This document shows positions 1-64,000 of a stretch of DNA of 64,000 nt, one piece after another. The notes beneath the pieces are model-generated. The model was not told where the DNA came from, ran no database searches, and saw only the letters and a list, made by a program, of their open reading frames with translations. Both the position numbers and the translations under genes were made by a program. The DNA is from Lactiplantibacillus xiangfangensis. GTDB lineage: Bacteria; Bacillota; Bacilli; Lactobacillales; Lactobacillaceae. The number at the start of each line of letters is the position of its first letter. Position 1 is the first letter of the stretch. The DNA is taken from NCBI RefSeq assembly GCF_001438845.1, contig NZ_JQCL01000054.1, forward strand, positions 1 to 64,000, given 5' to 3'.

Positions 1-363
1 GATTTAGTCACGGAAACCTTTAATGCGGCCATTTTGGCGAATGGCGGTGTTAAGCCAAAAATCATCCACAGTGATCAAGGCTCAAGCTATACATCAGGAA
101 CATATAATAAGACTTTAGCTGGCGCCGGCGTGACACATAGCATGTCTCGGCCCGGCACACCGGGAGATAATAGTCCGATGGAAAGCTTGTGGAGCCACAT
201 GAAGACCGAATATTTCGATTTTAAGAACCCGTTATCGTTAGAAGAAATCATAACGATGATCGGTGATTTTATGGACTGGTATAACAATTCACGCCGCCAG
301 CCAACCTTAAAGGGCATGACCCCGGTCGAATACCGGAATCATGCCCTCGAGAAAATTGCCTAA
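1..363 (+). CDS. IS3-family transposase (orfB), C-terminal part, cut by window edge
   Basis: The frame is open from base 1, so this is the 3' part of a longer gene. It encodes the end of a DDE (rve-type) integrase core. The second catalytic Asp lies in a HSDQGSSY motif and the catalytic Glu in NSPMESLW, exactly 35 residues apart, as expected for the IS3 family (IS150-like orfB). The C-terminal integrase tail with YNxxRRQPTLKGMTPVEYR is also typical. The protein would cut and join the ends of its own insertion sequence. Upstream orfA and the left end lie outside the window, so whether the element is intact cannot be judged. A TTG at 34 is not a credible start. Confidence 0.93.
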   Translation, partial: DLVTETFNAAILANGGVKPKIIHSDQGSSYTSGTYNKTLAGAGVTHSMSRPGTPGDNSPMESLWSHMKTEYFDFKNPLSLEEIITMIGDFMDWYNNSRRQPTLKGMTPVEYRNHALEKIA

Positions 364-382
364 ACAATTTTAATTATTTGAT

Positions 383-401
383 TGTCTACTTGACACGGAG
401 C
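383..401. mobile_element. probable right end of the IS3-family element
   Basis: About 20 bases after the transposase stop codon there is a TGTCTACTTGACA-like stretch resembling the terminal repeats of IS150-group elements. The left end is outside the window, so the inverted repeat and any target duplication cannot be checked. Between here and 464 nothing else was seen. Confidence 0.4.
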
Positions 402-464
402 CGCGCCATTTTCTGATTGGCTTTTTGAATTTTGTCTCACAATCCCTGTTACAATCTAAATTAA

Positions 465-800
465 CTAGCCTTCTACAACTTTTTGCAACGCGTTCAGATC
501 CGCTTGCTGATTCAACACCGTGACCAGCTCACGGGTCTTTGGATCATAAGTCATCGAATCAAAAACGCTGACCGTCTTTGCTTGATCGCCCGTCACTGCC
601 ATTTGTAAGTCGGCTAACTTTGCAAAGACGTTAACTTTAGGCGCCGCGTCAAACATGGCCGCCATATCTGGTAACATCTCCGCGAGTGGTAACCGGTTCG
701 TATAATTGCCACTGTTAAAGTACGCCCGTAAACAGAACATCAAAATGGCCCGCTCGTACATCGACAATTTGCTCAATCGTTGCTTTAAATCTGATTTCAT
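465..800 (-). CDS. hypothetical protein, 111 aa
   Basis: I do not recognise this family. It is a small, soluble, mostly helical-looking protein with no signal peptide and no membrane segment. The start is supported by an AGGATGG ribosome binding site about 11 bases upstream. It is a single gene between an IS element and ppsA, in the same direction as ppsA but separated from it by a strong terminator (881-922), so it needs its own promoter in 801-880. No function is suggested by the context. Confidence 0.7.
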   Translation of the reverse strand: MKSDLKQRLSKLSMYERAILMFCLRAYFNSGNYTNRLPLAEMLPDMAAMFDAAPKVNVFAKLADLQMAVTGDQAKTVSVFDSMTYDPKTRELVTVLNQQADLNALQKVVEG

Positions 801-880
801 TATTAAACTACCATCCTAATTTTTGACTTCTAAATTATCATAGCACATTCTGGATTAATTTCTAAAAGGTCAAGTCATTA

Positions 881-922
881 AAAAGGAACCGCAAGCACAT
901 TCAATGCTTGCGGTTCCTTTTG
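881..922 (-). terminator. terminator downstream of ppsA
   Basis: AAAAGGAACCGCAAGCA pairs with TGCTTGCGGTTCCTTTT around a 7-base loop, with a T tract on the minus strand. It lies 22 bases past the ppsA stop codon. The A tract on the other side makes it potentially bidirectional. Confidence 0.9.
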
Positions 923-943
923 TGTTCACATTACTGAATTAGC

Positions 944-3346
944 TTATTTCCAATCGTAATCGGTGGGGTCTTGTAACCCGCGACCAGTTGCTTTGTCCAA
1001 CATGATCCGTTGTTCAAAGTGCGCCACGTTACGCTTCGTTTCTTTAACCATATCGGGGTTAACTGAAACGTAGTCAATGCCGCTTTGAATCAAGAAATTC
1101 GTGAAGTCAGGGAATTCCGATGGTGCTTGGCCACAAATTGAAACGGTCTTGCCATCTTTATGCGCCGTCTTAATCAAGTGGCGGATGGCCCGCTTAACGG
1201 CCAAGTTACGTTCGTCAAATAGACTAGCAACCGTGTCGTTATTCCGATCACAACCGAGTAGTAACATCGTCAAATCATTTGAGCCAATCGAGTAACCATC
1301 AATGAACTGATTAAACTTATCGGCCAAAATGATATTGGATGGAATCTCGGCCATCATGTAAACCTTGAAGTCCGCATTACGAACTAAACCTTGGTCCCGC
1401 ATGATATCGGTAACCTTTTGTGCTTCATCAACGGTCCGGACAAACGGAATCATCACGTTTAGATTCTTCAGCCCAAATTCGTTACGAACTTTCTTAACTG
1501 CTTCTAATTCAAGCTTGAAGGCATTGATGTACTTCGGATCGTAGTAACGAGAAGCACCCCGCCAACCTAATAAGTCCGCTGGTTCGTGCGGTTCAAACTT
1601 TTCGCCGCCCTTGAGCTTCCGGTATTCACTCGACTTAAAGTCGGATAACCGTAAGACAACGGGCCGTGGCGCCATAGCACGGGCAACTTTGGAAATCCCA
1701 TCAGCTAACATATCAACCACTTTTTCAGGGTGGCCCTCTTCAATTAAGTAGAGTGGGTGTTCATGAATGTAGGTCGTCCAGAGGAATTCTTCACGCATCA
1801 AGCCAATCCCGTCAGCCGGCAAGGTCGCATACTTTTCAGCTAATTCCGGGTCGCCTAAGTTCATCATGACACCGGTAGCAGTTGGCGCAAACGTCTCAGC
1901 CGCAACCACTTGAGCACCAGCCTGAGCAGTTGGAGTAGTCTTCTTGAGGAGACTTTCAACTTTGCCTGAATAAACGACCCCGTTTTTAGCATCTACGGTG
2001 ACCACATCACCGGTCTTTAAGACGTCAGTCGCCGCAACGTGCCGACTTTCCGTCCCAACGATACATGGAATCTGCATTTCCCGGGAAACAATGGCCGCGT
2101 GACAGGTCATCCCACCGTTATTAGTAACAATGGCCGCCGCCTTCTTCATTGCGGGAACCCAGTCAGGTGAAGTCATCAAGGTAACTAACACTTCGCCCTT
2201 CTTGAATTTATCGATATCCTTCGGGTTGTCAATGACGTGCACAACCCCACTCGCTAAGCCGGGACTAGCAGGTAATCCCCGGACAACAACTTTTGCATCA
2301 GATTCCGCAACCACGTTATCATCTCCATCAGTACTTGCCTGGTTCTTATTCCGTTGTGACCAAACTGTTTCCGGACGCGCTTGCACGATCCATAGCCGGT
2401 TCGTGTTGGTGTCCAAAGCATATTCCATATCCATGTAGCAGCCGTAATGCTTTTCGATTTCTTTGGCATAACCGGCCAATTCCAAGACCTGACTGTCCGT
2501 CAGAACTTGCTTATCTTGTAAGTCGGCGGGAACAGGTTGTTCCTTTGTCCCACCATTCGTGACCCGCATGAGTTCAACGGGTTGTTTTACAATACTTCTT
2601 TCAACGATTTTCATGGACGCTTTATCCACAACAAAGTGGTTTGGTGTCACTTTACCTAAAACGATGTATTCGCCAAGACCCCGAATACCATCAATCACAA
2701 TTTTAGTATCGTCGCCATTCGCAACGTTGACTGAGAACATAATCCCCGAAGCCTTTGAGAAGACCATCATTTGAACGGCCGCTGACAACGCAACCTTTTC
2801 ATAAGGGAAGTTCTGCTTGTGACGATAGTAAGTGGCCCGGTCAGTGAACAAGGATGAATAACATTCTTGTACCCGATTGACGACGTCGGCCGCCCCTTTA
2901 ATATTCAAGTACGATTCCTGTTGACCCGCAAACGAAGCGTTCGGTAAATCTTCCGCCGTAGCTGACGAACGAATCGCAACGAACGGATCAGCTTGACCAA
3001 CCTTGTCAGCCAGATCAACGTACGCTTTTTGAATATCGTTCGCTAAATCCGTTGGCATCGTGGCCCCCACGATTAAGTTCCGAATCTGCTCACAAGTGGC
3101 GTGCAGTTCATCTGAATCTTCATAGTCGTTAATTCCTTTTAACAAGGTATTAACTTTGTCATTTAATCCCGTTGCCTCCATAAAGTAACGATATGCACGG
3201 GCGGTGGTTGCAAAGCCATAAGGTACTGGCACATCCATCGAAGAAGTCATTTCCCCTAGCGAAGACGACTTCCCACCTACTAAATTAACATCTTGACGAT
3301 GTAATTCATTAAACCATAAGACGTTTGCTGTTTCGCGTTTACTCAT
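944..3346 (-). CDS. ppsA: phosphoenolpyruvate synthase (pyruvate, water dikinase)
   Basis: This 800-aa protein has the normal length and order of a PEP synthase: an N-terminal ATP-grasp nucleotide-binding domain (VNLVGGKSSSLGEM at the start, AIRSSATAEDLPNASFAGQ near residue 125), a central swivelling phosphohistidine domain (GGMTCHAAIVSR, His416) and a C-terminal PEP/pyruvate-binding barrel (SIGSNDLTMLLLGCDR, CGQAPS). It converts pyruvate, ATP and water to PEP, AMP and phosphate in the cytoplasm, the entry to gluconeogenesis from lactate or pyruvate. It stands alone with its own promoter and terminator. A consensus cre site at the predicted transcription start implies CcpA repression when preferred sugar is present. 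The start follows a CAAGGGGG ribosome binding site. Confidence 0.96.
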   Translation of the reverse strand: MSKRETANVLWFNELHRQDVNLVGGKSSSLGEMTSSMDVPVPYGFATTARAYRYFMEATGLNDKVNTLLKGINDYEDSDELHATCEQIRNLIVGATMPTDLANDIQKAYVDLADKVGQADPFVAIRSSATAEDLPNASFAGQQESYLNIKGAADVVNRVQECYSSLFTDRATYYRHKQNFPYEKVALSAAVQMMVFSKASGIMFSVNVANGDDTKIVIDGIRGLGEYIVLGKVTPNHFVVDKASMKIVERSIVKQPVELMRVTNGGTKEQPVPADLQDKQVLTDSQVLELAGYAKEIEKHYGCYMDMEYALDTNTNRLWIVQARPETVWSQRNKNQASTDGDDNVVAESDAKVVVRGLPASPGLASGVVHVIDNPKDIDKFKKGEVLVTLMTSPDWVPAMKKAAAIVTNNGGMTCHAAIVSREMQIPCIVGTESRHVAATDVLKTGDVVTVDAKNGVVYSGKVESLLKKTTPTAQAGAQVVAAETFAPTATGVMMNLGDPELAEKYATLPADGIGLMREEFLWTTYIHEHPLYLIEEGHPEKVVDMLADGISKVARAMAPRPVVLRLSDFKSSEYRKLKGGEKFEPHEPADLLGWRGASRYYDPKYINAFKLELEAVKKVRNEFGLKNLNVMIPFVRTVDEAQKVTDIMRDQGLVRNADFKVYMMAEIPSNIILADKFNQFIDGYSIGSNDLTMLLLGCDRNNDTVASLFDERNLAVKRAIRHLIKTAHKDGKTVSICGQAPSEFPDFTNFLIQSGIDYVSVNPDMVKETKRNVAHFEQRIMLDKATGRGLQDPTDYDWK

Positions 3347-3420
3347 GATATTGCCCCCTTGTAACTGTTAACATCAAATTCAGTCAAATAAAGTCAAATA
3401 CAACCAAATCAAGCCAAACT

Positions 3421-3435
3421 ATGAAAGCGTTTCCA
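3421..3435. promoter_or_regulatory. cre site (CcpA) of ppsA
   Basis: ATGAAAGCGTTTCCA fits the consensus WTGNAANCGNWWNCA at every position. It begins about 12 bases downstream of the predicted -10 box of ppsA, covering the transcription start, a position where CcpA would repress. Confidence 0.85.
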
Positions 3436-3446
3436 TTTACAACTAC

Positions 3447-3475
3447 ATTGTAGTTCACTTTCTCACAAAGTTCAA
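3447..3475 (-). promoter_or_regulatory. ppsA promoter with palindromic -10 region
   Basis: On the minus strand TTGAAC and TACAAT are separated by exactly 17 bases. The -10 box lies inside a perfect palindrome with arms AACTACA and TGTAGTT (3441-3455, one-base centre), which could be the operator of a second regulator. Which protein would bind is unknown. Confidence 0.7.
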
Positions 3476-3748
3476 AGCAGTTTTCGACATTTTAAGCTTA
3501 ATTTTTTATTAAAATAGCTAAGCCTAATCATGTCAACATTTATCAATAAAATTTAGTTTTACGCCGGACTAATCCTTCACAGACTTAAGTTAACGGTTGG
3601 CCTGGATTGCCTAGTTCACGCCCACCTTTTAATAATTTATATGCCGAAAATAATGAGGCTTGATCGTTTAAATTATGAAAGCCAAGCCACTGTCCACACC
3701 TGGTTTTCACCACCTCAAACCAGTTGATTATCTTCAGCTGGCAGGTTA

Positions 3749-3764
3749 GAGTTAAATGTAACTC
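3749..3764. promoter_or_regulatory. inverted repeat upstream of the MerR gene
   Basis: GAGTTA and TAACTC flank four bases, 54 bases before the merR start. A MerR-family regulator usually binds such a dyad in its own promoter, so this is a candidate operator. I could not assign -35 and -10 boxes with confidence. The rest of 3476-3748 shows no gene. Confidence 0.35.
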
Positions 3765-3817
3765 AAAATTGGTTTTCTATCGTAACTACATCATTAATCT
3801 GAAAAGGAAGTTAATTC

Positions 3818-4300
3818 ATGCAATATTCTATTGGTCAAGTCGCCGAAAAGTTAGCTATTAGCACCTACACCCTCCGCTATTACGACCGGGAAGGCTTGTT
3901 ACCTTTTGTTGACCGTAATCAATCTGGGCGGCGCGTTTTCAAAGACGCCGACTTCAATTACCTAGAAACCATCAGCTGTCTAAAAGAAGCGGGGCTCCCC
4001 GTCAAACAGATTGCGAGTTTCATTAAACTTTGCCTTGATGGCGACCGTACCTTGGCCGACCGCTACGACTTTTTAACCGAACAGGAAAGCGACTTAGAAG
4101 CTAAAATGGCAACTCTTCAACACAGCCTCGACTTTTTGCGCTGGAAAAAATGGTACTACAAACGTGCACTTCAAGCCGGGACCGAAACCGTCAACTACAC
4201 CCCTGGGACTACCGAAACGGACCCCGAACTCAAAGCTAAGTTCGACCAATTGGTTGCTGATGGCGCCGATCCTCAGGAATTAGGAAAAATTGATCAGTAA
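3818..4300 (+). CDS. MerR-family transcriptional regulator
   Basis: The 160-aa protein starts with the classical MerR winged-helix signature (YSIGQVAEKLAISTYTLRYYDREGLLPF, here residues 3-30), followed by GRRVFKDADF and a long coiled-coil dimerisation helix around residues 80-120. There are no conserved metal-binding cysteines, so it resembles the organic-compound or stress-sensing branch rather than metal sensors. The start has an AAAAGGAAG ribosome binding site. It faces away from ppsA. The 470-base gap between them holds both promoters. A link to ppsA is possible but only positional. A copy of the structured repeat begins 45 bases after its stop codon. Confidence 0.9.
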   Translation: MQYSIGQVAEKLAISTYTLRYYDREGLLPFVDRNQSGRRVFKDADFNYLETISCLKEAGLPVKQIASFIKLCLDGDRTLADRYDFLTEQESDLEAKMATLQHSLDFLRWKKWYYKRALQAGTETVNYTPGTTETDPELKAKFDQLVADGADPQELGKIDQ

Positions 4301-4344
4301 GCCATATTCTGATTGATGAAATAATAATTTAGATTTTAACTACG

Positions 4345-4716
4345 GGTTGAAAAGTCTAAAATTGCTATTAACACCGTAACAATGGCGATGGTTATTCCTA
4401 AATTATCCACTTCGGCGGACAGAACCGATGTGCTATTGTTATTATTATCGGATAATCGGAGGCTGCCACTGATGGCATCGGTCGTGAAGGTGGTCTTAGG
4501 CCGGTGATTTTTCCGGACTTAGACCACGGACGGTCTGGAACAATTGCGTATTTTGCAACTGTCCCAGCGAGGGGTGAGACCGCTCTTTGGCTTACCCCGG
4601 TCCCACGGCCGCATGTCGTCAGTGGCAACCGGACTAACTCACAAGTAGTTAATTTGTATTAGTTTAAATACTGATACAACAGTAATCAATCCCTAAATTC
4701 AACTTTCAACCTTTAG
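4345..4716 (+). repeat. structured intergenic repeat, copy A
   Basis: One of seven related copies in this window. A short remnant of the left hairpin module (CGGCGGACAGAACC near 4410) is followed by the cloverleaf module at 4457-4633. There an outer stem encloses three hairpins: GTGGTCTTAGGCCGG with CCGGACTTAGACCAC, ACAATTGC with GCAACTGT, and GGGGTGAG with CTTACCCC. The element starts with GGGTTGAAAA and ends with TTTCAACCTTTAG, an imperfect terminal inverted repeat. TTTAGATTT occurs on both sides, a possible target duplication. It lies between the MerR gene and the deo operon terminator. The minus-strand reading frame inside it is a by-product of the palindrome, not a gene. Confidence 0.8.
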
Positions 4717-4721
4717 ATTTC

Positions 4722-4771
4722 AAAAAAGCTGACCAGAAATTCTCAACAACGAGAACTTCCGGTCAGCTTTT
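4722..4771 (-). terminator. terminator of the deoxyribose operon
   Basis: AAAAGCTGACC...TTCTC pairs with GAGAA...GGTCAGCTTTT around a short loop. It lies 27 bases past the kinase stop codon. The T and A tracts suggest it can work in both directions and so may also end the merR transcript. Confidence 0.85.
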
Positions 4772-4797
4772 ATATTATATTCAGAACCACAATGTGT

Positions 4798-5718
4798 TTA
4801 GACGGATTGAACCAACATATCCGTTAATTCTTCCTTAGTTGGGTAAGACTTTTGCGTCCCCTTCTTAGTGACAGTCATTGCAGCGTATTGATTAGCATGT
4901 TGTAAAGCAGTTGGGACATCTTCGCCCGCTGCGTAGTAGTGTGAGAAGCTTCCGATAAAGGAATCGCCGGCACCAGTTGTATCCACGGCCTTGACCTTCA
5001 TCCCGGCGACAATTTCGGAATGGCCTTCCGTTACCCAGAGGGCACCCTTACTACCTAAGGTGATGATCAAGTTCCCAACACCCCGTTGGATAAGGTTATC
5101 AGCGGCTAACTTAATTTCATCTAAGTTGTTCGTTGGCATTCCCGTTAACGTAGCCAATTCAGTTTCATTAGGGGTGAAGAACGCCACCTTGGAAACATAG
5201 TCAATATTCAAGTCCTCGTTAGCCGGTGCGGGATTTAATAAGACGGGCACACCGTACTTCACGCCTAAATCAATGGCATGATAGTTCGTTTCTAAGGCAA
5301 TTTCTTGTTGTAAAACGATTAACTTGGAGTTCTTAATCAAATCAACCTTTTCATCAAGCACGGCTGGAGTTAATTCTTTATTGGCCCCTTTGATGATCAA
5401 AATCCGGTTATCACTAGTTGGGTCAACAAAGATTGGCGCAACACCACTAGCTTGATGACCAATACCGATGCCATCCGTTCTGATACCACTTGATTCATAG
5501 TTTGCTAACTGTTGTTTTCCAAAGTCATCGTTACCGACCATGGTAATGAAGTTAACGTCAGAACCAAGCCGGGCTGCGGCGATGGCTTGGTTCGCCCCTT
5601 TACCACCAAAACCCATACTGAATTCTGGTGCTTCGATCGTTTCGCCTTCGATTGGCATCCGATCAACGTAGGCGGTTAAATCAATCATATTTGAACCGAT
5701 TACTGTAATATCTGCCAT
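4798..5718 (-). CDS. PfkB-family sugar kinase, probable deoxyribokinase (ribokinase-like)
   Basis: A 306-aa ribokinase-type PfkB kinase: N-terminal signature GFGGKGANQAIAAARLG near residue 38 and the ATP/anion-hole motif TTGAGDSF with catalytic Asp252. By sequence alone it would be called RbsK (D-ribose to ribose 5-phosphate). It is the last gene of an operon with deoC, a FucP-type permease and a DeoX-like protein, which is the gene content of the Salmonella deoQKPX deoxyribose locus. I therefore infer that it makes 2-deoxyribose 5-phosphate, the substrate of DeoC. Start: AAGGAGGC ribosome binding site. A role in ribose use is the main alternative. Confidence 0.85.
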   Translation of the reverse strand: MADITVIGSNMIDLTAYVDRMPIEGETIEAPEFSMGFGGKGANQAIAAARLGSDVNFITMVGNDDFGKQQLANYESSGIRTDGIGIGHQASGVAPIFVDPTSDNRILIIKGANKELTPAVLDEKVDLIKNSKLIVLQQEIALETNYHAIDLGVKYGVPVLLNPAPANEDLNIDYVSKVAFFTPNETELATLTGMPTNNLDEIKLAADNLIQRGVGNLIITLGSKGALWVTEGHSEIVAGMKVKAVDTTGAGDSFIGSFSHYYAAGEDVPTALQHANQYAAMTVTKKGTQKSYPTKEELTDMLVQSV

Positions 5719-5731
5719 AAGTGTTGCCTCC

Positions 5732-6748
5732 TTAATTTTCCAAACCAGTTGTGACGCTGAAATGACGTTGTTCCATTGGCTTCAGTTGAATTAATGTGCC
5801 AGCCTTTTCCGCTGCGTGCTTACCTTCAGGGGTACTCGTCCCTGGTAAGGCGAAAGCTGCGACTTGCTGGTCAGCGTTGTATAAGATCCAGCGCGTTGCG
5901 ATTGGAAATTGGCTGGTCTTAAATTTAGTCAAGAAGTTATGTTGTTCATTCAAATGTAGTCTGAATTCAGCAACATCAGTGAACTTGGCCAGGTCCTTAG
6001 AGAAGAACACGATTTCTGGATCGTAGTGATCAGGATCATCAAGCTGATTGATCAATTCACCACTCGCCTTAAGTTTATCATTATACGCTAACCAATCTGG
6101 TGTTGGGTGCACATGACTTGGCACCGTTTGCCGTAATTGGAACGCTTCGTCTGGTAAGTTTTGTTCGATCCGACCATTTTCAGCGTAGGCATAATTCATA
6201 TGGCACATGTATTGTAATGGCATTGGTTGATATTTAGACAAGTTCGTCACGCTCAAATTGATATCAAATAAGCCGGAATCTTTACGCATCATTACTGAAG
6301 GTTCGCTCAGGTAGTGGTCCCCAAAGCCCTTAACGTATTCAAAATCAGAATGAATGGTGAGCGTTCCGTCACCTAACGTTAAGTAGGCGTGGTCCATCTT
6401 GCTCGTTGGAAATTCGCCGTGTAATTGATAATCATCTTCTGGGGCCGGTGTCCCATTTCCTAACAAGCCGGAAGTAAATTGGAAACAGCCGTACGTATCA
6501 GCGATGCCCTCACCTGGAAGTGGTTGGGAGAACATGTCCTTCATCTTTAATGAAATACCATCAAAAATCGCGTCCCAAATAATCAGGCCCATGAATGGTA
6601 ATACAACTAAGTGACCACGGCTATTATCGATCCGCAAGCCTTCAACACTTGAAGGGTACGTAAAGGTCGTCGCTTTAAAATCGTCATCTTGGTACAAAAC
6701 TTTTTCTGCTTCCCCAAACATCGCATGGGTTAAATTGATTTTTTTCAT
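5732..6748 (-). CDS. DUF4432 protein, DeoX-like (aldose-1-epimerase fold)
   Basis: A 338-aa protein of the DUF4432 family, related to galactose mutarotases. Aldose-epimerase-like features are a beta-rich body and the segments GCFQFTSGLLGNG and LHGEFPTSKMDHAYL (a His near residue 109). Its length matches DeoX of the enterobacterial deoxyribose operon. A mutarotase supplying the right anomer of deoxyribose to the kinase is a reasonable guess but has not been shown by anything here. It is cotranscribed: 12 bases separate it from the permease upstream and 13 from the kinase downstream. The start has an AAGGAG-type ribosome binding site. Confidence 0.8.
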   Translation of the reverse strand: MKKINLTHAMFGEAEKVLYQDDDFKATTFTYPSSVEGLRIDNSRGHLVVLPFMGLIIWDAIFDGISLKMKDMFSQPLPGEGIADTYGCFQFTSGLLGNGTPAPEDDYQLHGEFPTSKMDHAYLTLGDGTLTIHSDFEYVKGFGDHYLSEPSVMMRKDSGLFDINLSVTNLSKYQPMPLQYMCHMNYAYAENGRIEQNLPDEAFQLRQTVPSHVHPTPDWLAYNDKLKASGELINQLDDPDHYDPEIVFFSKDLAKFTDVAEFRLHLNEQHNFLTKFKTSQFPIATRWILYNADQQVAAFALPGTSTPEGKHAAEKAGTLIQLKPMEQRHFSVTTGLEN

Positions 6749-6760
6749 TTTAATTACTCC

Positions 6761-8128
6761 TTAATTTGCAACGCGTTGATGTTTTCGATAGTAGTCATAC
6801 GCATAGATGCCTACAACCGCAAAACTAATAACATTAACAATGAATGACAGTGAAATTGAGCCGGTCATATCAGCAACCGCACCTTGAATCAAAGGTGATA
6901 CGGCCCCACCAATAATTGACATTACGACAATGGCACCGGCAGTTTCGGTATACCGTTTGTCTTTAACGGTATCCAAAGTTTGTGAATAAATGGTTGGCCA
7001 ACCTGGGCCGAATAAACCGCTTGCAAGAATGGCGAAATAAATTGCCGTGATGTTTGGCACTAACATGACATAAACTAACGCCAGAACACCAACTACGGAG
7101 AAGCCCATTAAGACTTGCGATGACTTGAACCGTTTCATGAGACTAGTGGCAATGATTTTACCTAAGAAGAAGGCAATGTAGCTGTAAACCATGAAGGTGG
7201 ACGCATCACGCTCAGTAATGGTTTTAGAGAAACTCATTGCTAAAGTGATCGTGAAAGACCAAACGGCAGTCTGCATGCCCATGTAGACAAACTCAGTCCC
7301 AATCCCTTTCATGAACTCCTTGTTATGAATCAGGTAGTTCAAGGTTTCGCCAATTTTAGCGTCGGCGACCTTCTTAGCGCCCTTGGCAGCGTGTGGTCGG
7401 CCACTTGGAAATTGCGTTAAAGCAAACAGTAACATCCCAATAATCAGTACGACAATGATGTACTTATATGGTAGTAACGTTTGTTGGAGCATCTTTTGTC
7501 CGTAAGCTAGCCGTTCTGCTCCGTGCATCTTGGCCATCGTAGATTCCAGGCTAGCGCCGTCATTAAAGACTAAGTACTTTCCTAATAGGATCCCGGCTAC
7601 GGCACCAATTGGATAAAAGATTTGTGAAATGTTCAAGCGAACCGTTGATGCTGACTTAGGTCCCATCAACGTGGAAAACGTATTGGCGCTAGTCTCTAGG
7701 AAGCTCAATCCACACGCAATGGCGAATAAAGCGACCAAGAACACGCCGTAAGTGGCTAAGTGTGATGCTGGGAAGAATAGCCAACATCCGACCGTATAGA
7801 GCGTTAATCCCATTAAAATCGCAAACTTATAGGAAGTCTTTTTAATGATTCGACTAGCCGGAATGGCTAAAACGAAGTATCCCAGGTAGAACGCACTGTT
7901 AACGAAGGCACTCGCAGCATTACTCAGGGTAAAGATCGTTTTAAACTGAGTAATTAAGATGTTATTTAAACTAGCGGCGGCGGCCCATAGCGGAATTAAA
8001 AGTGACAGGAGCATAAATTGAAAGATCGGTGTGCGGTCTAAGTAACCATCCTCTAATTCCTTAGCACGTAACTTGATAAGCCCAAATCCGTGCTTGGGTT
8101 CAACCGACCCGTTGATTGGTTTTTCCAT
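6761..8128 (-). CDS. FucP-type MFS sugar:proton symporter, probable deoxyribose permease
   Basis: A 455-aa membrane protein with about 12 hydrophobic segments. It matches the fucose permease (FucP) branch of the major facilitator superfamily by length and by motifs such as the conserved SFLETSANTFSTLMG (residues about 142-156). FucP relatives import L-fucose, and in the Salmonella deo locus (DeoP) 2-deoxy-D-ribose. The neighbours deoC, kinase and DeoX-like protein point to deoxyribose. Start: GGAGGGG ribosome binding site. A 150-base gap separates it from deoC and contains a cre-like site, so partly independent control is possible. Confidence 0.88.
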   Translation of the reverse strand: MEKPINGSVEPKHGFGLIKLRAKELEDGYLDRTPIFQFMLLSLLIPLWAAAASLNNILITQFKTIFTLSNAASAFVNSAFYLGYFVLAIPASRIIKKTSYKFAILMGLTLYTVGCWLFFPASHLATYGVFLVALFAIACGLSFLETSANTFSTLMGPKSASTVRLNISQIFYPIGAVAGILLGKYLVFNDGASLESTMAKMHGAERLAYGQKMLQQTLLPYKYIIVVLIIGMLLFALTQFPSGRPHAAKGAKKVADAKIGETLNYLIHNKEFMKGIGTEFVYMGMQTAVWSFTITLAMSFSKTITERDASTFMVYSYIAFFLGKIIATSLMKRFKSSQVLMGFSVVGVLALVYVMLVPNITAIYFAILASGLFGPGWPTIYSQTLDTVKDKRYTETAGAIVVMSIIGGAVSPLIQGAVADMTGSISLSFIVNVISFAVVGIYAYDYYRKHQRVAN

Positions 8129-8222
8129 TTGTATCGATCCCCTCCACGTTTAAGTTGAATTCCAAGCACATGGCGCTTGTCATTCTTAAGCTTCAATCGA
8201 CTGATCTTGTCGACCAGCGCAT

Positions 8223-8237
8223 TTACAGCGCTTACAT
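8223..8237. promoter_or_regulatory. cre-like site between deoC and the permease gene
   Basis: On the minus strand ATGTAAGCGCTGTAA matches the cre consensus except in the right half (two mismatches). It lies about 95 bases upstream of the permease start. CcpA control of deoxyribose use would be expected, but this is a weak site. Confidence 0.4.
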
Positions 8238-8280
8238 CTATGTGTTTAAATCAAGCCGTTTAATAACGGCCATAATAACT

Positions 8281-8931
8281 TTAAGCTTTACCGATAATCT
8301 TCATGCTGGCACTAACCCCTAATCGCGAGGCACCGGCGTCTAACATGGCTTGCGCTTCTTCAGCAGAGTGAATACCACCAGAAGCCTTCACTTTAATACG
8401 ATCACCAACGGCTGCCTTCATTAATTCAACGTCGTGTACCGCTGCGCCCCGTTTTGAGAATCCGGTGGAAGTCTTAACGAAGTCTGCGCCGCCCTTAGCA
8501 ACAATATCGCTAGCTTGACTAATTTCGTCATCCGTTAAAAGTGCCGTTTCGATAATGACCTTCACGAGCTTGCCTGCTTGATGGCCCGTTTCAACGACTG
8601 CTTCAATATCTTTTTGAACGATATCCATGTGGCCCGACTTGAATTCACCGATATTCATCACCATGTCAAGTTCATCGACACCGTCTTGAATAGCTTGCTT
8701 GCTTTCCGCAACTTTAATCGCAGTTGTATTGGCACCCAGTGGGAATCCAATCACGCACGCCGTTTTAACATCAGAACCTGCTAATTGCGTATGTACGTGG
8801 TTCACCCAGTATGGATTGACCATTACTGAGAAGAAATGATTGTCTAAAGCTTCCTTGGTCACCCGGTCAATCTGTGCTTCGGTTGCCTCCGGATTTAATA
8901 ATGTATGGTCGAGATAATGATTTAATGTCAT
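8281..8931 (-). CDS. deoC: deoxyribose-phosphate aldolase
   Basis: A 216-aa class I aldolase, normal length for DERA. The Schiff-base lysine is K153 in DFVKTSTGF, the second active-site lysine is K182 in KVKASGGI, and the catalytic Asp is D89 in DELDMVMNIG. It splits 2-deoxyribose 5-phosphate into glyceraldehyde 3-phosphate and acetaldehyde in the cytoplasm. It is first in the operon and divergent from the regulator. The promoter has TTTACA and TATGAT 17 bases apart with a regulator half-site in the spacer. The AAGGGG ribosome binding site supports the start. Confidence 0.97.
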   Translation of the reverse strand: MTLNHYLDHTLLNPEATEAQIDRVTKEALDNHFFSVMVNPYWVNHVHTQLAGSDVKTACVIGFPLGANTTAIKVAESKQAIQDGVDELDMVMNIGEFKSGHMDIVQKDIEAVVETGHQAGKLVKVIIETALLTDDEISQASDIVAKGGADFVKTSTGFSKRGAAVHDVELMKAAVGDRIKVKASGGIHSAEEAQAMLDAGASRLGVSASMKIIGKA

Positions 8932-8964
8932 GCTTTTGAAACCCCTTTCTTTTTCAACAAAATC

Positions 8965-8993
8965 ATCATACCAAGCTTTTGAACATTTGTAAA
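8965..8993 (-). promoter_or_regulatory. promoter of the deo operon
   Basis: Minus-strand TTTACA, a 17-base spacer, then TATGAT, about 35 bases before the deoC start codon. The half-site TGTTCA (ATGTTCA on this strand) sits in the spacer, so regulator binding would block RNA polymerase. Confidence 0.75.
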
Positions 8994-9016
8994 GAGTCTA
9001 TTTGAAAATATGTTCA
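8980..9016. promoter_or_regulatory. probable DeoR operator (inverted repeat)
   Basis: TGAACAT (8980-8986) and ATGTTCA (9010-9016) form a perfect 7-base inverted repeat with a 23-base spacer. One half lies in the deoC promoter, the other just before the regulator's -10 box. Bacillus DeoR, from the same SorC family, also binds TTGAAC-type palindromes. Confidence 0.65.
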
Positions 9017-9028
9017 TGTTTGCCAATG

Positions 9029-9037
9029 TGCTATAAT
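9029..9037 (+). promoter_or_regulatory. extended -10 promoter of the regulator gene
   Basis: TGCTATAAT is a perfect extended -10 element 30 bases before the start codon. No good -35 box is present. Confidence 0.6.
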
Positions 9038-9066
9038 AACGCTATTAATAACGATGGAGTATGATG

Positions 9067-10005
9067 ATGGATAATCAGGATAAAATTAAAACAGCTTTAA
9101 AAGTCTGCCACTTATATTACGAAGACGGACTCAGCCAAGGCGAAATCGCTAGTAAATTGGCGATTTCCCGGCCAACCATTTCACGGCTATTGCAATTTGC
9201 ACGTGACCAAGGATTACTTAGAATTGAGATTATGGATCCGTTAAAGGACCTGGACGTCTTAGCGCAACAATTGGAAGCTAAATATCAGCTTAAAAAAGTC
9301 ATTTTAATTTTTGATGCTACCAATGACTTAGACGCTATCAACCCAAAAATTGGGGCGGCGGCGGCCGATTACTTAGAAACAATTGTTAAAGATAACGACA
9401 GCATTGGGATCAGTTGGGGGGAAACGCTCGAAAACGTCGCAAACCACTTACACCCGAGCAACGCTAATAACGTTTCGGTCGTTCAGCTCAAAGGGAGTGT
9501 CTCCGGGAGCGAAATGAACAACTTTGCAAACGACATTATCAACAAGTTTAGCAACGCGTTTCACACCGACGCGGTCAACTTGCCGCTACCCGTTATCTTT
9601 GAAAATGCCACGACTAAGCAAGTTGTCATGCAAGACCATTTCATCAAGGCGATTATTCAGGCCGGTATCGACGCCAACATCGCCCTATTTACCAGTGGAA
9701 CCGTTCGCGACGACGCGATGCTCTTCAACCTTGGCTACTTGACCGATCCCGAAATCAAGCAACTACAAGCACAAGCGGTTGGTGACGTGGTGTCGCGGTT
9801 CATTACCGCCACCGGCGAACTCGCCGATTCGGATATCGATGAACGGACGGTGGGGATTCCCCTAGCCGCTTTACGCGATAAAGAATATTCAATTCTAGTT
9901 TCGGGTTCTAGTTGGAAAGTTGCTTCCATTCGCGCGGCGTTACTCGGCGGGTACGCCAACGTATTAATTACCGATTCACAGACGGCAGCGGCACTCTTAG
10001 ATTAG
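9067..10005 (+). CDS. deoR: SorC/DeoR-type regulator of the deoxyribose operon
   Basis: The N-terminus holds a helix-turn-helix (LSQGEIASKLAISRPTISRLLQFARDQGL, about residues 22-50), followed by a SorC-type sugar-phosphate-binding domain with GISWGETL near residue 118. The Bacillus DeoR repressor belongs to this family and is released by deoxyribose 5-phosphate. Three ATGs occur in a row at 9061, 9064 and 9067. I chose the third because the GGAG ribosome binding site at 9056 is then 7 bases away. Divergent from deoC with a shared operator, so it almost certainly controls that operon. Gene name assigned by context. Confidence 0.9.
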   Translation: MDNQDKIKTALKVCHLYYEDGLSQGEIASKLAISRPTISRLLQFARDQGLLRIEIMDPLKDLDVLAQQLEAKYQLKKVILIFDATNDLDAINPKIGAAAADYLETIVKDNDSIGISWGETLENVANHLHPSNANNVSVVQLKGSVSGSEMNNFANDIINKFSNAFHTDAVNLPLPVIFENATTKQVVMQDHFIKAIIQAGIDANIALFTSGTVRDDAMLFNLGYLTDPEIKQLQAQAVGDVVSRFITATGELADSDIDERTVGIPLAALRDKEYSILVSGSSWKVASIRAALLGGYANVLITDSQTAAALLD

Positions 10006-10012
10006 TCATTGA

Positions 10013-10110
10013 AAGGCCTAAATTAGCCGCTCTGTCAGGCAGAACCGGTGTGCTGTGAGGGATGGCCTCAGCCAAAGTACGTTCTGACTGCGCTAATACG
10101 TCTGTTACGA
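10013..10110 (+). repeat. structured intergenic repeat, fragment C (left module)
   Basis: Only the left hairpin module is present, recognised by TCAGGCAGAACCGGTGTGCTG followed by CCTCAGCCAAAGTACG, closely similar to the start of the copies at 39.1, 39.5 and 52.2 kb. It lies between the deoR stop codon and the deoR terminator. No cloverleaf module follows. Confidence 0.65.
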
Positions 10111-10130
10111 TTTAATATTATTTGGATACT

Positions 10131-10182
10131 AAAAAACTGTTCTCGGTGATTGCGAAAATCAATCACTGAGAACAGTTTTTTT
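10131..10182 (+). terminator. terminator after deoR
   Basis: AAAAACTGTTCTC-G-GTGATTG pairs with CAATCAC-T-GAGAACAGTTTTTTT. Long perfect arms and a T tract; it also reads as a terminator on the other strand for the antitoxin-like gene. Confidence 0.9.
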
Positions 10183-10229
10183 ATGACAATTTTATAGTTA
10201 TAGCTGACCTCAATTGTCACTTTTCTTGG

Positions 10230-10457
10230 CTAAAAGAGTGGATGCAGCTCAGGATCTTCTTTTAAGTCTTTCTGATAGTCGTAATTCAACCAATCAAGGT
10301 TATCAAAAATATTCTGCTTATCACTTGGTTGGTAAATGACTGAACCGTCTGATTGCCTACTAACCATATACTGGCAACCAGCCTCTACCTTAAATTCATC
10401 AGGAACAGTAAAAACCAAGTCGTTTCCTGATCTTCTTAATGTCACAAGTCTGCACAT
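10230..10457 (-). CDS. orphan AbrB/MazE-like antitoxin
   Basis: A 75-aa protein with an N-terminal swapped-hairpin (AbrB/MazE-like) DNA-binding motif, VTLRRSGNDLVFTVPDEFKVEAGCQYMV (residues 5-32), and an acidic C-terminal tail typical of antitoxins that wrap a MazF/PemK toxin. A GGGGTGAG ribosome binding site precedes the start. No toxin gene follows: the 225 bases downstream hold only a terminator and a repeat fragment. It is therefore either a solitary antitoxin or a remnant of a toxin-antitoxin pair. The family call rests on the pattern of the N-terminal half only. Confidence 0.6.
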   Translation of the reverse strand: MCRLVTLRRSGNDLVFTVPDEFKVEAGCQYMVSRQSDGSVIYQPSDKQNIFDNLDWLNYDYQKDLKEDPELHPLF

Positions 10458-10496
10458 TGATACTCACCCCATCTCTCACCTTAATTATTTTTATAA

Positions 10497-11540
10497 CTAC
10501 TTCGAGCCCTGCCTGAACTCCGTTGGGGTTTTGCCGGTCTCTTTTTTAAATAACCGAATAAAATGTTCAGACGATGAATAGCCGACTGCTGTCGCAATAT
10601 CTTTCACTTTCATATCAGTCTGTGTTAAAAACTGTTTCGCATTTTGGACACGGTATCGCTGGATGAACTTCGTAAAAGAAAGCCCACTTTGATTCTTAAC
10701 GTACTGCGATAATACCTGTTTAGAATAATGAAAGTGGTCGGCCAATAAATCTAGGCTGACATTACTAATGTGATTTTCAATGTAGCTCACAATTTTTAAT
10801 TCTAAAGTTTCATTTTGCCGCTGTGGTGCCGGATTGAAGACCTGATCACTATAATCACGCAACAATTTAACCAGTATTACCACCAACTTTGACTTAACCA
10901 CCTTAGTGTAATATTTTTGCTGGTTTAAGACCTCTAAATACATTTCCAAAAATATCTTCATCAAGCCCAAATCGCCATTTGTATGAAAAACAACAAAATT
11001 ACTTAACGCTTTTGAACTGACCGTTTGCAAGTAAAAATTGGATAAGACGTTATCTCCATGCAAATCATTAAAGAAAATATTTTGAAACGTCTCTTTTTGG
11101 ATAAGCACATTAATAACAATACTGTAATTATCCACATCCAATGAATGATAGATTCCCGGTGGAATAATGCAGACATCCCCCGTACGCATGACTAAATCCT
11201 GATGATTAATTTGCTGATGAAACTCTCCTTCATAGACAAAAAACAGTTCGTAAAAATCATGATTATGCATCACTGGCGGTGAATAACGCGTATGTTGATT
11301 AATCGTTATTTCATCGTAATTATTTGAATCAAAAAAATAGCTCACCGGAAAAGTTGTTTCCTGCGGATTGATATATGAATCGACCAATGGAAAAAGATAC
11401 TTTTCCGCAACCGCTGCCGGCAACTTTGAAACGTATTTATGAAACGCCTTCGCGTTGGACCGTAGTTCTGGATGGTCCCGAAAGAAAATTTCGACCTCAG
11501 TATATTGGTGCAATTTGCGCTGTAACTCGTTTATATCCAT
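10497..11540 (-). CDS. AraC-family regulator, divergent from the rhamnosidase gene
   Basis: A 347-aa regulator. The middle carries a cupin-type sugar-sensing domain (HNHDFYELFFVYEGEFHQQI, about residues 93-111, then PPGIYHSLDV). The C-terminal 100 residues hold two AraC helix-turn-helix motifs (LDLLADHFHYSKQVLSQYVKNQ and KVKDIATAVGYSSSEHFIRLFKKETGKTPTEFR). It is read away from the GH78 gene with a common 180-base promoter region, which makes it the likely activator of the rhamnosidase and transporter genes, responding to rhamnose or a rhamnoside. That role is inferred from position. Confidence 0.92.
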   Translation of the reverse strand: MDINELQRKLHQYTEVEIFFRDHPELRSNAKAFHKYVSKLPAAVAEKYLFPLVDSYINPQETTFPVSYFFDSNNYDEITINQHTRYSPPVMHNHDFYELFFVYEGEFHQQINHQDLVMRTGDVCIIPPGIYHSLDVDNYSIVINVLIQKETFQNIFFNDLHGDNVLSNFYLQTVSSKALSNFVVFHTNGDLGLMKIFLEMYLEVLNQQKYYTKVVKSKLVVILVKLLRDYSDQVFNPAPQRQNETLELKIVSYIENHISNVSLDLLADHFHYSKQVLSQYVKNQSGLSFTKFIQRYRVQNAKQFLTQTDMKVKDIATAVGYSSSEHFIRLFKKETGKTPTEFRQGSK

Positions 11541-11656
11541 GGGACACCTCTACATAAAATCAGTTCTTTTAATCATACATGTATATTATATCAATATTCT
11601 CGCTTTTTTCAGCTTATTACAGATAAAAAGTCTATTAACATAGTTCGATTAAACGA

Positions 11657-11684
11657 TTGAGTGTCGTACAAAATCAGATATCAT
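11657..11684 (+). promoter_or_regulatory. probable promoter of the rhamnosidase gene
   Basis: TTGAGT, a 16-base spacer and TATCAT precede the cre site by six bases. Both boxes are imperfect, as expected for an activator-dependent promoter. Confidence 0.4.
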
Positions 11685-11689
11685 TGTCC

Positions 11690-11704
11690 TTGTAAGCGAT
11701 AACA
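11690..11704. promoter_or_regulatory. cre site (CcpA) of the rhamnosidase operon
   Basis: TTGTAAGCGATAACA matches WTGNAANCGNWWNCA at every position. It lies at the expected transcription start, 22 bases before the start codon, so CcpA should repress the operon on glucose. Confidence 0.75.
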
Positions 11705-11725
11705 ACAGCTGAAAGGATGAACTTT

Positions 11726-14083
11726 ATGGACAATGAACAACATTGGATCTGGACCAGCGACTGGACAGATTCTGATAAACATCTTCCTAGATTAGTTAAT
11801 TTTAGACGAGTTTTAGAGTTAGAAAACATCGTTAATAGTGTCATCAAGATTACCGCCGATTCACGTTACAAATTATTCGTTAACGGCAGCTTGGTCGAAG
11901 TGGGCCCGTGCAAAGGTGACCAGCAAGTGTGGTACTTCGATAAAATCGATATCACTAAATTTTTAAAGCCAGGCAAAAACGTTTTGGCCGTTTCCGTCTT
12001 ACGTTACCCACAGGAACAATCTTTAGGTAACTACAGTGTCTTTCGTACGGAATATCCTGGGCTGTACGCCGAATGCCAAATAACAACTAAAGATTCACCG
12101 CAAACGGTTCACACACAAACGCTTGTCACTGATGAACAATGGAAGTGTGCCGTCAATCGGGAATTTAATATTGTTTCTGAATCAGATGACTTTGCACCAC
12201 TTAAAATTTATGAACAGGACTCCGGTGACCCAGCATTAAAGGGTTGGAAGACCACTAACTTTGACGATCAGGCATGGCCCTCTGCATTACCCTACGCCCG
12301 TCACGCAATTAGTCGCCAAGTCAGTCCTGGTAACTTGCTGCCCCGCCCGATTCCGTTTCTTTACCGGACTGCTCATAATTTTGAAAAGGTCGTTCAAGTC
12401 AAATCTGGTCATAACACCAGTACCAGTTGGCAACAACTATTAACAGCCGAAAAGCCAGTCACGGTTGCCCCGCATTCTAAAGCGGTCGTGGAAATCTCTG
12501 CGGGTGAAGAAACTACGGGTTACTTATACTTGAACCTTTTACAAGGAAAATCAAGCCACGTTCGCCTGTTACAATCTGAAGCCTACGTGCAAGATGAAAT
12601 GACTAGCACGAACGGAATGCCAATTCCGGTCAAAAAAGACCGCTGCGATAACGTTAAAGGACATCTTGACGGCTTCACTGATAACTACACCGTTGCGGGC
12701 TATGGTGACGCGGAAAGGCCAGAACAATTTTCACCATTTTGGTTCCGCACATTTCGGTTTATTCGGCTAGAAATCACAACTAAAGATGACCCCCTAACCA
12801 TTACAAAATTCAATTACGAAAAAACGGGCTACCCAATCAACGTCACAACGGCTGTCCAAACCTCTGATAAGAGTTTAGCCGCAATCTGGGATATCAGTGA
12901 ACGCACCTTAAAACGTTGTATGCACGAAACCTACGAAGACTGTCCCTTTTATGAACAGATCCAGTATGCGATGGACTCCCGCGCACAAATTTTGTACACT
13001 TACGCCACTTCAGGTGATGACCGTTTAGCTCGCAAATGCATGGACGACTTAAAACGCTCTCAACGTTACGACGGCTTATTGAATTGTTCAGCACCAAACT
13101 ACACGTCCAACGTGATTCCAACATTTTCCATTTACTACATTCTCATGGTCCAAGATCACATGATGTATTTTGGCGACCAAGAACTTGTAAAGAAGCATTT
13201 GCCAACAATCGTGCGCATTCTGAACTTCTTTGACCAGCACTTAACGGCTGAAGGTTACGTTGATAAAATTGGCGGTCTAAACATCGTCGACCGCTTCTGG
13301 TCGTTCACGGATTGGACACCAGAATGGAACGCAACTTCAGGAGTTCCCGCAGCAACGTTGCACGGCCCAATTACGAGTGAAAGCTTGGTCTACTTAATGG
13401 GGTTGCAAGCGGCCTACAAGCTGGCCCAATATCTCGATTCAGCCGACCTTGCCAATGCACTTTTAAACCGTATCACCGCGTTGAAGCACGCAATTACCAG
13501 TCACTGCATCGGTAAAAACGGCATGGTTCAAGACGGTCCTGGCGTTGAAAATTACAGCCAGCAAAATCAAGTCTTCGGCATATTGACCGGCGTCTTAAAC
13601 ACATCTGCCGGCCACCGAATTCTCCGGCAGACAATTGAAGAAAAAGCTGACTATGCTCAATGTTCCGTAGCAATGTCATTTTATCTTTACCGTGCACTCC
13701 AAAAAGTTCACTTGTACGAATATACGAACTACTTTTGGAATATTTGGCGACGGATGGTCAAAACCAATTGTTCAACTTGTATTGAAGCCGAAGCTGGTGA
13801 TCGTAGTGAATGCCACGGCTGGGGTGCCGTCATTCTATATGAATTACCCGCCGTCACACTAGGCGTCACGCCTACTAAGCCAGGCTATCAAGAATTTACC
13901 ATTGATCCTGAAGTTGGCTACTTAGATTGGGCACGCGGGCACGTCACTACGCCATTAGGTCGAGTTGATGTTGCTTGGAAAAAGGAACAGAAACACATTG
14001 CAATTCAAGCTAAGGTGCCTAAAGCTATGACTTTAAAATTACCTAAAAATCAACATTTCACCTACAGTATTGCATACGTTTAA
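11726..14083 (+). CDS. alpha-L-rhamnosidase, GH78
   Basis: A large (785-aa) GH78 enzyme: N-terminal beta domains (KLFVNGSLVEVGPCKGDQQVWYFD) and an (alpha/alpha)6 catalytic domain. Four acidic residues expected in GH78 can be placed. DCPFYEQIQYAMDSR supplies Asp405, Glu410 and Asp417, the same 5- and 7-residue spacing as in Bacillus RhaB. A later Glu lies in the EAEAGDRSECHGWGA segment. It removes terminal L-rhamnose from glycosides such as rutinose-type flavonoids. No signal peptide, so it acts inside the cell on imported rhamnosides. The ATG at 11717 overlaps the AAAGGA ribosome binding site, so I chose 11726. First gene of an operon with two MFS permeases. Confidence 0.92.
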   Translation: MDNEQHWIWTSDWTDSDKHLPRLVNFRRVLELENIVNSVIKITADSRYKLFVNGSLVEVGPCKGDQQVWYFDKIDITKFLKPGKNVLAVSVLRYPQEQSLGNYSVFRTEYPGLYAECQITTKDSPQTVHTQTLVTDEQWKCAVNREFNIVSESDDFAPLKIYEQDSGDPALKGWKTTNFDDQAWPSALPYARHAISRQVSPGNLLPRPIPFLYRTAHNFEKVVQVKSGHNTSTSWQQLLTAEKPVTVAPHSKAVVEISAGEETTGYLYLNLLQGKSSHVRLLQSEAYVQDEMTSTNGMPIPVKKDRCDNVKGHLDGFTDNYTVAGYGDAERPEQFSPFWFRTFRFIRLEITTKDDPLTITKFNYEKTGYPINVTTAVQTSDKSLAAIWDISERTLKRCMHETYEDCPFYEQIQYAMDSRAQILYTYATSGDDRLARKCMDDLKRSQRYDGLLNCSAPNYTSNVIPTFSIYYILMVQDHMMYFGDQELVKKHLPTIVRILNFFDQHLTAEGYVDKIGGLNIVDRFWSFTDWTPEWNATSGVPAATLHGPITSESLVYLMGLQAAYKLAQYLDSADLANALLNRITALKHAITSHCIGKNGMVQDGPGVENYSQQNQVFGILTGVLNTSAGHRILRQTIEEKADYAQCSVAMSFYLYRALQKVHLYEYTNYFWNIWRRMVKTNCSTCIEAEAGDRSECHGWGAVILYELPAVTLGVTPTKPGYQEFTIDPEVGYLDWARGHVTTPLGRVDVAWKKEQKHIAIQAKVPKAMTLKLPKNQHFTYSIAYV

Positions 14084-14113
14084 ATTTAACTCTGGCTAGG
14101 TGGTAAACATTCT

Positions 14114-15376
14114 ATGAATAAATTACGAGCGTCATTTACAAACACGTCAGCATTGCAACTGGTTCTGATTGCCGCGGTTGCTTCTTACTTAGACGCTGCT
14201 TTAATCGTTAGTATCGGGGTTGCCCTTCCCATCTGGACTAATGAGTTTTCACTTAGTTCATTAATGGCCGGTGGACTTTCAACCGTCTTGACCTTAATGA
14301 TCGCAGTGGGATCGTTTACGGGCGGCTGGTTGTCAGATAAATTTGGTCGCATTCGCGTTTTTAATATTGATATCTTCTTTGTCTTTGTCGGTGTCATGAT
14401 TATTGCTTTTGCTCAGAATCTACCAATGCTGTTCGTTGGCATCGTGCTTGCTGGGTTAAGCTCAGGTGCGGACTTACCGACATCGTTAGCGGTCATCTCT
14501 GAACGCATGTCGCGTGAAGACTACGGTAAGGCTATCGCCATTACCCAAGAGTTTTGGATCTTTGGCATTATTTTTTCACAATTAATTGGATTCATTACTG
14601 CGGGCTTAGGGAAACACGCAGCCACCATTATCTTTATCCTGTTGGGAATTATTGCCTTAAGTAATTGGAGTATCCGGGTCTTCTCAAAAAAGATGAAACG
14701 GATCGAAGCTAGCCTAGTGACATCTCCAAAATCGGTTGCACCCGCGCACCAACAGCAATCGGTTTTAAAACAACTCATTCAAAATCCTAAAACGGGCTAC
14801 GCGGTACTGATTTTGACATTGTATTATCTATTCTGGAATTTACCAGCCAACACTTGGGGATCATTCATTAATTACTTTTTAGTGGTCGCGTCAAAGCAAT
14901 CCCAGTCTACGGCAACCGCAGTGGCCTTCATTGCTAACTTAGTCGGTTTCTTTATCAATATGTGGTACATCAAAAAAGCGGATACGATTTATCGCTACCG
15001 CTTCATGAGTATTGGTATTTTCGCCGCTTTATCAGCATTCATTGTCGCGGGAATCTTCAGCGAAGTCTGGTACGTCTTCTCAGCAATGTACCTAGTTTAC
15101 TCAGTCAGCACCGTCTTTTGTGGCGAGTCGCTTTATAAAATATGGAGCCAAATGCTATATCCAGAAAAAATGCGGGCCTCCTTTACGGGATTTTCGTACG
15201 GGATCGTCAGACTGCTCACCGCTGGTTTTGCTTTAATCACCCCCACTATCATGGCCATTTCACCTAAAGCATTAATGTGGACTTTATCGACTTGTGTCGT
15301 TGGATACGGGATTTGCGCATTCATCATTTTAAAAATCATCAAGAAATATCACGTTATTGATCCAACCATCAAATAA
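14114..15376 (+). CDS. MFS permease 1 of the rhamnoside module
   Basis: A 420-aa, 12-segment major facilitator protein with the family loop motif GGWLSDKFGRIRVF after the second segment and SGADLPTSL in segment 4. It starts 30 bases after the rhamnosidase gene and is followed 22 bases later by a close relative. The substrate is unknown. Context suggests a rhamnose-containing glycoside or oligosaccharide. Start supported by a TAGGTGG ribosome binding site. Confidence 0.88.
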   Translation: MNKLRASFTNTSALQLVLIAAVASYLDAALIVSIGVALPIWTNEFSLSSLMAGGLSTVLTLMIAVGSFTGGWLSDKFGRIRVFNIDIFFVFVGVMIIAFAQNLPMLFVGIVLAGLSSGADLPTSLAVISERMSREDYGKAIAITQEFWIFGIIFSQLIGFITAGLGKHAATIIFILLGIIALSNWSIRVFSKKMKRIEASLVTSPKSVAPAHQQQSVLKQLIQNPKTGYAVLILTLYYLFWNLPANTWGSFINYFLVVASKQSQSTATAVAFIANLVGFFINMWYIKKADTIYRYRFMSIGIFAALSAFIVAGIFSEVWYVFSAMYLVYSVSTVFCGESLYKIWSQMLYPEKMRASFTGFSYGIVRLLTAGFALITPTIMAISPKALMWTLSTCVVGYGICAFIILKIIKKYHVIDPTIK

Positions 15377-15398
15377 AAATAGAATAAGAGGATTCAGC

Positions 15399-16676
15399 AT
15401 GGATAATAAGGACAGTATACAGACCAAGAAATATTTACCACTGGCTTTTGCAGCCGGTATGGGGTCAATGTTAGGCTCCGGGATTATTGTTAGTCTCTCA
15501 GCGACAATTCCAGTTTGGCAGAGCGGTTTAGGGCTCACGAACGGGCAAGTTGGGATGCTTTCCGGTGCATTGACCTTCGCCATTGCTTTCGGATCAATTA
15601 TCGGCGGTCGGGTCGCAGAAATGATTGGCCTCGTTCGCTTCTTTAATTGGATCAACCTATTTTACGCTATCGGTGCAGCCGTATGTATTTTTAGTAACAG
15701 CTTTCTTACACTCCTAATAGGCGTTATTATTGCCGGTGCCGCTTCTGGAGCGGATTTGCCAACGTCACTAACCGTTGTTTCGCATGACAGTCCTGACGAT
15801 GTCGTATCAGCAAGGCTAGTTTCTTCCACTCAGATTTTTTGGCAAGTTGGGATTTTCGTTTCATACATTTGTTCATTCGTTGTTTCTAGAATGTCGGGCG
15901 CTAACGGTGCCAGAATCGTGTTTGCTATTTTAACTGTGATTGCCTTAATGACGTGGCTATGGCGGACCTTCTCAAAAAAGTTCAAAGCATTCCACGAAGC
16001 CGGTGATCAAAAGTACACGGCTAAACAAGACAACGCATCAACTGACGACAAAGTCTCACTATCTAGCGTTCTCTTTGGTAAGGAAAAGGGCAAATACCTT
16101 GGCATCTTCATCGGAATTTTAATGTTTTATATTCTATGGAATCTATTAGCTAACACTTGGGGCCAATTCCAAACGTTCATGATGGTCAAAGCCGATGCTT
16201 CCCAAAGTCTAGCGACCGGTGCTGGACTGATTTTAAACCTCGTTTCATTTGGGGTTAGTATCTTGTTTGCCTCAATTGCTGGCGGTAAAAACCGCAACCG
16301 TTCATTTTATATCGGGTCCGTCATTATGTTACTGGCACTAGTCGGATTAGCCCTCGGCGGCACGAGTCTATGGGTCATTATCTTCTCAATTGGCTTTTAT
16401 AACTTAGGTACACCACTCGCTGGCGAAGCCTTATACAAGGTCTGGACGCAAGAATCATTTCCAATTGAAGTTCGTTCTTCGGTTCAGGGCTTAATCAACG
16501 GCCTTTCTCGAATTTGCTGTGCATTATTTGCATTTATCACACCAGCATTAGTTATGCCTTCACGAATTAAGACAACGATGTGGGGATTCGTATTGGTCAT
16601 AATTGTCAGCTTTATTGCTGGGTTAGTGGTCATTAATTTACAACGGAAATATCATATCCAAAGTAAAAACGTTTAA
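15399..16676 (+). CDS. MFS permease 2 of the rhamnoside module
   Basis: A 425-aa paralogue of the preceding gene. It shares SGADLPTSL, a WNLxANTWG segment in the middle and a GGRVAEMIGL version of the MFS loop. I moved the start from 15357 to 15399 because an AAGAGGA ribosome binding site is seven bases upstream and the overlap with the previous gene disappears. The pair could transport two different rhamnosides or act as uptake and exchange systems. Nothing in the sequence decides this. Confidence 0.88.
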   Translation: MDNKDSIQTKKYLPLAFAAGMGSMLGSGIIVSLSATIPVWQSGLGLTNGQVGMLSGALTFAIAFGSIIGGRVAEMIGLVRFFNWINLFYAIGAAVCIFSNSFLTLLIGVIIAGAASGADLPTSLTVVSHDSPDDVVSARLVSSTQIFWQVGIFVSYICSFVVSRMSGANGARIVFAILTVIALMTWLWRTFSKKFKAFHEAGDQKYTAKQDNASTDDKVSLSSVLFGKEKGKYLGIFIGILMFYILWNLLANTWGQFQTFMMVKADASQSLATGAGLILNLVSFGVSILFASIAGGKNRNRSFYIGSVIMLLALVGLALGGTSLWVIIFSIGFYNLGTPLAGEALYKVWTQESFPIEVRSSVQGLINGLSRICCALFAFITPALVMPSRIKTTMWGFVLVIIVSFIAGLVVINLQRKYHIQSKNV

Positions 16677-16690
16677 GTATTGTTAGTCAC

Positions 16691-16738
16691 AAAAGAAGCA
16701 GAAAGTTCTCAAAATCCGAGGATTTTCTGCTTCTTTTT
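16691..16738. terminator. bidirectional terminator
   Basis: AAAAGAAGCAGAAA pairs with TTTCTGCTTCTTTT around an 18-base loop, with T tracts on both strands. It separates the converging rhamnoside operon and flavin reductase gene. Confidence 0.85.
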
Positions 16739-16760
16739 CTATTTTTTTAATAGCCAACTA

Positions 16761-18299
16761 TTAATCCTTACTCAAGAAACGGGCAGCGTCTTCACCCGCA
16801 ATTCGACCCGAATTCCAAGCAAAAGCACAGGTAATGCCCTCCACATCAGAATAAGAGTTATCGTACATCCCCGTTGCATCAGCGCCAGTAACGTAAACAC
16901 CCGGAATGACCTTGTCTTGCGTGTTGATTGCGTGCATATTTTCATCCACAACAATGCCACCAATCGTTCCTAAAACGGCAGAATGGACTTTAATCGCATA
17001 GAATGGTCCCTCTGCGACATCGTACTTAAGGAGACGGGCATCCTTATTGAATTCTGGATCATAATGACCCTTAACGGCTCCGTTATATGCACTAATCGTC
17101 TGCGTTAACGTCGCTTGATCAACATCAATTTGTTCTGCCAAATCAGCAATACTGTCGCCTTTAACGACCTTACCATCGGAGATTGCTTGCTGAAAATCTT
17201 GATCCATCGTCGTTAATGGCCCCGTTGCCGCATCGACATGCAACTGTTGTAAGACCGTCATTTCTGATGAAACGTCCTCCGGTTTGAGACTATCAATAAA
17301 TTTCTTTACCTGGAAGTAACGGGTATACGCGCCCAACATTGGCACCCGTTTTGTCTTAAAATCATCCAACGTTTTTTGATCAACCAAAGCAAAATATTGC
17401 CCATTTTGTTTGGCCGTCACGTTTCCCCACAAGACACTGTCATAAACGACGCTCTCATCCGCAAATCGTTCCCCACGCCGGTTGACCCAGAGTAATGGTA
17501 ATGAATAGATTTGGTTAATCGAGTGGTTACCACCCTGGCTCCCCGTTGCTTCAAACGTCGGGTAAACACACGCGTTGTGATTCTGGAAATTCGTAAAGCC
17601 CCGCATCTGACCACCAATTTTGTGAACCATGTTAATACCATCACCGGTCGCCTTGAGTTCACCAGCCACGTATAAGTCAGTCGTATCTTGATCCATATAC
17701 TGTTTGACCATCTTCGAATTACCTATAAAGCCACCGTCAGCGACAATGACTACCGTAGTTTTGACATCAGTCACTTGGTCACCGTGCTTCACCCGTAACC
17801 CCGTCACGCGACCATTTTCGGTTAAAATTTTCTGGCCTTCCGTTTCCGTAACCACTTGACCGCCCTTGGAAATGAAGTAGTCAACAAGTTTGTCAAACGA
17901 GTGAAACTTGTCGATAAACATGTGGTACGTTCCGGTCTTACCAAAGTGGTAATCCTGCAAATTACCGACTAACAAGGTTTTCATCCCGTGGGCCGCTAAC
18001 CAGTCTAACGTCTCCGCTGACTTGTTGATCAGCTTCCGGACGATACGGCCGTTATTGCGCCAGTGTGAGTAATTCATCAAATGGTGGAACATTTGATCAC
18101 GCGTCGTGTAGTCACCAGCATTGATCTGTTGTTGTGATTCCACTGCAAAAATTCCTTCGGCAGCCCACTTAGAAGCACCGCCCCAATCTTTACCCTTTTC
18201 AACAACTAAAACACGCTTTCCTTTTTCAACTAGCTCGACCCCTGCGGATAGACCAGCACCACCTAAACCAACAATAATCGCATCATAACTCGCATCCAT
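16761..18299 (-). CDS. FAD-dependent reductase of the fumarate reductase / enoate-reductase type
   Basis: A 512-aa flavoprotein. The N-terminus has the Rossmann FAD-binding motif (IIVGLGGAGLSAGVELVEKG, with a matching VEKG strand end). Further on are GGFIGNSKMVKQYM and a C-terminal VTGADATGMYDNSYSDVEGI flavin-contacting region, as in fumarate reductase FrdA and the bacterial cinnamate and vinylphenol reductases. It lacks an FMN-binding or cytochrome domain and has no signal peptide, so it is a soluble enzyme needing an electron donor. Lactiplantibacillus uses such proteins to reduce activated C=C bonds. Next to a rhamnosidase module, a plant phenolic aglycone is a tempting substrate, but that is inference. 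An AAAGGAG ribosome binding site supports the start. Confidence 0.85.
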   Translation of the reverse strand: MDASYDAIIVGLGGAGLSAGVELVEKGKRVLVVEKGKDWGGASKWAAEGIFAVESQQQINAGDYTTRDQMFHHLMNYSHWRNNGRIVRKLINKSAETLDWLAAHGMKTLLVGNLQDYHFGKTGTYHMFIDKFHSFDKLVDYFISKGGQVVTETEGQKILTENGRVTGLRVKHGDQVTDVKTTVVIVADGGFIGNSKMVKQYMDQDTTDLYVAGELKATGDGINMVHKIGGQMRGFTNFQNHNACVYPTFEATGSQGGNHSINQIYSLPLLWVNRRGERFADESVVYDSVLWGNVTAKQNGQYFALVDQKTLDDFKTKRVPMLGAYTRYFQVKKFIDSLKPEDVSSEMTVLQQLHVDAATGPLTTMDQDFQQAISDGKVVKGDSIADLAEQIDVDQATLTQTISAYNGAVKGHYDPEFNKDARLLKYDVAEGPFYAIKVHSAVLGTIGGIVVDENMHAINTQDKVIPGVYVTGADATGMYDNSYSDVEGITCAFAWNSGRIAGEDAARFLSKD

Positions 18300-18333
18300 G
18301 ATTACAACTCCTTTTCTATGTTTTCGCCTTAAT

Positions 18334-18349
18334 AGTAAAGCGTTTACAT
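18334..18349. promoter_or_regulatory. cre-like site in the reductase / LysR promoter region
   Basis: GTAAAGCGTTTAC is a palindrome with a three-base centre. The full minus-strand read ATGTAAACGCTTTAC matches cre except at the last two positions. It lies between the two divergent start codons. Confidence 0.45.
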
Positions 18350-18409
18350 TCTTTGTGGAACTGAGTAGAATTGTCCTCAGTAGAAGAAAAACTTCGGGTG
18401 GTTATGATG

Positions 18410-19297
18410 ATGTTTAAAAAAATCAATCTTTTCATCGATGTTATCGAACTAGGTAGTTTTCAAAAAGCGGCCCAGCGGAACTTTATTTCCCAACGGGCCG
18501 TCTCTCAGAGTATTAATCAGTTGGAAAACGAATTGGACTTTAAACTCTTTACACGGGGGAAAAACAAGATTTCCGTCACCCATGCTGGGCGTGAGTTTTA
18601 TTTAAAAAGTCGCGATTTAGTTAATAATTTCAACACTTCGATTGATAACATTCAAAAACAACAGCAAAATCAGTACCAAGATTTAAAGATTGGCTACTTT
18701 TCCCCGTTTGAAAGTACCCTACTAGCTAATCAAATTCTGAAAATCAAACGAGATCATATCATGAAGGTCAACCTAATCGTTAGCGAAGAAAGCGTGGAAC
18801 ACTTAATTTCTGACACCATCGCCGGACTATTAGATATGGCGTATATCATTGACTATGGTCACATTGACGATTTATTGGGTGACACTTTAACCAAGCAAAC
18901 GGTTTATCAAAATCAGATTAAAATTGGGATTAGCCAAATGAATCCGTACGCCAACTGTGATGCTTTACCCATTGACGTCTTGACGGAATACCCGATTCTC
19001 TATTACAGTCCTGAAGAATCCGACTATATTCGTAACGGTTTTGCTTCAACCTTACCCTTGTCCAATAATTCCTTTACAACCAAACGGATTGCTAGTATTG
19101 AACAAATGCAATTACTAGTTGCCACCGATACCGCTATTGCTCACTACCCAGGTGGGCTTACTGCGGTTCCACTAGCAGATAAAATCAATTTCAAATCCCT
19201 CAAAAATCAAACTAGTGACTATCGGATTCAAGCTATTTTTCAAAAGGATAGCCCGAAGATTGGGTTAATTCATCAATATTTATCCAGCTTCAAATAG
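18410..19297 (+). CDS. LysR-family regulator, divergent from the flavin reductase
   Basis: A LysR protein of about 295 aa with the N-terminal winged helix (FIDVIELGSFQKAAQRNFISQRAVSQSINQLENELDFKLF) and a periplasmic-binding-protein-like effector domain. Three ATGs occur at 18404, 18407 and 18410. The GGGTGG ribosome binding site at 18396 favours 18407 or 18410. A TTG farther upstream (18371) is unlikely. Divergent orientation to the reductase gene is the standard LysR arrangement, so it probably activates that gene in response to its substrate. Confidence 0.9.
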   Translation: MFKKINLFIDVIELGSFQKAAQRNFISQRAVSQSINQLENELDFKLFTRGKNKISVTHAGREFYLKSRDLVNNFNTSIDNIQKQQQNQYQDLKIGYFSPFESTLLANQILKIKRDHIMKVNLIVSEESVEHLISDTIAGLLDMAYIIDYGHIDDLLGDTLTKQTVYQNQIKIGISQMNPYANCDALPIDVLTEYPILYYSPEESDYIRNGFASTLPLSNNSFTTKRIASIEQMQLLVATDTAIAHYPGGLTAVPLADKINFKSLKNQTSDYRIQAIFQKDSPKIGLIHQYLSSFK

Positions 19298-19304
19298 GGC
19301 ACAT

Positions 19305-19352
19305 AAAAAACGGCCTAGTAAGATAACAAATAATCTTACTAGGCCGTTTTTT
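19305..19352. terminator. bidirectional terminator
   Basis: AAAAAACGGCCTAGTAAGAT pairs with ATCTTACTAGGCCGTTTTTT around a short A-rich loop. It lies between the converging LysR gene and the large surface protein gene. Confidence 0.93.
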
Positions 19353-19386
19353 CGCATAATCCGCTTCAACCGTTTGCCGTTAATTT

Positions 19387-22300
19387 TTATGGTTCTTCAT
19401 GCCGGTGCTTACCAAAGAAGCCAGCCAATCCCAGCATTCCCATCATAATGGTGCCGGTAATTGCTGCATAACTGGTCGTGTTTTCACTAGTCTTTGGTAG
19501 CTCAGCCGTTGTATTAACAGGGGCTTGTTTCGTCAGTGGCACGGGCTGTGGCTTACTCTGCATTCCATCCGCTACAACAACGGTCGTGATTGGATTCATC
19601 TGCTTCTGACGACTGTCATTTGACTGATCACCACTCGTTGAAGGATGGTCAGTACTGTCACCATCAGTGCCGGAATTACCCGGCTCAGTTGTTGACCCAC
19701 CATTATCACTATCGCCGTCATGACTATTATCTGGTTCTGTTGGCGTCTCACCATTATTGCCATCGCCGTCATGATTGTCATCCGGTTCTGTTGGTGTCTC
19801 ACCATTACCGCCATCACCGTTATGGTTGTCATCCGGTTCTGTTGGCGTCCCGCCATTATCGCCATCACCAGTACTGTTATCCGCCACTACGGTAATCGTG
19901 ACCGTCTTCGCCACTTGATTGCCAAACGCATCGGTATACCGATAGCTCACAGCATAACTTCCCGGCTTCGACGTATCAACCAAGTCAGCACCCGTTACCG
20001 TGATGTAATCTAGCCCCACTGCTTGACCAGTCGCGTCCGCCGCACTGATAAAGCTGTCCGCTGGTGTCCAAGTTTCACCCTGTTTTACCACCGCATCCTT
20101 AACTGACAAGCTAGACTGACTAGTCTTGACAGTAATATTAATCGTTTGCGTGGCTACGTTACCATAAATATCGGTGTACCGGTAAGTGACCTGATAGGTT
20201 CCAAGAGTTTTAGTATCCACCTTGTCAGCGTCAATTACCGTCACTTGATTAAAATCAGTTACGTGCTGGCCGTCAAACGTTACCGCCCGGTCAAAACTAT
20301 CCTCCGCGGCCCACTTTTGGCCTTGGACAATCGTCGTATCGTGGGCCACAACGCCAACTTGACTTTTAACCACCGTGACCGTAATTGTCTTAGTTGCTAC
20401 GTTGCCATAAATATCCGCATAACGGTAAGTCACCTGATAAGCACCCGGCTTTTTAGTATCCACTTTGTCAGCGTCAACCACTGTCACCTGATTAAAATCG
20501 GTCATGGGTTGGCCATCAAACGTCTCGGATTGCACAAAACTGTCTTGCGCGGTCCAACTTTGTCCCTGCACTAAAGTTGTATCTTTCACCGAAATTCCGA
20601 CCTGACTCTTGATAACCGTGACCGTAATCTTCTTAGTCGCCACATTGCCGTAAATATCCGTATAACGATAGGTCACCTGATAAGTTCCAGGAATTTTTGT
20701 ATCCACTTTATCGGCACCAACCACCGTTACTTGGCTAAAATCAGTCATGGGTTGGCCATCAAACGTCTGGGCCTGTACAAAACTATCTTGCGCGGTCCAA
20801 CTTTGTCCTTGCACGATAGTTGCGTCCTTAGCATCAATCCCAACTTGGCTCTTCATAACGGTTACCGTAATTGTCTTAGTTGCCACGTTACCGTAGATAT
20901 CCGTATAGCTGTAAGTCACCTGATAAATTCCAGGAGTTTTTGTATCCACTTTATCGGCACCAACCACCGTTACTTGGCTAAAATCAGTCATGAGTTGGCC
21001 ATCAAACGTCTGGGCTTGTACAAAACTGTCTTGTGCCGTCCAACTTTGACCTTGCACGATAGTGGCATCCTTAGCATCAATCCCAACTTTACTCTTCACA
21101 ACGGTTACCGTGATCTGTTTTTGGGCCTGATTGCCGTTAACATCAGTGTATTGATACGTCACCGTATACGTCCCGGGAGTTGTCAGATCGACTTTGTCAG
21201 CGTCAATCACGACGACTCGTTCCGGATCCGCTGGTTGCCCGTCAAACTCTAAAGCACCATCGAGGCTATCGCGCGCGGTCCATTTTTGATTTTGCGTAAG
21301 GGTCGTGTCGTGCGCCGTCACGGCCACCTTACTGGCAATGACTTGAATCGTCGCAGTCGCCGTGACCGGCTGCCCCACCGCATCACTATACTGGTACGTC
21401 ACTGTATAAGTCTTAGGCGTTGTCGTATCCACAGTCCCGATAGAAGTGACCTTACTAAGTAATAAGGTTTGCCCATTCAAATCAGTCCCAGCTACCAAGT
21501 TATCCGCTGGCTGCCATTGATTTGGCACGGTTTGATCAAGAACCGAATCTTTAACGGTTAACGATTTAAGGTTCTTCTGCCACACAAACGTATCCGCTAA
21601 AACGGCAGGGTCAGTCAAATTTAGTAAGTCCTTAGACGTAAACTGGTCATACTTAGAGTTGATCCAATAACCCGTATTGCCCTTGTATACATCGGGATCC
21701 GCAACAATGGCTGGTAAATTAACGCTAGTGCCATTCACCGTCAACCGGGTTTTAGCACCAAGCACTAATTTGCTCAATTGGTCCGTCCCAGCAAGCATGT
21801 CCGCTAACGTGGTGACCGATGACGTATCAAAACTAGATAGGTCAAGCGTCGATAGTGATCCATCGTTAGCGAACATGTTGCTCATATCCGTGACTTGACT
21901 AGTCTGCCAGTCTGACACGTTCACATCCGTTAAGTTAGGCAAGTTACTGAACATATCCTTATAGCTGGTGACGTGGTCAATTTGCCAACCACTGGCGTCC
22001 ACGTTGGCTAACTTCTGATACCCCGAGAAAAGTCCCATCAAATCTGTTAGCTGTGGTAAATTCCAGTTTTGAGCTGAAACGGTGGTCAGATTATCCAAGC
22101 CACTAAATAACGGCTTGATTTCTTTAAAGTTACTTAAATCCCAATTATCGGCAATGATCGTTTCGAGAGCCGTATCGTTGGCAAGGAGGTCCGTAAGATC
22201 AGTAATATTGCTTAGATCCCAGCCGCTGATATTGATGGTTTTTAAACTTGTTAAGTGTGTAAATAGAGACGCTAAACTAGTTATATTTTTATTGAATTTC

Positions 22301-23994
22301 AGATTACTAGCGTTTAAATTGACAACACCACTATATGTTTCCGTATACGGATTATCGCCAAACAATTTAGGTAGGTCAGTTACAGCATCTAAGTTCCAGC
22401 CGCTGATATTTAATGTATCCATACTAGTATATCCAAACATTTTAATCACTTTTTGAACATTACGCACATCCCACTTATGCAAATCTAAATTTTTCACACC
22501 AGAACCAGAAAACATCATCTCCATAGTGGTTACATTGCTGGTATTCCAATTTGAGACATCAAGGTTAGTCAAATTTTCAGTTCCGTTGAACATGCTCATT
22601 ACATTTGTGAAGCTACTAGTATCCCAACTCGAGACATCAAGATCAGTTATACTTGAACCACTAAACATTCCACCAAGATCTTGCAGTTTGCTAGTATCCC
22701 ATTTTGAAACATCTAACGATTTCAATTTCCACAAATAGCGAAAAGTTCCCTGCGCACTGACCAAGCTACTAGTGTCCCAATTAGCTACATTTAGGCTAGT
22801 TAACTCCTGATTCCCATTGAACATATAGTCCATATTAGTAACATGTCTGACATCCCAACCACTAAGGTCAAGGGTTTTCAATGCAACATCTTGTTGAAAT
22901 ACATACGACATATCTGTAACTTTTTCAGTATCCAGGTAGTCAAGGTGTGTAAACGTCGTTGCGTTCGCTAGCCCATTAAATAACCCATACAGACTTTTTT
23001 CCGCAACAGATGGGCCATCAAAAATAACCGATTTTACCTGACTGGTGTAGCCCTCCCATGGTCGTAACGTTACATCTCCTGGACTGGTTCCGAATGTCCC
23101 CGCACCAATGTGCAACTCCCCATCGCTGTTTAACGTCCACTGACTAGTTCCGCCCCAGACATTCCCAGTTGCCACTTCGGTAACAACTGGTTCAGCCGCA
23201 TCCATTAGCGATCGACTAGCCTTACTAGTTCTCAGCATACTTGCCATCATGCCACCCGCATCAGTCAAGTTATCAACTGGTACTAACAGTTCGTTAGTTG
23301 CTCCTGACACCGTCGAGCTCAGTTCTTCCGTAGTCATTGATTCCGCTGGCTGTTCTTGCATCGGCGCTTCTGATTGGCCGGTCGCCGCACCCTTTGTTTC
23401 TTCTTCGACCACTTCATTGGGCCGCTGTCCATCAGCTGTTGGCGTTGCGGGTTCTTCTGAATTTGATCGTGCCGGATTAGTTGGGCCCGCTGACTGTTCT
23501 TGAGCCGGTACTTCTGGTTGACCATTTTCCGCATCTTGTTGTTTCGGTTCAACCACCTTATCCGGGGATTGTTCACCTATCTCAGCTACCGGAGATTCGA
23601 CCTTTAACTCCGATTTCACAGGTGTTGCTGAACTGGGATCCTGTGGCTTTGGCGCTTGTGACGTATCCTGGTCAGCCTGATGCTCTGACTGACTAACCGT
23701 TTTGTGAAGCTGATCTTGATCGCTGATGGCAGCGGTTACATTTTCATTCGATGCTTGACTGCCTGGCTCCTCTTTTAGTGTCACTGTTGGTTTTTCAGTT
23801 GAAACGGCTCCCGGTGTAACTTGGCTAACAGTGCCATTCTCAGCCGGATTCACTTCATCCGCTTGAACCAGCAAGCTTCCTTGCCACATTGTCGCCAGTA
23901 CGATCCCCGCGAACAGCCAATAACGCCCTTTTTTATACATTTTATAATGTGTTACCTGGTCAGATTGAAACAACCCTTGATTATTTTTTCCCAT
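19387..23994 (-). CDS. large LPXTG cell-wall-anchored protein with BspA-type and Ig-like repeats
   Basis: About 1535 aa. Order: KxYKxGKxW-type signal peptide (YKMYKKGRYW then a hydrophobic segment and VQA cut site); a Pro/Glu/Gln-rich low-complexity stretch; about sixteen 24-residue BspA/DUF285 leucine-rich units of the form LDLSGWDVRHVTNMDYMF; seven Ig-like repeats of about 70-81 aa; a DNHDGDGNNGETPTEP linker repeat; and an LPKTS sorting signal with membrane anchor and basic tail. It should be fixed to peptidoglycan by sortase and face outwards, probably in adhesion. The ligand is unknown. The first ATG (24045) has no ribosome binding site, whereas 23994 follows GAGGGG at 12 bases. Neighbouring Ig repeats are nearly identical, so repeat number may vary between strains. 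Confidence 0.92.
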   Translation of the reverse strand: MGKNNQGLFQSDQVTHYKMYKKGRYWLFAGIVLATMWQGSLLVQADEVNPAENGTVSQVTPGAVSTEKPTVTLKEEPGSQASNENVTAAISDQDQLHKTVSQSEHQADQDTSQAPKPQDPSSATPVKSELKVESPVAEIGEQSPDKVVEPKQQDAENGQPEVPAQEQSAGPTNPARSNSEEPATPTADGQRPNEVVEEETKGAATGQSEAPMQEQPAESMTTEELSSTVSGATNELLVPVDNLTDAGGMMASMLRTSKASRSLMDAAEPVVTEVATGNVWGGTSQWTLNSDGELHIGAGTFGTSPGDVTLRPWEGYTSQVKSVIFDGPSVAEKSLYGLFNGLANATTFTHLDYLDTEKVTDMSYVFQQDVALKTLDLSGWDVRHVTNMDYMFNGNQELTSLNVANWDTSSLVSAQGTFRYLWKLKSLDVSKWDTSKLQDLGGMFSGSSITDLDVSSWDTSSFTNVMSMFNGTENLTNLDVSNWNTSNVTTMEMMFSGSGVKNLDLHKWDVRNVQKVIKMFGYTSMDTLNISGWNLDAVTDLPKLFGDNPYTETYSGVVNLNASNLKFNKNITSLASLFTHLTSLKTINISGWDLSNITDLTDLLANDTALETIIADNWDLSNFKEIKPLFSGLDNLTTVSAQNWNLPQLTDLMGLFSGYQKLANVDASGWQIDHVTSYKDMFSNLPNLTDVNVSDWQTSQVTDMSNMFANDGSLSTLDLSSFDTSSVTTLADMLAGTDQLSKLVLGAKTRLTVNGTSVNLPAIVADPDVYKGNTGYWINSKYDQFTSKDLLNLTDPAVLADTFVWQKNLKSLTVKDSVLDQTVPNQWQPADNLVAGTDLNGQTLLLSKVTSIGTVDTTTPKTYTVTYQYSDAVGQPVTATATIQVIASKVAVTAHDTTLTQNQKWTARDSLDGALEFDGQPADPERVVVIDADKVDLTTPGTYTVTYQYTDVNGNQAQKQITVTVVKSKVGIDAKDATIVQGQSWTAQDSFVQAQTFDGQLMTDFSQVTVVGADKVDTKTPGIYQVTYSYTDIYGNVATKTITVTVMKSQVGIDAKDATIVQGQSWTAQDSFVQAQTFDGQPMTDFSQVTVVGADKVDTKIPGTYQVTYRYTDIYGNVATKKITVTVIKSQVGISVKDTTLVQGQSWTAQDSFVQSETFDGQPMTDFNQVTVVDADKVDTKKPGAYQVTYRYADIYGNVATKTITVTVVKSQVGVVAHDTTIVQGQKWAAEDSFDRAVTFDGQHVTDFNQVTVIDADKVDTKTLGTYQVTYRYTDIYGNVATQTINITVKTSQSSLSVKDAVVKQGETWTPADSFISAADATGQAVGLDYITVTGADLVDTSKPGSYAVSYRYTDAFGNQVAKTVTITVVADNSTGDGDNGGTPTEPDDNHNGDGGNGETPTEPDDNHDGDGNNGETPTEPDNSHDGDSDNGGSTTEPGNSGTDGDSTDHPSTSGDQSNDSRQKQMNPITTVVVADGMQSKPQPVPLTKQAPVNTTAELPKTSENTTSYAAITGTIMMGMLGLAGFFGKHRHEEP
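19690..19870. repeat. 51-bp tandem repeats coding for the wall linker
   Basis: About three and a half copies of a 51-base unit encode the 17-residue EPDDNHDGDGNNGETPT linker of the surface protein. Units differ by a few bases, so slippage or recombination could change the copy number. Confidence 0.85.
20120..21110. repeat. 243-bp tandem repeats coding for Ig-like domains
   Basis: Four adjacent units of exactly 243 bases (81 codons) are highly similar at the DNA level. The two in the middle differ by only a few codons. More divergent units flank them on both sides. The similarity implies recent duplication or ongoing gene conversion. Confidence 0.85.
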
Positions 23995-24090
23995 TCCAAA
24001 TACACGCCCCTCTTTATTGCACAACCGTCTCGGACACCGCTTCATTAGAAAAATAATATGCTAACATCATTAACTTCGTCCATCATCAAC

Positions 24091-24096
24091 AGTATA
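24091..24096 (-). promoter_or_regulatory. -10 box of the large surface protein gene
   Basis: Minus-strand TATACT preceded by TGG gives an extended -10 element. A GTCAAA at 18 bases is a weak -35. The transcription start would be about 90 bases before the chosen start codon. The rest of 24046-24284 shows no gene. Confidence 0.45.
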
Positions 24097-24284
24097 CCAC
24101 CAAAACTAAATCATTTTGACTTTAGGCTACCCCATTTCAAAATTGCGACCAAGCCCGCATACTCCAAGTATTTACACGCTAAATCATTCAAAGCGATTAA
24201 CGTCCAGCTTAATCAGTTGACTTGCCCCACCAAAAACCATACGCTCTTGGTATATCTTCCTACTTATTCAAAGGAGTGATCTAT

Positions 24285-25949
24285 TTGAAGTACGTTATTA
24301 TCGGTGGCGTTGCTGGTGGCATGTCCGCCGCGACCCGCTTACGACGCTTAGATGAAACGGCTGAAATTGTCGTTTACGACCAGGGGCCCTTCGTTTCATT
24401 TGCCAACTGCGGTCTTCCCTTCCACTTATCGGGAGAAATTGCGGAACGTAGCGAATTAATTGTAAAAACGCCCGCGCAACTTCACGAGCGTTTCAATATC
24501 GACGTTTATCCTAATCACAAGGTGACCGCAATTTCACCTGAACAACGACAAGTTCAAGTCGAACACGCCCATCAGACTGAAACCGTTGCTTACGACAAAC
24601 TCGTGCTTGCGACCGGTGCGCAGCCCATCGTGCCGACCCTTCCCGGAATTGACGCTGCCCACAACGTCTTCACGCTTCGCAACATTCCCGACCTTGATCA
24701 GATCATGGCGGCTGTTCAGAATACTGATCATCACCGGGTCCTCATTGTCGGTGGTGGCTTTATTGGACTGGAAGTCGCTGAAAATTTGCGCTTGCGCGGC
24801 CTAGCCGTCACGCTCGTTGAACAGGCACCCCACGTCTTACCACCGCTAGATGAAGAAATGGCCGCGCCCCTCAAAACTGAGCTCCAAACAAACGGCGTCA
24901 CAGTCATTACTGGAACCGCCATCGCTAGTTTTGAAAACGCCGGTCACACCGCCATTCTGAGTGATGAAACGACCATCGATACTGATCTGACCATCATGTC
25001 CATCGGTGTGCGTCCCGCCAGTCAGCTCGCAAAATCAGCCGGCTTAAAACTTGGCTGGCGTGACGGAATCGTTGTCAACGACCACTATCAAACTAGTGAT
25101 CCTAACATTTACGCGATTGGGGACGCCATCCTAGTCAAACAACAGATCGACGGTCAGCCAGCCTTGATTGCCCTCGCTTCGCCAGCTAATCGCCAAGGAC
25201 GGCAAGTCGCCGACAACCTTGCCGGTATCAACCGCTTAAACCGCGGTAGTATCGGGACGGCAATCGTCCGCGTCTTTAATTTGACCGCCGCTTCCACGGG
25301 CCTAAACGAACGGGCCGTCCAACAACTTGGCTTACCTTACCAAGTCGTTCACACCCGTACGATGGACCACGCCAGCTATTACCCGGGAAGTGAACCCATC
25401 ACGCTCAAATTGATTTTCAGTCCGGATACCGGCAAAATTTACGGTGCACAGGGGATCGGCAAAGCCGGCGTCGACAAACGGATCGACATTATTGCGACCG
25501 CCATCAAGGGACATTTAACGGTTGCCGACCTACCGGAACTGGAATTAACGTACGCACCCCCGTACGGCGCTGCTAAGGACCCAGTCAATATGCTCGGCTA
25601 CGCGGCGCTTAACTTGGTAGAGGGCCTCAGCAAGAATATCCAGTGGTACGATTTGCCCGCCGCACTAGCCGCTGGCAAACAACTTCTAGATGTTCGTGGC
25701 GCGGATGAGCTAGCAGCGGGACACTTTAAAAACGCCATCAACATTCCACTAGAACAGCTCCGCGCCCGCTTAGGTGAACTCGATCCTAAACAAACCTACA
25801 TTGTGAGCTGTTTCAGTGGTCAACGGAGCTACATGGCGGAACGTATTTTGCGTCAACACGGCTTCACCGTCGAGAATCTGGACGGGGCGTTTTCGTTATA
25901 CGCCGCCGTTCGTCCCGAAGAGCTCGTGGGCCTACCATCGTCCAACTAA
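24285..25949 (+). CDS. CoA-disulfide reductase fused to a rhodanese domain
   Basis: A 554-aa FAD/NAD(P)H disulfide oxidoreductase. The FAD motif IIGGVAGGMSAATRLRR is at the N-terminus, the single redox cysteine lies in SFANCGLPFHLSGE (about residue 43), a second Rossmann motif VLIVGGGFIGLEVAENL is near residue 152, and a C-terminal rhodanese domain carries the active cysteine in VSCFSGQRS. Such CoADR-Rhd fusions reduce CoA disulfide, CoA persulfide or polysulfide and act in thiol redox balance. The start is TTG at 24285, seven bases after AAAGGAG. The upstream ATG at 24222 adds 21 residues unlike the family. Monocistronic with its own terminator. Confidence 0.92.
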   Translation: MKYVIIGGVAGGMSAATRLRRLDETAEIVVYDQGPFVSFANCGLPFHLSGEIAERSELIVKTPAQLHERFNIDVYPNHKVTAISPEQRQVQVEHAHQTETVAYDKLVLATGAQPIVPTLPGIDAAHNVFTLRNIPDLDQIMAAVQNTDHHRVLIVGGGFIGLEVAENLRLRGLAVTLVEQAPHVLPPLDEEMAAPLKTELQTNGVTVITGTAIASFENAGHTAILSDETTIDTDLTIMSIGVRPASQLAKSAGLKLGWRDGIVVNDHYQTSDPNIYAIGDAILVKQQIDGQPALIALASPANRQGRQVADNLAGINRLNRGSIGTAIVRVFNLTAASTGLNERAVQQLGLPYQVVHTRTMDHASYYPGSEPITLKLIFSPDTGKIYGAQGIGKAGVDKRIDIIATAIKGHLTVADLPELELTYAPPYGAAKDPVNMLGYAALNLVEGLSKNIQWYDLPAALAAGKQLLDVRGADELAAGHFKNAINIPLEQLRARLGELDPKQTYIVSCFSGQRSYMAERILRQHGFTVENLDGAFSLYAAVRPEELVGLPSSN

Positions 25950-25963
25950 TCCGATGACCTAAT

Positions 25964-26006
25964 AAAAACCGTGTTTGTGGACCATTCGTCTACAAACACG
26001 GTTTTT
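25964..26006 (+). terminator. terminator of the CoA-disulfide reductase gene
   Basis: AAAAACCGTGTTTGT pairs with ACAAACACGGTTTTT, with T and A tracts on either side. It is 15 bases past the stop codon. Confidence 0.92.
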
Positions 26007-26085
26007 GCTTCCGTTTGGACAAATGCCCTAATTTAAACTGCCATTTATGATAAAGTTGATTTAGCGTCTTTTTAGACAACAACTC

Positions 26086-26471
26086 AAGGTTGAAAGCATT
26101 AAATCAGACACAAATCGTTGTCATATCAAAGGTTAACGATAAAAAAATAGGATGCTTCATCGCTTCGTCAGGCAGAATAATCTTACTATTGTTATTTCCA
26201 TCAGATAATCGGAGGACACAACTGATGACATCGGTCGTGAAGGTGGCGTTGGCGCGGCGCTTTTTTTGCCGGGCTTATACCACGGACAGTCCGGGACAGC
26301 TGTCATTCAAAGATCGTTCCGGGCGAGGGACTAGACCGATCCCCAGGCTAGATCCGGTCCCACGACCGATGTCATCAGTTGCGACCGGAATAGCTTATAA
26401 ACAGCTAATTTTGTTGGTCCAGACATTGATGCAACGGTAACTAATCCTTAAATTTAAGTTTCAACCTTTAG
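26086..26471 (+). repeat. structured intergenic repeat, copy B, with flanking direct repeats
   Basis: Left end CTCAAGGTTGAAAG, right end TTTCAACCTTTAG: a terminal inverted repeat. The direct repeat TTTAGACAACAAC borders both ends (from 26071 and again from 26467), the best target-duplication candidate in the family. The left module is cut short after GTCAGGCAGAA. The cloverleaf is at 26210-26389; its stem with GTGGCG and ATACCAC ends and its stem GGACTAG/CTAGATCC are kept, the third hairpin is eroded. It sits between the reductase terminator and the MFS start, in the promoter or leader of the permease gene. Confidence 0.8.
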
Positions 26472-26504
26472 ACAACAACCTATAAAAGATTGGGAGTTTT
26501 TTTC

Positions 26505-27677
26505 ATGACAAAGTATCGGTGGCAGGCAAGTGCCTTAGTTTTAGTAACGTTTATGTTGGGCTGTAACGAGTTTATGGTCGTCGGGGTCCTTTCAGATATC
26601 GCACGCTCACTGCGCGTCACCGTAGCGACCGCGGGATACCTCGTCACGATTTTTGCCATCGTTTATGCCGTTAGCACGCCGCTGATTACGATTCTATCCA
26701 ACCGCTTTAGCCGCTATAAAACGCTGATGACCTTACTGGTCATCTTTTTGCTCGGAAATACTTGGAGTGGCTTCACCACCAGCTATGGGTGGTTTTTAGT
26801 GTCCCGAATGCTGACCGCAGCGGTTGCTGGCGCCATCGAATCCCTCGTTATCCTGTTTGCAAACGACATTGCGCCCCGCCACAAACGGGCGATGCTAATC
26901 TCTTGGATTGCCGCCGGCTTCAGCATCGCCTCAGTCGTAGGCGTTCCAATCGGTACCGCCATCAGTACGGCCACTAGTTGGCACGTCGCCTTTCACTTGA
27001 TTTCAGTACTCAGTTTGCTGACCGTCATCGTGATGGCTTGCCTGCTCCCACGACACTTGCCGCAAACCCCGGGTAGCATCAAGGATCAACTCGTCTTATT
27101 GACGGACAAACGAATCTACCTAGGTGCCTTACTGATCCTCTTTTCAGCCGCGGCCATGTACGCCTACTACACTTATATTCGCCCGCTACTAACGACGGGA
27201 CTCGGCTTCAACACGACCGCACTCAACTGGTTGTTGTTCGTCATCGGTTTAGTTAGTATCATGGGGAACCGCTTGTCCGGCACGGTCGCTGAACACCGTG
27301 GCTTAAAAATTATGCCGCGCTTTTATTTAATTGATATCGTTTTGCTATTATTGTTTCCACTTGCAATGAACAACCAGCTAACGGGCTTTGGTATACTGGT
27401 CATTTTGACCTTACTGATTTCGGTCGTTAACTCACCGATTCAAATTCACTTTTTGGACGTTGCTGAGGCCGACTATCCCCAAGCACTCTTGCTGGCGTCG
27501 TCACTCAACGCCATCTTCTTTAACGTTGGGATCTCAGTGGGTTCCGCAGCCGCTTCCATGGTTTTAGCCCATTCAGGTCTCAAGCAACTTGGACTGGGTG
27601 GTGCCGTCTTCTCCGGACTGGCCCTGCTCACAACCATCACGCTAAACCGAGTCATTGCGCAACATCACGCACGTTAA
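26505..27677 (+). CDS. MFS transporter (DHA1 / AraJ-like)
   Basis: A 390-aa, 12-segment major facilitator protein of the drug:proton antiporter-1 / sugar-efflux (AraJ, YdhP) branch, seen in the N-terminal LVTFMLGCNEFMVVGVLSDI segment, which is characteristic of that group. It probably exports a small solute. The substrate cannot be told. I chose the ATG at 26505, eight bases after GGGAG, over a TTG at 26490. Its start lies 34 bases after repeat copy B, so its promoter is within or at the edge of that repeat. Confidence 0.85.
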   Translation: MTKYRWQASALVLVTFMLGCNEFMVVGVLSDIARSLRVTVATAGYLVTIFAIVYAVSTPLITILSNRFSRYKTLMTLLVIFLLGNTWSGFTTSYGWFLVSRMLTAAVAGAIESLVILFANDIAPRHKRAMLISWIAAGFSIASVVGVPIGTAISTATSWHVAFHLISVLSLLTVIVMACLLPRHLPQTPGSIKDQLVLLTDKRIYLGALLILFSAAAMYAYYTYIRPLLTTGLGFNTTALNWLLFVIGLVSIMGNRLSGTVAEHRGLKIMPRFYLIDIVLLLLFPLAMNNQLTGFGILVILTLLISVVNSPIQIHFLDVAEADYPQALLLASSLNAIFFNVGISVGSAAASMVLAHSGLKQLGLGGAVFSGLALLTTITLNRVIAQHHAR

Positions 27678-27683
27678 AATTAA

Positions 27684-27728
27684 GACTAAAAACGCCCTTC
27701 AGAAAATTTTCTGAAAGGCGTTTTTAGT
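27684..27728. terminator. bidirectional terminator
   Basis: ACTAAAAACGCC...TTCAGAAAA pairs with TTTTCTGAA...GGCGTTTTTAGT between the converging MFS and GH125 genes. Confidence 0.92.
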
Positions 27729-27733
27729 TTCCG

Positions 27734-29005
27734 TTAAACTTCAATAACATCCAATGCTAATTCACAGTAAGTCATGTTAGCCCATGAAAACCAATCGCGG
27801 GTGTATTGACTCGCATCATCAACACTAACGCTCTCGTGGCACTGCCCCGTCCCGTTATCGGTCGCTGCAATTTTTTCTAATTGCCCCACTTTGACGGCTT
27901 GGTCAGTTGCGGTAAGGCCCTCCATCGCCAAACTAATCGGCCACACGTAGGCTTCCGGCGTGTGGTTACTCCCAATGCCCGCCAAGACTTTTCCTTGATA
28001 ATAGTACGGATTTTGCGCACTTAAAATGAACGCGCGGGTGTGTTGATATAATTCATCGTCGATATTGGTATACCCAATAAATGGCAATGACAATAAGCTC
28101 GGCACGTTGGCGTCATCCATCAACTTTTGGTGACCCAGGCCATCCACTTCGTAGGCGTAACCGCGTTTACCACCCGGTAGCGTCACCACGGCATACGTCG
28201 CAATTCCGGCTTTAACGGCCGCAACCAGTTGCTCAATTCGGGCCTTCAAAGACGAAAATTGTGTTGGCATCAACGGCAGAAGTGGTTCTAAAACGGCTAC
28301 CACGAACATATTTGACGGGACGTGGTACCCGTACTCGCAAGCATTGTCGCTCGGTCGAAAACCGTTCCAAATCATTCCGGTGTACCCCACCGGCGTTCCC
28401 CGACCATCGTTGGTCAACGTATCATTGGCGGGGCAATCAACCCGTTTGAAGTAGTACGGTGATTGATCGTGATGCTGTTCCGTTTCAAAAACCGTCACGA
28501 TGACATCAAGTGTTTGCCAGAATTCATCATCCAAATAATCCGTATGCGTTGTGTTCTCCCGTAATTTTAAGGCTAGGAATAGCGGGGCACACAACGAGTC
28601 GATTTCAAATTTACGCTCCCAAACTAAATCAGAAACGGCTACGTCAGAATCATCTTCACTCCAGTGCGCGCCCGACGCCGTTTGATTAAAGGCGTTGGCG
28701 TACGGATCGTGTTGCACGTACCGTAACTCCCGCCGCAGAACGCCCACTAAAAACGATTCTAACGCTGGAATCGTTTTGATCAATTTAACGTAAGGCAACA
28801 CTTGAAAGGTCGCATCCCGTAACCACATCGCCGGAATGTCCCCGGTTTTGACGAAGAATGTGCCATCCGCCTCCGCCGTCGTTGCCTTGGCCAGCGCATC
28901 ACTGAGTAAGGTCCGCAAGCGAGCCGTGGTTTGCTCAGTGGGCAAGGTCTGTTTGGCCGCGTACGCATCGACCCGCGCCACTAGTTCAGTCAAGTTAGTC
29001 TTCAT
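27734..29005 (-). CDS. GH125 exo-alpha-1,6-mannosidase (first copy)
   Basis: A 423-aa protein of GH125 (formerly DUF1237), an (alpha/alpha)6-barrel, metal-independent enzyme that removes alpha-1,6-linked mannose. Diagnostic segments are KTGDIPAMWLRDATFQVLPY (residues about 52-71), DPYANAFN, WERKFEIDSLCAP and IWNGFRPSDNACEYGYHVPSN. There is no signal peptide, so it works in the cytoplasm on imported glycan. It is the last member of the minus-strand mannosidase cluster, separated from the GH1 gene by repeat copy D. It shares all these motifs with the second copy at 34389. Start: AAAAGGAG ribosome binding site. Confidence 0.93.
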   Translation of the reverse strand: MKTNLTELVARVDAYAAKQTLPTEQTTARLRTLLSDALAKATTAEADGTFFVKTGDIPAMWLRDATFQVLPYVKLIKTIPALESFLVGVLRRELRYVQHDPYANAFNQTASGAHWSEDDSDVAVSDLVWERKFEIDSLCAPLFLALKLRENTTHTDYLDDEFWQTLDVIVTVFETEQHHDQSPYYFKRVDCPANDTLTNDGRGTPVGYTGMIWNGFRPSDNACEYGYHVPSNMFVVAVLEPLLPLMPTQFSSLKARIEQLVAAVKAGIATYAVVTLPGGKRGYAYEVDGLGHQKLMDDANVPSLLSLPFIGYTNIDDELYQHTRAFILSAQNPYYYQGKVLAGIGSNHTPEAYVWPISLAMEGLTATDQAVKVGQLEKIAATDNGTGQCHESVSVDDASQYTRDWFSWANMTYCELALDVIEV

Positions 29006-29040
29006 GTTTTCTCCTTTTACGTCAACACGCCTGAGATTAT

Positions 29041-29377
29041 TATCTAATGAGTTGCTCCGCCAGGTAACCTTGATGTCCTATGAAGGACGGTTTCATCCAA
29101 GGTACGGTCTGAAGCACACCAACACTTCCCGGATCCGTTATTACTATTGTTATAAGCTCAACATTCATTGAATAATCGGAGGTTGGCGCTGATAACATCG
29201 GTCGTGAAGGTGGTGTTAGGGTGGCGCTTTTTTGCCACCCTTACACCACGGACAGTCCGGGACAATTGCGTCCTTGGCAAGTGTTCCGGGCGAGGGGCTA
29301 GACCGCTCCTCAGGCTAGGCCCGGTCCCACGACCGCATGTCATCAGCGACAACCGGACATCGAAATTTCAACCTTTA
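29041..29377 (+). repeat. structured intergenic repeat, copy D
   Basis: The left module is degenerate (GCTCCGCCAGGTAACC... only). The cloverleaf at 29177-29357 is well kept: outer stem GGTTGGCGCTGATAACAT with ATGTCATCAGCGACAACC; hairpin GTGGTGTTAGGGTGGC with GCCACCCTTACACCAC (15 of 16 pairs); and GGGGCTAG with CTAGGCCC. The right end TTTCAACCTTTA stops five bases from the stop codon of the GH1 gene. It lies inside the mannosidase gene cluster, between GH1 and GH125. Confidence 0.8.
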
Positions 29378-29381
29378 ATCA

Positions 29382-30770
29382 TTATTTCGAAAATGACCCA
29401 CGTTCACTCAGTTGTTTGAACCAGCCCGCTGACTTTTTCAGCGTCTTGGTCTGAGTATGAATGTCATCGCGAATCAAGCCATAGCGGTTGTGGTACGCGT
29501 GGTTCCAAGACCAGCAATCGATTGCGGTCCAGACAAAGTAACCTTGGCAATTCGAACCAGCGTCAATGCCCTTAGCTAACGCGCTGAGATGTTCCTTCAT
29601 GAAATCAATCCGGTAATCATCTTGGATCACCCCGTCCGTCATAAAGCGTTCTTCACCGGCGACGCCCATCCCGTTTTCGGAGATGAACCAGGGAATATTA
29701 TGGTAATTATCGCGGATGTTAATCGCAATGTCCGTCATCGCCTGTGGATAAATTTCCCAACCGCGGTCCACGTTCATGACCCGTCCAGGCATGGCGTATT
29801 CCTTAAAGTAAATGTCTGGTAACCATGGTTGCAAACTCTTCGGGCTGATATCTGGACGCGCCACCCGGAAAGGATGGTAATAATTCACGCCGAGGTAATC
29901 CACCGGGTTAGCCGCAATTATCGCCAGTTCTTCCGGTGTGGCATCCCACAAGATCCCGTCGTGTGCGAGCGTTTCAACTAGTTTTTCCGGGAAATGGCCC
30001 AGAACTGCTGGATCTAAGAAGAGGTTATTTGACCACTGTTCGGCAAATTCAGCGGCCGCAACGTCCGCCGGATCATCTGACGAAGCGTATGCCGGCGTTA
30101 AGTTTAAAATAATACCAATTTTTTTCGTTTCATCCGGACAGATTTTCCGAAAACTGGCGATGGCCTTGGCCGAGGCCAAGTTCATATTGTAAGCCACTTG
30201 CACCGCCTTGGGCCCATCCTTCAAACATGGGTAGTGCCAACCATACAAGTACTGGCCGTCCACCACGACTTTCGGTTCGTTAAACGTAAACCAGTCATCG
30301 ACCCGGTCCCCGAATAATTTGAAACACTGTTCCGCGAACTTTACGAACAAGTCAACCACGTGCTTAGATTCCCAGCCACCGTACTGGTCGTAGAGGGCCA
30401 CCGGCAAATCAAAGTGATGCAAGTTGATATACGGTTTAATATGGTGCGCCAACATGGCATCGATCACGTGGTTGTAAAACGCCACACCATCCGGGTTTAA
30501 GCTGCCCGTTTCAAAGTCATCGATCAGTCGCGTCCATTGGATCGATGTCCGCACCCCCTTGATTCCCGCCTGTGCCATTAAAGCTAGGTCATTTTCATAG
30601 TCATTGTAAAAGTTCGACGCCAAATCCGGGCCAACCCCACTGTCAAACGCATCCGGGTCAGTCGCAAACCAATAATCAAAGACATTTTGATGTTGCTTAT
30701 GAAAGTTACCTTCCGTTTGGGGTCCAGAAGTTGCGGCACCCCAAACGAAGTCCTTTGGAAAAGTGATCAT
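29382..30770 (-). CDS. GH1 glycosidase (beta-glucosidase / 6-phospho-beta-glucosidase / beta-mannosidase)
   Basis: A 462-aa GH1 barrel enzyme. The acid/base Glu165 is in WFTFNEPK and the nucleophile Glu in WFISENGMG. 6-phospho-beta-glycosidases bind phosphate with Ser, Lys and Tyr in a SWxxxYxKRYG segment. Here the segment reads SWNHAYHNRYG, so the lysine is replaced by asparagine, which argues against a phosphorylated substrate. Among alpha-mannosidase genes, cleavage of the Man-beta-1,4-GlcNAc core of N-glycans is an attractive possibility, but beta-glucosidase activity is equally open. Start: TAGGAGG ribosome binding site. It follows the ROK gene by 13 bases. Confidence 0.9.
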   Translation of the reverse strand: MITFPKDFVWGAATSGPQTEGNFHKQHQNVFDYWFATDPDAFDSGVGPDLASNFYNDYENDLALMAQAGIKGVRTSIQWTRLIDDFETGSLNPDGVAFYNHVIDAMLAHHIKPYINLHHFDLPVALYDQYGGWESKHVVDLFVKFAEQCFKLFGDRVDDWFTFNEPKVVVDGQYLYGWHYPCLKDGPKAVQVAYNMNLASAKAIASFRKICPDETKKIGIILNLTPAYASSDDPADVAAAEFAEQWSNNLFLDPAVLGHFPEKLVETLAHDGILWDATPEELAIIAANPVDYLGVNYYHPFRVARPDISPKSLQPWLPDIYFKEYAMPGRVMNVDRGWEIYPQAMTDIAINIRDNYHNIPWFISENGMGVAGEERFMTDGVIQDDYRIDFMKEHLSALAKGIDAGSNCQGYFVWTAIDCWSWNHAYHNRYGLIRDDIHTQTKTLKKSAGWFKQLSERGSFSK

Positions 30771-30783
30771 CTGAAAAATCCTC

Positions 30784-31665
30784 CTAGTTTACTGACTGTT
30801 CAAAATCGACCGCAGCGCCCCGTAAGTTGGCTTCACTCGTATACTGACACAGGACCAGTTGGGGTTTCAACGTCGCAATTGGCACTTGTCGATAAATTTC
30901 CTCTAAGGCTTGCTCAATCCCGGGAATCAGTTGCGGATTATTTGAAATTCCCCCGCCCAAGACGATCTTTTCGGGGTCAAAACTATACTGAATGTTGAAA
31001 ATACCTTGCGCTAACGCCGCGTACATCGTCTTAAGTTCCCGCTGCGCATCCAAGTCCGCCTTAGCCGCTAGCGCGTATAACCCCTCACCCGTTAACGGCG
31101 TTGCCAACTGCTTATCAGTAGTGGCCAAGTAGCGTTTGATTGCATTGGGAATCGTCCCAAGTTCACTGAGCGTCCCCCGGTCATCCACTTTGGTATAGCC
31201 GAACTCACCGCCAAACAAGTGAGCACCGTGCCAAACCTGGTGATTAAAGATCAACGCACCACCGACACCGGTCCCAATGATGAGTAACGCTAGACTATCG
31301 GCACCTCGACCCGCGCCACTCTCTAATTCCGCTAAAGCGGCACAGTTAGCGTCATTTTCAATGGTCACCGGCAACTTAAACCGGGCTTCAAATTCCGCCT
31401 GAATCGGAAAGTTGTGAATATACGGAATGGCGCTCGCGCCTTCAATCTCACCGGTTCGCTTGTTCACCGACCCCGGCGAACTGATTCCGACACCGGTAAT
31501 GGGCGCTTGCGTCTTCATTTGACTAACTTCCGTCGTTAGCAAAGTCATAAAGTCGTCCTTAGTCGCTGGCGTAGGGACCGCGTGATGCGCAACCAGGGCC
31601 TGATCTTGCCAAATCGCAAACTTAATACTCGTCCCACCAATATCAATTAATCCCAGTGTTGACAC
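30784..31665 (-). CDS. ROK-family sugar kinase of the mannosidase cluster
   Basis: A 293-aa ROK protein with the ATP-binding start LIDIGGTSIKFAIW, the sugar-binding ENDANCAALAE segment (catalytic Asp about residue 104) and IGTGVGGALIFN. The zinc motif CxCGxxGCxE found in many ROK kinases is absent. There is no DNA-binding domain, so it is a kinase, not a repressor. A ROK gene also accompanies the pneumococcal GH38/GH92/GH125 cluster. Mannose or glucose/GlcNAc are the likely substrates. The start is GTG one base after the GH38 stop codon, and its GAGGTGA ribosome binding site lies inside GH38: translational coupling. Confidence 0.9.
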   Translation of the reverse strand: MSTLGLIDIGGTSIKFAIWQDQALVAHHAVPTPATKDDFMTLLTTEVSQMKTQAPITGVGISSPGSVNKRTGEIEGASAIPYIHNFPIQAEFEARFKLPVTIENDANCAALAELESGAGRGADSLALLIIGTGVGGALIFNHQVWHGAHLFGGEFGYTKVDDRGTLSELGTIPNAIKRYLATTDKQLATPLTGEGLYALAAKADLDAQRELKTMYAALAQGIFNIQYSFDPEKIVLGGGISNNPQLIPGIEQALEEIYRQVPIATLKPQLVLCQYTSEANLRGAAVDFEQSVN

Positions 31666-31666
31666 G

Positions 31667-34378
31667 TTATTTCACCTCAGCATCCTTAAATAACAACGTC
31701 TTGATTTCGGCGGGGGCTAAAATAGTCGCTGCCTTGTCTGGCAATGGTTCTTCGAAGAAGTTGACCACTTGGGCTGGCTCATTCTTAAAGTTAACGGCTA
31801 ACGGTGCCGTATCCGTGCCTAAGTTATACCCGCGTAACGTGATGCCATTGGACTGGTTCGCGCGTTTCAAACTCGTCACCGCAAACGCTGGACTTTGAAT
31901 CTGCAGATAACTCGCCGCAGCGTCAAGATCACCATCATGGTGGCCCGTCGTTTGCACGCTAAATGGCACTTGGAAGTTATGGGCATTGTGGTAGCTTTCT
32001 AATCGTTGGACGTCACTCCCATCGTGCAGTTCCAAGCTGTATTCAAAGGTGAACTCACCCTGAGTTTGGGCTTCGGGCGTTGCAAAGTAGCCCCAGTCAC
32101 CCATTTCACCCACGGAACGAATCATGGTGAGCGCGACCGTGTTCGTTGCTGGTAAGATTTCATATTCGTTCAAGCCAAAGTTACCAACCGTCACCCCGTT
32201 GCCCGCTTCGTTTAGGTTCACAAAGGCCTGTTGATGTTGCGGATTCGTTGGGTTTTCCCACGTCTTAGCTGGTTGGTTAGGCCGCGTGACCGTTTCATAA
32301 ATCGAGTCGGCTTCGTTCGTCGTCGTGTCTAAATCAGTCTGGAATAACACGCGCACCCGGTGATCCTTCATTTGATTATTCAAGTGGGTCGCAAAGGTCA
32401 ACTGCTTGCTATGCCGACCCAACGTAATCGTCGTCGTAATGTCTAACGGTCGTAATTCAGTCGCACGCTTAGCCGTCCGTTGCGTAATATCAATCACGGC
32501 CTTTTCTTCCTCAATCAAATGGTCGTCCGCCGAAACTGGAATTTGCATGTGGTTAACGACTTCGATGGTCGTTCCCAATGCGTCGTCGTGAATTAACCGT
32601 GTCGAAACCGGAAAGTCCGTTGAAAGAATGGCTTGGTTATCTGCCGTTTGTCGGTAAATGTATTCATTCCCCATGTCCCCAGTATCTTCAAAGACCATCA
32701 TTTGATGGTACGTCTTACCGGTTTCACGATTCATGACCGTCAAACTCCCGTCAGCAGCTAACGTGGCTTGTACCCATTCGTTGCTTAATTCGTGGTCGCT
32801 ATTAGCCGGCGTCGCATCTGCCGCGACGGGACTAGCCGCCACCGTTGCTGGTTGGAGGGCCAACGCCTGCCAGGCAAAGGCTGGTAAGCCCGTCATATTG
32901 AGTTCAATCGTTAATTCAATCGCTTGGTACGGCACCCGGAAACGGTCCTTTGGTAAGTCATAGTGGAACGCAACTTCCTGTTTAATAAGGCGGAATGGCA
33001 CGGATTGCCCCTGCGCATCAACCACGTTTAGTGCTGGCAAGTCGGCCAGTTCAGCGACAAGTTTTGCACGTTGTTCCTGAATCGTGCCCGCTTCGCTAAA
33101 GTTACGCCGGTCCCATTCAACCGTCGCCGTCACTAAGCCCGACTTCGAATAACCGGTCGTATTTACCACGACAAACGGCTTAGCCGCCGTATCAAAACTA
33201 GTCGTATTGACCCGACTAGCCAATAAATTCAGGGCATCCTGAGCGACAAAACGACTAACTTCGGCGGATTTCGCAAACCGGGTCATCATTTCACGGTGGA
33301 CTTCATCAACTGAACAACCACAAATACTGTCGTGCGGATGGTTTTGCAGCAATAATTTCCAAGCGTAGCGCAACCGGTCGTGCGGATAATCCGCAGCCGG
33401 GTAAGCCATCGTTGCCAACGGTTCCGCCTGATTTTCAATCAAACGTTCCGTGGCGGTATTAGTTTGTTTTAAATAAACCCGGCTAGATGCCGTATTCGCT
33501 AAAGTGTACCAGCCATCCGTTTCTTGGCTGGTCAATTCCCCATCGATCGTGCTCAAGTCTGCGGGAAGGTCCGCCCGCAACGTTTCTAAATAGTCCGTAA
33601 AGTTCGTGTGAATAAATTCATAGTCCGGATAAAGCTGGTTAGCCACCTTGATAGCCTTCGTCACGTTTGTTTGGACTGGCTGGTGGTCGACCCCGTTCAT
33701 CATCAGAAGGTCTCCGGTAGACGCAAACTTCTCGGCGTCGGCTAACTTTTGATCCCAGAAAACTTTTGCTTGGGCGGGATCAACTGGAATTTCATTGCCA
33801 TTGCTGTACCAGTTGGCAAAGAGTAGCCCTAAAATCTTGCTACCATCAGGACCCTGCCACCACATTTCCGAGTATTGTGATTCAAAATCAGCTTCGCCAG
33901 TTTGGTTATTGAAGCCAGTTGGTGTCACCCCGCGCCCAAAAGCGGCGGTCTTTAAGTTGGCTAACGCCATCATCTGTGGCGTCTGTCCCATGTTGCCAAA
34001 CGTATCCGGGAAATATCCCAGGGGCACGCCATCCCCATATTTTTTCACGTCATCGCGCCCGATGATCATGTTGCGAACGTTCGATTCCGGGCTAATCAAG
34101 AAGTCATCCTGCAAAATATAGAAGGGGCCGATGCGGAGCTTTCCCGCTTGAATAGCCGCAGTTAATTCGGCTTTCCGCTCTGGCCGTACTTCCAAGTAGT
34201 CATCAAGGGCAATCGTCTGACCATCTAGGTGAAAACTATCAAAGGTCGGGTCCTTTTTGAAAATATCCAGCAAGTTATCGATCAGGGTAACCAGTCGCAT
34301 GTGGTGTTGCTCGTATGGCATGTACCATTCACGATCCCAATGGCTGTGTGAAATAATGAAAACTTTTTTCTTGGTCAT
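31667..34378 (-). CDS. GH38 alpha-mannosidase
   Basis: A 903-aa GH38 enzyme of the bacterial MngB type. The N-terminal metal-binding motif SHSHWDREWYMPYEQH gives His13 and Asp15. A FPDTFGN segment near residue 127, where the family's nucleophile is expected, follows, then NHPHDSICGCSVDEVHREM in the helical part and the long C-terminal beta region. It trims alpha-1,2/1,3/1,6-mannose residues from the non-reducing end, in the cytoplasm (no signal peptide). It is ten bases after the second GH125 gene and one base before the ROK gene, a tight operon. Confidence 0.95.
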   Translation of the reverse strand: MTKKKVFIISHSHWDREWYMPYEQHHMRLVTLIDNLLDIFKKDPTFDSFHLDGQTIALDDYLEVRPERKAELTAAIQAGKLRIGPFYILQDDFLISPESNVRNMIIGRDDVKKYGDGVPLGYFPDTFGNMGQTPQMMALANLKTAAFGRGVTPTGFNNQTGEADFESQYSEMWWQGPDGSKILGLLFANWYSNGNEIPVDPAQAKVFWDQKLADAEKFASTGDLLMMNGVDHQPVQTNVTKAIKVANQLYPDYEFIHTNFTDYLETLRADLPADLSTIDGELTSQETDGWYTLANTASSRVYLKQTNTATERLIENQAEPLATMAYPAADYPHDRLRYAWKLLLQNHPHDSICGCSVDEVHREMMTRFAKSAEVSRFVAQDALNLLASRVNTTSFDTAAKPFVVVNTTGYSKSGLVTATVEWDRRNFSEAGTIQEQRAKLVAELADLPALNVVDAQGQSVPFRLIKQEVAFHYDLPKDRFRVPYQAIELTIELNMTGLPAFAWQALALQPATVAASPVAADATPANSDHELSNEWVQATLAADGSLTVMNRETGKTYHQMMVFEDTGDMGNEYIYRQTADNQAILSTDFPVSTRLIHDDALGTTIEVVNHMQIPVSADDHLIEEEKAVIDITQRTAKRATELRPLDITTTITLGRHSKQLTFATHLNNQMKDHRVRVLFQTDLDTTTNEADSIYETVTRPNQPAKTWENPTNPQHQQAFVNLNEAGNGVTVGNFGLNEYEILPATNTVALTMIRSVGEMGDWGYFATPEAQTQGEFTFEYSLELHDGSDVQRLESYHNAHNFQVPFSVQTTGHHDGDLDAAASYLQIQSPAFAVTSLKRANQSNGITLRGYNLGTDTAPLAVNFKNEPAQVVNFFEEPLPDKAATILAPAEIKTLLFKDAEVK

Positions 34379-34388
34379 AGTGGTTTAA

Positions 34389-35678
34389 CTACCTTTCTAT
34401 TTTGAAACCCAGTGTCGTCAATAATAGTTCGCAATACATCATGTTTGCCCATGAAAACCAGGCCCGGGTAAAGTGCTGGTCATCATTAACGTCAAACGAT
34501 TCGTGCATCAAGTTGGTGCCACCCGTTGTTTTGATCAACGTTTGCAAGGCGGCTAATTGTTGTTCTCGGCGACTGGTCGTGAGCCCCTCCATCGCAATGG
34601 CAATCGGCCAAATATAATTTTTCGGCGTGTGGGGGCTTCCCTGACCAGCACCCAGTGGCCCGCTATAATAATACGGATTCTCGGGACTCAGCAAGGTCTG
34701 CCGCGTCCGCTGGTAATTCACGTCTAACAAGTCGCAGTAACCGAGGTACGGCGCACTGAGTAAGCTAGGCACGTTGCCGTCGTCCATCAACGTGGCGTGC
34801 CCGAGACCGTCAACTTCATAGGCGTAAACTTTTTCGCCGTTCGCGTTCAGCGTGTAACCGTAAGTTTCAATCCCTGCTTTAACGGTGGCCTGCAAGCGTT
34901 GCGCTCGTGCCACAATATTTGCATCATCGAGCACGCTACTGAAGATCGTTTGTAAATAACCAAGGATGACCACCGCAAACATATTAGCCGGGACTAAATA
35001 GCCGTATTCACAAGCGTCGTCACTCGGCCGAAACCCCGACCAAATCATCCCCGTGTCCCCAACCGGACGCCCGTGACCATCCTCCGGCAAGGAATCTTCC
35101 GGGTGGTCCTGTGTCCGGATAAACCGGTACGGTGAGGTGGCGTGATGTTGTTCGACTTCGAACGTCGTCAATAGCTTCTTAACACCGGTTACAAAGTTAG
35201 CGTCAAATTGTGCAGTCGCGCCCGTATTTTTATACAGTAGGTAGGCAAGTTGGACTGGGTAGCACAGAGAATCAATTTCAAACTTACGCTCCCAGATCCA
35301 AGGACCCATCTCGGTTTGGTCGGATTGGTGGCCGCGACTGTTAGCGGTTTCATTAAAAGCGTTAGCATAGGGATCAATCGCCATATTGAAGAATTGGCGC
35401 TGGACGACCCGGGTGATCAACTGCGCAATTCGCGGTTGCTCGTGTGCTAGCACCAAGTACGGCCGGACTTGTGCAGTCGAATCTCGTTGCCACATTGCCG
35501 GAATATCGCCGGTCAAAATGAACGCATACCCCTGAGCATCGTCTGAGATCGTCGTGGTTAATGTGTTTAAAAAAGTCTTTTGAAAAACCGCCCCAAGTTG
35601 TGGGTTGATTGGTTGGCTTAACTGATCAATTTTAGTAACAAAAGCTTGAACATCCTTGTCGACATAGTTCGTTGTCAT
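34389..35678 (-). CDS. GH125 exo-alpha-1,6-mannosidase (second copy)
   Basis: A 429-aa GH125 protein with the same signature segments as the copy at 27734: LTGDIPAMWQRDSTAQVRPY, DPYANAFNETANS, WERKFEIDSLCYP and IWSGFRPSDDACEYGYLVPAN. Two GH125 genes in one cluster suggest either a gene dose effect or different linkage or chain-length preference. I set the start at 35678, where the GAGGTGA ribosome binding site is correctly placed, instead of nine codons upstream. It is the first gene of the minus-strand operon and divergent from the GntR/LacI regulator. Confidence 0.93.
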   Translation of the reverse strand: MTTNYVDKDVQAFVTKIDQLSQPINPQLGAVFQKTFLNTLTTTISDDAQGYAFILTGDIPAMWQRDSTAQVRPYLVLAHEQPRIAQLITRVVQRQFFNMAIDPYANAFNETANSRGHQSDQTEMGPWIWERKFEIDSLCYPVQLAYLLYKNTGATAQFDANFVTGVKKLLTTFEVEQHHATSPYRFIRTQDHPEDSLPEDGHGRPVGDTGMIWSGFRPSDDACEYGYLVPANMFAVVILGYLQTIFSSVLDDANIVARAQRLQATVKAGIETYGYTLNANGEKVYAYEVDGLGHATLMDDGNVPSLLSAPYLGYCDLLDVNYQRTRQTLLSPENPYYYSGPLGAGQGSPHTPKNYIWPIAIAMEGLTTSRREQQLAALQTLIKTTGGTNLMHESFDVNDDQHFTRAWFSWANMMYCELLLTTLGFKIER

Positions 35679-35694
35679 CGTTTCACCTCGTATT

Positions 35695-35790
35695 TGGTAT
35701 ATCATTTATCTTGATTATAACATGCTATTTTCAGTTGTATATATCAAATCACGACTTTTTCTTCCCTTTTATCCTCAAAAATGATATATT
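35695..35790. promoter_or_regulatory. divergent promoter region with TGATATA half-sites
   Basis: Three half-sites related to TGATATATTT occur here (GGTATATCA at 35696, TATATATCA at 35738, TGATATATTG at 35782), between the GH125 and regulator genes. None forms the perfect 10-9-10 palindrome seen at 54277, so this is only a candidate binding region for the neighbouring regulator. Confidence 0.35.
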
Positions 35791-35827
35791 GTCATTAAAA
35801 TCAATCACTAAAGGAGGCATGCCGTCA

Positions 35828-36892
35828 ATGGCACGTAAAGAACCCCGTTATTTAACGATTTATCACGATTTAGAGCATCAAATCTTAACGGGTGAGCTAC
35901 ACCCAGACGAACAGCTCCCCACCGAATTTCAACTAGCCAAAACCTACGACGTTAGCCGGATTACCTCCAAACGGGCCCTAACTGAATTAGAAAGCCGTGA
36001 TTTGATCTATCGCCGGCAAGGCAGTGGCAGCTTCGTTCAACCGCATAAAGCCAACTTGACCAGCAAGCAACTATTAGTCGTCTTACCGTTTCCGACTAAC
36101 GCCGGTCTCGGGGACTACGCTTCCGGCATCAGCGCGGCCGCCAATGCAAAGCACTACCAGGCCGTCACCATGGACCCCAAAGGATTTGCCCAGCTAACGG
36201 CTACTGAAATGAAGCATAAGTACGCCGGACTCATTTATTTGCCACAGGATCTGTACCAAGAAGCTGAACAACTCTACCTATTGAAGCTTGAAAAGGTTCC
36301 GGTCGTCTTGCTAGACAAGTCGCTGCCTGAACTTGAACTTCCCGTCGTCGCTGCGGATAACTTTAACGGTGGCCAACTCGCGACCAACCACTTGATCCAG
36401 CAACAACATCACCAAATCTTGTTTTACGCTCAAATGGAACAAGCCGTTTTACCAAGCTCCGTTTATGAACGCTACTTTGGTTATTTACAAGCGCTTCACC
36501 AAGCCGGACTCAAGCCCGTTGTCTCCATTCATGAGCTGACGACCTTAAATCAACTGACCCCCGATGATTGGCTGACCTATTTAGATCAACATCACATCAC
36601 CGCCATCGTCGTCGAAAATGACCTGATTGCCATTAAGTTGATGAACCGTTTGCGAGCCGTTGACCCAACCATCTGGCAGCGCCTGTCGATCGTCGGCTTC
36701 GATAATATTCAAGCCGCCAGCTTAACCTATCCCGCTTTAACGACCATCGCCCAAGATTTCAAGGGGATGGGCAAAAAAGCAGTCGAACTATTGCTCAATC
36801 AGCCTAACCAGCCTAGTATCGTTCGCCTACCCGTTAAATTAATTAAACGTGCTTCAACCAAAGCGTTACCCAAAATTCCCAAGGAGGATTAA
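35828..36892 (+). CDS. GntR/LacI-type regulator of the mannosidase cluster
   Basis: A 354-aa regulator with an N-terminal GntR winged helix (YHDLEHQILTGELHPDEQLPTEFQLAKTYDVSRITSKRALTELE) joined to a LacI/periplasmic-binding-protein-type sugar-sensing domain (VAADNFNGGQLATNHLI, SIVGFDNIQAASL). AraR has the same architecture. The family represses sugar genes until the inducer binds. The ATG at 35828 is 10 bases after AAGGAGG. The ATG at 35819 is too close to it and the longer upstream frame is a shadow. It is divergent from the GH125-GH38-ROK-GH1 operon and cotranscribed with GH92, which it likely controls. A paralogue is at 59186. Confidence 0.92.
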   Translation: MARKEPRYLTIYHDLEHQILTGELHPDEQLPTEFQLAKTYDVSRITSKRALTELESRDLIYRRQGSGSFVQPHKANLTSKQLLVVLPFPTNAGLGDYASGISAAANAKHYQAVTMDPKGFAQLTATEMKHKYAGLIYLPQDLYQEAEQLYLLKLEKVPVVLLDKSLPELELPVVAADNFNGGQLATNHLIQQQHHQILFYAQMEQAVLPSSVYERYFGYLQALHQAGLKPVVSIHELTTLNQLTPDDWLTYLDQHHITAIVVENDLIAIKLMNRLRAVDPTIWQRLSIVGFDNIQAASLTYPALTTIAQDFKGMGKKAVELLLNQPNQPSIVRLPVKLIKRASTKALPKIPKED

Positions 36893-36895
36893 CTC

Positions 36896-39031
36896 TTGAA
36901 GATTGATGAACTCGATATTCGCCAAGGAACGGCGAACACGTCCCACCGCTCACATGGCAACTGTCTCCCCTACGTCGGGGTCCCATTTGGCATGAACTAC
37001 TTTAGTGTACAGACGAATGGCGAAGACGGCGCCTGGTTCTTTCAACCAGATGCCCCACGCTATGAAGGAATCCGGCTTACCCATCAGCCTAGTCCTTGGA
37101 TTGGCGACTACTGCCACCTGCTTTTAACGGCCGTGCAGTGGCAAGATCCAACCGAGCATCCCGATTTAGTCGGCAATTATCGCCCCAACGAAGCTACGTT
37201 CAACGCCCACCACTTGGCCCTATTTGACGACCACTTCAACGTGCAAACTGACTTGGTGCCCACCGCTTACGGCGCAGCCATCACGTATGACTTCCAAACG
37301 CCAGAATTGGCTCACCGTGGGATTGCCATTCAATTGCCAGATGACGGTCAATTTGAATTAACAGATACTGGCGTCCGACTCACAGTTTCCGACTATCATG
37401 ACGGCGAAGATCCCAATCTCACCCTTTTTGTGGAACTGACGGTTCCGGGACTTGATTCAGCTCACTCCGGTTACTACGACGCTAACCAACAATGGCACGC
37501 GGCTACGGCTGGTCGGGGCAAATGGTTAACCTTGTTACTAGCCACGACCCAGACACAATTGGACTGTCGTTTGGCGACGTCTTATCTGAACGCGACCCAA
37601 GCGACCCAAAACTTGGCGGTCGTTCAAAAAAACACCGTTCAGCAGCTCCAAGATGAAAGCGCTAACCTGTGGAACACTTACTTAGCCCGTGTCAGTGTCA
37701 AAGATCACCACCCCGCAACGGTCCAAACTTTCTACACCTGCCTGTACCGGCTATTCTTATTTCCACAACGCTTTTACGAGTTGGACGCAAACGGGCAGCC
37801 GCAACATTACGACACGATGGCTAAGCAGATCAAACCCGGCGTCTTGTATACTAATAACGGCTTCTGGGACACGTCCAAGACGATCTACTCACTCTTTTCA
37901 ATCCTGGCGCCCGAACTAATCCCACAATTTTTACGTGGCTTTTTAACGAGTTACCAAGAAACGGGCTTCCTCCCCCGCTGGCTCGCACCGGACGAACGCG
38001 GTATGATGCCTGGCAACCTGGTCGATTCCGTCATTGCGGAAAGCGCCAAAAAAGGGTTGGCACCCGACCTGATGCCCGCACTCTTAGCCGCTATGCAGGA
38101 CAGTGACTCTAAAGCGGCGCGCGGTCAGCGCTACGGGCGTCAAGGTAGTGCGGATTACGACCGCTTGGGCTACGTTCCCGCTGACAAATACCCCGAGAGT
38201 GTCAACTGGACACAAGACTACTCGTACAGTGATTACTGTATCGGCCAAGTCGCCGATACCCTCAATCAGACAGCTGTCGCGACCAAGTATTGGCAACTAT
38301 CTAAGCGTTACCTCAACTTGCTTGATCCACAGACTGGTTTCTTACGACCTAAAAATACCGATGGCCAGTTCAAACCGAACTTCATACCGGACCGTTGGGG
38401 CACCGACTACACCGAGGGTAGCGCTTGGCAAAATAGTTTCAGTGCGTTCCACGACATTCAGGGTCTGATGACCGCAATGGGCGGCAAAGCAAAGCTAGAC
38501 GCCCAATTAACAACGCTCTGTAACACTAAACCGACTTACCACATCGGTGGATATGAAATGGTGATTCACGAAATGGCAGAGTTGGCCGCCATCGATTACG
38601 GGCAACTGGCCATCTCAAATCAACCGAGTTTCCACCTGCCCTACCTTTTCAATTACACGGGGCATCCTGAAAAGACACAGGTCCTCGTCAAACAGTTACG
38701 GAAACTCTTTAACGCTTCAACGACCGGTTTTCCAGGCGATGAAGACAACGGCTCAATGTCCGGCTGGTTCATCTTTGCCTGCCTCGGCTTCTACCCAGTG
38801 TGTCCGGCCGACGCTGAATACGCGCTTGGTATTCCGGCATTCGACCAAATCACACTGCACCTAGCCGACCACGACCTGACCTTAACGACGGCCAACAACC
38901 ATGACCATAACAACTTCGTGCAAAGTACACTGATCGACAATCAACCACTGACCACTTCAACGATTAGTCACGCCCAACTGATGGCCAGCACCAGGATTGC
39001 CACCCGCTTAGGCTTGGTTCCTAACAACTAA
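36896..39031 (+). CDS. GH92 alpha-1,2-mannosidase
   Basis: A 711-aa GH92 enzyme: an N-terminal beta-sandwich (GNCLPYVGVPFGMNYFSVQT), then an (alpha/alpha)6 domain with NNGFWDTSKTIYSLF and the family hallmark EDNGSMSGWFIFACLGFYPVCP. GH92 members are calcium-dependent exo-alpha-mannosidases, mostly alpha-1,2, that trim the arms of high-mannose N-glycans. There is no signal peptide, so it acts inside the cell. The start is TTG four bases after the regulator's stop codon with an AAGGAGGA ribosome binding site. GH92 is unusual in lactobacilli, so horizontal gain is possible, but I did not see composition unlike the neighbours. Confidence 0.94.
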   Translation: MKIDELDIRQGTANTSHRSHGNCLPYVGVPFGMNYFSVQTNGEDGAWFFQPDAPRYEGIRLTHQPSPWIGDYCHLLLTAVQWQDPTEHPDLVGNYRPNEATFNAHHLALFDDHFNVQTDLVPTAYGAAITYDFQTPELAHRGIAIQLPDDGQFELTDTGVRLTVSDYHDGEDPNLTLFVELTVPGLDSAHSGYYDANQQWHAATAGRGKWLTLLLATTQTQLDCRLATSYLNATQATQNLAVVQKNTVQQLQDESANLWNTYLARVSVKDHHPATVQTFYTCLYRLFLFPQRFYELDANGQPQHYDTMAKQIKPGVLYTNNGFWDTSKTIYSLFSILAPELIPQFLRGFLTSYQETGFLPRWLAPDERGMMPGNLVDSVIAESAKKGLAPDLMPALLAAMQDSDSKAARGQRYGRQGSADYDRLGYVPADKYPESVNWTQDYSYSDYCIGQVADTLNQTAVATKYWQLSKRYLNLLDPQTGFLRPKNTDGQFKPNFIPDRWGTDYTEGSAWQNSFSAFHDIQGLMTAMGGKAKLDAQLTTLCNTKPTYHIGGYEMVIHEMAELAAIDYGQLAISNQPSFHLPYLFNYTGHPEKTQVLVKQLRKLFNASTTGFPGDEDNGSMSGWFIFACLGFYPVCPADAEYALGIPAFDQITLHLADHDLTLTTANNHDHNNFVQSTLIDNQPLTTSTISHAQLMASTRIATRLGLVPNN

Positions 39032-39049
39032 TCACTTATCACTTAGAGG

Positions 39050-39444
39050 TTAATGACAAACAGATACGATACTTCATCGCTCCACCGGACAGAACCAGTG
39101 GGCTGTGGGGTCGGCTACAGCCAAAGTGCGGGCTTCCGCCTCGCTTGTAAGCCTCAAAGAACGAGTCTTTCAAGTCGCCCCGCACTGTAACCTGGTTCTG
39201 CCGGCTGCGCTAGGATTGGTTAAAAACAAGCTAGATCAATTTTCATAGAAAGATTACCTTAGCTGGAGGTCACCCATGATGAATCTGCCGCGAAAGTGGC
39301 GTTGACCGGTGGACTTCCCGGTTTACACCACCGACGTCTTGCGATACGTGGGGTGGTGGCTCGCAAGCGACAAGTTTACCAACTTTGTTAGTGTTAACGT
39401 TGGTATCTTGTTAGTATCAGGTTTTTGTGACTTTCAACCTTTAG
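39050..39444 (+). repeat. structured intergenic repeat, copy E (left module complete, cloverleaf with a deletion)
   Basis: The left module has a long closing stem: CCGGACAGAACCAG at 39087 pairs with CTGGTTCTGCCGG near 39210. The right module is the second cloverleaf subtype (GGTCACCCATGATGAATC..., hairpin GTGGCGTTGACCGG with CCGGTTTACACCAC). Compared with copy G about 75 bases, the last hairpin and the right outer arm, are missing between two AAGCGA motifs, a typical deletion at short direct repeats. The right end is TTTCAACCTTTAG. It lies between the GH92 stop codon and its terminator. Confidence 0.8.
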
Positions 39445-39454
39445 CCATCACACT

Positions 39455-39502
39455 AAAAATGGTCCTCCATATGGAAAATTCCATATAGAGGACCATTTTT
39501 TG
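39455..39502. terminator. bidirectional terminator between GH92 and yesN-like genes
   Basis: AAAAATGGTCCTC-CATATGGAA pairs with TTCCATAT-AGAGGACCATTTTTT. T tracts occur on both strands. Repeat copies E and F lie on either side, so each separates a gene's stop codon from this shared terminator. Confidence 0.9.
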
Positions 39503-39517
39503 ATTATTTAACGATGC

Positions 39518-39840
39518 CGCTTCGTCGGGCAGAACCAGTGTGCCATGGGGGGCGGTCCCAGCCACACTGCGGTCTGGAACCTCACTTCAAAGCCGATAGC
39601 CCCTGTCTTTGTTAAATACAAGCTTACTAACAGAATTAGCTAATTCTATTGACTCATCGGAGGTTGTCACTGATAGCATCGGTCGTGCTGGTGGTCTTAG
39701 CCCGGTGATTTTCCGGGTTTAAACCACGGACGGTCCGGGACAATTGTGTCTTTTGCAATTGTCCCGGGCGAGGATTGAGACCGCTTTTCAGGCTCAATCC
39801 GGTCCCACGGCCGCATGCTATCAGTGACAACCGGATTAAT
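39518..39840 (+). repeat. structured intergenic repeat, copy F (best-kept cloverleaf)
   Basis: A shortened left module (GTCGGGCAGAACCAGTGTGCC) is followed by the cloverleaf at 39658-39835. Outer stem: GGTTGTCACTGATAGCAT with its exact complement ATGCTATCAGTGACAACC, 18 perfect pairs. Inside are hairpins GTGGTCTTAGCCCGG / CCGGGTTTAAACCAC, CCGGGACAATTG / CAATTGTCCCGG (12 perfect pairs) and GGATTGAG / CTCAATCC. It starts 15 bases after the terminator and ends about 13 bases from the stop codon of the response-regulator gene. Confidence 0.85.
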
Positions 39841-39852
39841 TTTAACTGAACA

Positions 39853-41325
39853 TTAAGTGGGTTGCCCCGCTGCTTGCTGGCGGTACTCTTTTGGCGAAAC
39901 GTCACAAATCAGCCGGAAATTCTTATAAAAATAGCCACTATTCGTGTAGCCGATTTCTAACGCAATATTGCTAATACTTTCATCCGTACTGAGCAACATT
40001 TGTTTGGCCTGGTCAATCCGATACTGATTCAAATACTTGGAAAAACTTGTCTGGATTTCTTTTTTAAACAACTGGCCTAAATAAACGGGATTTAGATGTA
40101 ACCGGTTCGCCACTTGCGTTAATGACAAATCCTGTGCGTAATCGGCTTTAACAATGGCAATAACCTGCCGGACGTTCTTTGAATAAGTCAGTTGCGGCTT
40201 GGGTTCATAGCGTTGCACCAGTGCGACCACCGTCTGTTCCAACGCCGCAATCGTCGGGGCATTATCAATCAGCGTTAACTGCGCTTCGTAGTCCTGATTG
40301 CTAAACGTCTGGTGGTTACTCAAAATGTTCAAGACTAAAAAGGCAACCTGCCGCGCATAGGACGGTGCAACGTGTTCGTTACTTAATTTTACGAACAATG
40401 CTTGCGTCAACGTCACCATTAACGCTTGATTATTACTACTTAGCGCTCGCTTAAATTTATCCAGGGACACCTTAGGAATCTCCGCCTGCCGTAACCATTC
40501 CGTGCGGGCCGCTCCTGACAGAAACGGCGACCGGCCTTCGTAAAACTGATAAAGTTCCGCTAACGTTTGGGCCTGCTCCAAACTATCGGCGAGGCCCGAT
40601 AGCTGACTGACCCGTTCCCCCACCGTCACAAACGACGCCCCAGTAATGAGTTGCTGGGCCTCTAACTGTTGAATGAACTTCGTTAAGGCCAGGTGCGAGC
40701 CAACAAAGCAAATCATAAATTGATTCTGACTCACGTAATATAAATTCTGCCCTTGTTGCTGACAAGCCTGACTTAACGCATCATAATTCGTGACGTTATT
40801 ACAACAGATCATCGTTAACTTATGTGGATTATTTGCGACACCCGCACTATTTAACAATTGTTCCGTAGCTGCTTCATCAAGTTCCTGCGCCACTAACCGC
40901 TCCGTCTGCATTTCCAAATAGTAGTGTCGCGTTGCGGCTTCCTTCGTTTGCGACTCTAATTGCTCGTGTGCCTTAATTAAAACTTTTTCAAGCTCCTGCG
41001 CATCAACCGGCTTCACCAAATAATCAACGGCACCAAAATGAAGGGCCTGTTTCACGTAATCAAACTCCTGATAGCCTGATAGTACGATGACTAACGGTGC
41101 TTGCGGTAATAATTGCAACTGCTTCATTAGGGCTAATCCCGTCATCTCAGGCATCCGGACGTCGGTAATAATTAAGTCGACCGGTTGCTGTTTAAAAGCT
41201 GCTAACGCCTGCTTGCCGTTACGAACCGTTTGAACAATTTTAAACCCGTTTTTTTCCCAATCAACGATCTTGGCCATACCCTTTAAGATCATGTATTCAT
41301 CATCAACTAACATGACACTATACAT
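39853..41325 (-). CDS. YesN-type response regulator (receiver + AraC DNA-binding domain)
   Basis: A 490-aa protein: an N-terminal receiver domain (VMLVDDEYMILKGM, phosphorylated Asp55 in LIITDVRMPEMTG), a middle linker domain of about 250 residues, and a C-terminal pair of AraC helix-turn-helix motifs (LSLTQVANRLHLNPVYLGQLFKKE and ISNIALEIGYTNSGYFYKNFR). It is the partner of the YesM-like sensor at 43932 and should activate carbohydrate-uptake genes nearby. Ribosome binding site AGGGGGC. Its 150-base leader carries a possible attenuator and a near-consensus cre site. Confidence 0.93.
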   Translation of the reverse strand: MYSVMLVDDEYMILKGMAKIVDWEKNGFKIVQTVRNGKQALAAFKQQPVDLIITDVRMPEMTGLALMKQLQLLPQAPLVIVLSGYQEFDYVKQALHFGAVDYLVKPVDAQELEKVLIKAHEQLESQTKEAATRHYYLEMQTERLVAQELDEAATEQLLNSAGVANNPHKLTMICCNNVTNYDALSQACQQQGQNLYYVSQNQFMICFVGSHLALTKFIQQLEAQQLITGASFVTVGERVSQLSGLADSLEQAQTLAELYQFYEGRSPFLSGAARTEWLRQAEIPKVSLDKFKRALSSNNQALMVTLTQALFVKLSNEHVAPSYARQVAFLVLNILSNHQTFSNQDYEAQLTLIDNAPTIAALEQTVVALVQRYEPKPQLTYSKNVRQVIAIVKADYAQDLSLTQVANRLHLNPVYLGQLFKKEIQTSFSKYLNQYRIDQAKQMLLSTDESISNIALEIGYTNSGYFYKNFRLICDVSPKEYRQQAAGQPT

Positions 41326-41354
41326 TTTAAAGCCCCCTCTACAAAACCAACTCT

Positions 41355-41383
41355 AAAAATGGTACCGCTTACGTTTGGTGCCA
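41355..41383 (-). promoter_or_regulatory. hairpin followed by T tract in the leader of the response-regulator gene
   Basis: On the minus strand TGGCACC and GGTACCA (one mismatch) flank a 10-base loop and are followed by TTTTT, about 30 bases before the start codon. This could act as a weak terminator in the leader. A near-perfect cre site overlaps it (41360-41374, ACGTAAGCGGTACCA, one mismatch). Either or both may be real. Confidence 0.35.
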
Positions 41384-41395
41384 CCTGCCGCCCTG

Positions 41396-41409
41396 CATTT
41401 CTAGAAATG
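41396..41409. promoter_or_regulatory. perfect palindrome upstream of the response-regulator gene
   Basis: CATTTCTAGAAATG is a perfect 14-base palindrome in the leader region. It may be an operator or part of RNA structure. No binding protein can be named. Confidence 0.3.
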
Positions 41410-41526
41410 TGCTCACTATCAAAAACTAGAAAGTACTAGGAGCAGCGGGCTCACTGCGCGTCCTCAAAAGTCACAGTTAAGGTAGTATACTAACATATAT
41501 CAACTATTTGACTAAATTACACCAGT

Positions 41527-41556
41527 AAAGGCGCTCACAGATAATCTGTGGGCGCC
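41527..41556 (-). terminator. hairpin after the MsmX-type ATPase gene
   Basis: GGCGCTCACAGA and TCTGTGGGCGCC pair with one mismatch around a TAA loop. On the minus strand only CTTTA follows, so it is a strong stem with a weak T tract. It lies 120 bases past the ATPase stop codon. Confidence 0.55.
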
Positions 41557-41592
41557 TCTATATTTACCACTTATTCCCTTGGAGGTAGAATA

Positions 41593-41679
41593 ATGATTCG
41601 CTATTATTCGCGGTCATCAAGTCATAGTACAGGCCACGAATCAGCGGCAACTAAATTTATTTTAAAATTGGTCGTTTAA
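41593..41679 (+). CDS. candidate small protein, 28 aa
   Basis: An ATG is preceded by TTGGAGGTAGAATA, a near-perfect ribosome binding site seven bases away, and opens a 28-codon frame starting [14 protein letters not shown] and ending KFILKLVV. The last four bases overlap the end of the ATPase gene on the other strand. I do not recognise the sequence. No clear promoter was found. The strong ribosome binding site in an otherwise empty 350-base gap is the only evidence, so it may be a small protein, a gene remnant or chance. Confidence 0.35.
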
Positions 41680-42815
41680 GCTTCAGTCGGTTGCTGTTCT
41701 TCTTCTTCATCCAGCATGATTGAACTTTGGGTCTCCTTGTCGAAGAAGTGCGCCTTATTGATATCAAAGCCCATTTCAATGACGGTACCTGGTTGGTGGA
41801 AATCACGCGCATCAACGTTCGCCACGAATTCAGTGTCGCCCACTTGACTGTATAGCTGACTCGTTGCTCCTAACAATTCGGACACGTTGATCGTTGCTTT
41901 AACCGTTTGCTTTGGCCAAGTGTCGATGAACACACTTTCAGTATGAATGTCTTCCGGACGAATCCCGAAAACGATATCCTTGCCATCATAGCCACGCCTA
42001 TTTAGCGTGCTGGCCATCCCTTCAGGAACGTGTAATTTAACGCCCTGGTGATTATCGATCACGTTATCTTTAAAGCTGACGTTGAAGAAGTTCATGGCTG
42101 GTGAGCCAATGAACCCGGCCACGAACATGTTCCGTGGCCGATCGTAGATTTCAGACGGGCTACCGATTTGTTGGACTTCACCCGTAGACATAACAACCAC
42201 GCGGTCAGCCATCGTCATCGCTTCCGTTTGGTCATGGGTCACATAAATCGTAGTCGTGTCCAAGCGACGGTGTAACTTTGCAATTTCCGCCCGCATGGAG
42301 ACCCGCAACTTCGCGTCCAAGTTGGACAGCGGTTCATCCATTAAGAAAATGGGCGCATCCCGAACGATTGCCCGGCCTAACGCAACCCGTTGCCGTTGCC
42401 CACCGGACAAATCAGCTGGTTTACGGTCTAAGAAATCGGTTAACCCTAAAATTTCGGCGGCGTTTTCCACCCGTTTATCAATCTCTTCTTTTGTATACTT
42501 GCGCAGCTTCAACCCGAAAGCCATGTTACCGGCCACCGTCATATGTGGATACAGCGCGTAATTTTGGAAGACCATCGCAATATCACGGTCACGCGGGGGA
42601 ATATCGTTCATGACTTTATCCCCAATTTTCAAAGTTCCCTGGGTAATATCTTCCAGACCAGCAACCATCCGGAGCGTGGTCGATTTACCACAGCCTGATG
42701 GTCCAACGAAAACGATAAATTCCTTGTCTTTGATGTGCAAATCAAAATCATTAACTGAGTTTTTAGTCGCATTGGGATAGCGTTTGTAAATATGATCTAG
42801 ATCGATTTCAACCAT
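41676..42815 (-). CDS. sugar ABC transporter ATP-binding protein (MsmX/MsmK/UgpC type)
   Basis: A 379-aa ATPase. Walker A is [10 protein letters not shown], the signature [15 protein letters not shown] and Walker [15 protein letters not shown], followed by a switch His in [15 protein letters not shown]. The C-terminal 130 residues form the TOBE/OB regulatory domain typical of MsmX. Such ATPases energise several oligosaccharide importers that lack their own ATPase. The permease pair at 49685-51595 has none, so this is its likely motor. The start follows GAAAGG. Upstream lie three TTGGTAT-type repeats and a near-consensus cre site. Confidence 0.95.
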
Positions 42816-42852
42816 AATCTATACCAGCCTTTCTCAAAATACACTTGTTTTT

Positions 42853-42891
42853 ATACCAGATTAGTTGGTATCAAGAACAGTTTTATACCAA
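42853..42891. promoter_or_regulatory. triple ATACCA/TGGTAT repeat upstream of the ATPase gene
   Basis: ATACCA (42853), TTGGTAT (42865) and ATACCAA (42885) form two overlapping inverted repeats with 6- to 13-base spacers, 40-75 bases before the start codon. They look like operator half-sites for a dimeric regulator. The spacing differs from the 10-9-10 operator elsewhere in the island. Confidence 0.4.
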
Positions 42892-42913
42892 CTTTTAACA
42901 GTTCTTATTCTAA

Positions 42914-42928
42914 ATGAAAGCGTTATTA
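42914..42928. promoter_or_regulatory. cre site upstream of the ATPase gene
   Basis: ATGAAAGCGTTATTA matches the cre consensus at all but one position. It lies about 100 bases before the start codon. Confidence 0.5.
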
Positions 42929-43006
42929 TTAACCATAGGCACATTGTACAAAAAGTCGGCTAACAACTGGCAAACATACCAAAAAATGATTATTTGTGAT
43001 TTTAAT

Positions 43007-43870
43007 TTACTTCAATAACAACGCAGCCAAAGCAAAGTCGCCCACCGTTGCCGACGCATTATCGGCAAAGTGGCTGTGTACGATTAGGTCATCAGGAATT
43101 TGCACGTAGTTGTGGTTGAGTTGGTCAAAAATCTCTCGGACTTTAATGATGTTGTCATCGTCAACAACGGAGCCACCAAAAATAATCTTTTCGGGGGCGT
43201 AATTCACAAAGGCGCTGAAAGCCATCTGGGCAGCGTAGTAGTTGATAAAATCAAACACCGGATGATCCCGGTTTAACTTTTCTCCAGGAATCCCCGTCCG
43301 CCCTTCAATTGTTGGACCAGCCGCGACCCCTTCAAAACAGCGATTACCGTGAAACGGGCAAAATCCCTTGTAATGATCATCTGGATGCAACATGACCGGT
43401 GCGTGGCCCATTTCAAGGTGGGAGTAGCCCCCGATGAAGTGACCATCTTGGATGACACCCCCGCCAATGCCCGTTCCAATCGTGAAGTACACGGCCGAGT
43501 CAACGTCTTTGGCACTGCCCGCAATGTATTCGCCATAAACCGACGCATTGACGTCAGTCGTAAAGTAAACCGGCACGTGTAACGCTGCTTTTAACGTACC
43601 AACCATGTCGGTGCCCGCCCATCCAGGCTTCGGGGTAGCTAGGATGTGGCCATAATCGGCCGCTCCGGGTTTGATACCAATGGGACCAAACGAACCGAGA
43701 CCAATCGCATCAACCGGATTTTCCTTAAAAAAGGCAATGCAACCGGCCAAAGTCGTCGTCGGATCTTCAGTTGGAATCCGTTTTTTGGCACTAACCCGAT
43801 ACGCTTCATCCGCTGCGGCTAAAATAAATTTAGTACCGCCCGCTTCAATACTACCTAGTTTTTGACGCAT
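43007..43870 (-). CDS. ROK-family fructokinase / mannokinase (GmuE/ScrK-like)
   Basis: A 287-aa ROK kinase with GSIEAGGTKFILAA at the N-terminus, GSFGPIG, TDVNASVYGEY (catalytic Asp), TIGTGIGGGVI and the zinc site formed by HLEMGHAPV...HPDDH and CPFHGNRC. This is the fructokinase/mannokinase branch that includes Bacillus GmuE. In an island that releases mannose, phosphorylation of mannose to mannose 6-phosphate is the sensible role. I moved the start to 43870 because AAGGTGAT precedes that ATG. The ATG six codons upstream overlaps the ribosome binding site. Confidence 0.92.
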   Translation of the reverse strand: MRQKLGSIEAGGTKFILAAADEAYRVSAKKRIPTEDPTTTLAGCIAFFKENPVDAIGLGSFGPIGIKPGAADYGHILATPKPGWAGTDMVGTLKAALHVPVYFTTDVNASVYGEYIAGSAKDVDSAVYFTIGTGIGGGVIQDGHFIGGYSHLEMGHAPVMLHPDDHYKGFCPFHGNRCFEGVAAGPTIEGRTGIPGEKLNRDHPVFDFINYYAAQMAFSAFVNYAPEKIIFGGSVVDDDNIIKVREIFDQLNHNYVQIPDDLIVHSHFADNASATVGDFALAALLLK

Positions 43871-43931
43871 GATAATCACCTTACCCATTTAATTTATTTG
43901 ATTACACTCAAATGCAACACACATTAATCAG

Positions 43932-45638
43932 CTAATCTTCCTTAATCGCAAATGCCATGGTCATCGTGACACCCTGCTGGCCATCGCTAGCAATCGCCAT
44001 CGTAAGCGAATCGCCAAACGTATCAAGCATCCGGGAATAGACGTTTTGTAATCCAATTGATTGCTGTTGTTCGGCGTTCAGCGGTTCCCGCATCTTGTGA
44101 TTGATAGCTGTGACTTCCGCCGCGGTCAAGGCCCGCCCATTATTCACAATTTTGACTTTGACCAGTGGCCCTTCCCGCCATGCTTTGACGCTCAGCGCGT
44201 TATCCTGACGCGCAAAATCCACACCGTGAACAAAATAGTTTTCGACCAATGGTTGCAAACTGAACTTAGGCACTTCCACGGTCGCTATCGCCGGATCAAC
44301 TTGGAACTGGTAGGCGAGCCGGTCAGGAAACCGAACTTGGTATAAAAAGACGTACTTTTCAATAAACTTCAACTCATCCTTGATCGTCGTACGGGGTGAC
44401 AAATCAGTGTTATTTCGTAGCAACGCGGCAAAACTATAAACCACGTTGGCTAATTCCGGCTGATCCGCATCTAGCGCCGCCATCCGAATATATTCCAAGG
44501 TATTGGACATAAAATGCGGATTAATTTGGGCTTGCAGCGCCTTCCGGTTGGCCTCTTGCTGGGCAATCTGTAATTGATAAATGGTATTAATATGTTGATG
44601 AATCTCTTCCAACATCGCGTTGATACCATCCGCCAACGTCCGTAAATCCGTGGGTTTCAAATCAACGGGCACCCGCGCATCCAAATTACCAGCGGAAACG
44701 GTACTGACCGTATCCACAATGGAATCTAACTGGTGCTGATAACGTCGGAAAGTTAGCCACAGCCCGATGCTGAGCCCGAGTAACAGGATTAACCCGAGCA
44801 AGACCAGCGGCAAGACGTGGTCAATCAGTAAAGTGCGCAAGGTCGCTCGGTTGATGACCGTTGTCAGACGGTACCCGGATGGCAAGACCTTGGTGCTCAC
44901 ATGGTAACCGGTTAAGTTATTAGTATTATTGGCATCCAACGCCCGTTTAAACGCCTTTTTAGAGGTCGCCTTGACGTCCTTACCAGCAAAGTAGAAAACC
45001 GCGTCATTCGAATCCGATTCGACCGCAACTTGAAGCGCCCGCGTCCCCGGAATCTGCCGTAACTGCCGGTTTAAATCACTTTGATCAAAGCTTAAGCTGA
45101 TAACGCCATCGGTCTCTAGGGTGTATTGATTGACTAACGGCGCACTGATTGCAAACTTCTGCTTAACGTCCTTCGCCGCGTACAGGCCACCCCCGGGATT
45201 GGCTGCCGTCGCCACGAAGACCTTTTTCTGATTTAACAGACGCAACGTCAACTGGCTAGCCTGATCGTGTTGGACAAAGAACTGGCGGGATTCAGTCGGC
45301 CAGAAGAAGTACGGTCCCCCGTGAATACTTTTATTAATGGCGTAATCACTGTATGCGGTTATTGATGAATCAAAGTACTTCTCGATACTAGGCAAATTAC
45401 CAGTCGCATTCGTGAGTTGGGTCGCAAATTGTGAAATCACTTGCTGATTTTGCATTACCGCTTGGCTAACTTGCGCGGTTGCCGTCGTTTCCGCTTGCCG
45501 GATCTCCGAATCATAGGTCCGCACGCTCACTGTCACAAAAACGCTAGTCGCCAAAACAACCATCACCGAAATGATGGCTGTATAGACCTTAATTAAGCGG
45601 GCAAAGCTTGACCGCAAAATGTGATCATGAACTTGCAT
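43932..45638 (-). CDS. YesM-type sensor histidine kinase
   Basis: A 568-aa membrane kinase: a transmembrane segment near residues 18-36, an extracytoplasmic sensing domain (about 40-270), a second segment (LPLVLLGLILLLGLSIGLWLTF), a HAMP linker, then the His_kinase domain with phospho-acceptor His375 in QINPHFMSNTLEYIRM and a C-terminal ATPase domain (LVENYFVHGV, SIGLQNVYSRM). The usual box is INPHFLYNTL, so FMSNTLEY is a variant. It phosphorylates the YesN-like regulator at 39853 in response to an outside carbohydrate. Its start codon directly follows the stop codon of the YesL-like gene. Confidence 0.93.
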   Translation of the reverse strand: MQVHDHILRSSFARLIKVYTAIISVMVVLATSVFVTVSVRTYDSEIRQAETTATAQVSQAVMQNQQVISQFATQLTNATGNLPSIEKYFDSSITAYSDYAINKSIHGGPYFFWPTESRQFFVQHDQASQLTLRLLNQKKVFVATAANPGGGLYAAKDVKQKFAISAPLVNQYTLETDGVISLSFDQSDLNRQLRQIPGTRALQVAVESDSNDAVFYFAGKDVKATSKKAFKRALDANNTNNLTGYHVSTKVLPSGYRLTTVINRATLRTLLIDHVLPLVLLGLILLLGLSIGLWLTFRRYQHQLDSIVDTVSTVSAGNLDARVPVDLKPTDLRTLADGINAMLEEIHQHINTIYQLQIAQQEANRKALQAQINPHFMSNTLEYIRMAALDADQPELANVVYSFAALLRNNTDLSPRTTIKDELKFIEKYVFLYQVRFPDRLAYQFQVDPAIATVEVPKFSLQPLVENYFVHGVDFARQDNALSVKAWREGPLVKVKIVNNGRALTAAEVTAINHKMREPLNAEQQQSIGLQNVYSRMLDTFGDSLTMAIASDGQQGVTMTMAFAIKED

Positions 45639-46247
45639 TTAAACCGCCTCGAGCATTTTGTCAATTTTGGCATACCATTGATGTGACAATACGTCGGTCG
45701 CAAACATATAAATTCCGGGGCTCAAGAAGATAATTAATCCCGGCCACTTCAGAGAAATAACAATCATCGTGATCGTCACGACAATGAACACTAACAGTTG
45801 CATGAAACTACTGAAGAATTGCACAACGGCTAATTTGACCGCGTCTTTAAAGGTCACGTCGTAGCGCGAACGAATCATGGTCGTAAACATCGCCAAGCTG
45901 AAATCGAAAATCAACGCCGCAACGATGATAAATTGTACAAATAGCATCCACGCCTGATTGACCGTCGTGCTCAAATATAAGTTATAAGCAAGCACGATAC
46001 CGGTGCCCAAAAAGATCCAAGTATGCCAGTTTGCTTGCCAGAAATCAGTCTTAAACCGGCTCCAAGCCGTTTTAAAAGAATATTTTTTATAATCCCACTC
46101 GTTATCCATATACATCTCACTCATCGTCCGAAAAGCGGGCCCAATTCCTAACACGATCAGACCAGCGACCGTCAAAATCCAGAAATATACGGTCATGATT
46201 AAGAAAACAAATATGCGGGTAAAAATTCGATCAGCTGCACGCCCCAT
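45639..46247 (-). CDS. YesL/DUF624 membrane protein
   Basis: A 202-aa protein with about five hydrophobic segments and the YesL signature (GPAFRTMSEMYMDNEWDYKKYSFKTAWSRFKTDFWQANWHTWIFLG). DUF624 proteins are almost always encoded with YesM/YesN two-component systems and LplB/YtcP-type sugar importers. Their exact function is unknown. TAA and the sensor's ATG are adjacent, so the two are translationally coupled. Start: AGGAGGAATT ribosome binding site. Confidence 0.9.
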   Translation of the reverse strand: MGRAADRIFTRIFVFLIMTVYFWILTVAGLIVLGIGPAFRTMSEMYMDNEWDYKKYSFKTAWSRFKTDFWQANWHTWIFLGTGIVLAYNLYLSTTVNQAWMLFVQFIIVAALIFDFSLAMFTTMIRSRYDVTFKDAVKLAVVQFFSSFMQLLVFIVVTITMIVISLKWPGLIIFLSPGIYMFATDVLSHQWYAKIDKMLEAV

Positions 46248-46328
46248 GCTAATTCCTCCTCGTTGATTCTGCTATATTCTCATTTTGTAGAAACTGGCTT
46301 TTTAGTTTAACAATCACCGTTCCCACTA

Positions 46329-47954
46329 TCACTGTAAGGCCACCATGAACGCCTCATAGGGTCGCAATTGGACGTCACCTAACTGATCGGGATAGTCATC
46401 ATAATTTCCTACTAACCGTTTGGCTACTCGCTGAGGTAACGTTACGTCTACCGGCTCAGCCCCAAAGTTACTGCAAACTAACCACGTCACTTCGCCTAAC
46501 GTCCGGGTGTAAGCAATCACGTCGTCGGGGACAGCCAGAGCTTGAAAGGCCCCGGTCTGTAACACCGGCTGCGTTTTTCTAAGTTGGATCAACTGCTGAT
46601 ACGTCTCAAAAACACTGTCAGGTTCAGTTAAGGTCGCTTGCACGTTGATGGTTTGATAATTGGGATTGACCGCTAACCACGGCTGACCAGTACTGAAACC
46701 AGCGTTCAGACTAGCATCCCACTGCATTGGTGTGCGGGCATTATCGCGGCTAAACCGGTTGACCTTTTCCATCGCCGTCGTCGCCGAATCACCCTGAACA
46801 CGCAGCTGACGATAAATGGTCCGCGCTTCGACATCGTCAACTTGTTCAATCATCGTGACCGGACAATCGGTCATGCCCATCTCCTCACCCTGATAGATGT
46901 AAGGGGTGCCCTTCAGGCCGTGCAGGGTAATAGCTAACATCTTGGCACTCAATTCGCGGTTGGGTCCGGTTGGCGTCCCAAAACGTGAAACGGCCCGGGG
47001 AAGGTCGTGGTTATTCCAAAACAAACTGTTCCAACCATCTGTCGCTAATTCACGCTGGCAAGCATATAGGGCCGCCTTCAGTTGTGGCACGGATATGGGA
47101 TGGGTTTCCCACTTCTCACCGCCCACCTTTCGATCCGCCCACAAATGGCCAAATTGAAAAATCATGCTGAGCTCTTGGCGGGCAGGACAACTGTATTGCA
47201 AGGCTTCCTTAGGTCCGGCACTCCAGGCTTCGCCGACCGTTAAAAAGTCCCGGTCAGCCCAAGTTGCGCGGTTCATTTCATGTAAATAGTCATGCAGATG
47301 GGGACCGTTAACCAGTTGCTTTTCAAACGGCTCTTTACCAATCATGTCGATCACATCCATCCGAAAACCACCGATGCCCTTAGCGATCCAAAAGTTCATC
47401 ATGTCATAGATAGCTTGGCGCAGCTTAGGGCTCTGCCAGTTTAAATCAACCTGTTTGGCTGAAAACAAATGCAGAAAGTACTGGTCACTCGTTGAATCGT
47501 GCTCCCACGCGGAACCGCCGATAAAACCCGAGGTGAGGTCATTGGGTTCGTGTCCATCGACCGGGTCCGACCACACGTAATAATCCCGCGTTGAGCTGTC
47601 CATTCCCGTCCGTGCATTGACGAACCAAGCGTGTTCATCACTCGTATGGTTCACGACTAGATCCATCACGATGCGGATGTCACGTTGCCGCGCTTCTTGA
47701 ATCAAGCGTTCCATGTCGGCCATCGTCCCGTATTCTGGATTTATGGCTTGATAGTCAGAAATATCATACCCATTGTCCGCATTGGGGCTTTGATAAACCG
47801 GACTCAGCCAGAGCGCGCCCACCCCTAATTGTTTCAGGTAGTCTAACCGACTAATAATGCCGGGGAGGTCGCCGATACCATCACCGTTACTATCTTGAAA
47901 GCTCCGGGGATAGATTTGATACACAACTGCACGTTGCCACCAATGCTCGCTCAT
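46329..47954 (-). CDS. GH13 alpha-glucosidase (oligo-1,6-glucosidase type)
   Basis: A 541-aa GH13 enzyme of the oligo-1,6-glucosidase / trehalose-6-phosphate hydrolase group (subfamily 31-like). WWQRAVVYQIYPRSFQDSNGDGIGDLPGI opens the barrel. DLVVNHTSDEHAWF, GGFRMDVIDMI (nucleophile Asp), TVGEAW (acid/base Glu) and NHDLPRAVSRFG follow. It is cytoplasmic. The start is 47954 with AAAGGA upstream, 20 codons inside the longest frame. It is an odd member of a mannoside island and may serve glucosylated glycans (high-mannose precursors carry alpha-glucose) or simply another sugar. Confidence 0.92.
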   Translation of the reverse strand: MSEHWWQRAVVYQIYPRSFQDSNGDGIGDLPGIISRLDYLKQLGVGALWLSPVYQSPNADNGYDISDYQAINPEYGTMADMERLIQEARQRDIRIVMDLVVNHTSDEHAWFVNARTGMDSSTRDYYVWSDPVDGHEPNDLTSGFIGGSAWEHDSTSDQYFLHLFSAKQVDLNWQSPKLRQAIYDMMNFWIAKGIGGFRMDVIDMIGKEPFEKQLVNGPHLHDYLHEMNRATWADRDFLTVGEAWSAGPKEALQYSCPARQELSMIFQFGHLWADRKVGGEKWETHPISVPQLKAALYACQRELATDGWNSLFWNNHDLPRAVSRFGTPTGPNRELSAKMLAITLHGLKGTPYIYQGEEMGMTDCPVTMIEQVDDVEARTIYRQLRVQGDSATTAMEKVNRFSRDNARTPMQWDASLNAGFSTGQPWLAVNPNYQTINVQATLTEPDSVFETYQQLIQLRKTQPVLQTGAFQALAVPDDVIAYTRTLGEVTWLVCSNFGAEPVDVTLPQRVAKRLVGNYDDYPDQLGDVQLRPYEAFMVALQ

Positions 47955-48046
47955 CTCGATCGTCCTTTCTGGGGTTATTAAAAGTGCTATGTAGACAAAG
48001 AAGTCGTAGCGCAATTGCCCGACCTCTTTGTGTGACTCATGGTTGA

Positions 48047-49513
48047 CTATTTTTTAGCCAAGAAGGCGTCATACTGTTTCTGTAATTCTTTTTGAACCTT
48101 GTCATAACCAGCCGTCTTCAGTTCCTTGTCCATCTTCTTGATGGTTGGTTCTGGATCAGCGGTACCGGTGTTAAGAATATCGAGGTACTTACTCATAACG
48201 TTGGAAAGGTTCGTGATTTCAGTCTTCAGTGCCCGCGTATCTGGGTTGAACCCTAACGCTGCAGAAGTCTTGGAATCAGCAATCGAATCATCACGTTTCT
48301 TGATCATGGCATTCGTTGTGGTATCAAGGGTGTACAAGTTCTTGTTGTTCCCCATCATCCACGCACCAATGAAGTAACCTGGTTTGTACTTCTTAGTTAA
48401 TTTGATCTTGCCCTTGTCTTCGTTCGTGAAGTTCCATTGGTCGCCTTCAAGTCCCCAAGTAATGTTGTTAAGCAACTTCTTGTTCGTGTTCATTAAGTTC
48501 AACACTTTCATTGCTTCAGTCTTATGCTTAGAAGTCTTGGAGATGTTCCAAACGGCAACTTGGGTTTGTGCAGAAGATTTGTATGGGTCAGTGATGGCTT
48601 TAGATTGCATCTTTTTGCCACCGGCGCTGTTTTCCAAAGTCGTATCGCCGTAATCGTAAGGACCTTGGGTTTCTTGACGAACGAACCACGTGTTGTCTTG
48701 CAAGTTGTATTGCGTACTTGAAGTTGCGGCGTCCTTTGGAATGTAACCTTTTTCATAGTAGCTATGCAACGTCTTTAAAATACCCTTCATTTCAGCGGTA
48801 TCGTAGACATTCACGATCTTCTTGTCCTTACCACTAGAATCGATGGCAAATGGTAAGCCGTTACCCAATGGGAAGTCCATATGTGCTGGTGACGCTTTGA
48901 ATCCTTGACCAATGGCAAAGGCAGCGACCCCAGGGTTTTGCTTGTGGAACTTAGCTAAAGCGGGTTCCATGCTGGCGTATGAATTAACACCCTTGATGTT
49001 AATGTTGTTTTTGTCTAAGAATGATTGGTTGAAAGTTAACATATTTTGCGCGTAAACGTTGGCGTTTACTGGGAAACCATAGATTTTACCGTTAACTTTT
49101 AAGCCTTTCCAGTATGACGGGTTAACTTCTTTGTAGGCTTTTTTAGCCACCCCATTTTTCAGCTCATCCGTCATATCAGCGTAGGCACCCTTGAGGGCGT
49201 TGTTGGTATAGCTTTGTGAGAACGCTAAGTCATAGCTGTTACCAGACGTTACCATAACGTTATACTTTTGTTCGTAATCACCCCAGCCGATAAAGTTCAT
49301 CTTAACGTTGATATCTTTATACGTTTTATGAATTTCTTTGTTGGCCTTTTTGAGCATTGCGTCGTAATTCTTTGGCTTGTCCCCAGGCATATACATGTTA
49401 ACCGTTGTCATTTTGCCTGATGAAGCACTATCCGACTTTCCACAACCTGCAAGTGCGATGGTACCTAGCGCAGCAACACTAATAACCGCTGCCCCTTTTA
49501 CAAACTTGTTCAT
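48047..49513 (-). CDS. oligosaccharide-binding lipoprotein of an ABC importer (NgtS/LplA-like, DUF3502 type)
   Basis: A 488-aa extracellular solute-binding protein (family 1). A lipoprotein signal ends in LAGC (lipid-modified Cys24). The C-terminal part, GFNPDTRALKTEITNLSNVMSKY, matches the DUF3502 region shared with the pneumococcal N-glycan-binding protein NgtS. The ATG at 49522 overlaps the GGAGG ribosome binding site, so 49513 (nine bases downstream) is preferred. It lies in one direction with the two permease genes after a 160-base gap, and probably captures an N-glycan or other oligosaccharide at the membrane surface. Confidence 0.9.
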   Translation of the reverse strand: MNKFVKGAAVISVAALGTIALAGCGKSDSASSGKMTTVNMYMPGDKPKNYDAMLKKANKEIHKTYKDINVKMNFIGWGDYEQKYNVMVTSGNSYDLAFSQSYTNNALKGAYADMTDELKNGVAKKAYKEVNPSYWKGLKVNGKIYGFPVNANVYAQNMLTFNQSFLDKNNINIKGVNSYASMEPALAKFHKQNPGVAAFAIGQGFKASPAHMDFPLGNGLPFAIDSSGKDKKIVNVYDTAEMKGILKTLHSYYEKGYIPKDAATSSTQYNLQDNTWFVRQETQGPYDYGDTTLENSAGGKKMQSKAITDPYKSSAQTQVAVWNISKTSKHKTEAMKVLNLMNTNKKLLNNITWGLEGDQWNFTNEDKGKIKLTKKYKPGYFIGAWMMGNNKNLYTLDTTTNAMIKKRDDSIADSKTSAALGFNPDTRALKTEITNLSNVMSKYLDILNTGTADPEPTIKKMDKELKTAGYDKVQKELQKQYDAFLAKK

Positions 49514-49684
49514 ACGTTTCATCCTCCTTGGAATGAGCCCATGAGCGTCAGCTAACCAGTTCTTCTAAAATGATCAACATAATTTCAGAATTTAAATTTT
49601 TGAATGGCACTAATCATCATCATTAGCGTCACCAACCAGCCAACTCACCAGCAATAAATTTATACCCAACCTAAAGTGTTTGAA

Positions 49685-50602
49685 CTAACCTTTGACCCCA
49701 CCAATCGTCATCCCTTTGACGAAGTACTTTTGGAAGAATGGGTAGGTCAACGCAATTGGTAACGTTGCAACAACCACGATTGCGAAACGCATCCCTTCGG
49801 ATGGTACGCTGGTCGCACCAGCAACCGCGCCGTTGTTAGCCATATTTTGCGTCATGTACTGAATGTTATTTTGAATCTTAACTAACAAGTACTGCAGTGG
49901 CGTAACGCTGTCCTTGTTGATGTACAGCAAGGCGTTCATCCAATCGTTCCAGTAACCTAGCGACGTAAACAAACTGATGGTTGCAATCCCAGGAATGGCA
50001 AGCGGTACCACAATTGTCCAGAAAATCCGGAACTCACTGGCACCATCCATCCGGGCAGACTCAATGATTGCTTCTGGAATCGACGTTTTGAAGAAGGTCC
50101 GCATAATTAACACGTTGTAGACCCCAAAACTCATCGGCAAGATCAACGCCCAAATATTATCTTGTAAGCCCAGCATTTGGGTCACAATCAAGTAAGTTGG
50201 CACCATCCCAGGAACAAAGAGCATCGAGATTAAAGCGAAGATGGTAAAGAATTTTGCGTAGGCGAAGTCACGACGCGAAATCGCATAAGCATAAGTTGAA
50301 CTAAACAAGCTGTTCATAATCGTCCCCACGATCGTGACGAAGACCGTCACACCTAGTGAAACGAGGACTTGGTGGCCCATTTTTGACAAGTATTGGTAAC
50401 TCGCGAACGTCCAATGCTTAGGCCAGAATTGATACCCATAAGTGGTAATATCCGCTTCCTTCGTCAAGGACAAAATGATTATGAAGAAGAACGGCAGAAT
50501 ACAGGACAAGGCGAAAATCCCGATAAAGATGTTGAAAAACAGGTTGGCGCCAGGTCCGAACTTGCGAATTTCAACTGCTGAAATGTGCTTTTTTTTACGC
50601 AA
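49685..50602 (-). CDS. ABC sugar importer permease (YtcP/LplC type)
   Basis: About 305 aa with six membrane segments and the EAA loop EAIIESARMDGASEFRIFWTIVVPLAIPG that contacts the ATPase. The GTG at 50611 overlaps the AGGAGG ribosome binding site, so I prefer the TTG at 50602, eight bases away. The coding region follows the other permease by a few bases. Homologues are the second permease subunits of LplABC, YtcP and pneumococcal NgtP systems. Confidence 0.93.
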   Translation of the reverse strand: MRKKKHISAVEIRKFGPGANLFFNIFIGIFALSCILPFFFIIILSLTKEADITTYGYQFWPKHWTFASYQYLSKMGHQVLVSLGVTVFVTIVGTIMNSLFSSTYAYAISRRDFAYAKFFTIFALISMLFVPGMVPTYLIVTQMLGLQDNIWALILPMSFGVYNVLIMRTFFKTSIPEAIIESARMDGASEFRIFWTIVVPLAIPGIATISLFTSLGYWNDWMNALLYINKDSVTPLQYLLVKIQNNIQYMTQNMANNGAVAGATSVPSEGMRFAIVVVATLPIALTYPFFQKYFVKGMTIGGVKG

Positions 50603-50614
50603 TGGCGTCACCTC

Positions 50615-51595
50615 CTAAAAGAGTGCTGATTCTGGCCGCTTCCGACGAATAATCCAGTTACTAGTGAAAATGAGTAAGGCCCCAACAACCGATTGTAATA
50701 ACCCGGCGGCGGTGGACATCCCAATATCGTTAGTCGTCGTTAACGCCCGGTAAATGAACGTATCGAATGTCTGTGTGACGTTGATTAAGGCACCCGATGA
50801 GCGTGGAATTAAGTAGAATAGTCCAAAGTCACTCCGGAAGATCCCACCAATATTCAAAATCAACATCAGCGTTGCAACGGGTAAGATATGTGGTAACGTG
50901 ACGTTCTTGATCTGTTGCCACTTGTTCGCACCATCCATCATGGCCGCGTCATAGTACGACGGGTCAATCCCCATGGCGGTAGCGAAGTACAGAATACTGT
51001 TGTACCCGATCCCTTTCCAGACTCCGAGGAAGATGATGATAAACGGCCAAACCCACGGCGTGTTATAGAAGTCGATTGGCGTTCCACCCATCGCTTGGAT
51101 AATGTGGTTGAAGATCCCTTTATCAGTGCTTAAGAACGCGTAAACGAAGTAAGCCAGAATTGCCCACGATAGGAAATATGGGAACAACATCGACGTTTGA
51201 TAAACTTTCAGCAAACGTTGATGCCGCATCTGACTCATGACAACCCCGAAGAAGATGGCGAAGAAGAAGTTCAGTAACAGGAAAGTCATGTTATACCCGA
51301 TCGTGTTACGAATTACTAGCCAGAAATCCGCGGACTTGAAGAAGAAGGTAAAGTTCTGGAACCCGACCCAAGGACTATGGAGCACACTGTAGATAAATCC
51401 TTGCTCTGAATATTGAAAATCTTGGAAGGCTACAACGTTAGCCAACACTGGAATGTAGAAGAAAACGATTAAAAACAGTGAACCAGGTGCGACCATTAAT
51501 AAGTACACCCGGTTTTCCCAAAAGCGCTGAAAGAACTTCTTTTTCTTAATCGGCGTCAATGGCACTGCTTCTGTAACGGCTGGGTCTTGCGTCAT
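50615..51595 (-). CDS. ABC sugar importer permease (LplB type)
   Basis: A 326-aa protein with six membrane segments and the EAA motif YYDAAMMDGANKWQQIKNVTLPHILP. It is the first gene of the importer operon (permease, permease, binding lipoprotein). The lack of an ATPase gene in the operon points to the MsmX-type protein at 41676. Start: GGAGGGAG ribosome binding site. Confidence 0.93.
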   Translation of the reverse strand: MTQDPAVTEAVPLTPIKKKKFFQRFWENRVYLLMVAPGSLFLIVFFYIPVLANVVAFQDFQYSEQGFIYSVLHSPWVGFQNFTFFFKSADFWLVIRNTIGYNMTFLLLNFFFAIFFGVVMSQMRHQRLLKVYQTSMLFPYFLSWAILAYFVYAFLSTDKGIFNHIIQAMGGTPIDFYNTPWVWPFIIIFLGVWKGIGYNSILYFATAMGIDPSYYDAAMMDGANKWQQIKNVTLPHILPVATLMLILNIGGIFRSDFGLFYLIPRSSGALINVTQTFDTFIYRALTTTNDIGMSTAAGLLQSVVGALLIFTSNWIIRRKRPESALF

Positions 51596-51625
51596 CGTTT
51601 CTCCCTCCTTTCATTTATTACACTT

Positions 51626-51654
51626 GCTATAGTAACCGCTTTCTTTATGACCAA
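51626..51654 (-). promoter_or_regulatory. promoter of the importer operon with cre-like site in the spacer
   Basis: Minus-strand TTGGTC and TATAGC are 17 bases apart. The spacer contains AGAAAGCGGTTACT (51631-51644), a symmetrical cre-like sequence with two end mismatches. CcpA bound here would block RNA polymerase. Confidence 0.55.
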
Positions 51655-51723
51655 CAATCAACTAATTTAAGGGAAATGTTAACAAATTTAAGATTTGAAC
51701 AAAATTAGATATATTTTTTGTAC

Positions 51724-51770
51724 AAAAAGCAACAACGGCCATCAGTTGGGTTCACCGATGACCGTTGTTG
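51724..51770 (-). terminator. terminator downstream of the GH20 gene and repeat copy G
   Basis: Minus-strand CAACAACGGTCATCG and a GATGGCCGTTGTTG arm pair around a 12-base loop and are followed by CTTTTTG. It is 610 bases past the GH20 stop codon, with repeat copy G filling the space. Confidence 0.75.
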
Positions 51771-51789
51771 GATTCTAAATTGCCAATTT

Positions 51790-52338
51790 TAATTCTTATG
51801 ACTGCTTCAAGCCCTGTCTAAACTAGCTATTCCGATTGGTGCTGATGACATGCAGTTACAGAACCGGAATACTTGTCGCTTCCGGCCGCCCATGATTTCA
51901 TCTGCCGTGACGACCGGACTAAGCCTGAGAAACGGTCTTAGTCCTCGCTTGCAAGCCGCAACCCCACGTCTCGCAAGACGTCGGTGGCGTAAACCGGAAG
52001 TCCACCGGTCAACGCCACTTTCGCGGCAGATTCATCATGATCGACCTCCAGCTAAGATGATCTTTCTATGAAAATCGATTTAGCTTGTTTTTAACCAATC
52101 CTAGCGCAGCCGGCAGAATCAGTGGGCAGTGTCGGTCATGTCACCTGGCGTTGTATGCCAGGTAACATGGCGGGTCGTCTTGGAAGACTTGGGCTTTAGG
52201 CTTTCAAGCGAGGCGGAAGCCCGCACCTTGGCTGTAGCCGACCCCACAGCCCACTGATTCTGTCCGGTGGAGCGATGAAGCATCCTATTTTTGCCATTAA
52301 CCTTTGATTGTGCTTATTTTAATGCTTTCAAACTTTAG
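51790..52338 (-). repeat. structured intergenic repeat, copy G (longest copy)
   Basis: Read on the minus strand. It begins CTAAAGTTTGAAAGCATTAAAA (two parts: CTAAAGTTTGAAAG, then CATTAAAA), as copy B does. The left module closes with CAGAATCAGTGGGC and GCCCACTGATTCTG, 14 perfect pairs, where copy E has CAGAACCAG and CTGGTTCTG: a C-G to T-A compensatory change. The right module is the second cloverleaf subtype with hairpins GTGGCGTTGACCGG / CCGGTTTACGCCAC, CGTCT / AGACG and GGACTAAG / CTTAGTCC. It lies in the 3' untranslated region of the GH20 gene, in the same direction. Confidence 0.82.
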
Positions 52339-52383
52339 TTACTGTTGATATAGTGTTGCTGAATTTAGACCTTTCACCTTAAT

Positions 52384-54237
52384 TTAAAACGAAATATCAC
52401 AGGCACTCACGATTTCTTTGTAGAGGCCGTGACCGACTAAGCCGTTACTGCGTTTGTCCATTGGTAACAATGGTTCGTATAATTCCGCTAAGTCGTCTTG
52501 TCCGGCTTGCCAGGTTTTAATTCGCCAGCAAACCGTTTCACAACGGGCAATCTGACCGCCCAGACGGACATCGATGATTTCAAAACCGTTGCCCCGGCGC
52601 TGCTGATGCCAAACTTGCCGGAATAGGCCGAGTAATTGACGTAGCGCCGATTGACACGTCTCAATGGCAGCCAATGCTGCCGTGGCTTGCTGGTCATTAG
52701 CCGTCGCCGTACCTAACTTAGCAACAGCTTGTAACGCCCGCTGTTTGAGTAATACCGTTTGGGCGAGTTGCCGGTAAAACGTCACCGTTAACCGATTATC
52801 CGCTCGAACTTGGCACTGACTGAGGGCCTTAATCAGGTGCTCATACTGCGCTTCAAGCCCAATCCCTTGCAAGTTTTCCCGGTACCGTTGTAGTAATAAG
52901 TCTTCGTAAAGAACAATTTTACTGACGTTGTCGGCATCCACGTTGACCGCCTGAGTAAAGTTATCAAATTGATCCAGAAGCTTATAAAACGCTGGTGATT
53001 CCCCCTGCGTTAAGTCATATTCCGTATCGATGGTTTGCGGTTGCACATCCGTATGATATTGGTACGCCGCGAAAGCTTGCAGGCCGTACCAAGCTGAGCT
53101 GATGGGCACTTCGGCACCGTCATCAAACCACATCGTTGCCACCACCTGCGTGACCCCACTGGCCTTGGCCGCATTTAAACCGGCGCGAACCGTTGCCAAC
53201 ATCTTACTTTGATTGGGTGCGAGGGCACTCCAAGTCCAGATGCCGCCCGCAAAGACCACGTCGTCGCTCAGTTCAAAATGCTGGGCAAACCGATCCCTGT
53301 AGGTGGCTTCATCTTCATGATAATAGTCCCAGTACACTTGACCCACTGGCGGTAAGCTGGCCTTGAAGTCAGCGTCAAAGTGCACGTTCGGGTCATACAT
53401 TTCATGTTTTGGTGACGCAAAGGTGAACCAGAGATCACTCCACATGTACGCCTTGAGTCCAAGCTCCTGAGTCAGTTCAACGACCAGCTTCAGTTGATCT
53501 AAAATCAGCGTTTGCTGATCGGTAAACCCGTTATCATCCAAGTACTTCCCTCGCCCAAGTTGATAGGCTTCATCCATCCCAACGTGAATCTTATTCGTCG
53601 TGAACGGGGCACTCGCAGCCCGTAAGAGGTTGGCTAAAAATGCCTTTGTTGCGGGTGCCCCGACCAGCAGCGTGTCATCCGTATCCCTGACCGCGTGGTG
53701 GGCATCCCATTTAAGCGCGTTGTGCATGTGCGCCAACGTCTGAACGGCGGGCACCACGGTGACGCCAAATCGGTCCCCGTACAACGCAATATCGTGTAGG
53801 TCGGCTTGACTATAGCGCCCCCGTTGACGACCGAAATAGGGTTCTTCAGGAATTTCAAATAAATCCTCTAAATACAACCAGAGTTCGTTATAACCCATGC
53901 TAGCAAGTCGGCGAATCATCGTTTTTACCATGTCCACCGTGGGGACACCGTTACGAGCGACGTCCAGCATCGCTGCCATGACTTTAAACTGGGGCCGCTG
54001 CTCAATGGTAAAATCACCAGCCTGCTTAATTTTGCCAGCAAGCAACGCGGCACCCCGCATCAAATCCACCTGACTACCGTAAGTTAAGGTCACCTGCTGG
54101 CCGGTTCGCGTGATGGCAATTCCTGCCTCACCCGTTTGGCACCTCACCTTTAAAGCATGCGCCGTTAAGTCATCACCCCATCCGATTGCTTGGACGGCTT
54201 GTACTTGTTCGTCGGTCAATCCACGCCACTCTATCAT
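52384..54237 (-). CDS. GH20 beta-hexosaminidase (GH20C-like)
   Basis: A 617-aa GH20 barrel enzyme with the catalytic Asp222-Glu223 pair in KIHVGMDEAYQLGRG. The N-terminal domain leads to LDVARNGVPTVDMVKTMIRRLASMGYNELWLY. Size, the missing signal peptide and the domain pattern resemble pneumococcal GH20C, an intracellular exo-hexosaminidase from the N-glycan gene cluster that removes terminal beta-GlcNAc (or GalNAc). In this island it would process GlcNAc-containing fragments. GAGGAGG ribosome binding site. A perfect operator palindrome lies 40 bases upstream of the start. Confidence 0.9.
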   Translation of the reverse strand: MIEWRGLTDEQVQAVQAIGWGDDLTAHALKVRCQTGEAGIAITRTGQQVTLTYGSQVDLMRGAALLAGKIKQAGDFTIEQRPQFKVMAAMLDVARNGVPTVDMVKTMIRRLASMGYNELWLYLEDLFEIPEEPYFGRQRGRYSQADLHDIALYGDRFGVTVVPAVQTLAHMHNALKWDAHHAVRDTDDTLLVGAPATKAFLANLLRAASAPFTTNKIHVGMDEAYQLGRGKYLDDNGFTDQQTLILDQLKLVVELTQELGLKAYMWSDLWFTFASPKHEMYDPNVHFDADFKASLPPVGQVYWDYYHEDEATYRDRFAQHFELSDDVVFAGGIWTWSALAPNQSKMLATVRAGLNAAKASGVTQVVATMWFDDGAEVPISSAWYGLQAFAAYQYHTDVQPQTIDTEYDLTQGESPAFYKLLDQFDNFTQAVNVDADNVSKIVLYEDLLLQRYRENLQGIGLEAQYEHLIKALSQCQVRADNRLTVTFYRQLAQTVLLKQRALQAVAKLGTATANDQQATAALAAIETCQSALRQLLGLFRQVWHQQRRGNGFEIIDVRLGGQIARCETVCWRIKTWQAGQDDLAELYEPLLPMDKRSNGLVGHGLYKEIVSACDISF

Positions 54238-54276
54238 GATTACTTCCTCCTCATTTCGACTAATTAAGGTCTAACC

Positions 54277-54305
54277 TGATATATTTATCCGACTGAAATA
54301 TATCA
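54277..54305. promoter_or_regulatory. perfect 10-9-10 operator palindrome upstream of GH20
   Basis: TGATATATTT, nine bases, AAATATATCA: both arms are exact complements. A site with the same arm and spacer length (TGGTATGTTT, nine bases, AAATATACCA) precedes the GntR/LacI gene at 59186. The likely ligand is one or both of the two GntR/LacI regulators in the window. Confidence 0.7.
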
Positions 54306-54422
54306 TACCCACCAATTTTGGACGAGGGTCGGACGCTTGATTGCCGTTAAAGTTGTTCCCCCGCTTATACCAGGTCCGCTACCAATCAGCTTTTCAGACT
54401 AAAAGTGCTTTCATTTCATAAT

Positions 54423-55259
54423 TTAAGTATCCCCTTTATCGATCAAGCTGGGTGCTATCCCAAAATAACGTTTAAATAACTTGCTGAAATAATACGGGTC
54501 TTGATACCCGACCGCCCGGGCCACTTCGCCCACCGCTAATTGGTCTTTGAGCAACAAGTCCTTCGCCCGACGCATCCGCAGCTTCGTCAAATAGTTAATG
54601 GGGCTTTCGCCCTGAACCCCTTTAAACGTCCGTGATAAGTAGGCCGGACTCACGTGTAGACTGGTCGCCAAATCGCTCAAGGTCAAGTCTTCACCGTAGT
54701 GCGCCTCTAAATAATAGGTGGCGGCACTAACTAACGCCACGTGTTCTTTGTCCGGCGTCTCACTTTGTAACGCTAAGTAGTCGCTACTAACCGGATTTTC
54801 CGGTAATGCCCGCAATAATAAGCAGAGCAATTCCACCACTAAGGCTTGTAATAAAACGGCGTGTCCTAACTCGGCGGGCCGCTGACTTTCGGTGACGACC
54901 CGCTGTGCGCAGGCCATGAACTCTGGTCGTAGTGAGCCTAAGTTGACCAAACTGTCAGCAAACGGTAAGTGGTCTGGCGTCTGCCCCGGCAACGCCACGT
55001 GCCGAAAACCAACGTGTAGTTGCAAACTTTGGGAGGCTGGTGGCTGCGTTTCCTGATGGTGGACCCCCGGATTAAATAGCAAGGCTTGCCCGGTATCAAC
55101 TCGCCGCCACCGCCCTTCCACGTTGTAATCAGAATAACCTTCTAACATAATCGACAGTTCCAAAAAAGTGTGGTCATGATAAACGTAAGTCCCAGGTTCC
55201 ACGTTCCGGTACGAAAAAGCGTAAAGCACGTCCGGCATTAACTCGCTCAGATTTAACAT
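54423..55259 (-). CDS. AraC-family regulator with cupin domain
   Basis: A 278-aa regulator: an N-terminal cupin (YHDHTFLELSIMLEGYSDYNV, FNPGVHH) and two C-terminal helix-turn-helix motifs (LTLSDLATSLHVSPAYLSRTFKGV and AVGEVARAVGYQDPYYFSKLFKRYFG). I set the start at 55259 after GGGAGGTGG. The longer frame adds 25 residues with no family match. It is divergent from the ABC exporter genes and also upstream of GH20 in the same direction. It could control either. Confidence 0.92.
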   Translation of the reverse strand: MLNLSELMPDVLYAFSYRNVEPGTYVYHDHTFLELSIMLEGYSDYNVEGRWRRVDTGQALLFNPGVHHQETQPPASQSLQLHVGFRHVALPGQTPDHLPFADSLVNLGSLRPEFMACAQRVVTESQRPAELGHAVLLQALVVELLCLLLRALPENPVSSDYLALQSETPDKEHVALVSAATYYLEAHYGEDLTLSDLATSLHVSPAYLSRTFKGVQGESPINYLTKLRMRRAKDLLLKDQLAVGEVARAVGYQDPYYFSKLFKRYFGIAPSLIDKGDT

Positions 55260-55390
55260 CCGGCCACCTCCCTGCAAAAAAAGCCATGTATTCAGACAAA
55301 ATCGTCCATTCAGATTACACCGATTTATCGGCATACTAGAACCCTAAAGAACCGTTACTCACCAAATTTCACCTTAGGAGGCTCCCCGTT

Positions 55391-57163
55391 ATGAACCCTT
55401 ACCAGTGGGTCTGGCAATACGCCAAGCGTAGCCGCTGGCAACTCGTGTTAGCGCTGATTTTAGTTGTGATTAACGCGATTGGCGTCGTCGTTGTTCCCTT
55501 ACTCGGCGGGGTCATCGTTGACCGCGTCATCACGCAACACCAACTCAATCTGTTAATCCCGCTCCTAGCCACTATGATTGGCGTCACCCTTTTCCGGACC
55601 CTCATTCGTTACTGCTACATTATTTTATTTGAACGCATCGGGCAAAATTCACTCTTTGATATTCGCCACGACCTGTTCACCAAACTGCAATCGTTGGATT
55701 ATACCTTTTTTAATTCCGTAACGAACGGCGATATCATGGCCCGTTTAACGGGGGACACCGATGCCATCCGTCACTTTCTATGTTGGGTCTCCTACAACAC
55801 ACTAGAATGTGTCCTCTGGTTTTTGACCGCCGTCATCGTCATGGCCCGCATTAATTGGCAACTGATGCTGGCACTCGTTATTGTGACGCCCTTAATTGCC
55901 TGGCTCACTACCCGGATGAGCAATGAAGCCCACACCGTCTTCTTCAATATACGGCAAAGTTTTGCCCGCTTAAACGCGATGGTCGAAGAAAACATTTCCG
56001 GTAACCGGGTCATTCGGGCGTTCGCTAGGGAAGACTTCGAAGTTCAAAAATTTGAAACGCTTAACCAGGACTACCGTGCAAAGAACATGGACTCAGCCAG
56101 AGTCTCGCGACGCTACTTGCCCGCTTTGGATTTTCTCGCGTCCCTACTCTCCGTGATTGTTTTACTCTTCGGAAGTAGCCTCGTCATTAATCACCACATG
56201 ACTTTGGGTGCGCTCGTTTCGTTCAACGGCTTTCTCTGGATGCTGAACCAGCCCATGCGGATGAGCGGGTGGCTTATCAATGACATCCAACGGTTCTCAG
56301 CCGCGACAATTAAGATTCAAGCCATGCTCGAAACGCAACCGGTCATCGCACCAACGACCGACGTTGGCGCGCCTAAAATTAAGGGCGCCGTCACCTTTCA
56401 ACACGTTGACTTTGCTTTCCCGGACGCGCCCGAAGTTAACGTCCTCACCGACATCAACTTTACCGTCAAACCGGGACAAACGTTGGGAATTTTAGGTGAA
56501 ACGGGGTCGGGTAAATCAACCCTGATGAACCTGATTGCCCGCTTCTACGACCCAACGCACGGCCACGTTTTAATTGATGGCCGCGACGTTCGGGACTGGT
56601 CGCCCCAAGAACTCCGCCACCAAACGACCATTGTGACCCAAGACCTGTTCCTATTTTCCGATTCCATCGTCGACAATATCAACTACGGTAACCGCCAAGC
56701 ACCCGAACAGTTTATTCGCGAGATGGCCGACGTTGCCGACGCCAATAACTTTATCACCACGATGCCGGATGGGTATCACACCGTCGTTGGTGAGCGCGGC
56801 GTCGGGCTTTCCGGCGGTCAGAAACAGCGGATTTCTTTGACCCGCGCCCTCGTCAAAGATCCCCGCATTCTGATTCTAGACGATACGACCAGCGCTCTCG
56901 ATATGGAAACCGAGACAACGATTCAACGGCGCCTGCGTAAGATCACGCAGGATAAGACGGTCTTCATTATTGCTTCGCGGACCTCCTCGTTGCGCCGCGC
57001 AGATCAGATTATCGTGCTTCGTCAGGGACGGATCGTTGAACGCGGCACCCACGACGACCTACTTGCTGCCGACGGTTACTACGCCGAAACGTATCGCCGC
57101 CAATTAGGCCTACTCATAGAAACGAAAGGAACTGATTCTCGTGGCAAAACGGAACACGTCTAA
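55391..57163 (+). CDS. heterodimeric ABC exporter, subunit with degenerate ATP site residues
   Basis: A 590-aa half-transporter: six membrane segments (about 1-310) and an ATPase domain with Walker A GETGSGKST and signature LSGGQKQRIS. Walker B ends in LILDDTTSALD, with Asp in place of the catalytic Glu. The switch region reads ASRTSS where AHRLST is usual, so the switch His is missing. This marks it as the degenerate-site partner of a YfiB/YfiC- or BmrCD-like exporter. Substrate unknown (drug, lipid or peptide). Overlaps the next gene by 23 bases. TTAGGAGG ribosome binding site. Confidence 0.93.
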   Translation: MNPYQWVWQYAKRSRWQLVLALILVVINAIGVVVVPLLGGVIVDRVITQHQLNLLIPLLATMIGVTLFRTLIRYCYIILFERIGQNSLFDIRHDLFTKLQSLDYTFFNSVTNGDIMARLTGDTDAIRHFLCWVSYNTLECVLWFLTAVIVMARINWQLMLALVIVTPLIAWLTTRMSNEAHTVFFNIRQSFARLNAMVEENISGNRVIRAFAREDFEVQKFETLNQDYRAKNMDSARVSRRYLPALDFLASLLSVIVLLFGSSLVINHHMTLGALVSFNGFLWMLNQPMRMSGWLINDIQRFSAATIKIQAMLETQPVIAPTTDVGAPKIKGAVTFQHVDFAFPDAPEVNVLTDINFTVKPGQTLGILGETGSGKSTLMNLIARFYDPTHGHVLIDGRDVRDWSPQELRHQTTIVTQDLFLFSDSIVDNINYGNRQAPEQFIREMADVADANNFITTMPDGYHTVVGERGVGLSGGQKQRISLTRALVKDPRILILDDTTSALDMETETTIQRRLRKITQDKTVFIIASRTSSLRRADQIIVLRQGRIVERGTHDDLLAADGYYAETYRRQLGLLIETKGTDSRGKTEHV

Positions 57164-58928
57164 CGAAGACGAACAATTAAAAACCCACTTCAATTGGCAC
57201 GATTACGCACGGCTCGGGCAATACCTCAAGCCGTACACGTGGCGTATGCTGCTCGTCCTCGGTTCCATTTTAATCGGCAACGTTGCCATCATTTTAGGCC
57301 CCTACTTGATGAAAGTCGCCATTGACCAAGCCATCCCGCAGCGTAATTTTCAACTCCTATGGGGACTGAGCGGCACGTTCTTGGTGAGCTTGCTCGTAGC
57401 CTTCGGGTGCTTTCGTTATCGTATCTGGGCGATTACCGAAATCGGACAAAATTTGCTCATCGACATGCGCACCGATTTATTCAAGAACTTGCAGAAGCTG
57501 CCCTTCGCTTACTTTGACTCGCGCCCCCACGGTAAAATTCTGATCCGGGTCGTTAACTACATCAACACTTTGAGCGACTTACTGGCAAACGGGTTAGTGA
57601 ACTTGATTTCCGACGTAATCTCACTCGTTATCACCCTGATTTTTATGTTCGCCATCAACTGGAAGCTGACATTAGATAGCCTGGTGCTCATCCCATTTTT
57701 ACTGTTGTGGGCCTACTACGTTCAAAAAAGACAGCGGACCGCTTTTCGAGCCCTCAGTAACAAGCAGTCTAACCTGAATGCCTACATTCACGAAAGCATT
57801 GCTGGCATCAAGGTTACCCAAGGATTTGCACAGGAAGAACACGCCGTCAACACCTTCGATTCCGTGGTCAACGATAATCGGGACGCCTACATGCGCGCGG
57901 TCAAAATCCAATACGCGTTGAGCCCCGGAGTGCAAAACATCTCAACCATGACAACGGCGCTAATTTACTTCATCGGTATCCAACAACTAGGCGTAGTTGT
58001 CAGCACCGGGACCCTAATTGCCTTTCTTGGCTACATTAATAACTTCTGGAATCCGGTCATTAACATCGGTAACTTCTACAACTCACTAGTTACCGCCACG
58101 ACTTACTTGGAACGCATTTTTGAAACGATGGACGAACAACCGACCGTTACCGATGCACCCGACGCCTTTGCGTTACCGCCAATTAAGGGAGACGTCCGTT
58201 TTAATCAAGTCAGCTTCCGCTATGATGAGGATGGCCCGTTAAACCTCGACAACGTTTCGTTTCACGCCAAGGTCGGCCAAACTATCGCCCTCGTTGGACC
58301 AACGGGCGCCGGCAAGTCGACAATTATCAACCTTTTATCGCGATTCTACAACGTTAATAGCGGTCAAATTACGATTGATAACGTTGATCTCAGCCAGGTC
58401 ACTTTAGAATCGTTGCGGACCCAAATGGGCGTCATGCAACAGGATACCTTTATCTTTTCCGGAACCATCATGGACAATATTCGCTACGGCCGCCTCGACG
58501 CCACCGACGCAGAAGTCGTCGCCGCGGCAAAGCTCGCCCGGGCCGACACCTTCATTCGGACTTTGAAAGCTGGCTACCAAACGGAGGTCCAAGAACGTGG
58601 TGACAGCATATCGGCTGGACAACGCCAACTATTAGCGTTTGCCCGCGTCCTCTTAGCAGATCCCCGAATTCTGATCCTAGACGAAGCCACCGCAGCCATC
58701 GATACGAAAACTGAAGCCCAGTTACAGGCCGGTTTAAACGAACTGCTTAAAGGCCGAACGAGTTTCATCGTCGCCCACCGGTTATCCACCATTCAACAGG
58801 CCGACCAAATTTTAGTCATTAATAACGGCCACATCGTTGAAGCCGGGCGCCACGCTGATTTAATCGCGAAACGCGGCGAATACTACGAGCTCTACGATTC
58901 CCAGTACCGGATGTTACAGGCTGAATAA
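57141..58928 (+). CDS. heterodimeric ABC exporter, subunit with catalytic Glu
   Basis: A 595-aa half-transporter with Walker A GPTGAGKST, Walker B LILDEATAAID (catalytic Glu) and the switch His in VAHRLSTI. The signature reads ISAGQRQLLAFARVL, not LSGGQ, as is typical when the partner has a degenerate site. Thus the pair has one active and one impaired ATP site. The start is GTG with AAAGGA upstream, inside the end of the first gene. Followed by its own terminator. Confidence 0.93.
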   Translation: MAKRNTSNEDEQLKTHFNWHDYARLGQYLKPYTWRMLLVLGSILIGNVAIILGPYLMKVAIDQAIPQRNFQLLWGLSGTFLVSLLVAFGCFRYRIWAITEIGQNLLIDMRTDLFKNLQKLPFAYFDSRPHGKILIRVVNYINTLSDLLANGLVNLISDVISLVITLIFMFAINWKLTLDSLVLIPFLLLWAYYVQKRQRTAFRALSNKQSNLNAYIHESIAGIKVTQGFAQEEHAVNTFDSVVNDNRDAYMRAVKIQYALSPGVQNISTMTTALIYFIGIQQLGVVVSTGTLIAFLGYINNFWNPVINIGNFYNSLVTATTYLERIFETMDEQPTVTDAPDAFALPPIKGDVRFNQVSFRYDEDGPLNLDNVSFHAKVGQTIALVGPTGAGKSTIINLLSRFYNVNSGQITIDNVDLSQVTLESLRTQMGVMQQDTFIFSGTIMDNIRYGRLDATDAEVVAAAKLARADTFIRTLKAGYQTEVQERGDSISAGQRQLLAFARVLLADPRILILDEATAAIDTKTEAQLQAGLNELLKGRTSFIVAHRLSTIQQADQILVINNGHIVEAGRHADLIAKRGEYYELYDSQYRMLQAE

Positions 58929-58936
58929 TAATGATA

Positions 58937-58983
58937 AGCGTGGAATCAACGGCAACGTAAGCTGCCATTGATTCCACGTTTTG
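58937..58983 (+). terminator. terminator after the ABC exporter genes
   Basis: CGTGGAATCAA-C-GGCA pairs with TGCC-A-TTGATTCCACG around a short loop, followed by TTTTG. Confidence 0.88.
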
Positions 58984-59075
58984 ACTATCATCAATTATCA
59001 AAATGACCAATAGCTATCAGTGCTTGTCCGTGACCTTCATTTTTTGACATAAAAACCTTTAATTTATAGACATCC

Positions 59076-59104
59076 TGGTATGTTTTTGCACTTGAAATAT
59101 ACCA
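59076..59104. promoter_or_regulatory. operator palindrome upstream of the second GntR/LacI gene
   Basis: TGGTATGTTT, nine bases, AAATATACCA: nine of ten arm positions are complementary. Same layout as the site at 54277. A cre-like site follows directly, so induction and catabolite control meet here. Confidence 0.65.
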
Positions 59105-59118
59105 TGTAAGCGGTTAGA
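59104..59118. promoter_or_regulatory. cre-like site next to the operator
   Basis: ATGTAAGCGGTTAGA matches the cre consensus with one mismatch. It shares its first base with the operator. Confidence 0.55.
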
Positions 59119-59185
59119 ATCAAACCATTAAAGCGTAATGACCACAAAAAGTTATTGGGCCGACTATACCAACTGGAGGATTCTT

Positions 59186-60241
59186 ATGGCTAAATACGAA
59201 ATACTTTATCAGCGATTGCGAATGGCAATTTTACGTGGCGAGTACGCACCTAACGACCGCTTGCCAAGTGAAAACGCCGTGGCCATTAAATACGGTGTCA
59301 GCCGCATTACCTCCAAACGGGCCCTAAATGACTTGGCCGCCGCTGACCTCGTTTATCGTGTCCGGGGTGGTGGGACGTACGTTAAGCCCCATAAAAGTAC
59401 CACGCAGCGACAAATTCTGTTGGTACTTCCCTTTCCGAAAACGACCGCTTTTGGTGACTATCAAAGCGGAATTCGCGCAACCCTTAAAGACACCACTTGG
59501 GAATTGAAATTAATGGCCAATGAGGATTTTCTAAAGCTCGACATGAGTACGTTGGCCCAAAGTTACGCCGGGATTATTTATTATCCTCAAAACTTAGCAA
59601 CCGAAATGCCCGTTCTAATGGGACTCCACGCACAACGGCTGCCCTTAGTAGTGCTCGACAAGCGGCCGTCCGCACTAGCCGTTCCCAGTGTCGTCAGCGA
59701 TAACGTCGCCGGCGGGAGTCGTGCCTGTGACCACTTACAAGCACTAGGCCATCAGCGAATCGCCTTTCTACCCGCAACGCCCTTTTGGCAAACCTTTACG
59801 GGCACGGTCAGCGACCGCTTCATGGGCTACTTCAACGAACTGACCCTTAACAAAGTGGACCCAACCTTGCCACTCCGCTGGGCGCAAGCGCTCCAAGCCT
59901 GTAGTGATGCCGGGCAACTCCAAGCCTACATCCACGCACAGGGCATCACCGCGCTTATTGCTGAAAATGACGTCATTGCTTTACGCGCCATGCACCAACT
60001 CCAAGAACTCAATCCAAAAATCATGCAGCACTTAGCGTTAATTGGATTTGACAATCTGCCGGCCGCTGAAAAAAACAAGCCGGCCCTCACCACGGTCGTG
60101 CAAGACTTTGCCAACCTCGGTGCAAAAGCCGTTGAAGCTTTACTGGACCAAATTAACAATCCTGACCATACGTTTAACGAGCAAACCGTTGTGAATATCA
60201 AGTTAGTGGTCCGCGCATCGACGACGGACGTGCTGCTTTAG
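59186..60241 (+). CDS. GntR/LacI-type regulator (second paralogue)
   Basis: A 351-aa paralogue of the regulator at 35828, with the same GntR helix-turn-helix (AIKYGVSRITSKRALNDLAAADLVYRVRGGGTYV) and LacI-type domain (VVSDNVAGGSRACDHL, LIGFDNLPAAE). In both, the recognition segment is VSRITSKRAL followed by one variable residue, so they may share operators. The ATG at 59186 follows GGAGG. The ATG at 59138 is upstream of that site and unlikely. It probably represses itself and GH20, and possibly other island genes. A 30-base gap leads to the PucR-type gene. Confidence 0.92.
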   Translation: MAKYEILYQRLRMAILRGEYAPNDRLPSENAVAIKYGVSRITSKRALNDLAAADLVYRVRGGGTYVKPHKSTTQRQILLVLPFPKTTAFGDYQSGIRATLKDTTWELKLMANEDFLKLDMSTLAQSYAGIIYYPQNLATEMPVLMGLHAQRLPLVVLDKRPSALAVPSVVSDNVAGGSRACDHLQALGHQRIAFLPATPFWQTFTGTVSDRFMGYFNELTLNKVDPTLPLRWAQALQACSDAGQLQAYIHAQGITALIAENDVIALRAMHQLQELNPKIMQHLALIGFDNLPAAEKNKPALTTVVQDFANLGAKAVEALLDQINNPDHTFNEQTVVNIKLVVRASTTDVLL

Positions 60242-60270
60242 ACCAGTCAACTTTTCGGAGGTCTTTTTTC

Positions 60271-61128
60271 ATGGATGGACAACAACTACAACAGCTTTAT
60301 CCACAAGCCACCGTGCAATCAGCACCTAGTGACCAGACCAACGTGATTAGCGTCGCGCTGACCGCCAATAAATTTTTATGGATCGACACGACCAACCTTA
60401 ACCAACGCGAGCTGGTTCTCTTAGCGCTATTAACGACCAAACAAACGGCACCCACAACGGACGCCTGGTCAGCGTTTTTAACTTGCGAGTCGGCCACGGC
60501 CCCGCAAGCAACGGCTAAGTGCTTTCAATTATTGCATTTCCAGGTCCGGTTTACCGATGACAGTCAGCACCATTCGCAGTGGTTAACGGCCCTTGCCGGA
60601 CTGTTTGACGGTGTGATCCATTCAGCCTTCACTTCGAAAAATGCCGGTTACCTCCTATTAAGCAATCCGATTGGTGCTTCGTCACAACCAGACTTATCAA
60701 GCTTATTGGACTTATTAGATAACGACTTTTACACGAATACCCACCTGTTCATCGGCAGTCGCCAACCCGCCGTCACGAACTTACCGGCCGCCTACGCGTT
60801 TGAGCAGCAACTCTTTCACCAGACCCATAAACAAGCGGTCGGTAAGTTAAGCAGTAGCTTACTGCCCTACCTAGCCACGACTCACCGCCAGGCACTGAAC
60901 GGTTTGACCCCCGATTTGTTAGCCGATGCGGATAACCGGCAACTGATTGCCGCCCTCTACCAAACGCAGGGTAACGTTCGGCAAGCCGCGGCCCACTTGT
61001 TTTTACACCGCAACACGCTACTCTACCGTATCGATAAATTGGAACGTTGCAGTGGCTTCAACTTGAAAGACATGGACGACCTCGTTTACTGTTACTTACT
61101 GACGTTGGCGCAACCGAATCAGACATAG
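60271..61128 (+). CDS. PucR-type helix-turn-helix regulator
   Basis: A 285-aa protein. The C-terminal 60 residues match the PucR/CdaR C-terminal helix-turn-helix: LIAALYQTQGNVRQAAAHLFLHRNTLLYRIDKLE, then DLVYCYLLTLAQ. The N-terminal 200 residues are not recognisable to me. Members of this group regulate purine, sugar-diacid or other catabolic genes. It is directly after the GntR/LacI regulator with a GGAGG ribosome binding site and is likely cotranscribed with it. Confidence 0.85.
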   Translation: MDGQQLQQLYPQATVQSAPSDQTNVISVALTANKFLWIDTTNLNQRELVLLALLTTKQTAPTTDAWSAFLTCESATAPQATAKCFQLLHFQVRFTDDSQHHSQWLTALAGLFDGVIHSAFTSKNAGYLLLSNPIGASSQPDLSSLLDLLDNDFYTNTHLFIGSRQPAVTNLPAAYAFEQQLFHQTHKQAVGKLSSSLLPYLATTHRQALNGLTPDLLADADNRQLIAALYQTQGNVRQAAAHLFLHRNTLLYRIDKLERCSGFNLKDMDDLVYCYLLTLAQPNQT

Positions 61129-61221
61129 TGTACTAGTGTTAAGATTTTAGACGTCACAAGTATTCCGGCCACGGGGCTTCTTTTTAACCATTTAGCGCAC
61201 TCAATTGTAAATTCGTCACAC

Positions 61222-61255
61222 AAAAAAACGTGTCCACAATTATGCAGGCACGTTT
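61222..61255 (-). terminator. terminator downstream of the LPXTG gene and its decayed tail
   Basis: Minus-strand AAACGTGCC and GGACACGTTT (one mismatch) flank an 11-base loop and are followed by TTTTT. It lies 20 bases beyond the stop codon of the remnant. Confidence 0.75.
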
Positions 61256-61274
61256 CTATTTTGCGCTGATTTAT

Positions 61275-61396
61275 TTAGTTGCGGCGCATTCGCCAAGCAA
61301 TGGCAACTCCCTGCTAGTAACAAGGCGCCTAGTCCTGCTACCCACGACATATTCGTTTCATTAGTCTGTGGTAGTTTCGCATACTTTTTAAAGCAC
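61275..61396 (-). pseudogene. remnant of a second LPXTG cell-wall sorting signal, frameshifted
   Basis: Downstream of the intact surface-protein gene the minus strand reads AKLPQTNETNMSWVAGLG then ALLLAG. In the next reading frame it continues VAIAWRMRRN and stops. Together this is a complete sorting signal (LPQTN, membrane segment, basic tail) broken by an indel of one or two bases. No start codon or body precedes it. It looks like the old 3' end of this or a similar gene, displaced when the present end was acquired. Confidence 0.75.
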
Positions 61397-61436
61397 ATTA
61401 TCAATATTGATTGGATCATTAATACTAAATACTACG

Positions 61437-63800
61437 CTATCGTTGCCGCTTAAATCCAAATAGCGAAATAGTGGTCAATAATAACGCTAGCACACCTGCA
61501 AATATACCCTGATTGCCGGTGTTTTTTTCATTAGTTTGTGGCAACGTCGCACCTTGAATCGAACTATTCGACTGATGGATTGACATGACCACCGTGCCGC
61601 CAATATTAGGCCGGTATGACCCAATATTCACCCGCTCGTACTTGTATTGAAGCTTCGCTGGCGTCAAGACCCGTAACGTTCTAGTCGGCTTGCCACTTGG
61701 TAGCACCATGCTCTTCTCAGGCCGAGTTACTTGCCCGTTAGTCTCTGGTTGGCGCTTACTATTAACACTGACTGGTCGCGTTGAAGTGATGGTCACCGAA
61801 TGACTACCGTTGCTGGAAACACTAGTTGGCTGTGTTGGAAACGTTATTGGCTTATCAGCAACACCAATTGGCTTGGTTGCGACCGTAACCACCGGGTGCT
61901 TTCCGTTGGCGTCCCCAACGCTTGGTTGCGTTGGGGACGTCACTACCTTGTCAGGAACATCAACCGGCTTGGTGGGAGTCGTGACCACCAATTGACTACC
62001 GTTATCGGGAACAGTGCTCGGTTTTTCTACTTCGTCAGGAACATCGACTGGTTTGGCTGGCGTTGTGACTACTGGTTGACTAGGGTGATCATTCACGTCG
62101 TTTGCTTGAGCCGCAGTTAATTGCATTTGCGCACGTTGTAAGGCCACTTTAGCAGCAACTAACGCTGAATTGGCATCATTGAGTGCTTTTCCCGTGGTAA
62201 CCACCATTTCCTGAGCCTGGGCCACCACGTCAGTCTGCTTAGCAATGGCGACTTTCAGATCTGCAATCGCTTGGTTTAGACTTGCTAGCCAAGCTAGGTC
62301 CTTAGCTAATTGTATCTGTGCGGCCGTTAACTGTGCCGTTAAAGTTTGCACGTCAGCCACCTTGGCCGCCAATTCCTGCTGTGCAGCTTGCAATGCTGCT
62401 TGGGCCTGCTCATTGTGGGCCGTCGCGTCAGCTACCGCTGCGTTGGCTTGGTCAAATGCAATAGCTTCTGTTTTAGCATCCGCTGTCTTGGTTGCTAAAT
62501 CGGCTTTGGCCGTCGCTAGTTGAGCAGCAAAATCCACGGGTGTAATCAACGTGGTATTCGCTGAATTAGGTGTATTGAACGGCGTATGAATGATCTCATG
62601 AATTCCGCCATGGTCATCAATACCAATCGCAAGATAACTATCGGATAAGATGTCTGAATCAGACAGGTCAGGAACTTCTGTCCAATTCATGGTAGTTCGA
62701 TAGATTGCTTCTTTCATGTTTCCAATCGTCAGCGTTCCAGCACTTATTTCATCTGCCAAAGTAGGATCACTACCAAGATTAATATTTTCATCATCAGCAG
62801 AATCGAAATCATATTGTTGGCTAACATTTTTGAGTAAATCCTCTAATAAGGTATTTCTTCCATATTCACTCACATATTGTTGACCCAACGTTATATCTTC
62901 AAGTGTACTTGTAAAATTATGACTATTGTCACCATTCCACTGTGCCAACAGTTGATTAATCATAACCAAGGCAAACCTGGTCAAATCCGCCCACTGTTCC
63001 TGAGTTACTGCATTCAAATTAGCAACAGCAGTCTCGCTGTCAACCTTAGAAGCCGTATAGTTATTGTCGGCTTCAACTTGGTCCATAAATACTATTGCTT
63101 TCGACTCATAAGCCGCTTCCGCGGCAAACTGTTGCAACAGTGGCAATTGATGAACATGCTGTTCTTCAGCATTTAGACTCTTCCACGTTTGACCGTCAAC
63201 CTTAACTTTCGGTTGCGCATCCATCTGTTCTTGCAACTGATTAACATTATCTTCGGCCGTATTAACCGCCACGTTCGCCTGACTCGTTGCTACCTGGGCA
63301 CTGCCAGCCGTATCCTTAGCTTGTTGTAAATCGCTGGTCGCCACGGTAGCCGTTGACGTCGCACTCGACACATTAGAAGTCGCACTAGCTGCTTGGCTCT
63401 TAGCCGCAGTTAAATCGGTGGTCGTTGTTTGTACCTTAACCGTATCGTCAGCCACTGCTTTAGTCGCAGCAGCTTTTTCTTGATTCAGCCCATCCGGGGA
63501 AAGTTGACTTAACTTAGTGGTTTCATCCGAAGCTGCCTGAGCCGCACTGCTGGCTGCAACTTGAGCAGTCGACTGAGCTTCAGTAGCCGTTGAAACGTTT
63601 TGTTGCGCCTGACTCACGGCCGCGTGCGTTTGGGACGCCGCGCTAGTAGCGGTCTTAGCGCTACTAGTTTGTGTAACAGTGCTAGCGGATGAAGCTTTAC
63701 CCGCACTACTTTGATTAACCGTATCAGCCTTAGCCTCAAAAGTGCCAGCTCCTAACGCCGCCGCAGTAATAATTAACGTTACTGTGATCTTTTTATTCAT
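61437..63800 (-). CDS. LPXTG-anchored surface protein, PgrA/Sec10 surface-exclusion type
   Basis: A 787-aa wall protein. A Sec signal peptide (TVTLIITAAALGAGTFEAKA) is followed by a Ser/Thr/Ala/Gln-rich coiled-coil region (about 40-200), and a central globular domain (EEQHVHQLPLLQQFAAEAAY, LTRFALVMINQLLAQWNG) resembling the surface-exclusion protein PgrA/Sec10. Then come a second coiled coil (about 430-570), Pro/Val repeats of the TTPTKPVDVPDKV type and an LPQTN sorting signal with KRQR tail. Sortase should attach it to peptidoglycan. PgrA relatives on plasmids limit conjugation and promote aggregation. A chromosomal copy may act in adhesion. AAGGGGAT ribosome binding site. Bases 63801-64000 hold only its upstream region. 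Confidence 0.9.
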   Translation of the reverse strand: MNKKITVTLIITAAALGAGTFEAKADTVNQSSAGKASSASTVTQTSSAKTATSAASQTHAAVSQAQQNVSTATEAQSTAQVAASSAAQAASDETTKLSQLSPDGLNQEKAAATKAVADDTVKVQTTTTDLTAAKSQAASATSNVSSATSTATVATSDLQQAKDTAGSAQVATSQANVAVNTAEDNVNQLQEQMDAQPKVKVDGQTWKSLNAEEQHVHQLPLLQQFAAEAAYESKAIVFMDQVEADNNYTASKVDSETAVANLNAVTQEQWADLTRFALVMINQLLAQWNGDNSHNFTSTLEDITLGQQYVSEYGRNTLLEDLLKNVSQQYDFDSADDENINLGSDPTLADEISAGTLTIGNMKEAIYRTTMNWTEVPDLSDSDILSDSYLAIGIDDHGGIHEIIHTPFNTPNSANTTLITPVDFAAQLATAKADLATKTADAKTEAIAFDQANAAVADATAHNEQAQAALQAAQQELAAKVADVQTLTAQLTAAQIQLAKDLAWLASLNQAIADLKVAIAKQTDVVAQAQEMVVTTGKALNDANSALVAAKVALQRAQMQLTAAQANDVNDHPSQPVVTTPAKPVDVPDEVEKPSTVPDNGSQLVVTTPTKPVDVPDKVVTSPTQPSVGDANGKHPVVTVATKPIGVADKPITFPTQPTSVSSNGSHSVTITSTRPVSVNSKRQPETNGQVTRPEKSMVLPSGKPTRTLRVLTPAKLQYKYERVNIGSYRPNIGGTVVMSIHQSNSSIQGATLPQTNEKNTGNQGIFAGVLALLLTTISLFGFKRQR

Positions 63801-64000
63801 AATTACGATCCCCTTACTCAGTTTTCACGCACTATTTATATGGCAACCCCTAAGCACAACCCGCATCTGGCTACTTCACGCCGTACCGCTACCGTTACAT
63901 CGTTCAAACTAGCTAGTGTTTAAAGACTAATGCCATCATCATTGTCCTATGTACTACTCAGATCGAAACAGTGACCTCAATTAACCAGACCTTATATATA

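Follow-up and report, generated by a model that had tools for sequence, protein, structure and literature searches.

Paired cloverleaf repeats with compensatory base changes in genomes of Lactobacillaceae

Cloverleaf repeats in a 64-kb region of Lactiplantibacillus xiangfangensis

The window analyzed in this work is the whole stretch of 64,000 nucleotides of L. xiangfangensis DNA taken from contig NZ_JQCL01000054.1. Between two convergent ORFs, 36896-39031 (+) and 39853-41325 (-), it carries the repeat copy F and, close upstream, an additional and more diverged unit (39079-39437). The stretch 39518-39840, singled out in an earlier description made from the letters and predicted ORFs (hereafter, the sequence-only reading), proved to be composed of a truncated type II half (39517-39612, strand -, antisense to type I) and a complete type I cloverleaf with an outer stem and three hairpins (39652-39837, strand +). 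The former was recognized by blastn with 26 type II copies and by the covariance model R2 (20.1 bits at 39553-39617), the latter by R2 (165.3 bits) and R1 (207.6 bits), R1 being the model built from 41 copies of this genome and R2 a wider one. The upstream unit comprises one half at 39079-39215 (-; R2 48.8 bits, and blastn) and another at 39258-39437 (+; R2 32.2 bits), and ends with a right terminal inverted repeat (TIR), TTTCAACCTTTAG, at 39432-39444 (-).

Copies A, B and D, reported previously together with F, are equally real, as are the paired arms quoted for them, and the full type I spans, all on the + strand, were located by covariance model at 4451-4635 (A), 26204-26391 (B), and 29171-29359 (D). 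Copy B lies within a whole TIR-bounded unit (26083-26471, +), flanked by ACAACAA at 26076-26082 and 26472-26478, i.e., by a 7-bp target duplication. Near copy A a right TIR is present (4704-4716, -) and no type II half was recognized, and copy D is accompanied by a type II remnant (29052-29113, -; blastn) and a right TIR with one mismatch (29366-29378, -). Thus, within the regions 4441-4640 and 29040-29360 the type II half is lost or reduced to a remnant and type I is intact, which suggests repeated deletion of one half in the L. xiangfangensis genome. A complete divergent pair was also found (51879-52056, -, R2 128.3 bits; 52099-52273, +, R2 94.4 bits), with a right TIR carrying one mismatch at 52326-52338 (-), as well as a type II fragment at 10027-10087 (-; blastn).

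A second subtype with the same plan had been distinguished before, and the common plan was borne out; a correction concerns its strand, which is not that of type I but the opposite one. Read on that strand, type II shares with type I the motif of the third hairpin (GAGG, AGACCG, GGCT, and then CCGTCCC), and for this reason the two types were taken as homologous; models R1 and R2 each match both. In the cross-species set, neighboring matches less than 400 bp apart were divergent in 24 out of 25 cases (the exception being the second and third match in locus L129), weak opposite-strand matches at the same place, such as near-palindromes give, having been set aside from the pair counts. Among the TIR-bounded units of a relative (genome G009), 19 of 21 hold both halves, always divergently, and the two others hold one half (L187) or none (L188). 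Accordingly, type II (-), a spacer, and type I (+) make up the canonical unit, two homologous multi-branch folds of about 180 nt placed back to back, separated by 14 to 359 nt in 23 cross-species pairs.

Covariation and strand bias of the fold

The folding energy of copy F is -111.7 kcal/mol, compared with a mean of -60.7 kcal/mol (sd 4.69) for 200 dinucleotide shuffles, none of which reached it. The layout proposed earlier, one outer stem around three hairpins, was recovered by RNAalifold from 41 copies of the L. xiangfangensis genome aligned with MAFFT by sequence alone (alignment A1, mean column identity 84%). In the consensus of 62 pairs, an outer stem (about 26 bp) is followed by the first hairpin, the short inner stem GGAC/GTCC, and a second and third hairpin. 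The claim that paired arms change together held as well, as 29 of the 62 pairs show double-sided, pair-keeping changes among these 41 copies. Type II, aligned separately (A4, 26 rows; hits shorter than 130 nt, cut by locus ends or containing N were dropped), gave 61 pairs, 24 of them with double-sided changes.

The wider alignment A3 comprises 62 matches (E up to 1e-20; 51 loci outside the window's genus, several being mutual orthologues) with a mean pairwise identity of 61%. Its rows were aligned by the model from the own-genome copies, and so it leans towards this model, and in these terms 93.2% of pair cells were paired (68.9% in the shuffled control and at most 42.8% when the partner was slid), 59 of 62 pairs were changed on both sides (44.5 shuffled, at most 37 slid), and 953 double-change cells were counted (249 shuffled, at most 182 slid). 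Covariation across species, a feature expected of functional structured RNA, is present, and the cloverleaf fold is conserved through compensatory change.

Several stretches stay constant while the stems are rewritten, namely 5' AGCNGGAGG, GTGAAGGTGG, CGAGG, the tip of the third hairpin (AGACC..GGCT), CCGGTCCCAC, and 3' CCGGAGGC. Beyond a conserved GGA/GNA purine loop there is an extra outer helix, GCN/NGC, whose three pairs are formed in 56, 59, and 55 of the 62 copies; as 45.7, 48.2, and 49.0 are expected from column composition, the three pairs are conserved more than covarying. The 3x3 purine loop is nearly fixed in A3, with A.G in 55 and G.A in 54 of the 62 copies. The outer-stem stretch CTGATGA recalls a hammerhead motif, but this resemblance was dismissed, the stretch being paired and variable.

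It had been left open previously whether the fold is formed by RNA or by cruciform DNA. A cruciform folds both strands, so that every G-T of one strand corresponds to an A-C of its complement, and an excess of G-U on one strand is unexpected there. In type I, G-U cells outnumbered A-C cells 160:63, the excess by pair being weak (24 vs. 16), which counts against the explanation preferred below. For type II read on the opposite strand the numbers were 141:18 by cell and 25 vs. 7 by pair, and for the cross-genus copies 152:73 and 34 vs. 7, in an alignment whose fitting to the model likewise counts against that explanation. The G-U excess suggests single-stranded, RNA-like folding, and the strand bias favors RNA or one strand of single-stranded DNA over a double-stranded cruciform. 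Together with the conserved purine internal loops it narrows the earlier choice, and judging by these features of the sequence the selected form of the cloverleaf would be single-stranded, and most likely RNA.

Template-switch correction of imperfect palindromes is known in bacteria, and the long, near-perfect stems described here would suit it. If template switching in quasi-palindromes copied one arm into the other, covariation would be purely mutational, with no selection acting on the fold. Such a process could mimic matched changes, but not conserved mismatched loops: it would erase the mismatches of the purine loop, which persist in nearly all copies, and would yield neither a G-U excess nor slow loops. 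We thus regard this explanation as very improbable.

Mobility, distribution, and relation to known elements

In the window's genus the units are bounded by terminal repeats CTAAAGGTTGAAAG. The L. xiangfangensis genome contains 57 such sites with at most one mismatch, compared with one for the reversed control pattern, and G009 at least 132, compared with none. Perfect direct repeats of 7 or 8 bp were present at the ends of nine of 15 TIR-bounded units in the former, whereas the 21 units of G009 (201-556 bp, the young ones mostly 500-556 bp; mean identity of 85.5% among twenty of them) have perfect 7-9 bp target duplications in 17 cases and a one-base difference in the other four. At one G009 site (L170) the joined flanks align unbroken to other copies of an unrelated repeat (86%, query 175-347, junction at 230), and therefore the nested unit must have jumped into another repeat. 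The earlier suggestion that the element spreads as a unit is in agreement with these TIRs and target duplications. No such TIRs were recognized in the flanks of the pairs examined from other genera. In locus L169, two TIR-bounded units, each with a 9-bp target duplication, have their outer ends 3.7 kb apart. The repeat in the L170 flanks, a further dispersed one about 175 bp long and without relation to the cloverleaf, is present many times over in several genomes of this genus (e.g., G009:C7:178614-178789; query 171-348).

The one young unit checked for coding capacity (L170) contains no ORF longer than 52 aa, hence no transposase. Among the candidate movers, IS256 (none in G009 or G014) and ISL3 (none in G009) were rejected. 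Genome G014 has two PF01609 genes, one of which is situated inside a 1460-bp stretch (L191 1179-2638) starting with CTAAAGGTTGCAAG and ending with CTTTCAACCTTTGG, with no visible target duplication. This gene is split between two frames, each of which matches NF049925, an IS4 model of NCBIfam (transpos_IS4_4; 254.4 and 158.6 bits, with a whole-protein cut-off of 250). DNA similar to the L191 element was found in 38 records of named plasmids: the exact 14-mer CTAAAGGTTGAAAG opens the match in two plasmids of Lacticaseibacillus paracasei (L244, L246), its complement lies downstream of the match in a plasmid of Lactiplantibacillus plantarum (L243), and two other stretches gave a one-mismatch form upstream (L247) and no pair of this kind (L245). 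In the gene table no transposase is annotated under the match in L243, L244, and L246.

The cloverleaf units thus share their 13-14 bp ends with IS4-family insertion sequences, although they are devoid of a transposase and, reciprocally, no cloverleaf was detected in the L191 locus with R2. Because the same ends flank IS4-family genes in G014 and on plasmids, an IS4-type element is the likely mover, and its transposase likely moves the units in trans. An intact IS4-family gene with both ends was not seen among these loci (L191 is broken, and the plasmids L243, L244, and L246 have one exact end each); G009 gave no PF01609, PF00872, or PF01610 match, and the single PF01609 match of the L. xiangfangensis genome is without such ends.

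All copy numbers given here are lower bounds, as the best 125 candidates per genome of the genus and the best eight per genome of the family were scored. At least 102 copies are present in the 3.0-Mb L. xiangfangensis genome (R1; 125 candidates scored, 102 matched), where blastn with copy F alone marks at least 40 places. Within the genus, matches were found in 13 of 21 genomes, with at least 125 in one of them (R1); the remaining eight are free of the family, which is therefore dispensable, a point counting against the preferred explanation. A covariance-model search of Lactobacillaceae, proposed by the sequence-only reading, revealed the fold in 54 of 301 genomes and 10 of 40 genera (best eight candidates per genome scored), the matches being full length among those listed. 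The search of 295 genomes of the order gave six carriers, all of Lactobacillaceae, and that of 378 genomes of the class (R2) yielded, besides the own genome, a single weak match. The latter (L193, G307:C75:39358-39525; 29 bits) is full length, comes from another family of the order, and may be due to chance or represent a distant relative. An exact 25-mer recurred in named genomes in 36 stretches, five of them from Lactiplantibacillus nangangensis and 31 from one uncultured Lactobacillus MAG. The cloverleaf had no match on plasmids, nor in phages searched with copy F only; a conserved pattern of 40 positions had no exact counterpart in viral contigs, and their protein scan with a neighboring gene found nothing.

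The sequence-only reading did not recognize the repeat as a named RNA, and no Rfam 15 family reached its gathering threshold in the window; a looser threshold applied to the repeats yielded sub-threshold matches only. Of these, mir-15 (23.8 bits, gathering 57.3) and others were taken as chance. So was Ref68, or Lacto-3 RNA (RF02840), whose name points to lactic acid bacteria and which matched the type II strand: its score was 18.4 bits against a gathering threshold of 44, at the truncated copy only, and it was not listed in 19 other loci.

Structured bacterial MITEs, such as Correia/NEMIS, ERIC, RUP, and CIR, are presented in the available part of PMC2229807 as long stem-loops of 100-200 bp, CIR having two arms. 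Compared with that account, the cloverleaf units are likewise short, non-coding, intergenic, and highly repeated, with TIRs, target duplication, and a stable RNA fold, but differ in being built of two homologous multi-branch folds with conserved loops, in their occurrence in ten genera, and in the compensatory changes of resident copies. MRSC-65-2, a "mobile/repeat sequence candidate" from diverse phyla (available part of PMC11109978), resembles them as a structured, covarying motif with dozens of copies per genome; it is one long stem, and the term "lactobacill" does not occur in the main text of that paper as available. No description of the family was found in the available portions of open-licence PubMed Central papers (including PMC11109978, PMC2229807, and PMC2267715). 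Structured interspersed mobile repeats are already known, and what we did not find described in those sources or in Rfam 15 is the paired multi-branch fold, the conserved loops, the spread over ten genera, and compensation in place. The family amounts to about a hundred structured elements of about 180 nt per genome, outside Rfam, in relatives of food bacteria.

Resident copies, gene context, and possible role

One site is common to four species of genus g25 (L123, L140, L142, and L144) and lies between convergent genes; a pair from another genus (L125) adjoins the same gene (blastn). At this site the strong half has accumulated 0.062 and the weak half 0.043 substitutions per site, compared with 0.161 in the spacer between them, which corresponds to a 2.6-fold and a 3.8-fold stronger conservation of the halves. 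The flanking intergenic regions reach 0.142 (left) and 0.284 (right), and the flanking genes 0.036 and 0.064, so that at this one site the resident copies evolve at the speed of the neighboring genes. No compensatory pair was seen at this slow site, which counts against the preferred explanation. At a g21 site, also examined in four species, the strong half shows 0.178 substitutions per site versus 0.170 and 0.139 in an indel-free, presumably coding stretch downstream, with 0.259 and 0.529 in the nearer flanks. It revealed 12 compensatory double-changed pairs and six pairs broken in some copy (L120, L122, L156, and L164; the cloverleaf of L118, lacking a blastn alignment to the others, was left out of the count). 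Orthology was judged from shared flanks; a second site (L153, L155), for which a single flank was aligned, has 12 compensatory pairs between orthologues, and two further sites have four and three. Across the sites with compensatory pairs, one to six pairs are broken in some copy, which also counts against the preferred explanation.

As the orthologous cloverleaves are about as slow as genes and show compensatory changes, the resident copies look selected. Gene conversion between copies could make evolution look slow, but it could not mimic orthologues whose two arms differ in a matched way. The matched mutations in old copies suggest that the elements may have a function instead of being mere junk. 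Selection on resident copies, together with the divergent pair, the TIR- and target-duplication-bounded element, and the ten genera, had not been foreseen by the sequence-only reading.

These observations bear on the possibility that the family is a purely selfish structured MITE, in which the cloverleaves would be needed for transposition (binding of transposase or a host factor to the folded single strand) and be useless to the host. The TIRs shared with IS4-family genes, the 7-9 bp target duplications, the high copy number, the patchy distribution, and the size and near-regular completeness of the young G009 units are what such an element would display; on the other hand, the conservation of the halves at the fixed g25 site, the compensatory change at four other orthologous sites, and the lack of recognizable TIRs around the pairs examined from other genera do not fit it. 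We consider it somewhat unlikely. A divergent pair of small RNA genes with one common regulatory spacer was also taken into account, as the halves diverge with their 5' ends facing and many type I copies have a GATAAT-like stretch right before the 5' end. Nonetheless, some spacers measure as little as 14-15 nt, the spacer is unconserved at the orthologous g25 site, and no promoter was matched at the 5' ends of the two window units scanned (which counts against the preferred explanation too), and this arrangement is hence improbable.

The gene context was determined with a simple ORF picker for 36 of the at least 102 L. xiangfangensis copies and for 50 copies from other genera. Among the former, 17 lie between convergent genes, 13 between tandem genes, four between divergent genes, and two at locus ends; for the latter the respective numbers are 15, 23, two, and 10, and a cross-genus recount with approximate positions (n = 53) gave 18, 25, one, and nine at the edge. 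In raw counts, divergent gene pairs account for 4/34 own and 2/40 cross-genus copies. ORFs longer than 600 nt hold none of the 36 own and none of the 50 cross-genus copies. With respect to tandem genes, type I is oriented in the same direction in three and opposite in 10 own cases, and in 10 and 13 cross-genus cases, respectively; with so inconsistent a direction there is no simple sense 3'-UTR rule for type I alone, which again counts against the preferred explanation, as does the absence of terminators inside the two window units scanned.

REPs are short (20-40 nt) single palindromes or hairpins. The available part of PMC2817692 treats REP/BIME sequences, with their RAYT transposases, as extragenic repeats, and the cloverleaf family resembles them in being extragenic and structured, with alternating orientation and more than 100 copies per genome. 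By analogy, it might be a DNA element, in single-stranded or cruciform form, to which gyrase or some other nucleoid protein would bind between converging genes, which would suit the inverted pairs, their intergenic position, and the frequent convergent context (17/34 own, 15/40 cross-genus). The units differ from REP/BIME in consisting of two multi-branch folds of about 180 nt each, and the one-strand G-U excess is unexpected for a cruciform. A REP/RAYT partner was rejected, given that Y1_Tnp (RAYT-like) is absent in six of 13 carrier genomes and present in six of eight non-carriers. A role of this kind appears unlikely.

The explanation that we prefer, tentatively and with less than even confidence, is that of a Lactobacillaceae family of bipartite structured intergenic elements, which in this genus became transposon cargo and which would have a two-way role at 3' ends. 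Such a role is proposed because the halves point outward and few units lie between divergent genes. Whichever side it came from, a transcript would pass the antisense half and end with the sense cloverleaf, and the unit might then serve 3' ends independently of direction, by protecting them in the mRNA or by controlling read-through, probably with the participation of a protein reading the conserved loops. This would account for the paired halves, for the scarcity of units at divergent gene pairs, and for the absent direction preference. The units would be mobilized in trans by an IS4-family transposase, proliferation and retention being two separate steps. A further-reaching version, in our opinion rather doubtful, is that the family represents an unrecognized, family-wide functional structured RNA composed of a back-to-back pair of ancient homologous folds, kept intergenic and away from divergent promoters and re-amplified to a copy number of about a hundred as IS4-type cargo; a new RNA class would be at hand if transcription and function were shown. 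Hallmarks of mobility (terminal repeats, target duplications, and a candidate IS4-type mover) are combined here with hallmarks of function (compensatory changes in resident copies, which at one site evolve as slowly as the flanking genes). It can therefore be tested directly, in harmless and tractable species, whether bacterial MITEs are able to carry a structured RNA that is useful.

Two sub-threshold Rfam matches were also observed beside repeat copies in other loci, a T-box leader in L018 (458-692, strand -; 87.4 bits, below the gathering threshold of 93) and a PyrR site in L009 (1571-1663, strand +; 53.1 bits, just below the gathering threshold of 54).
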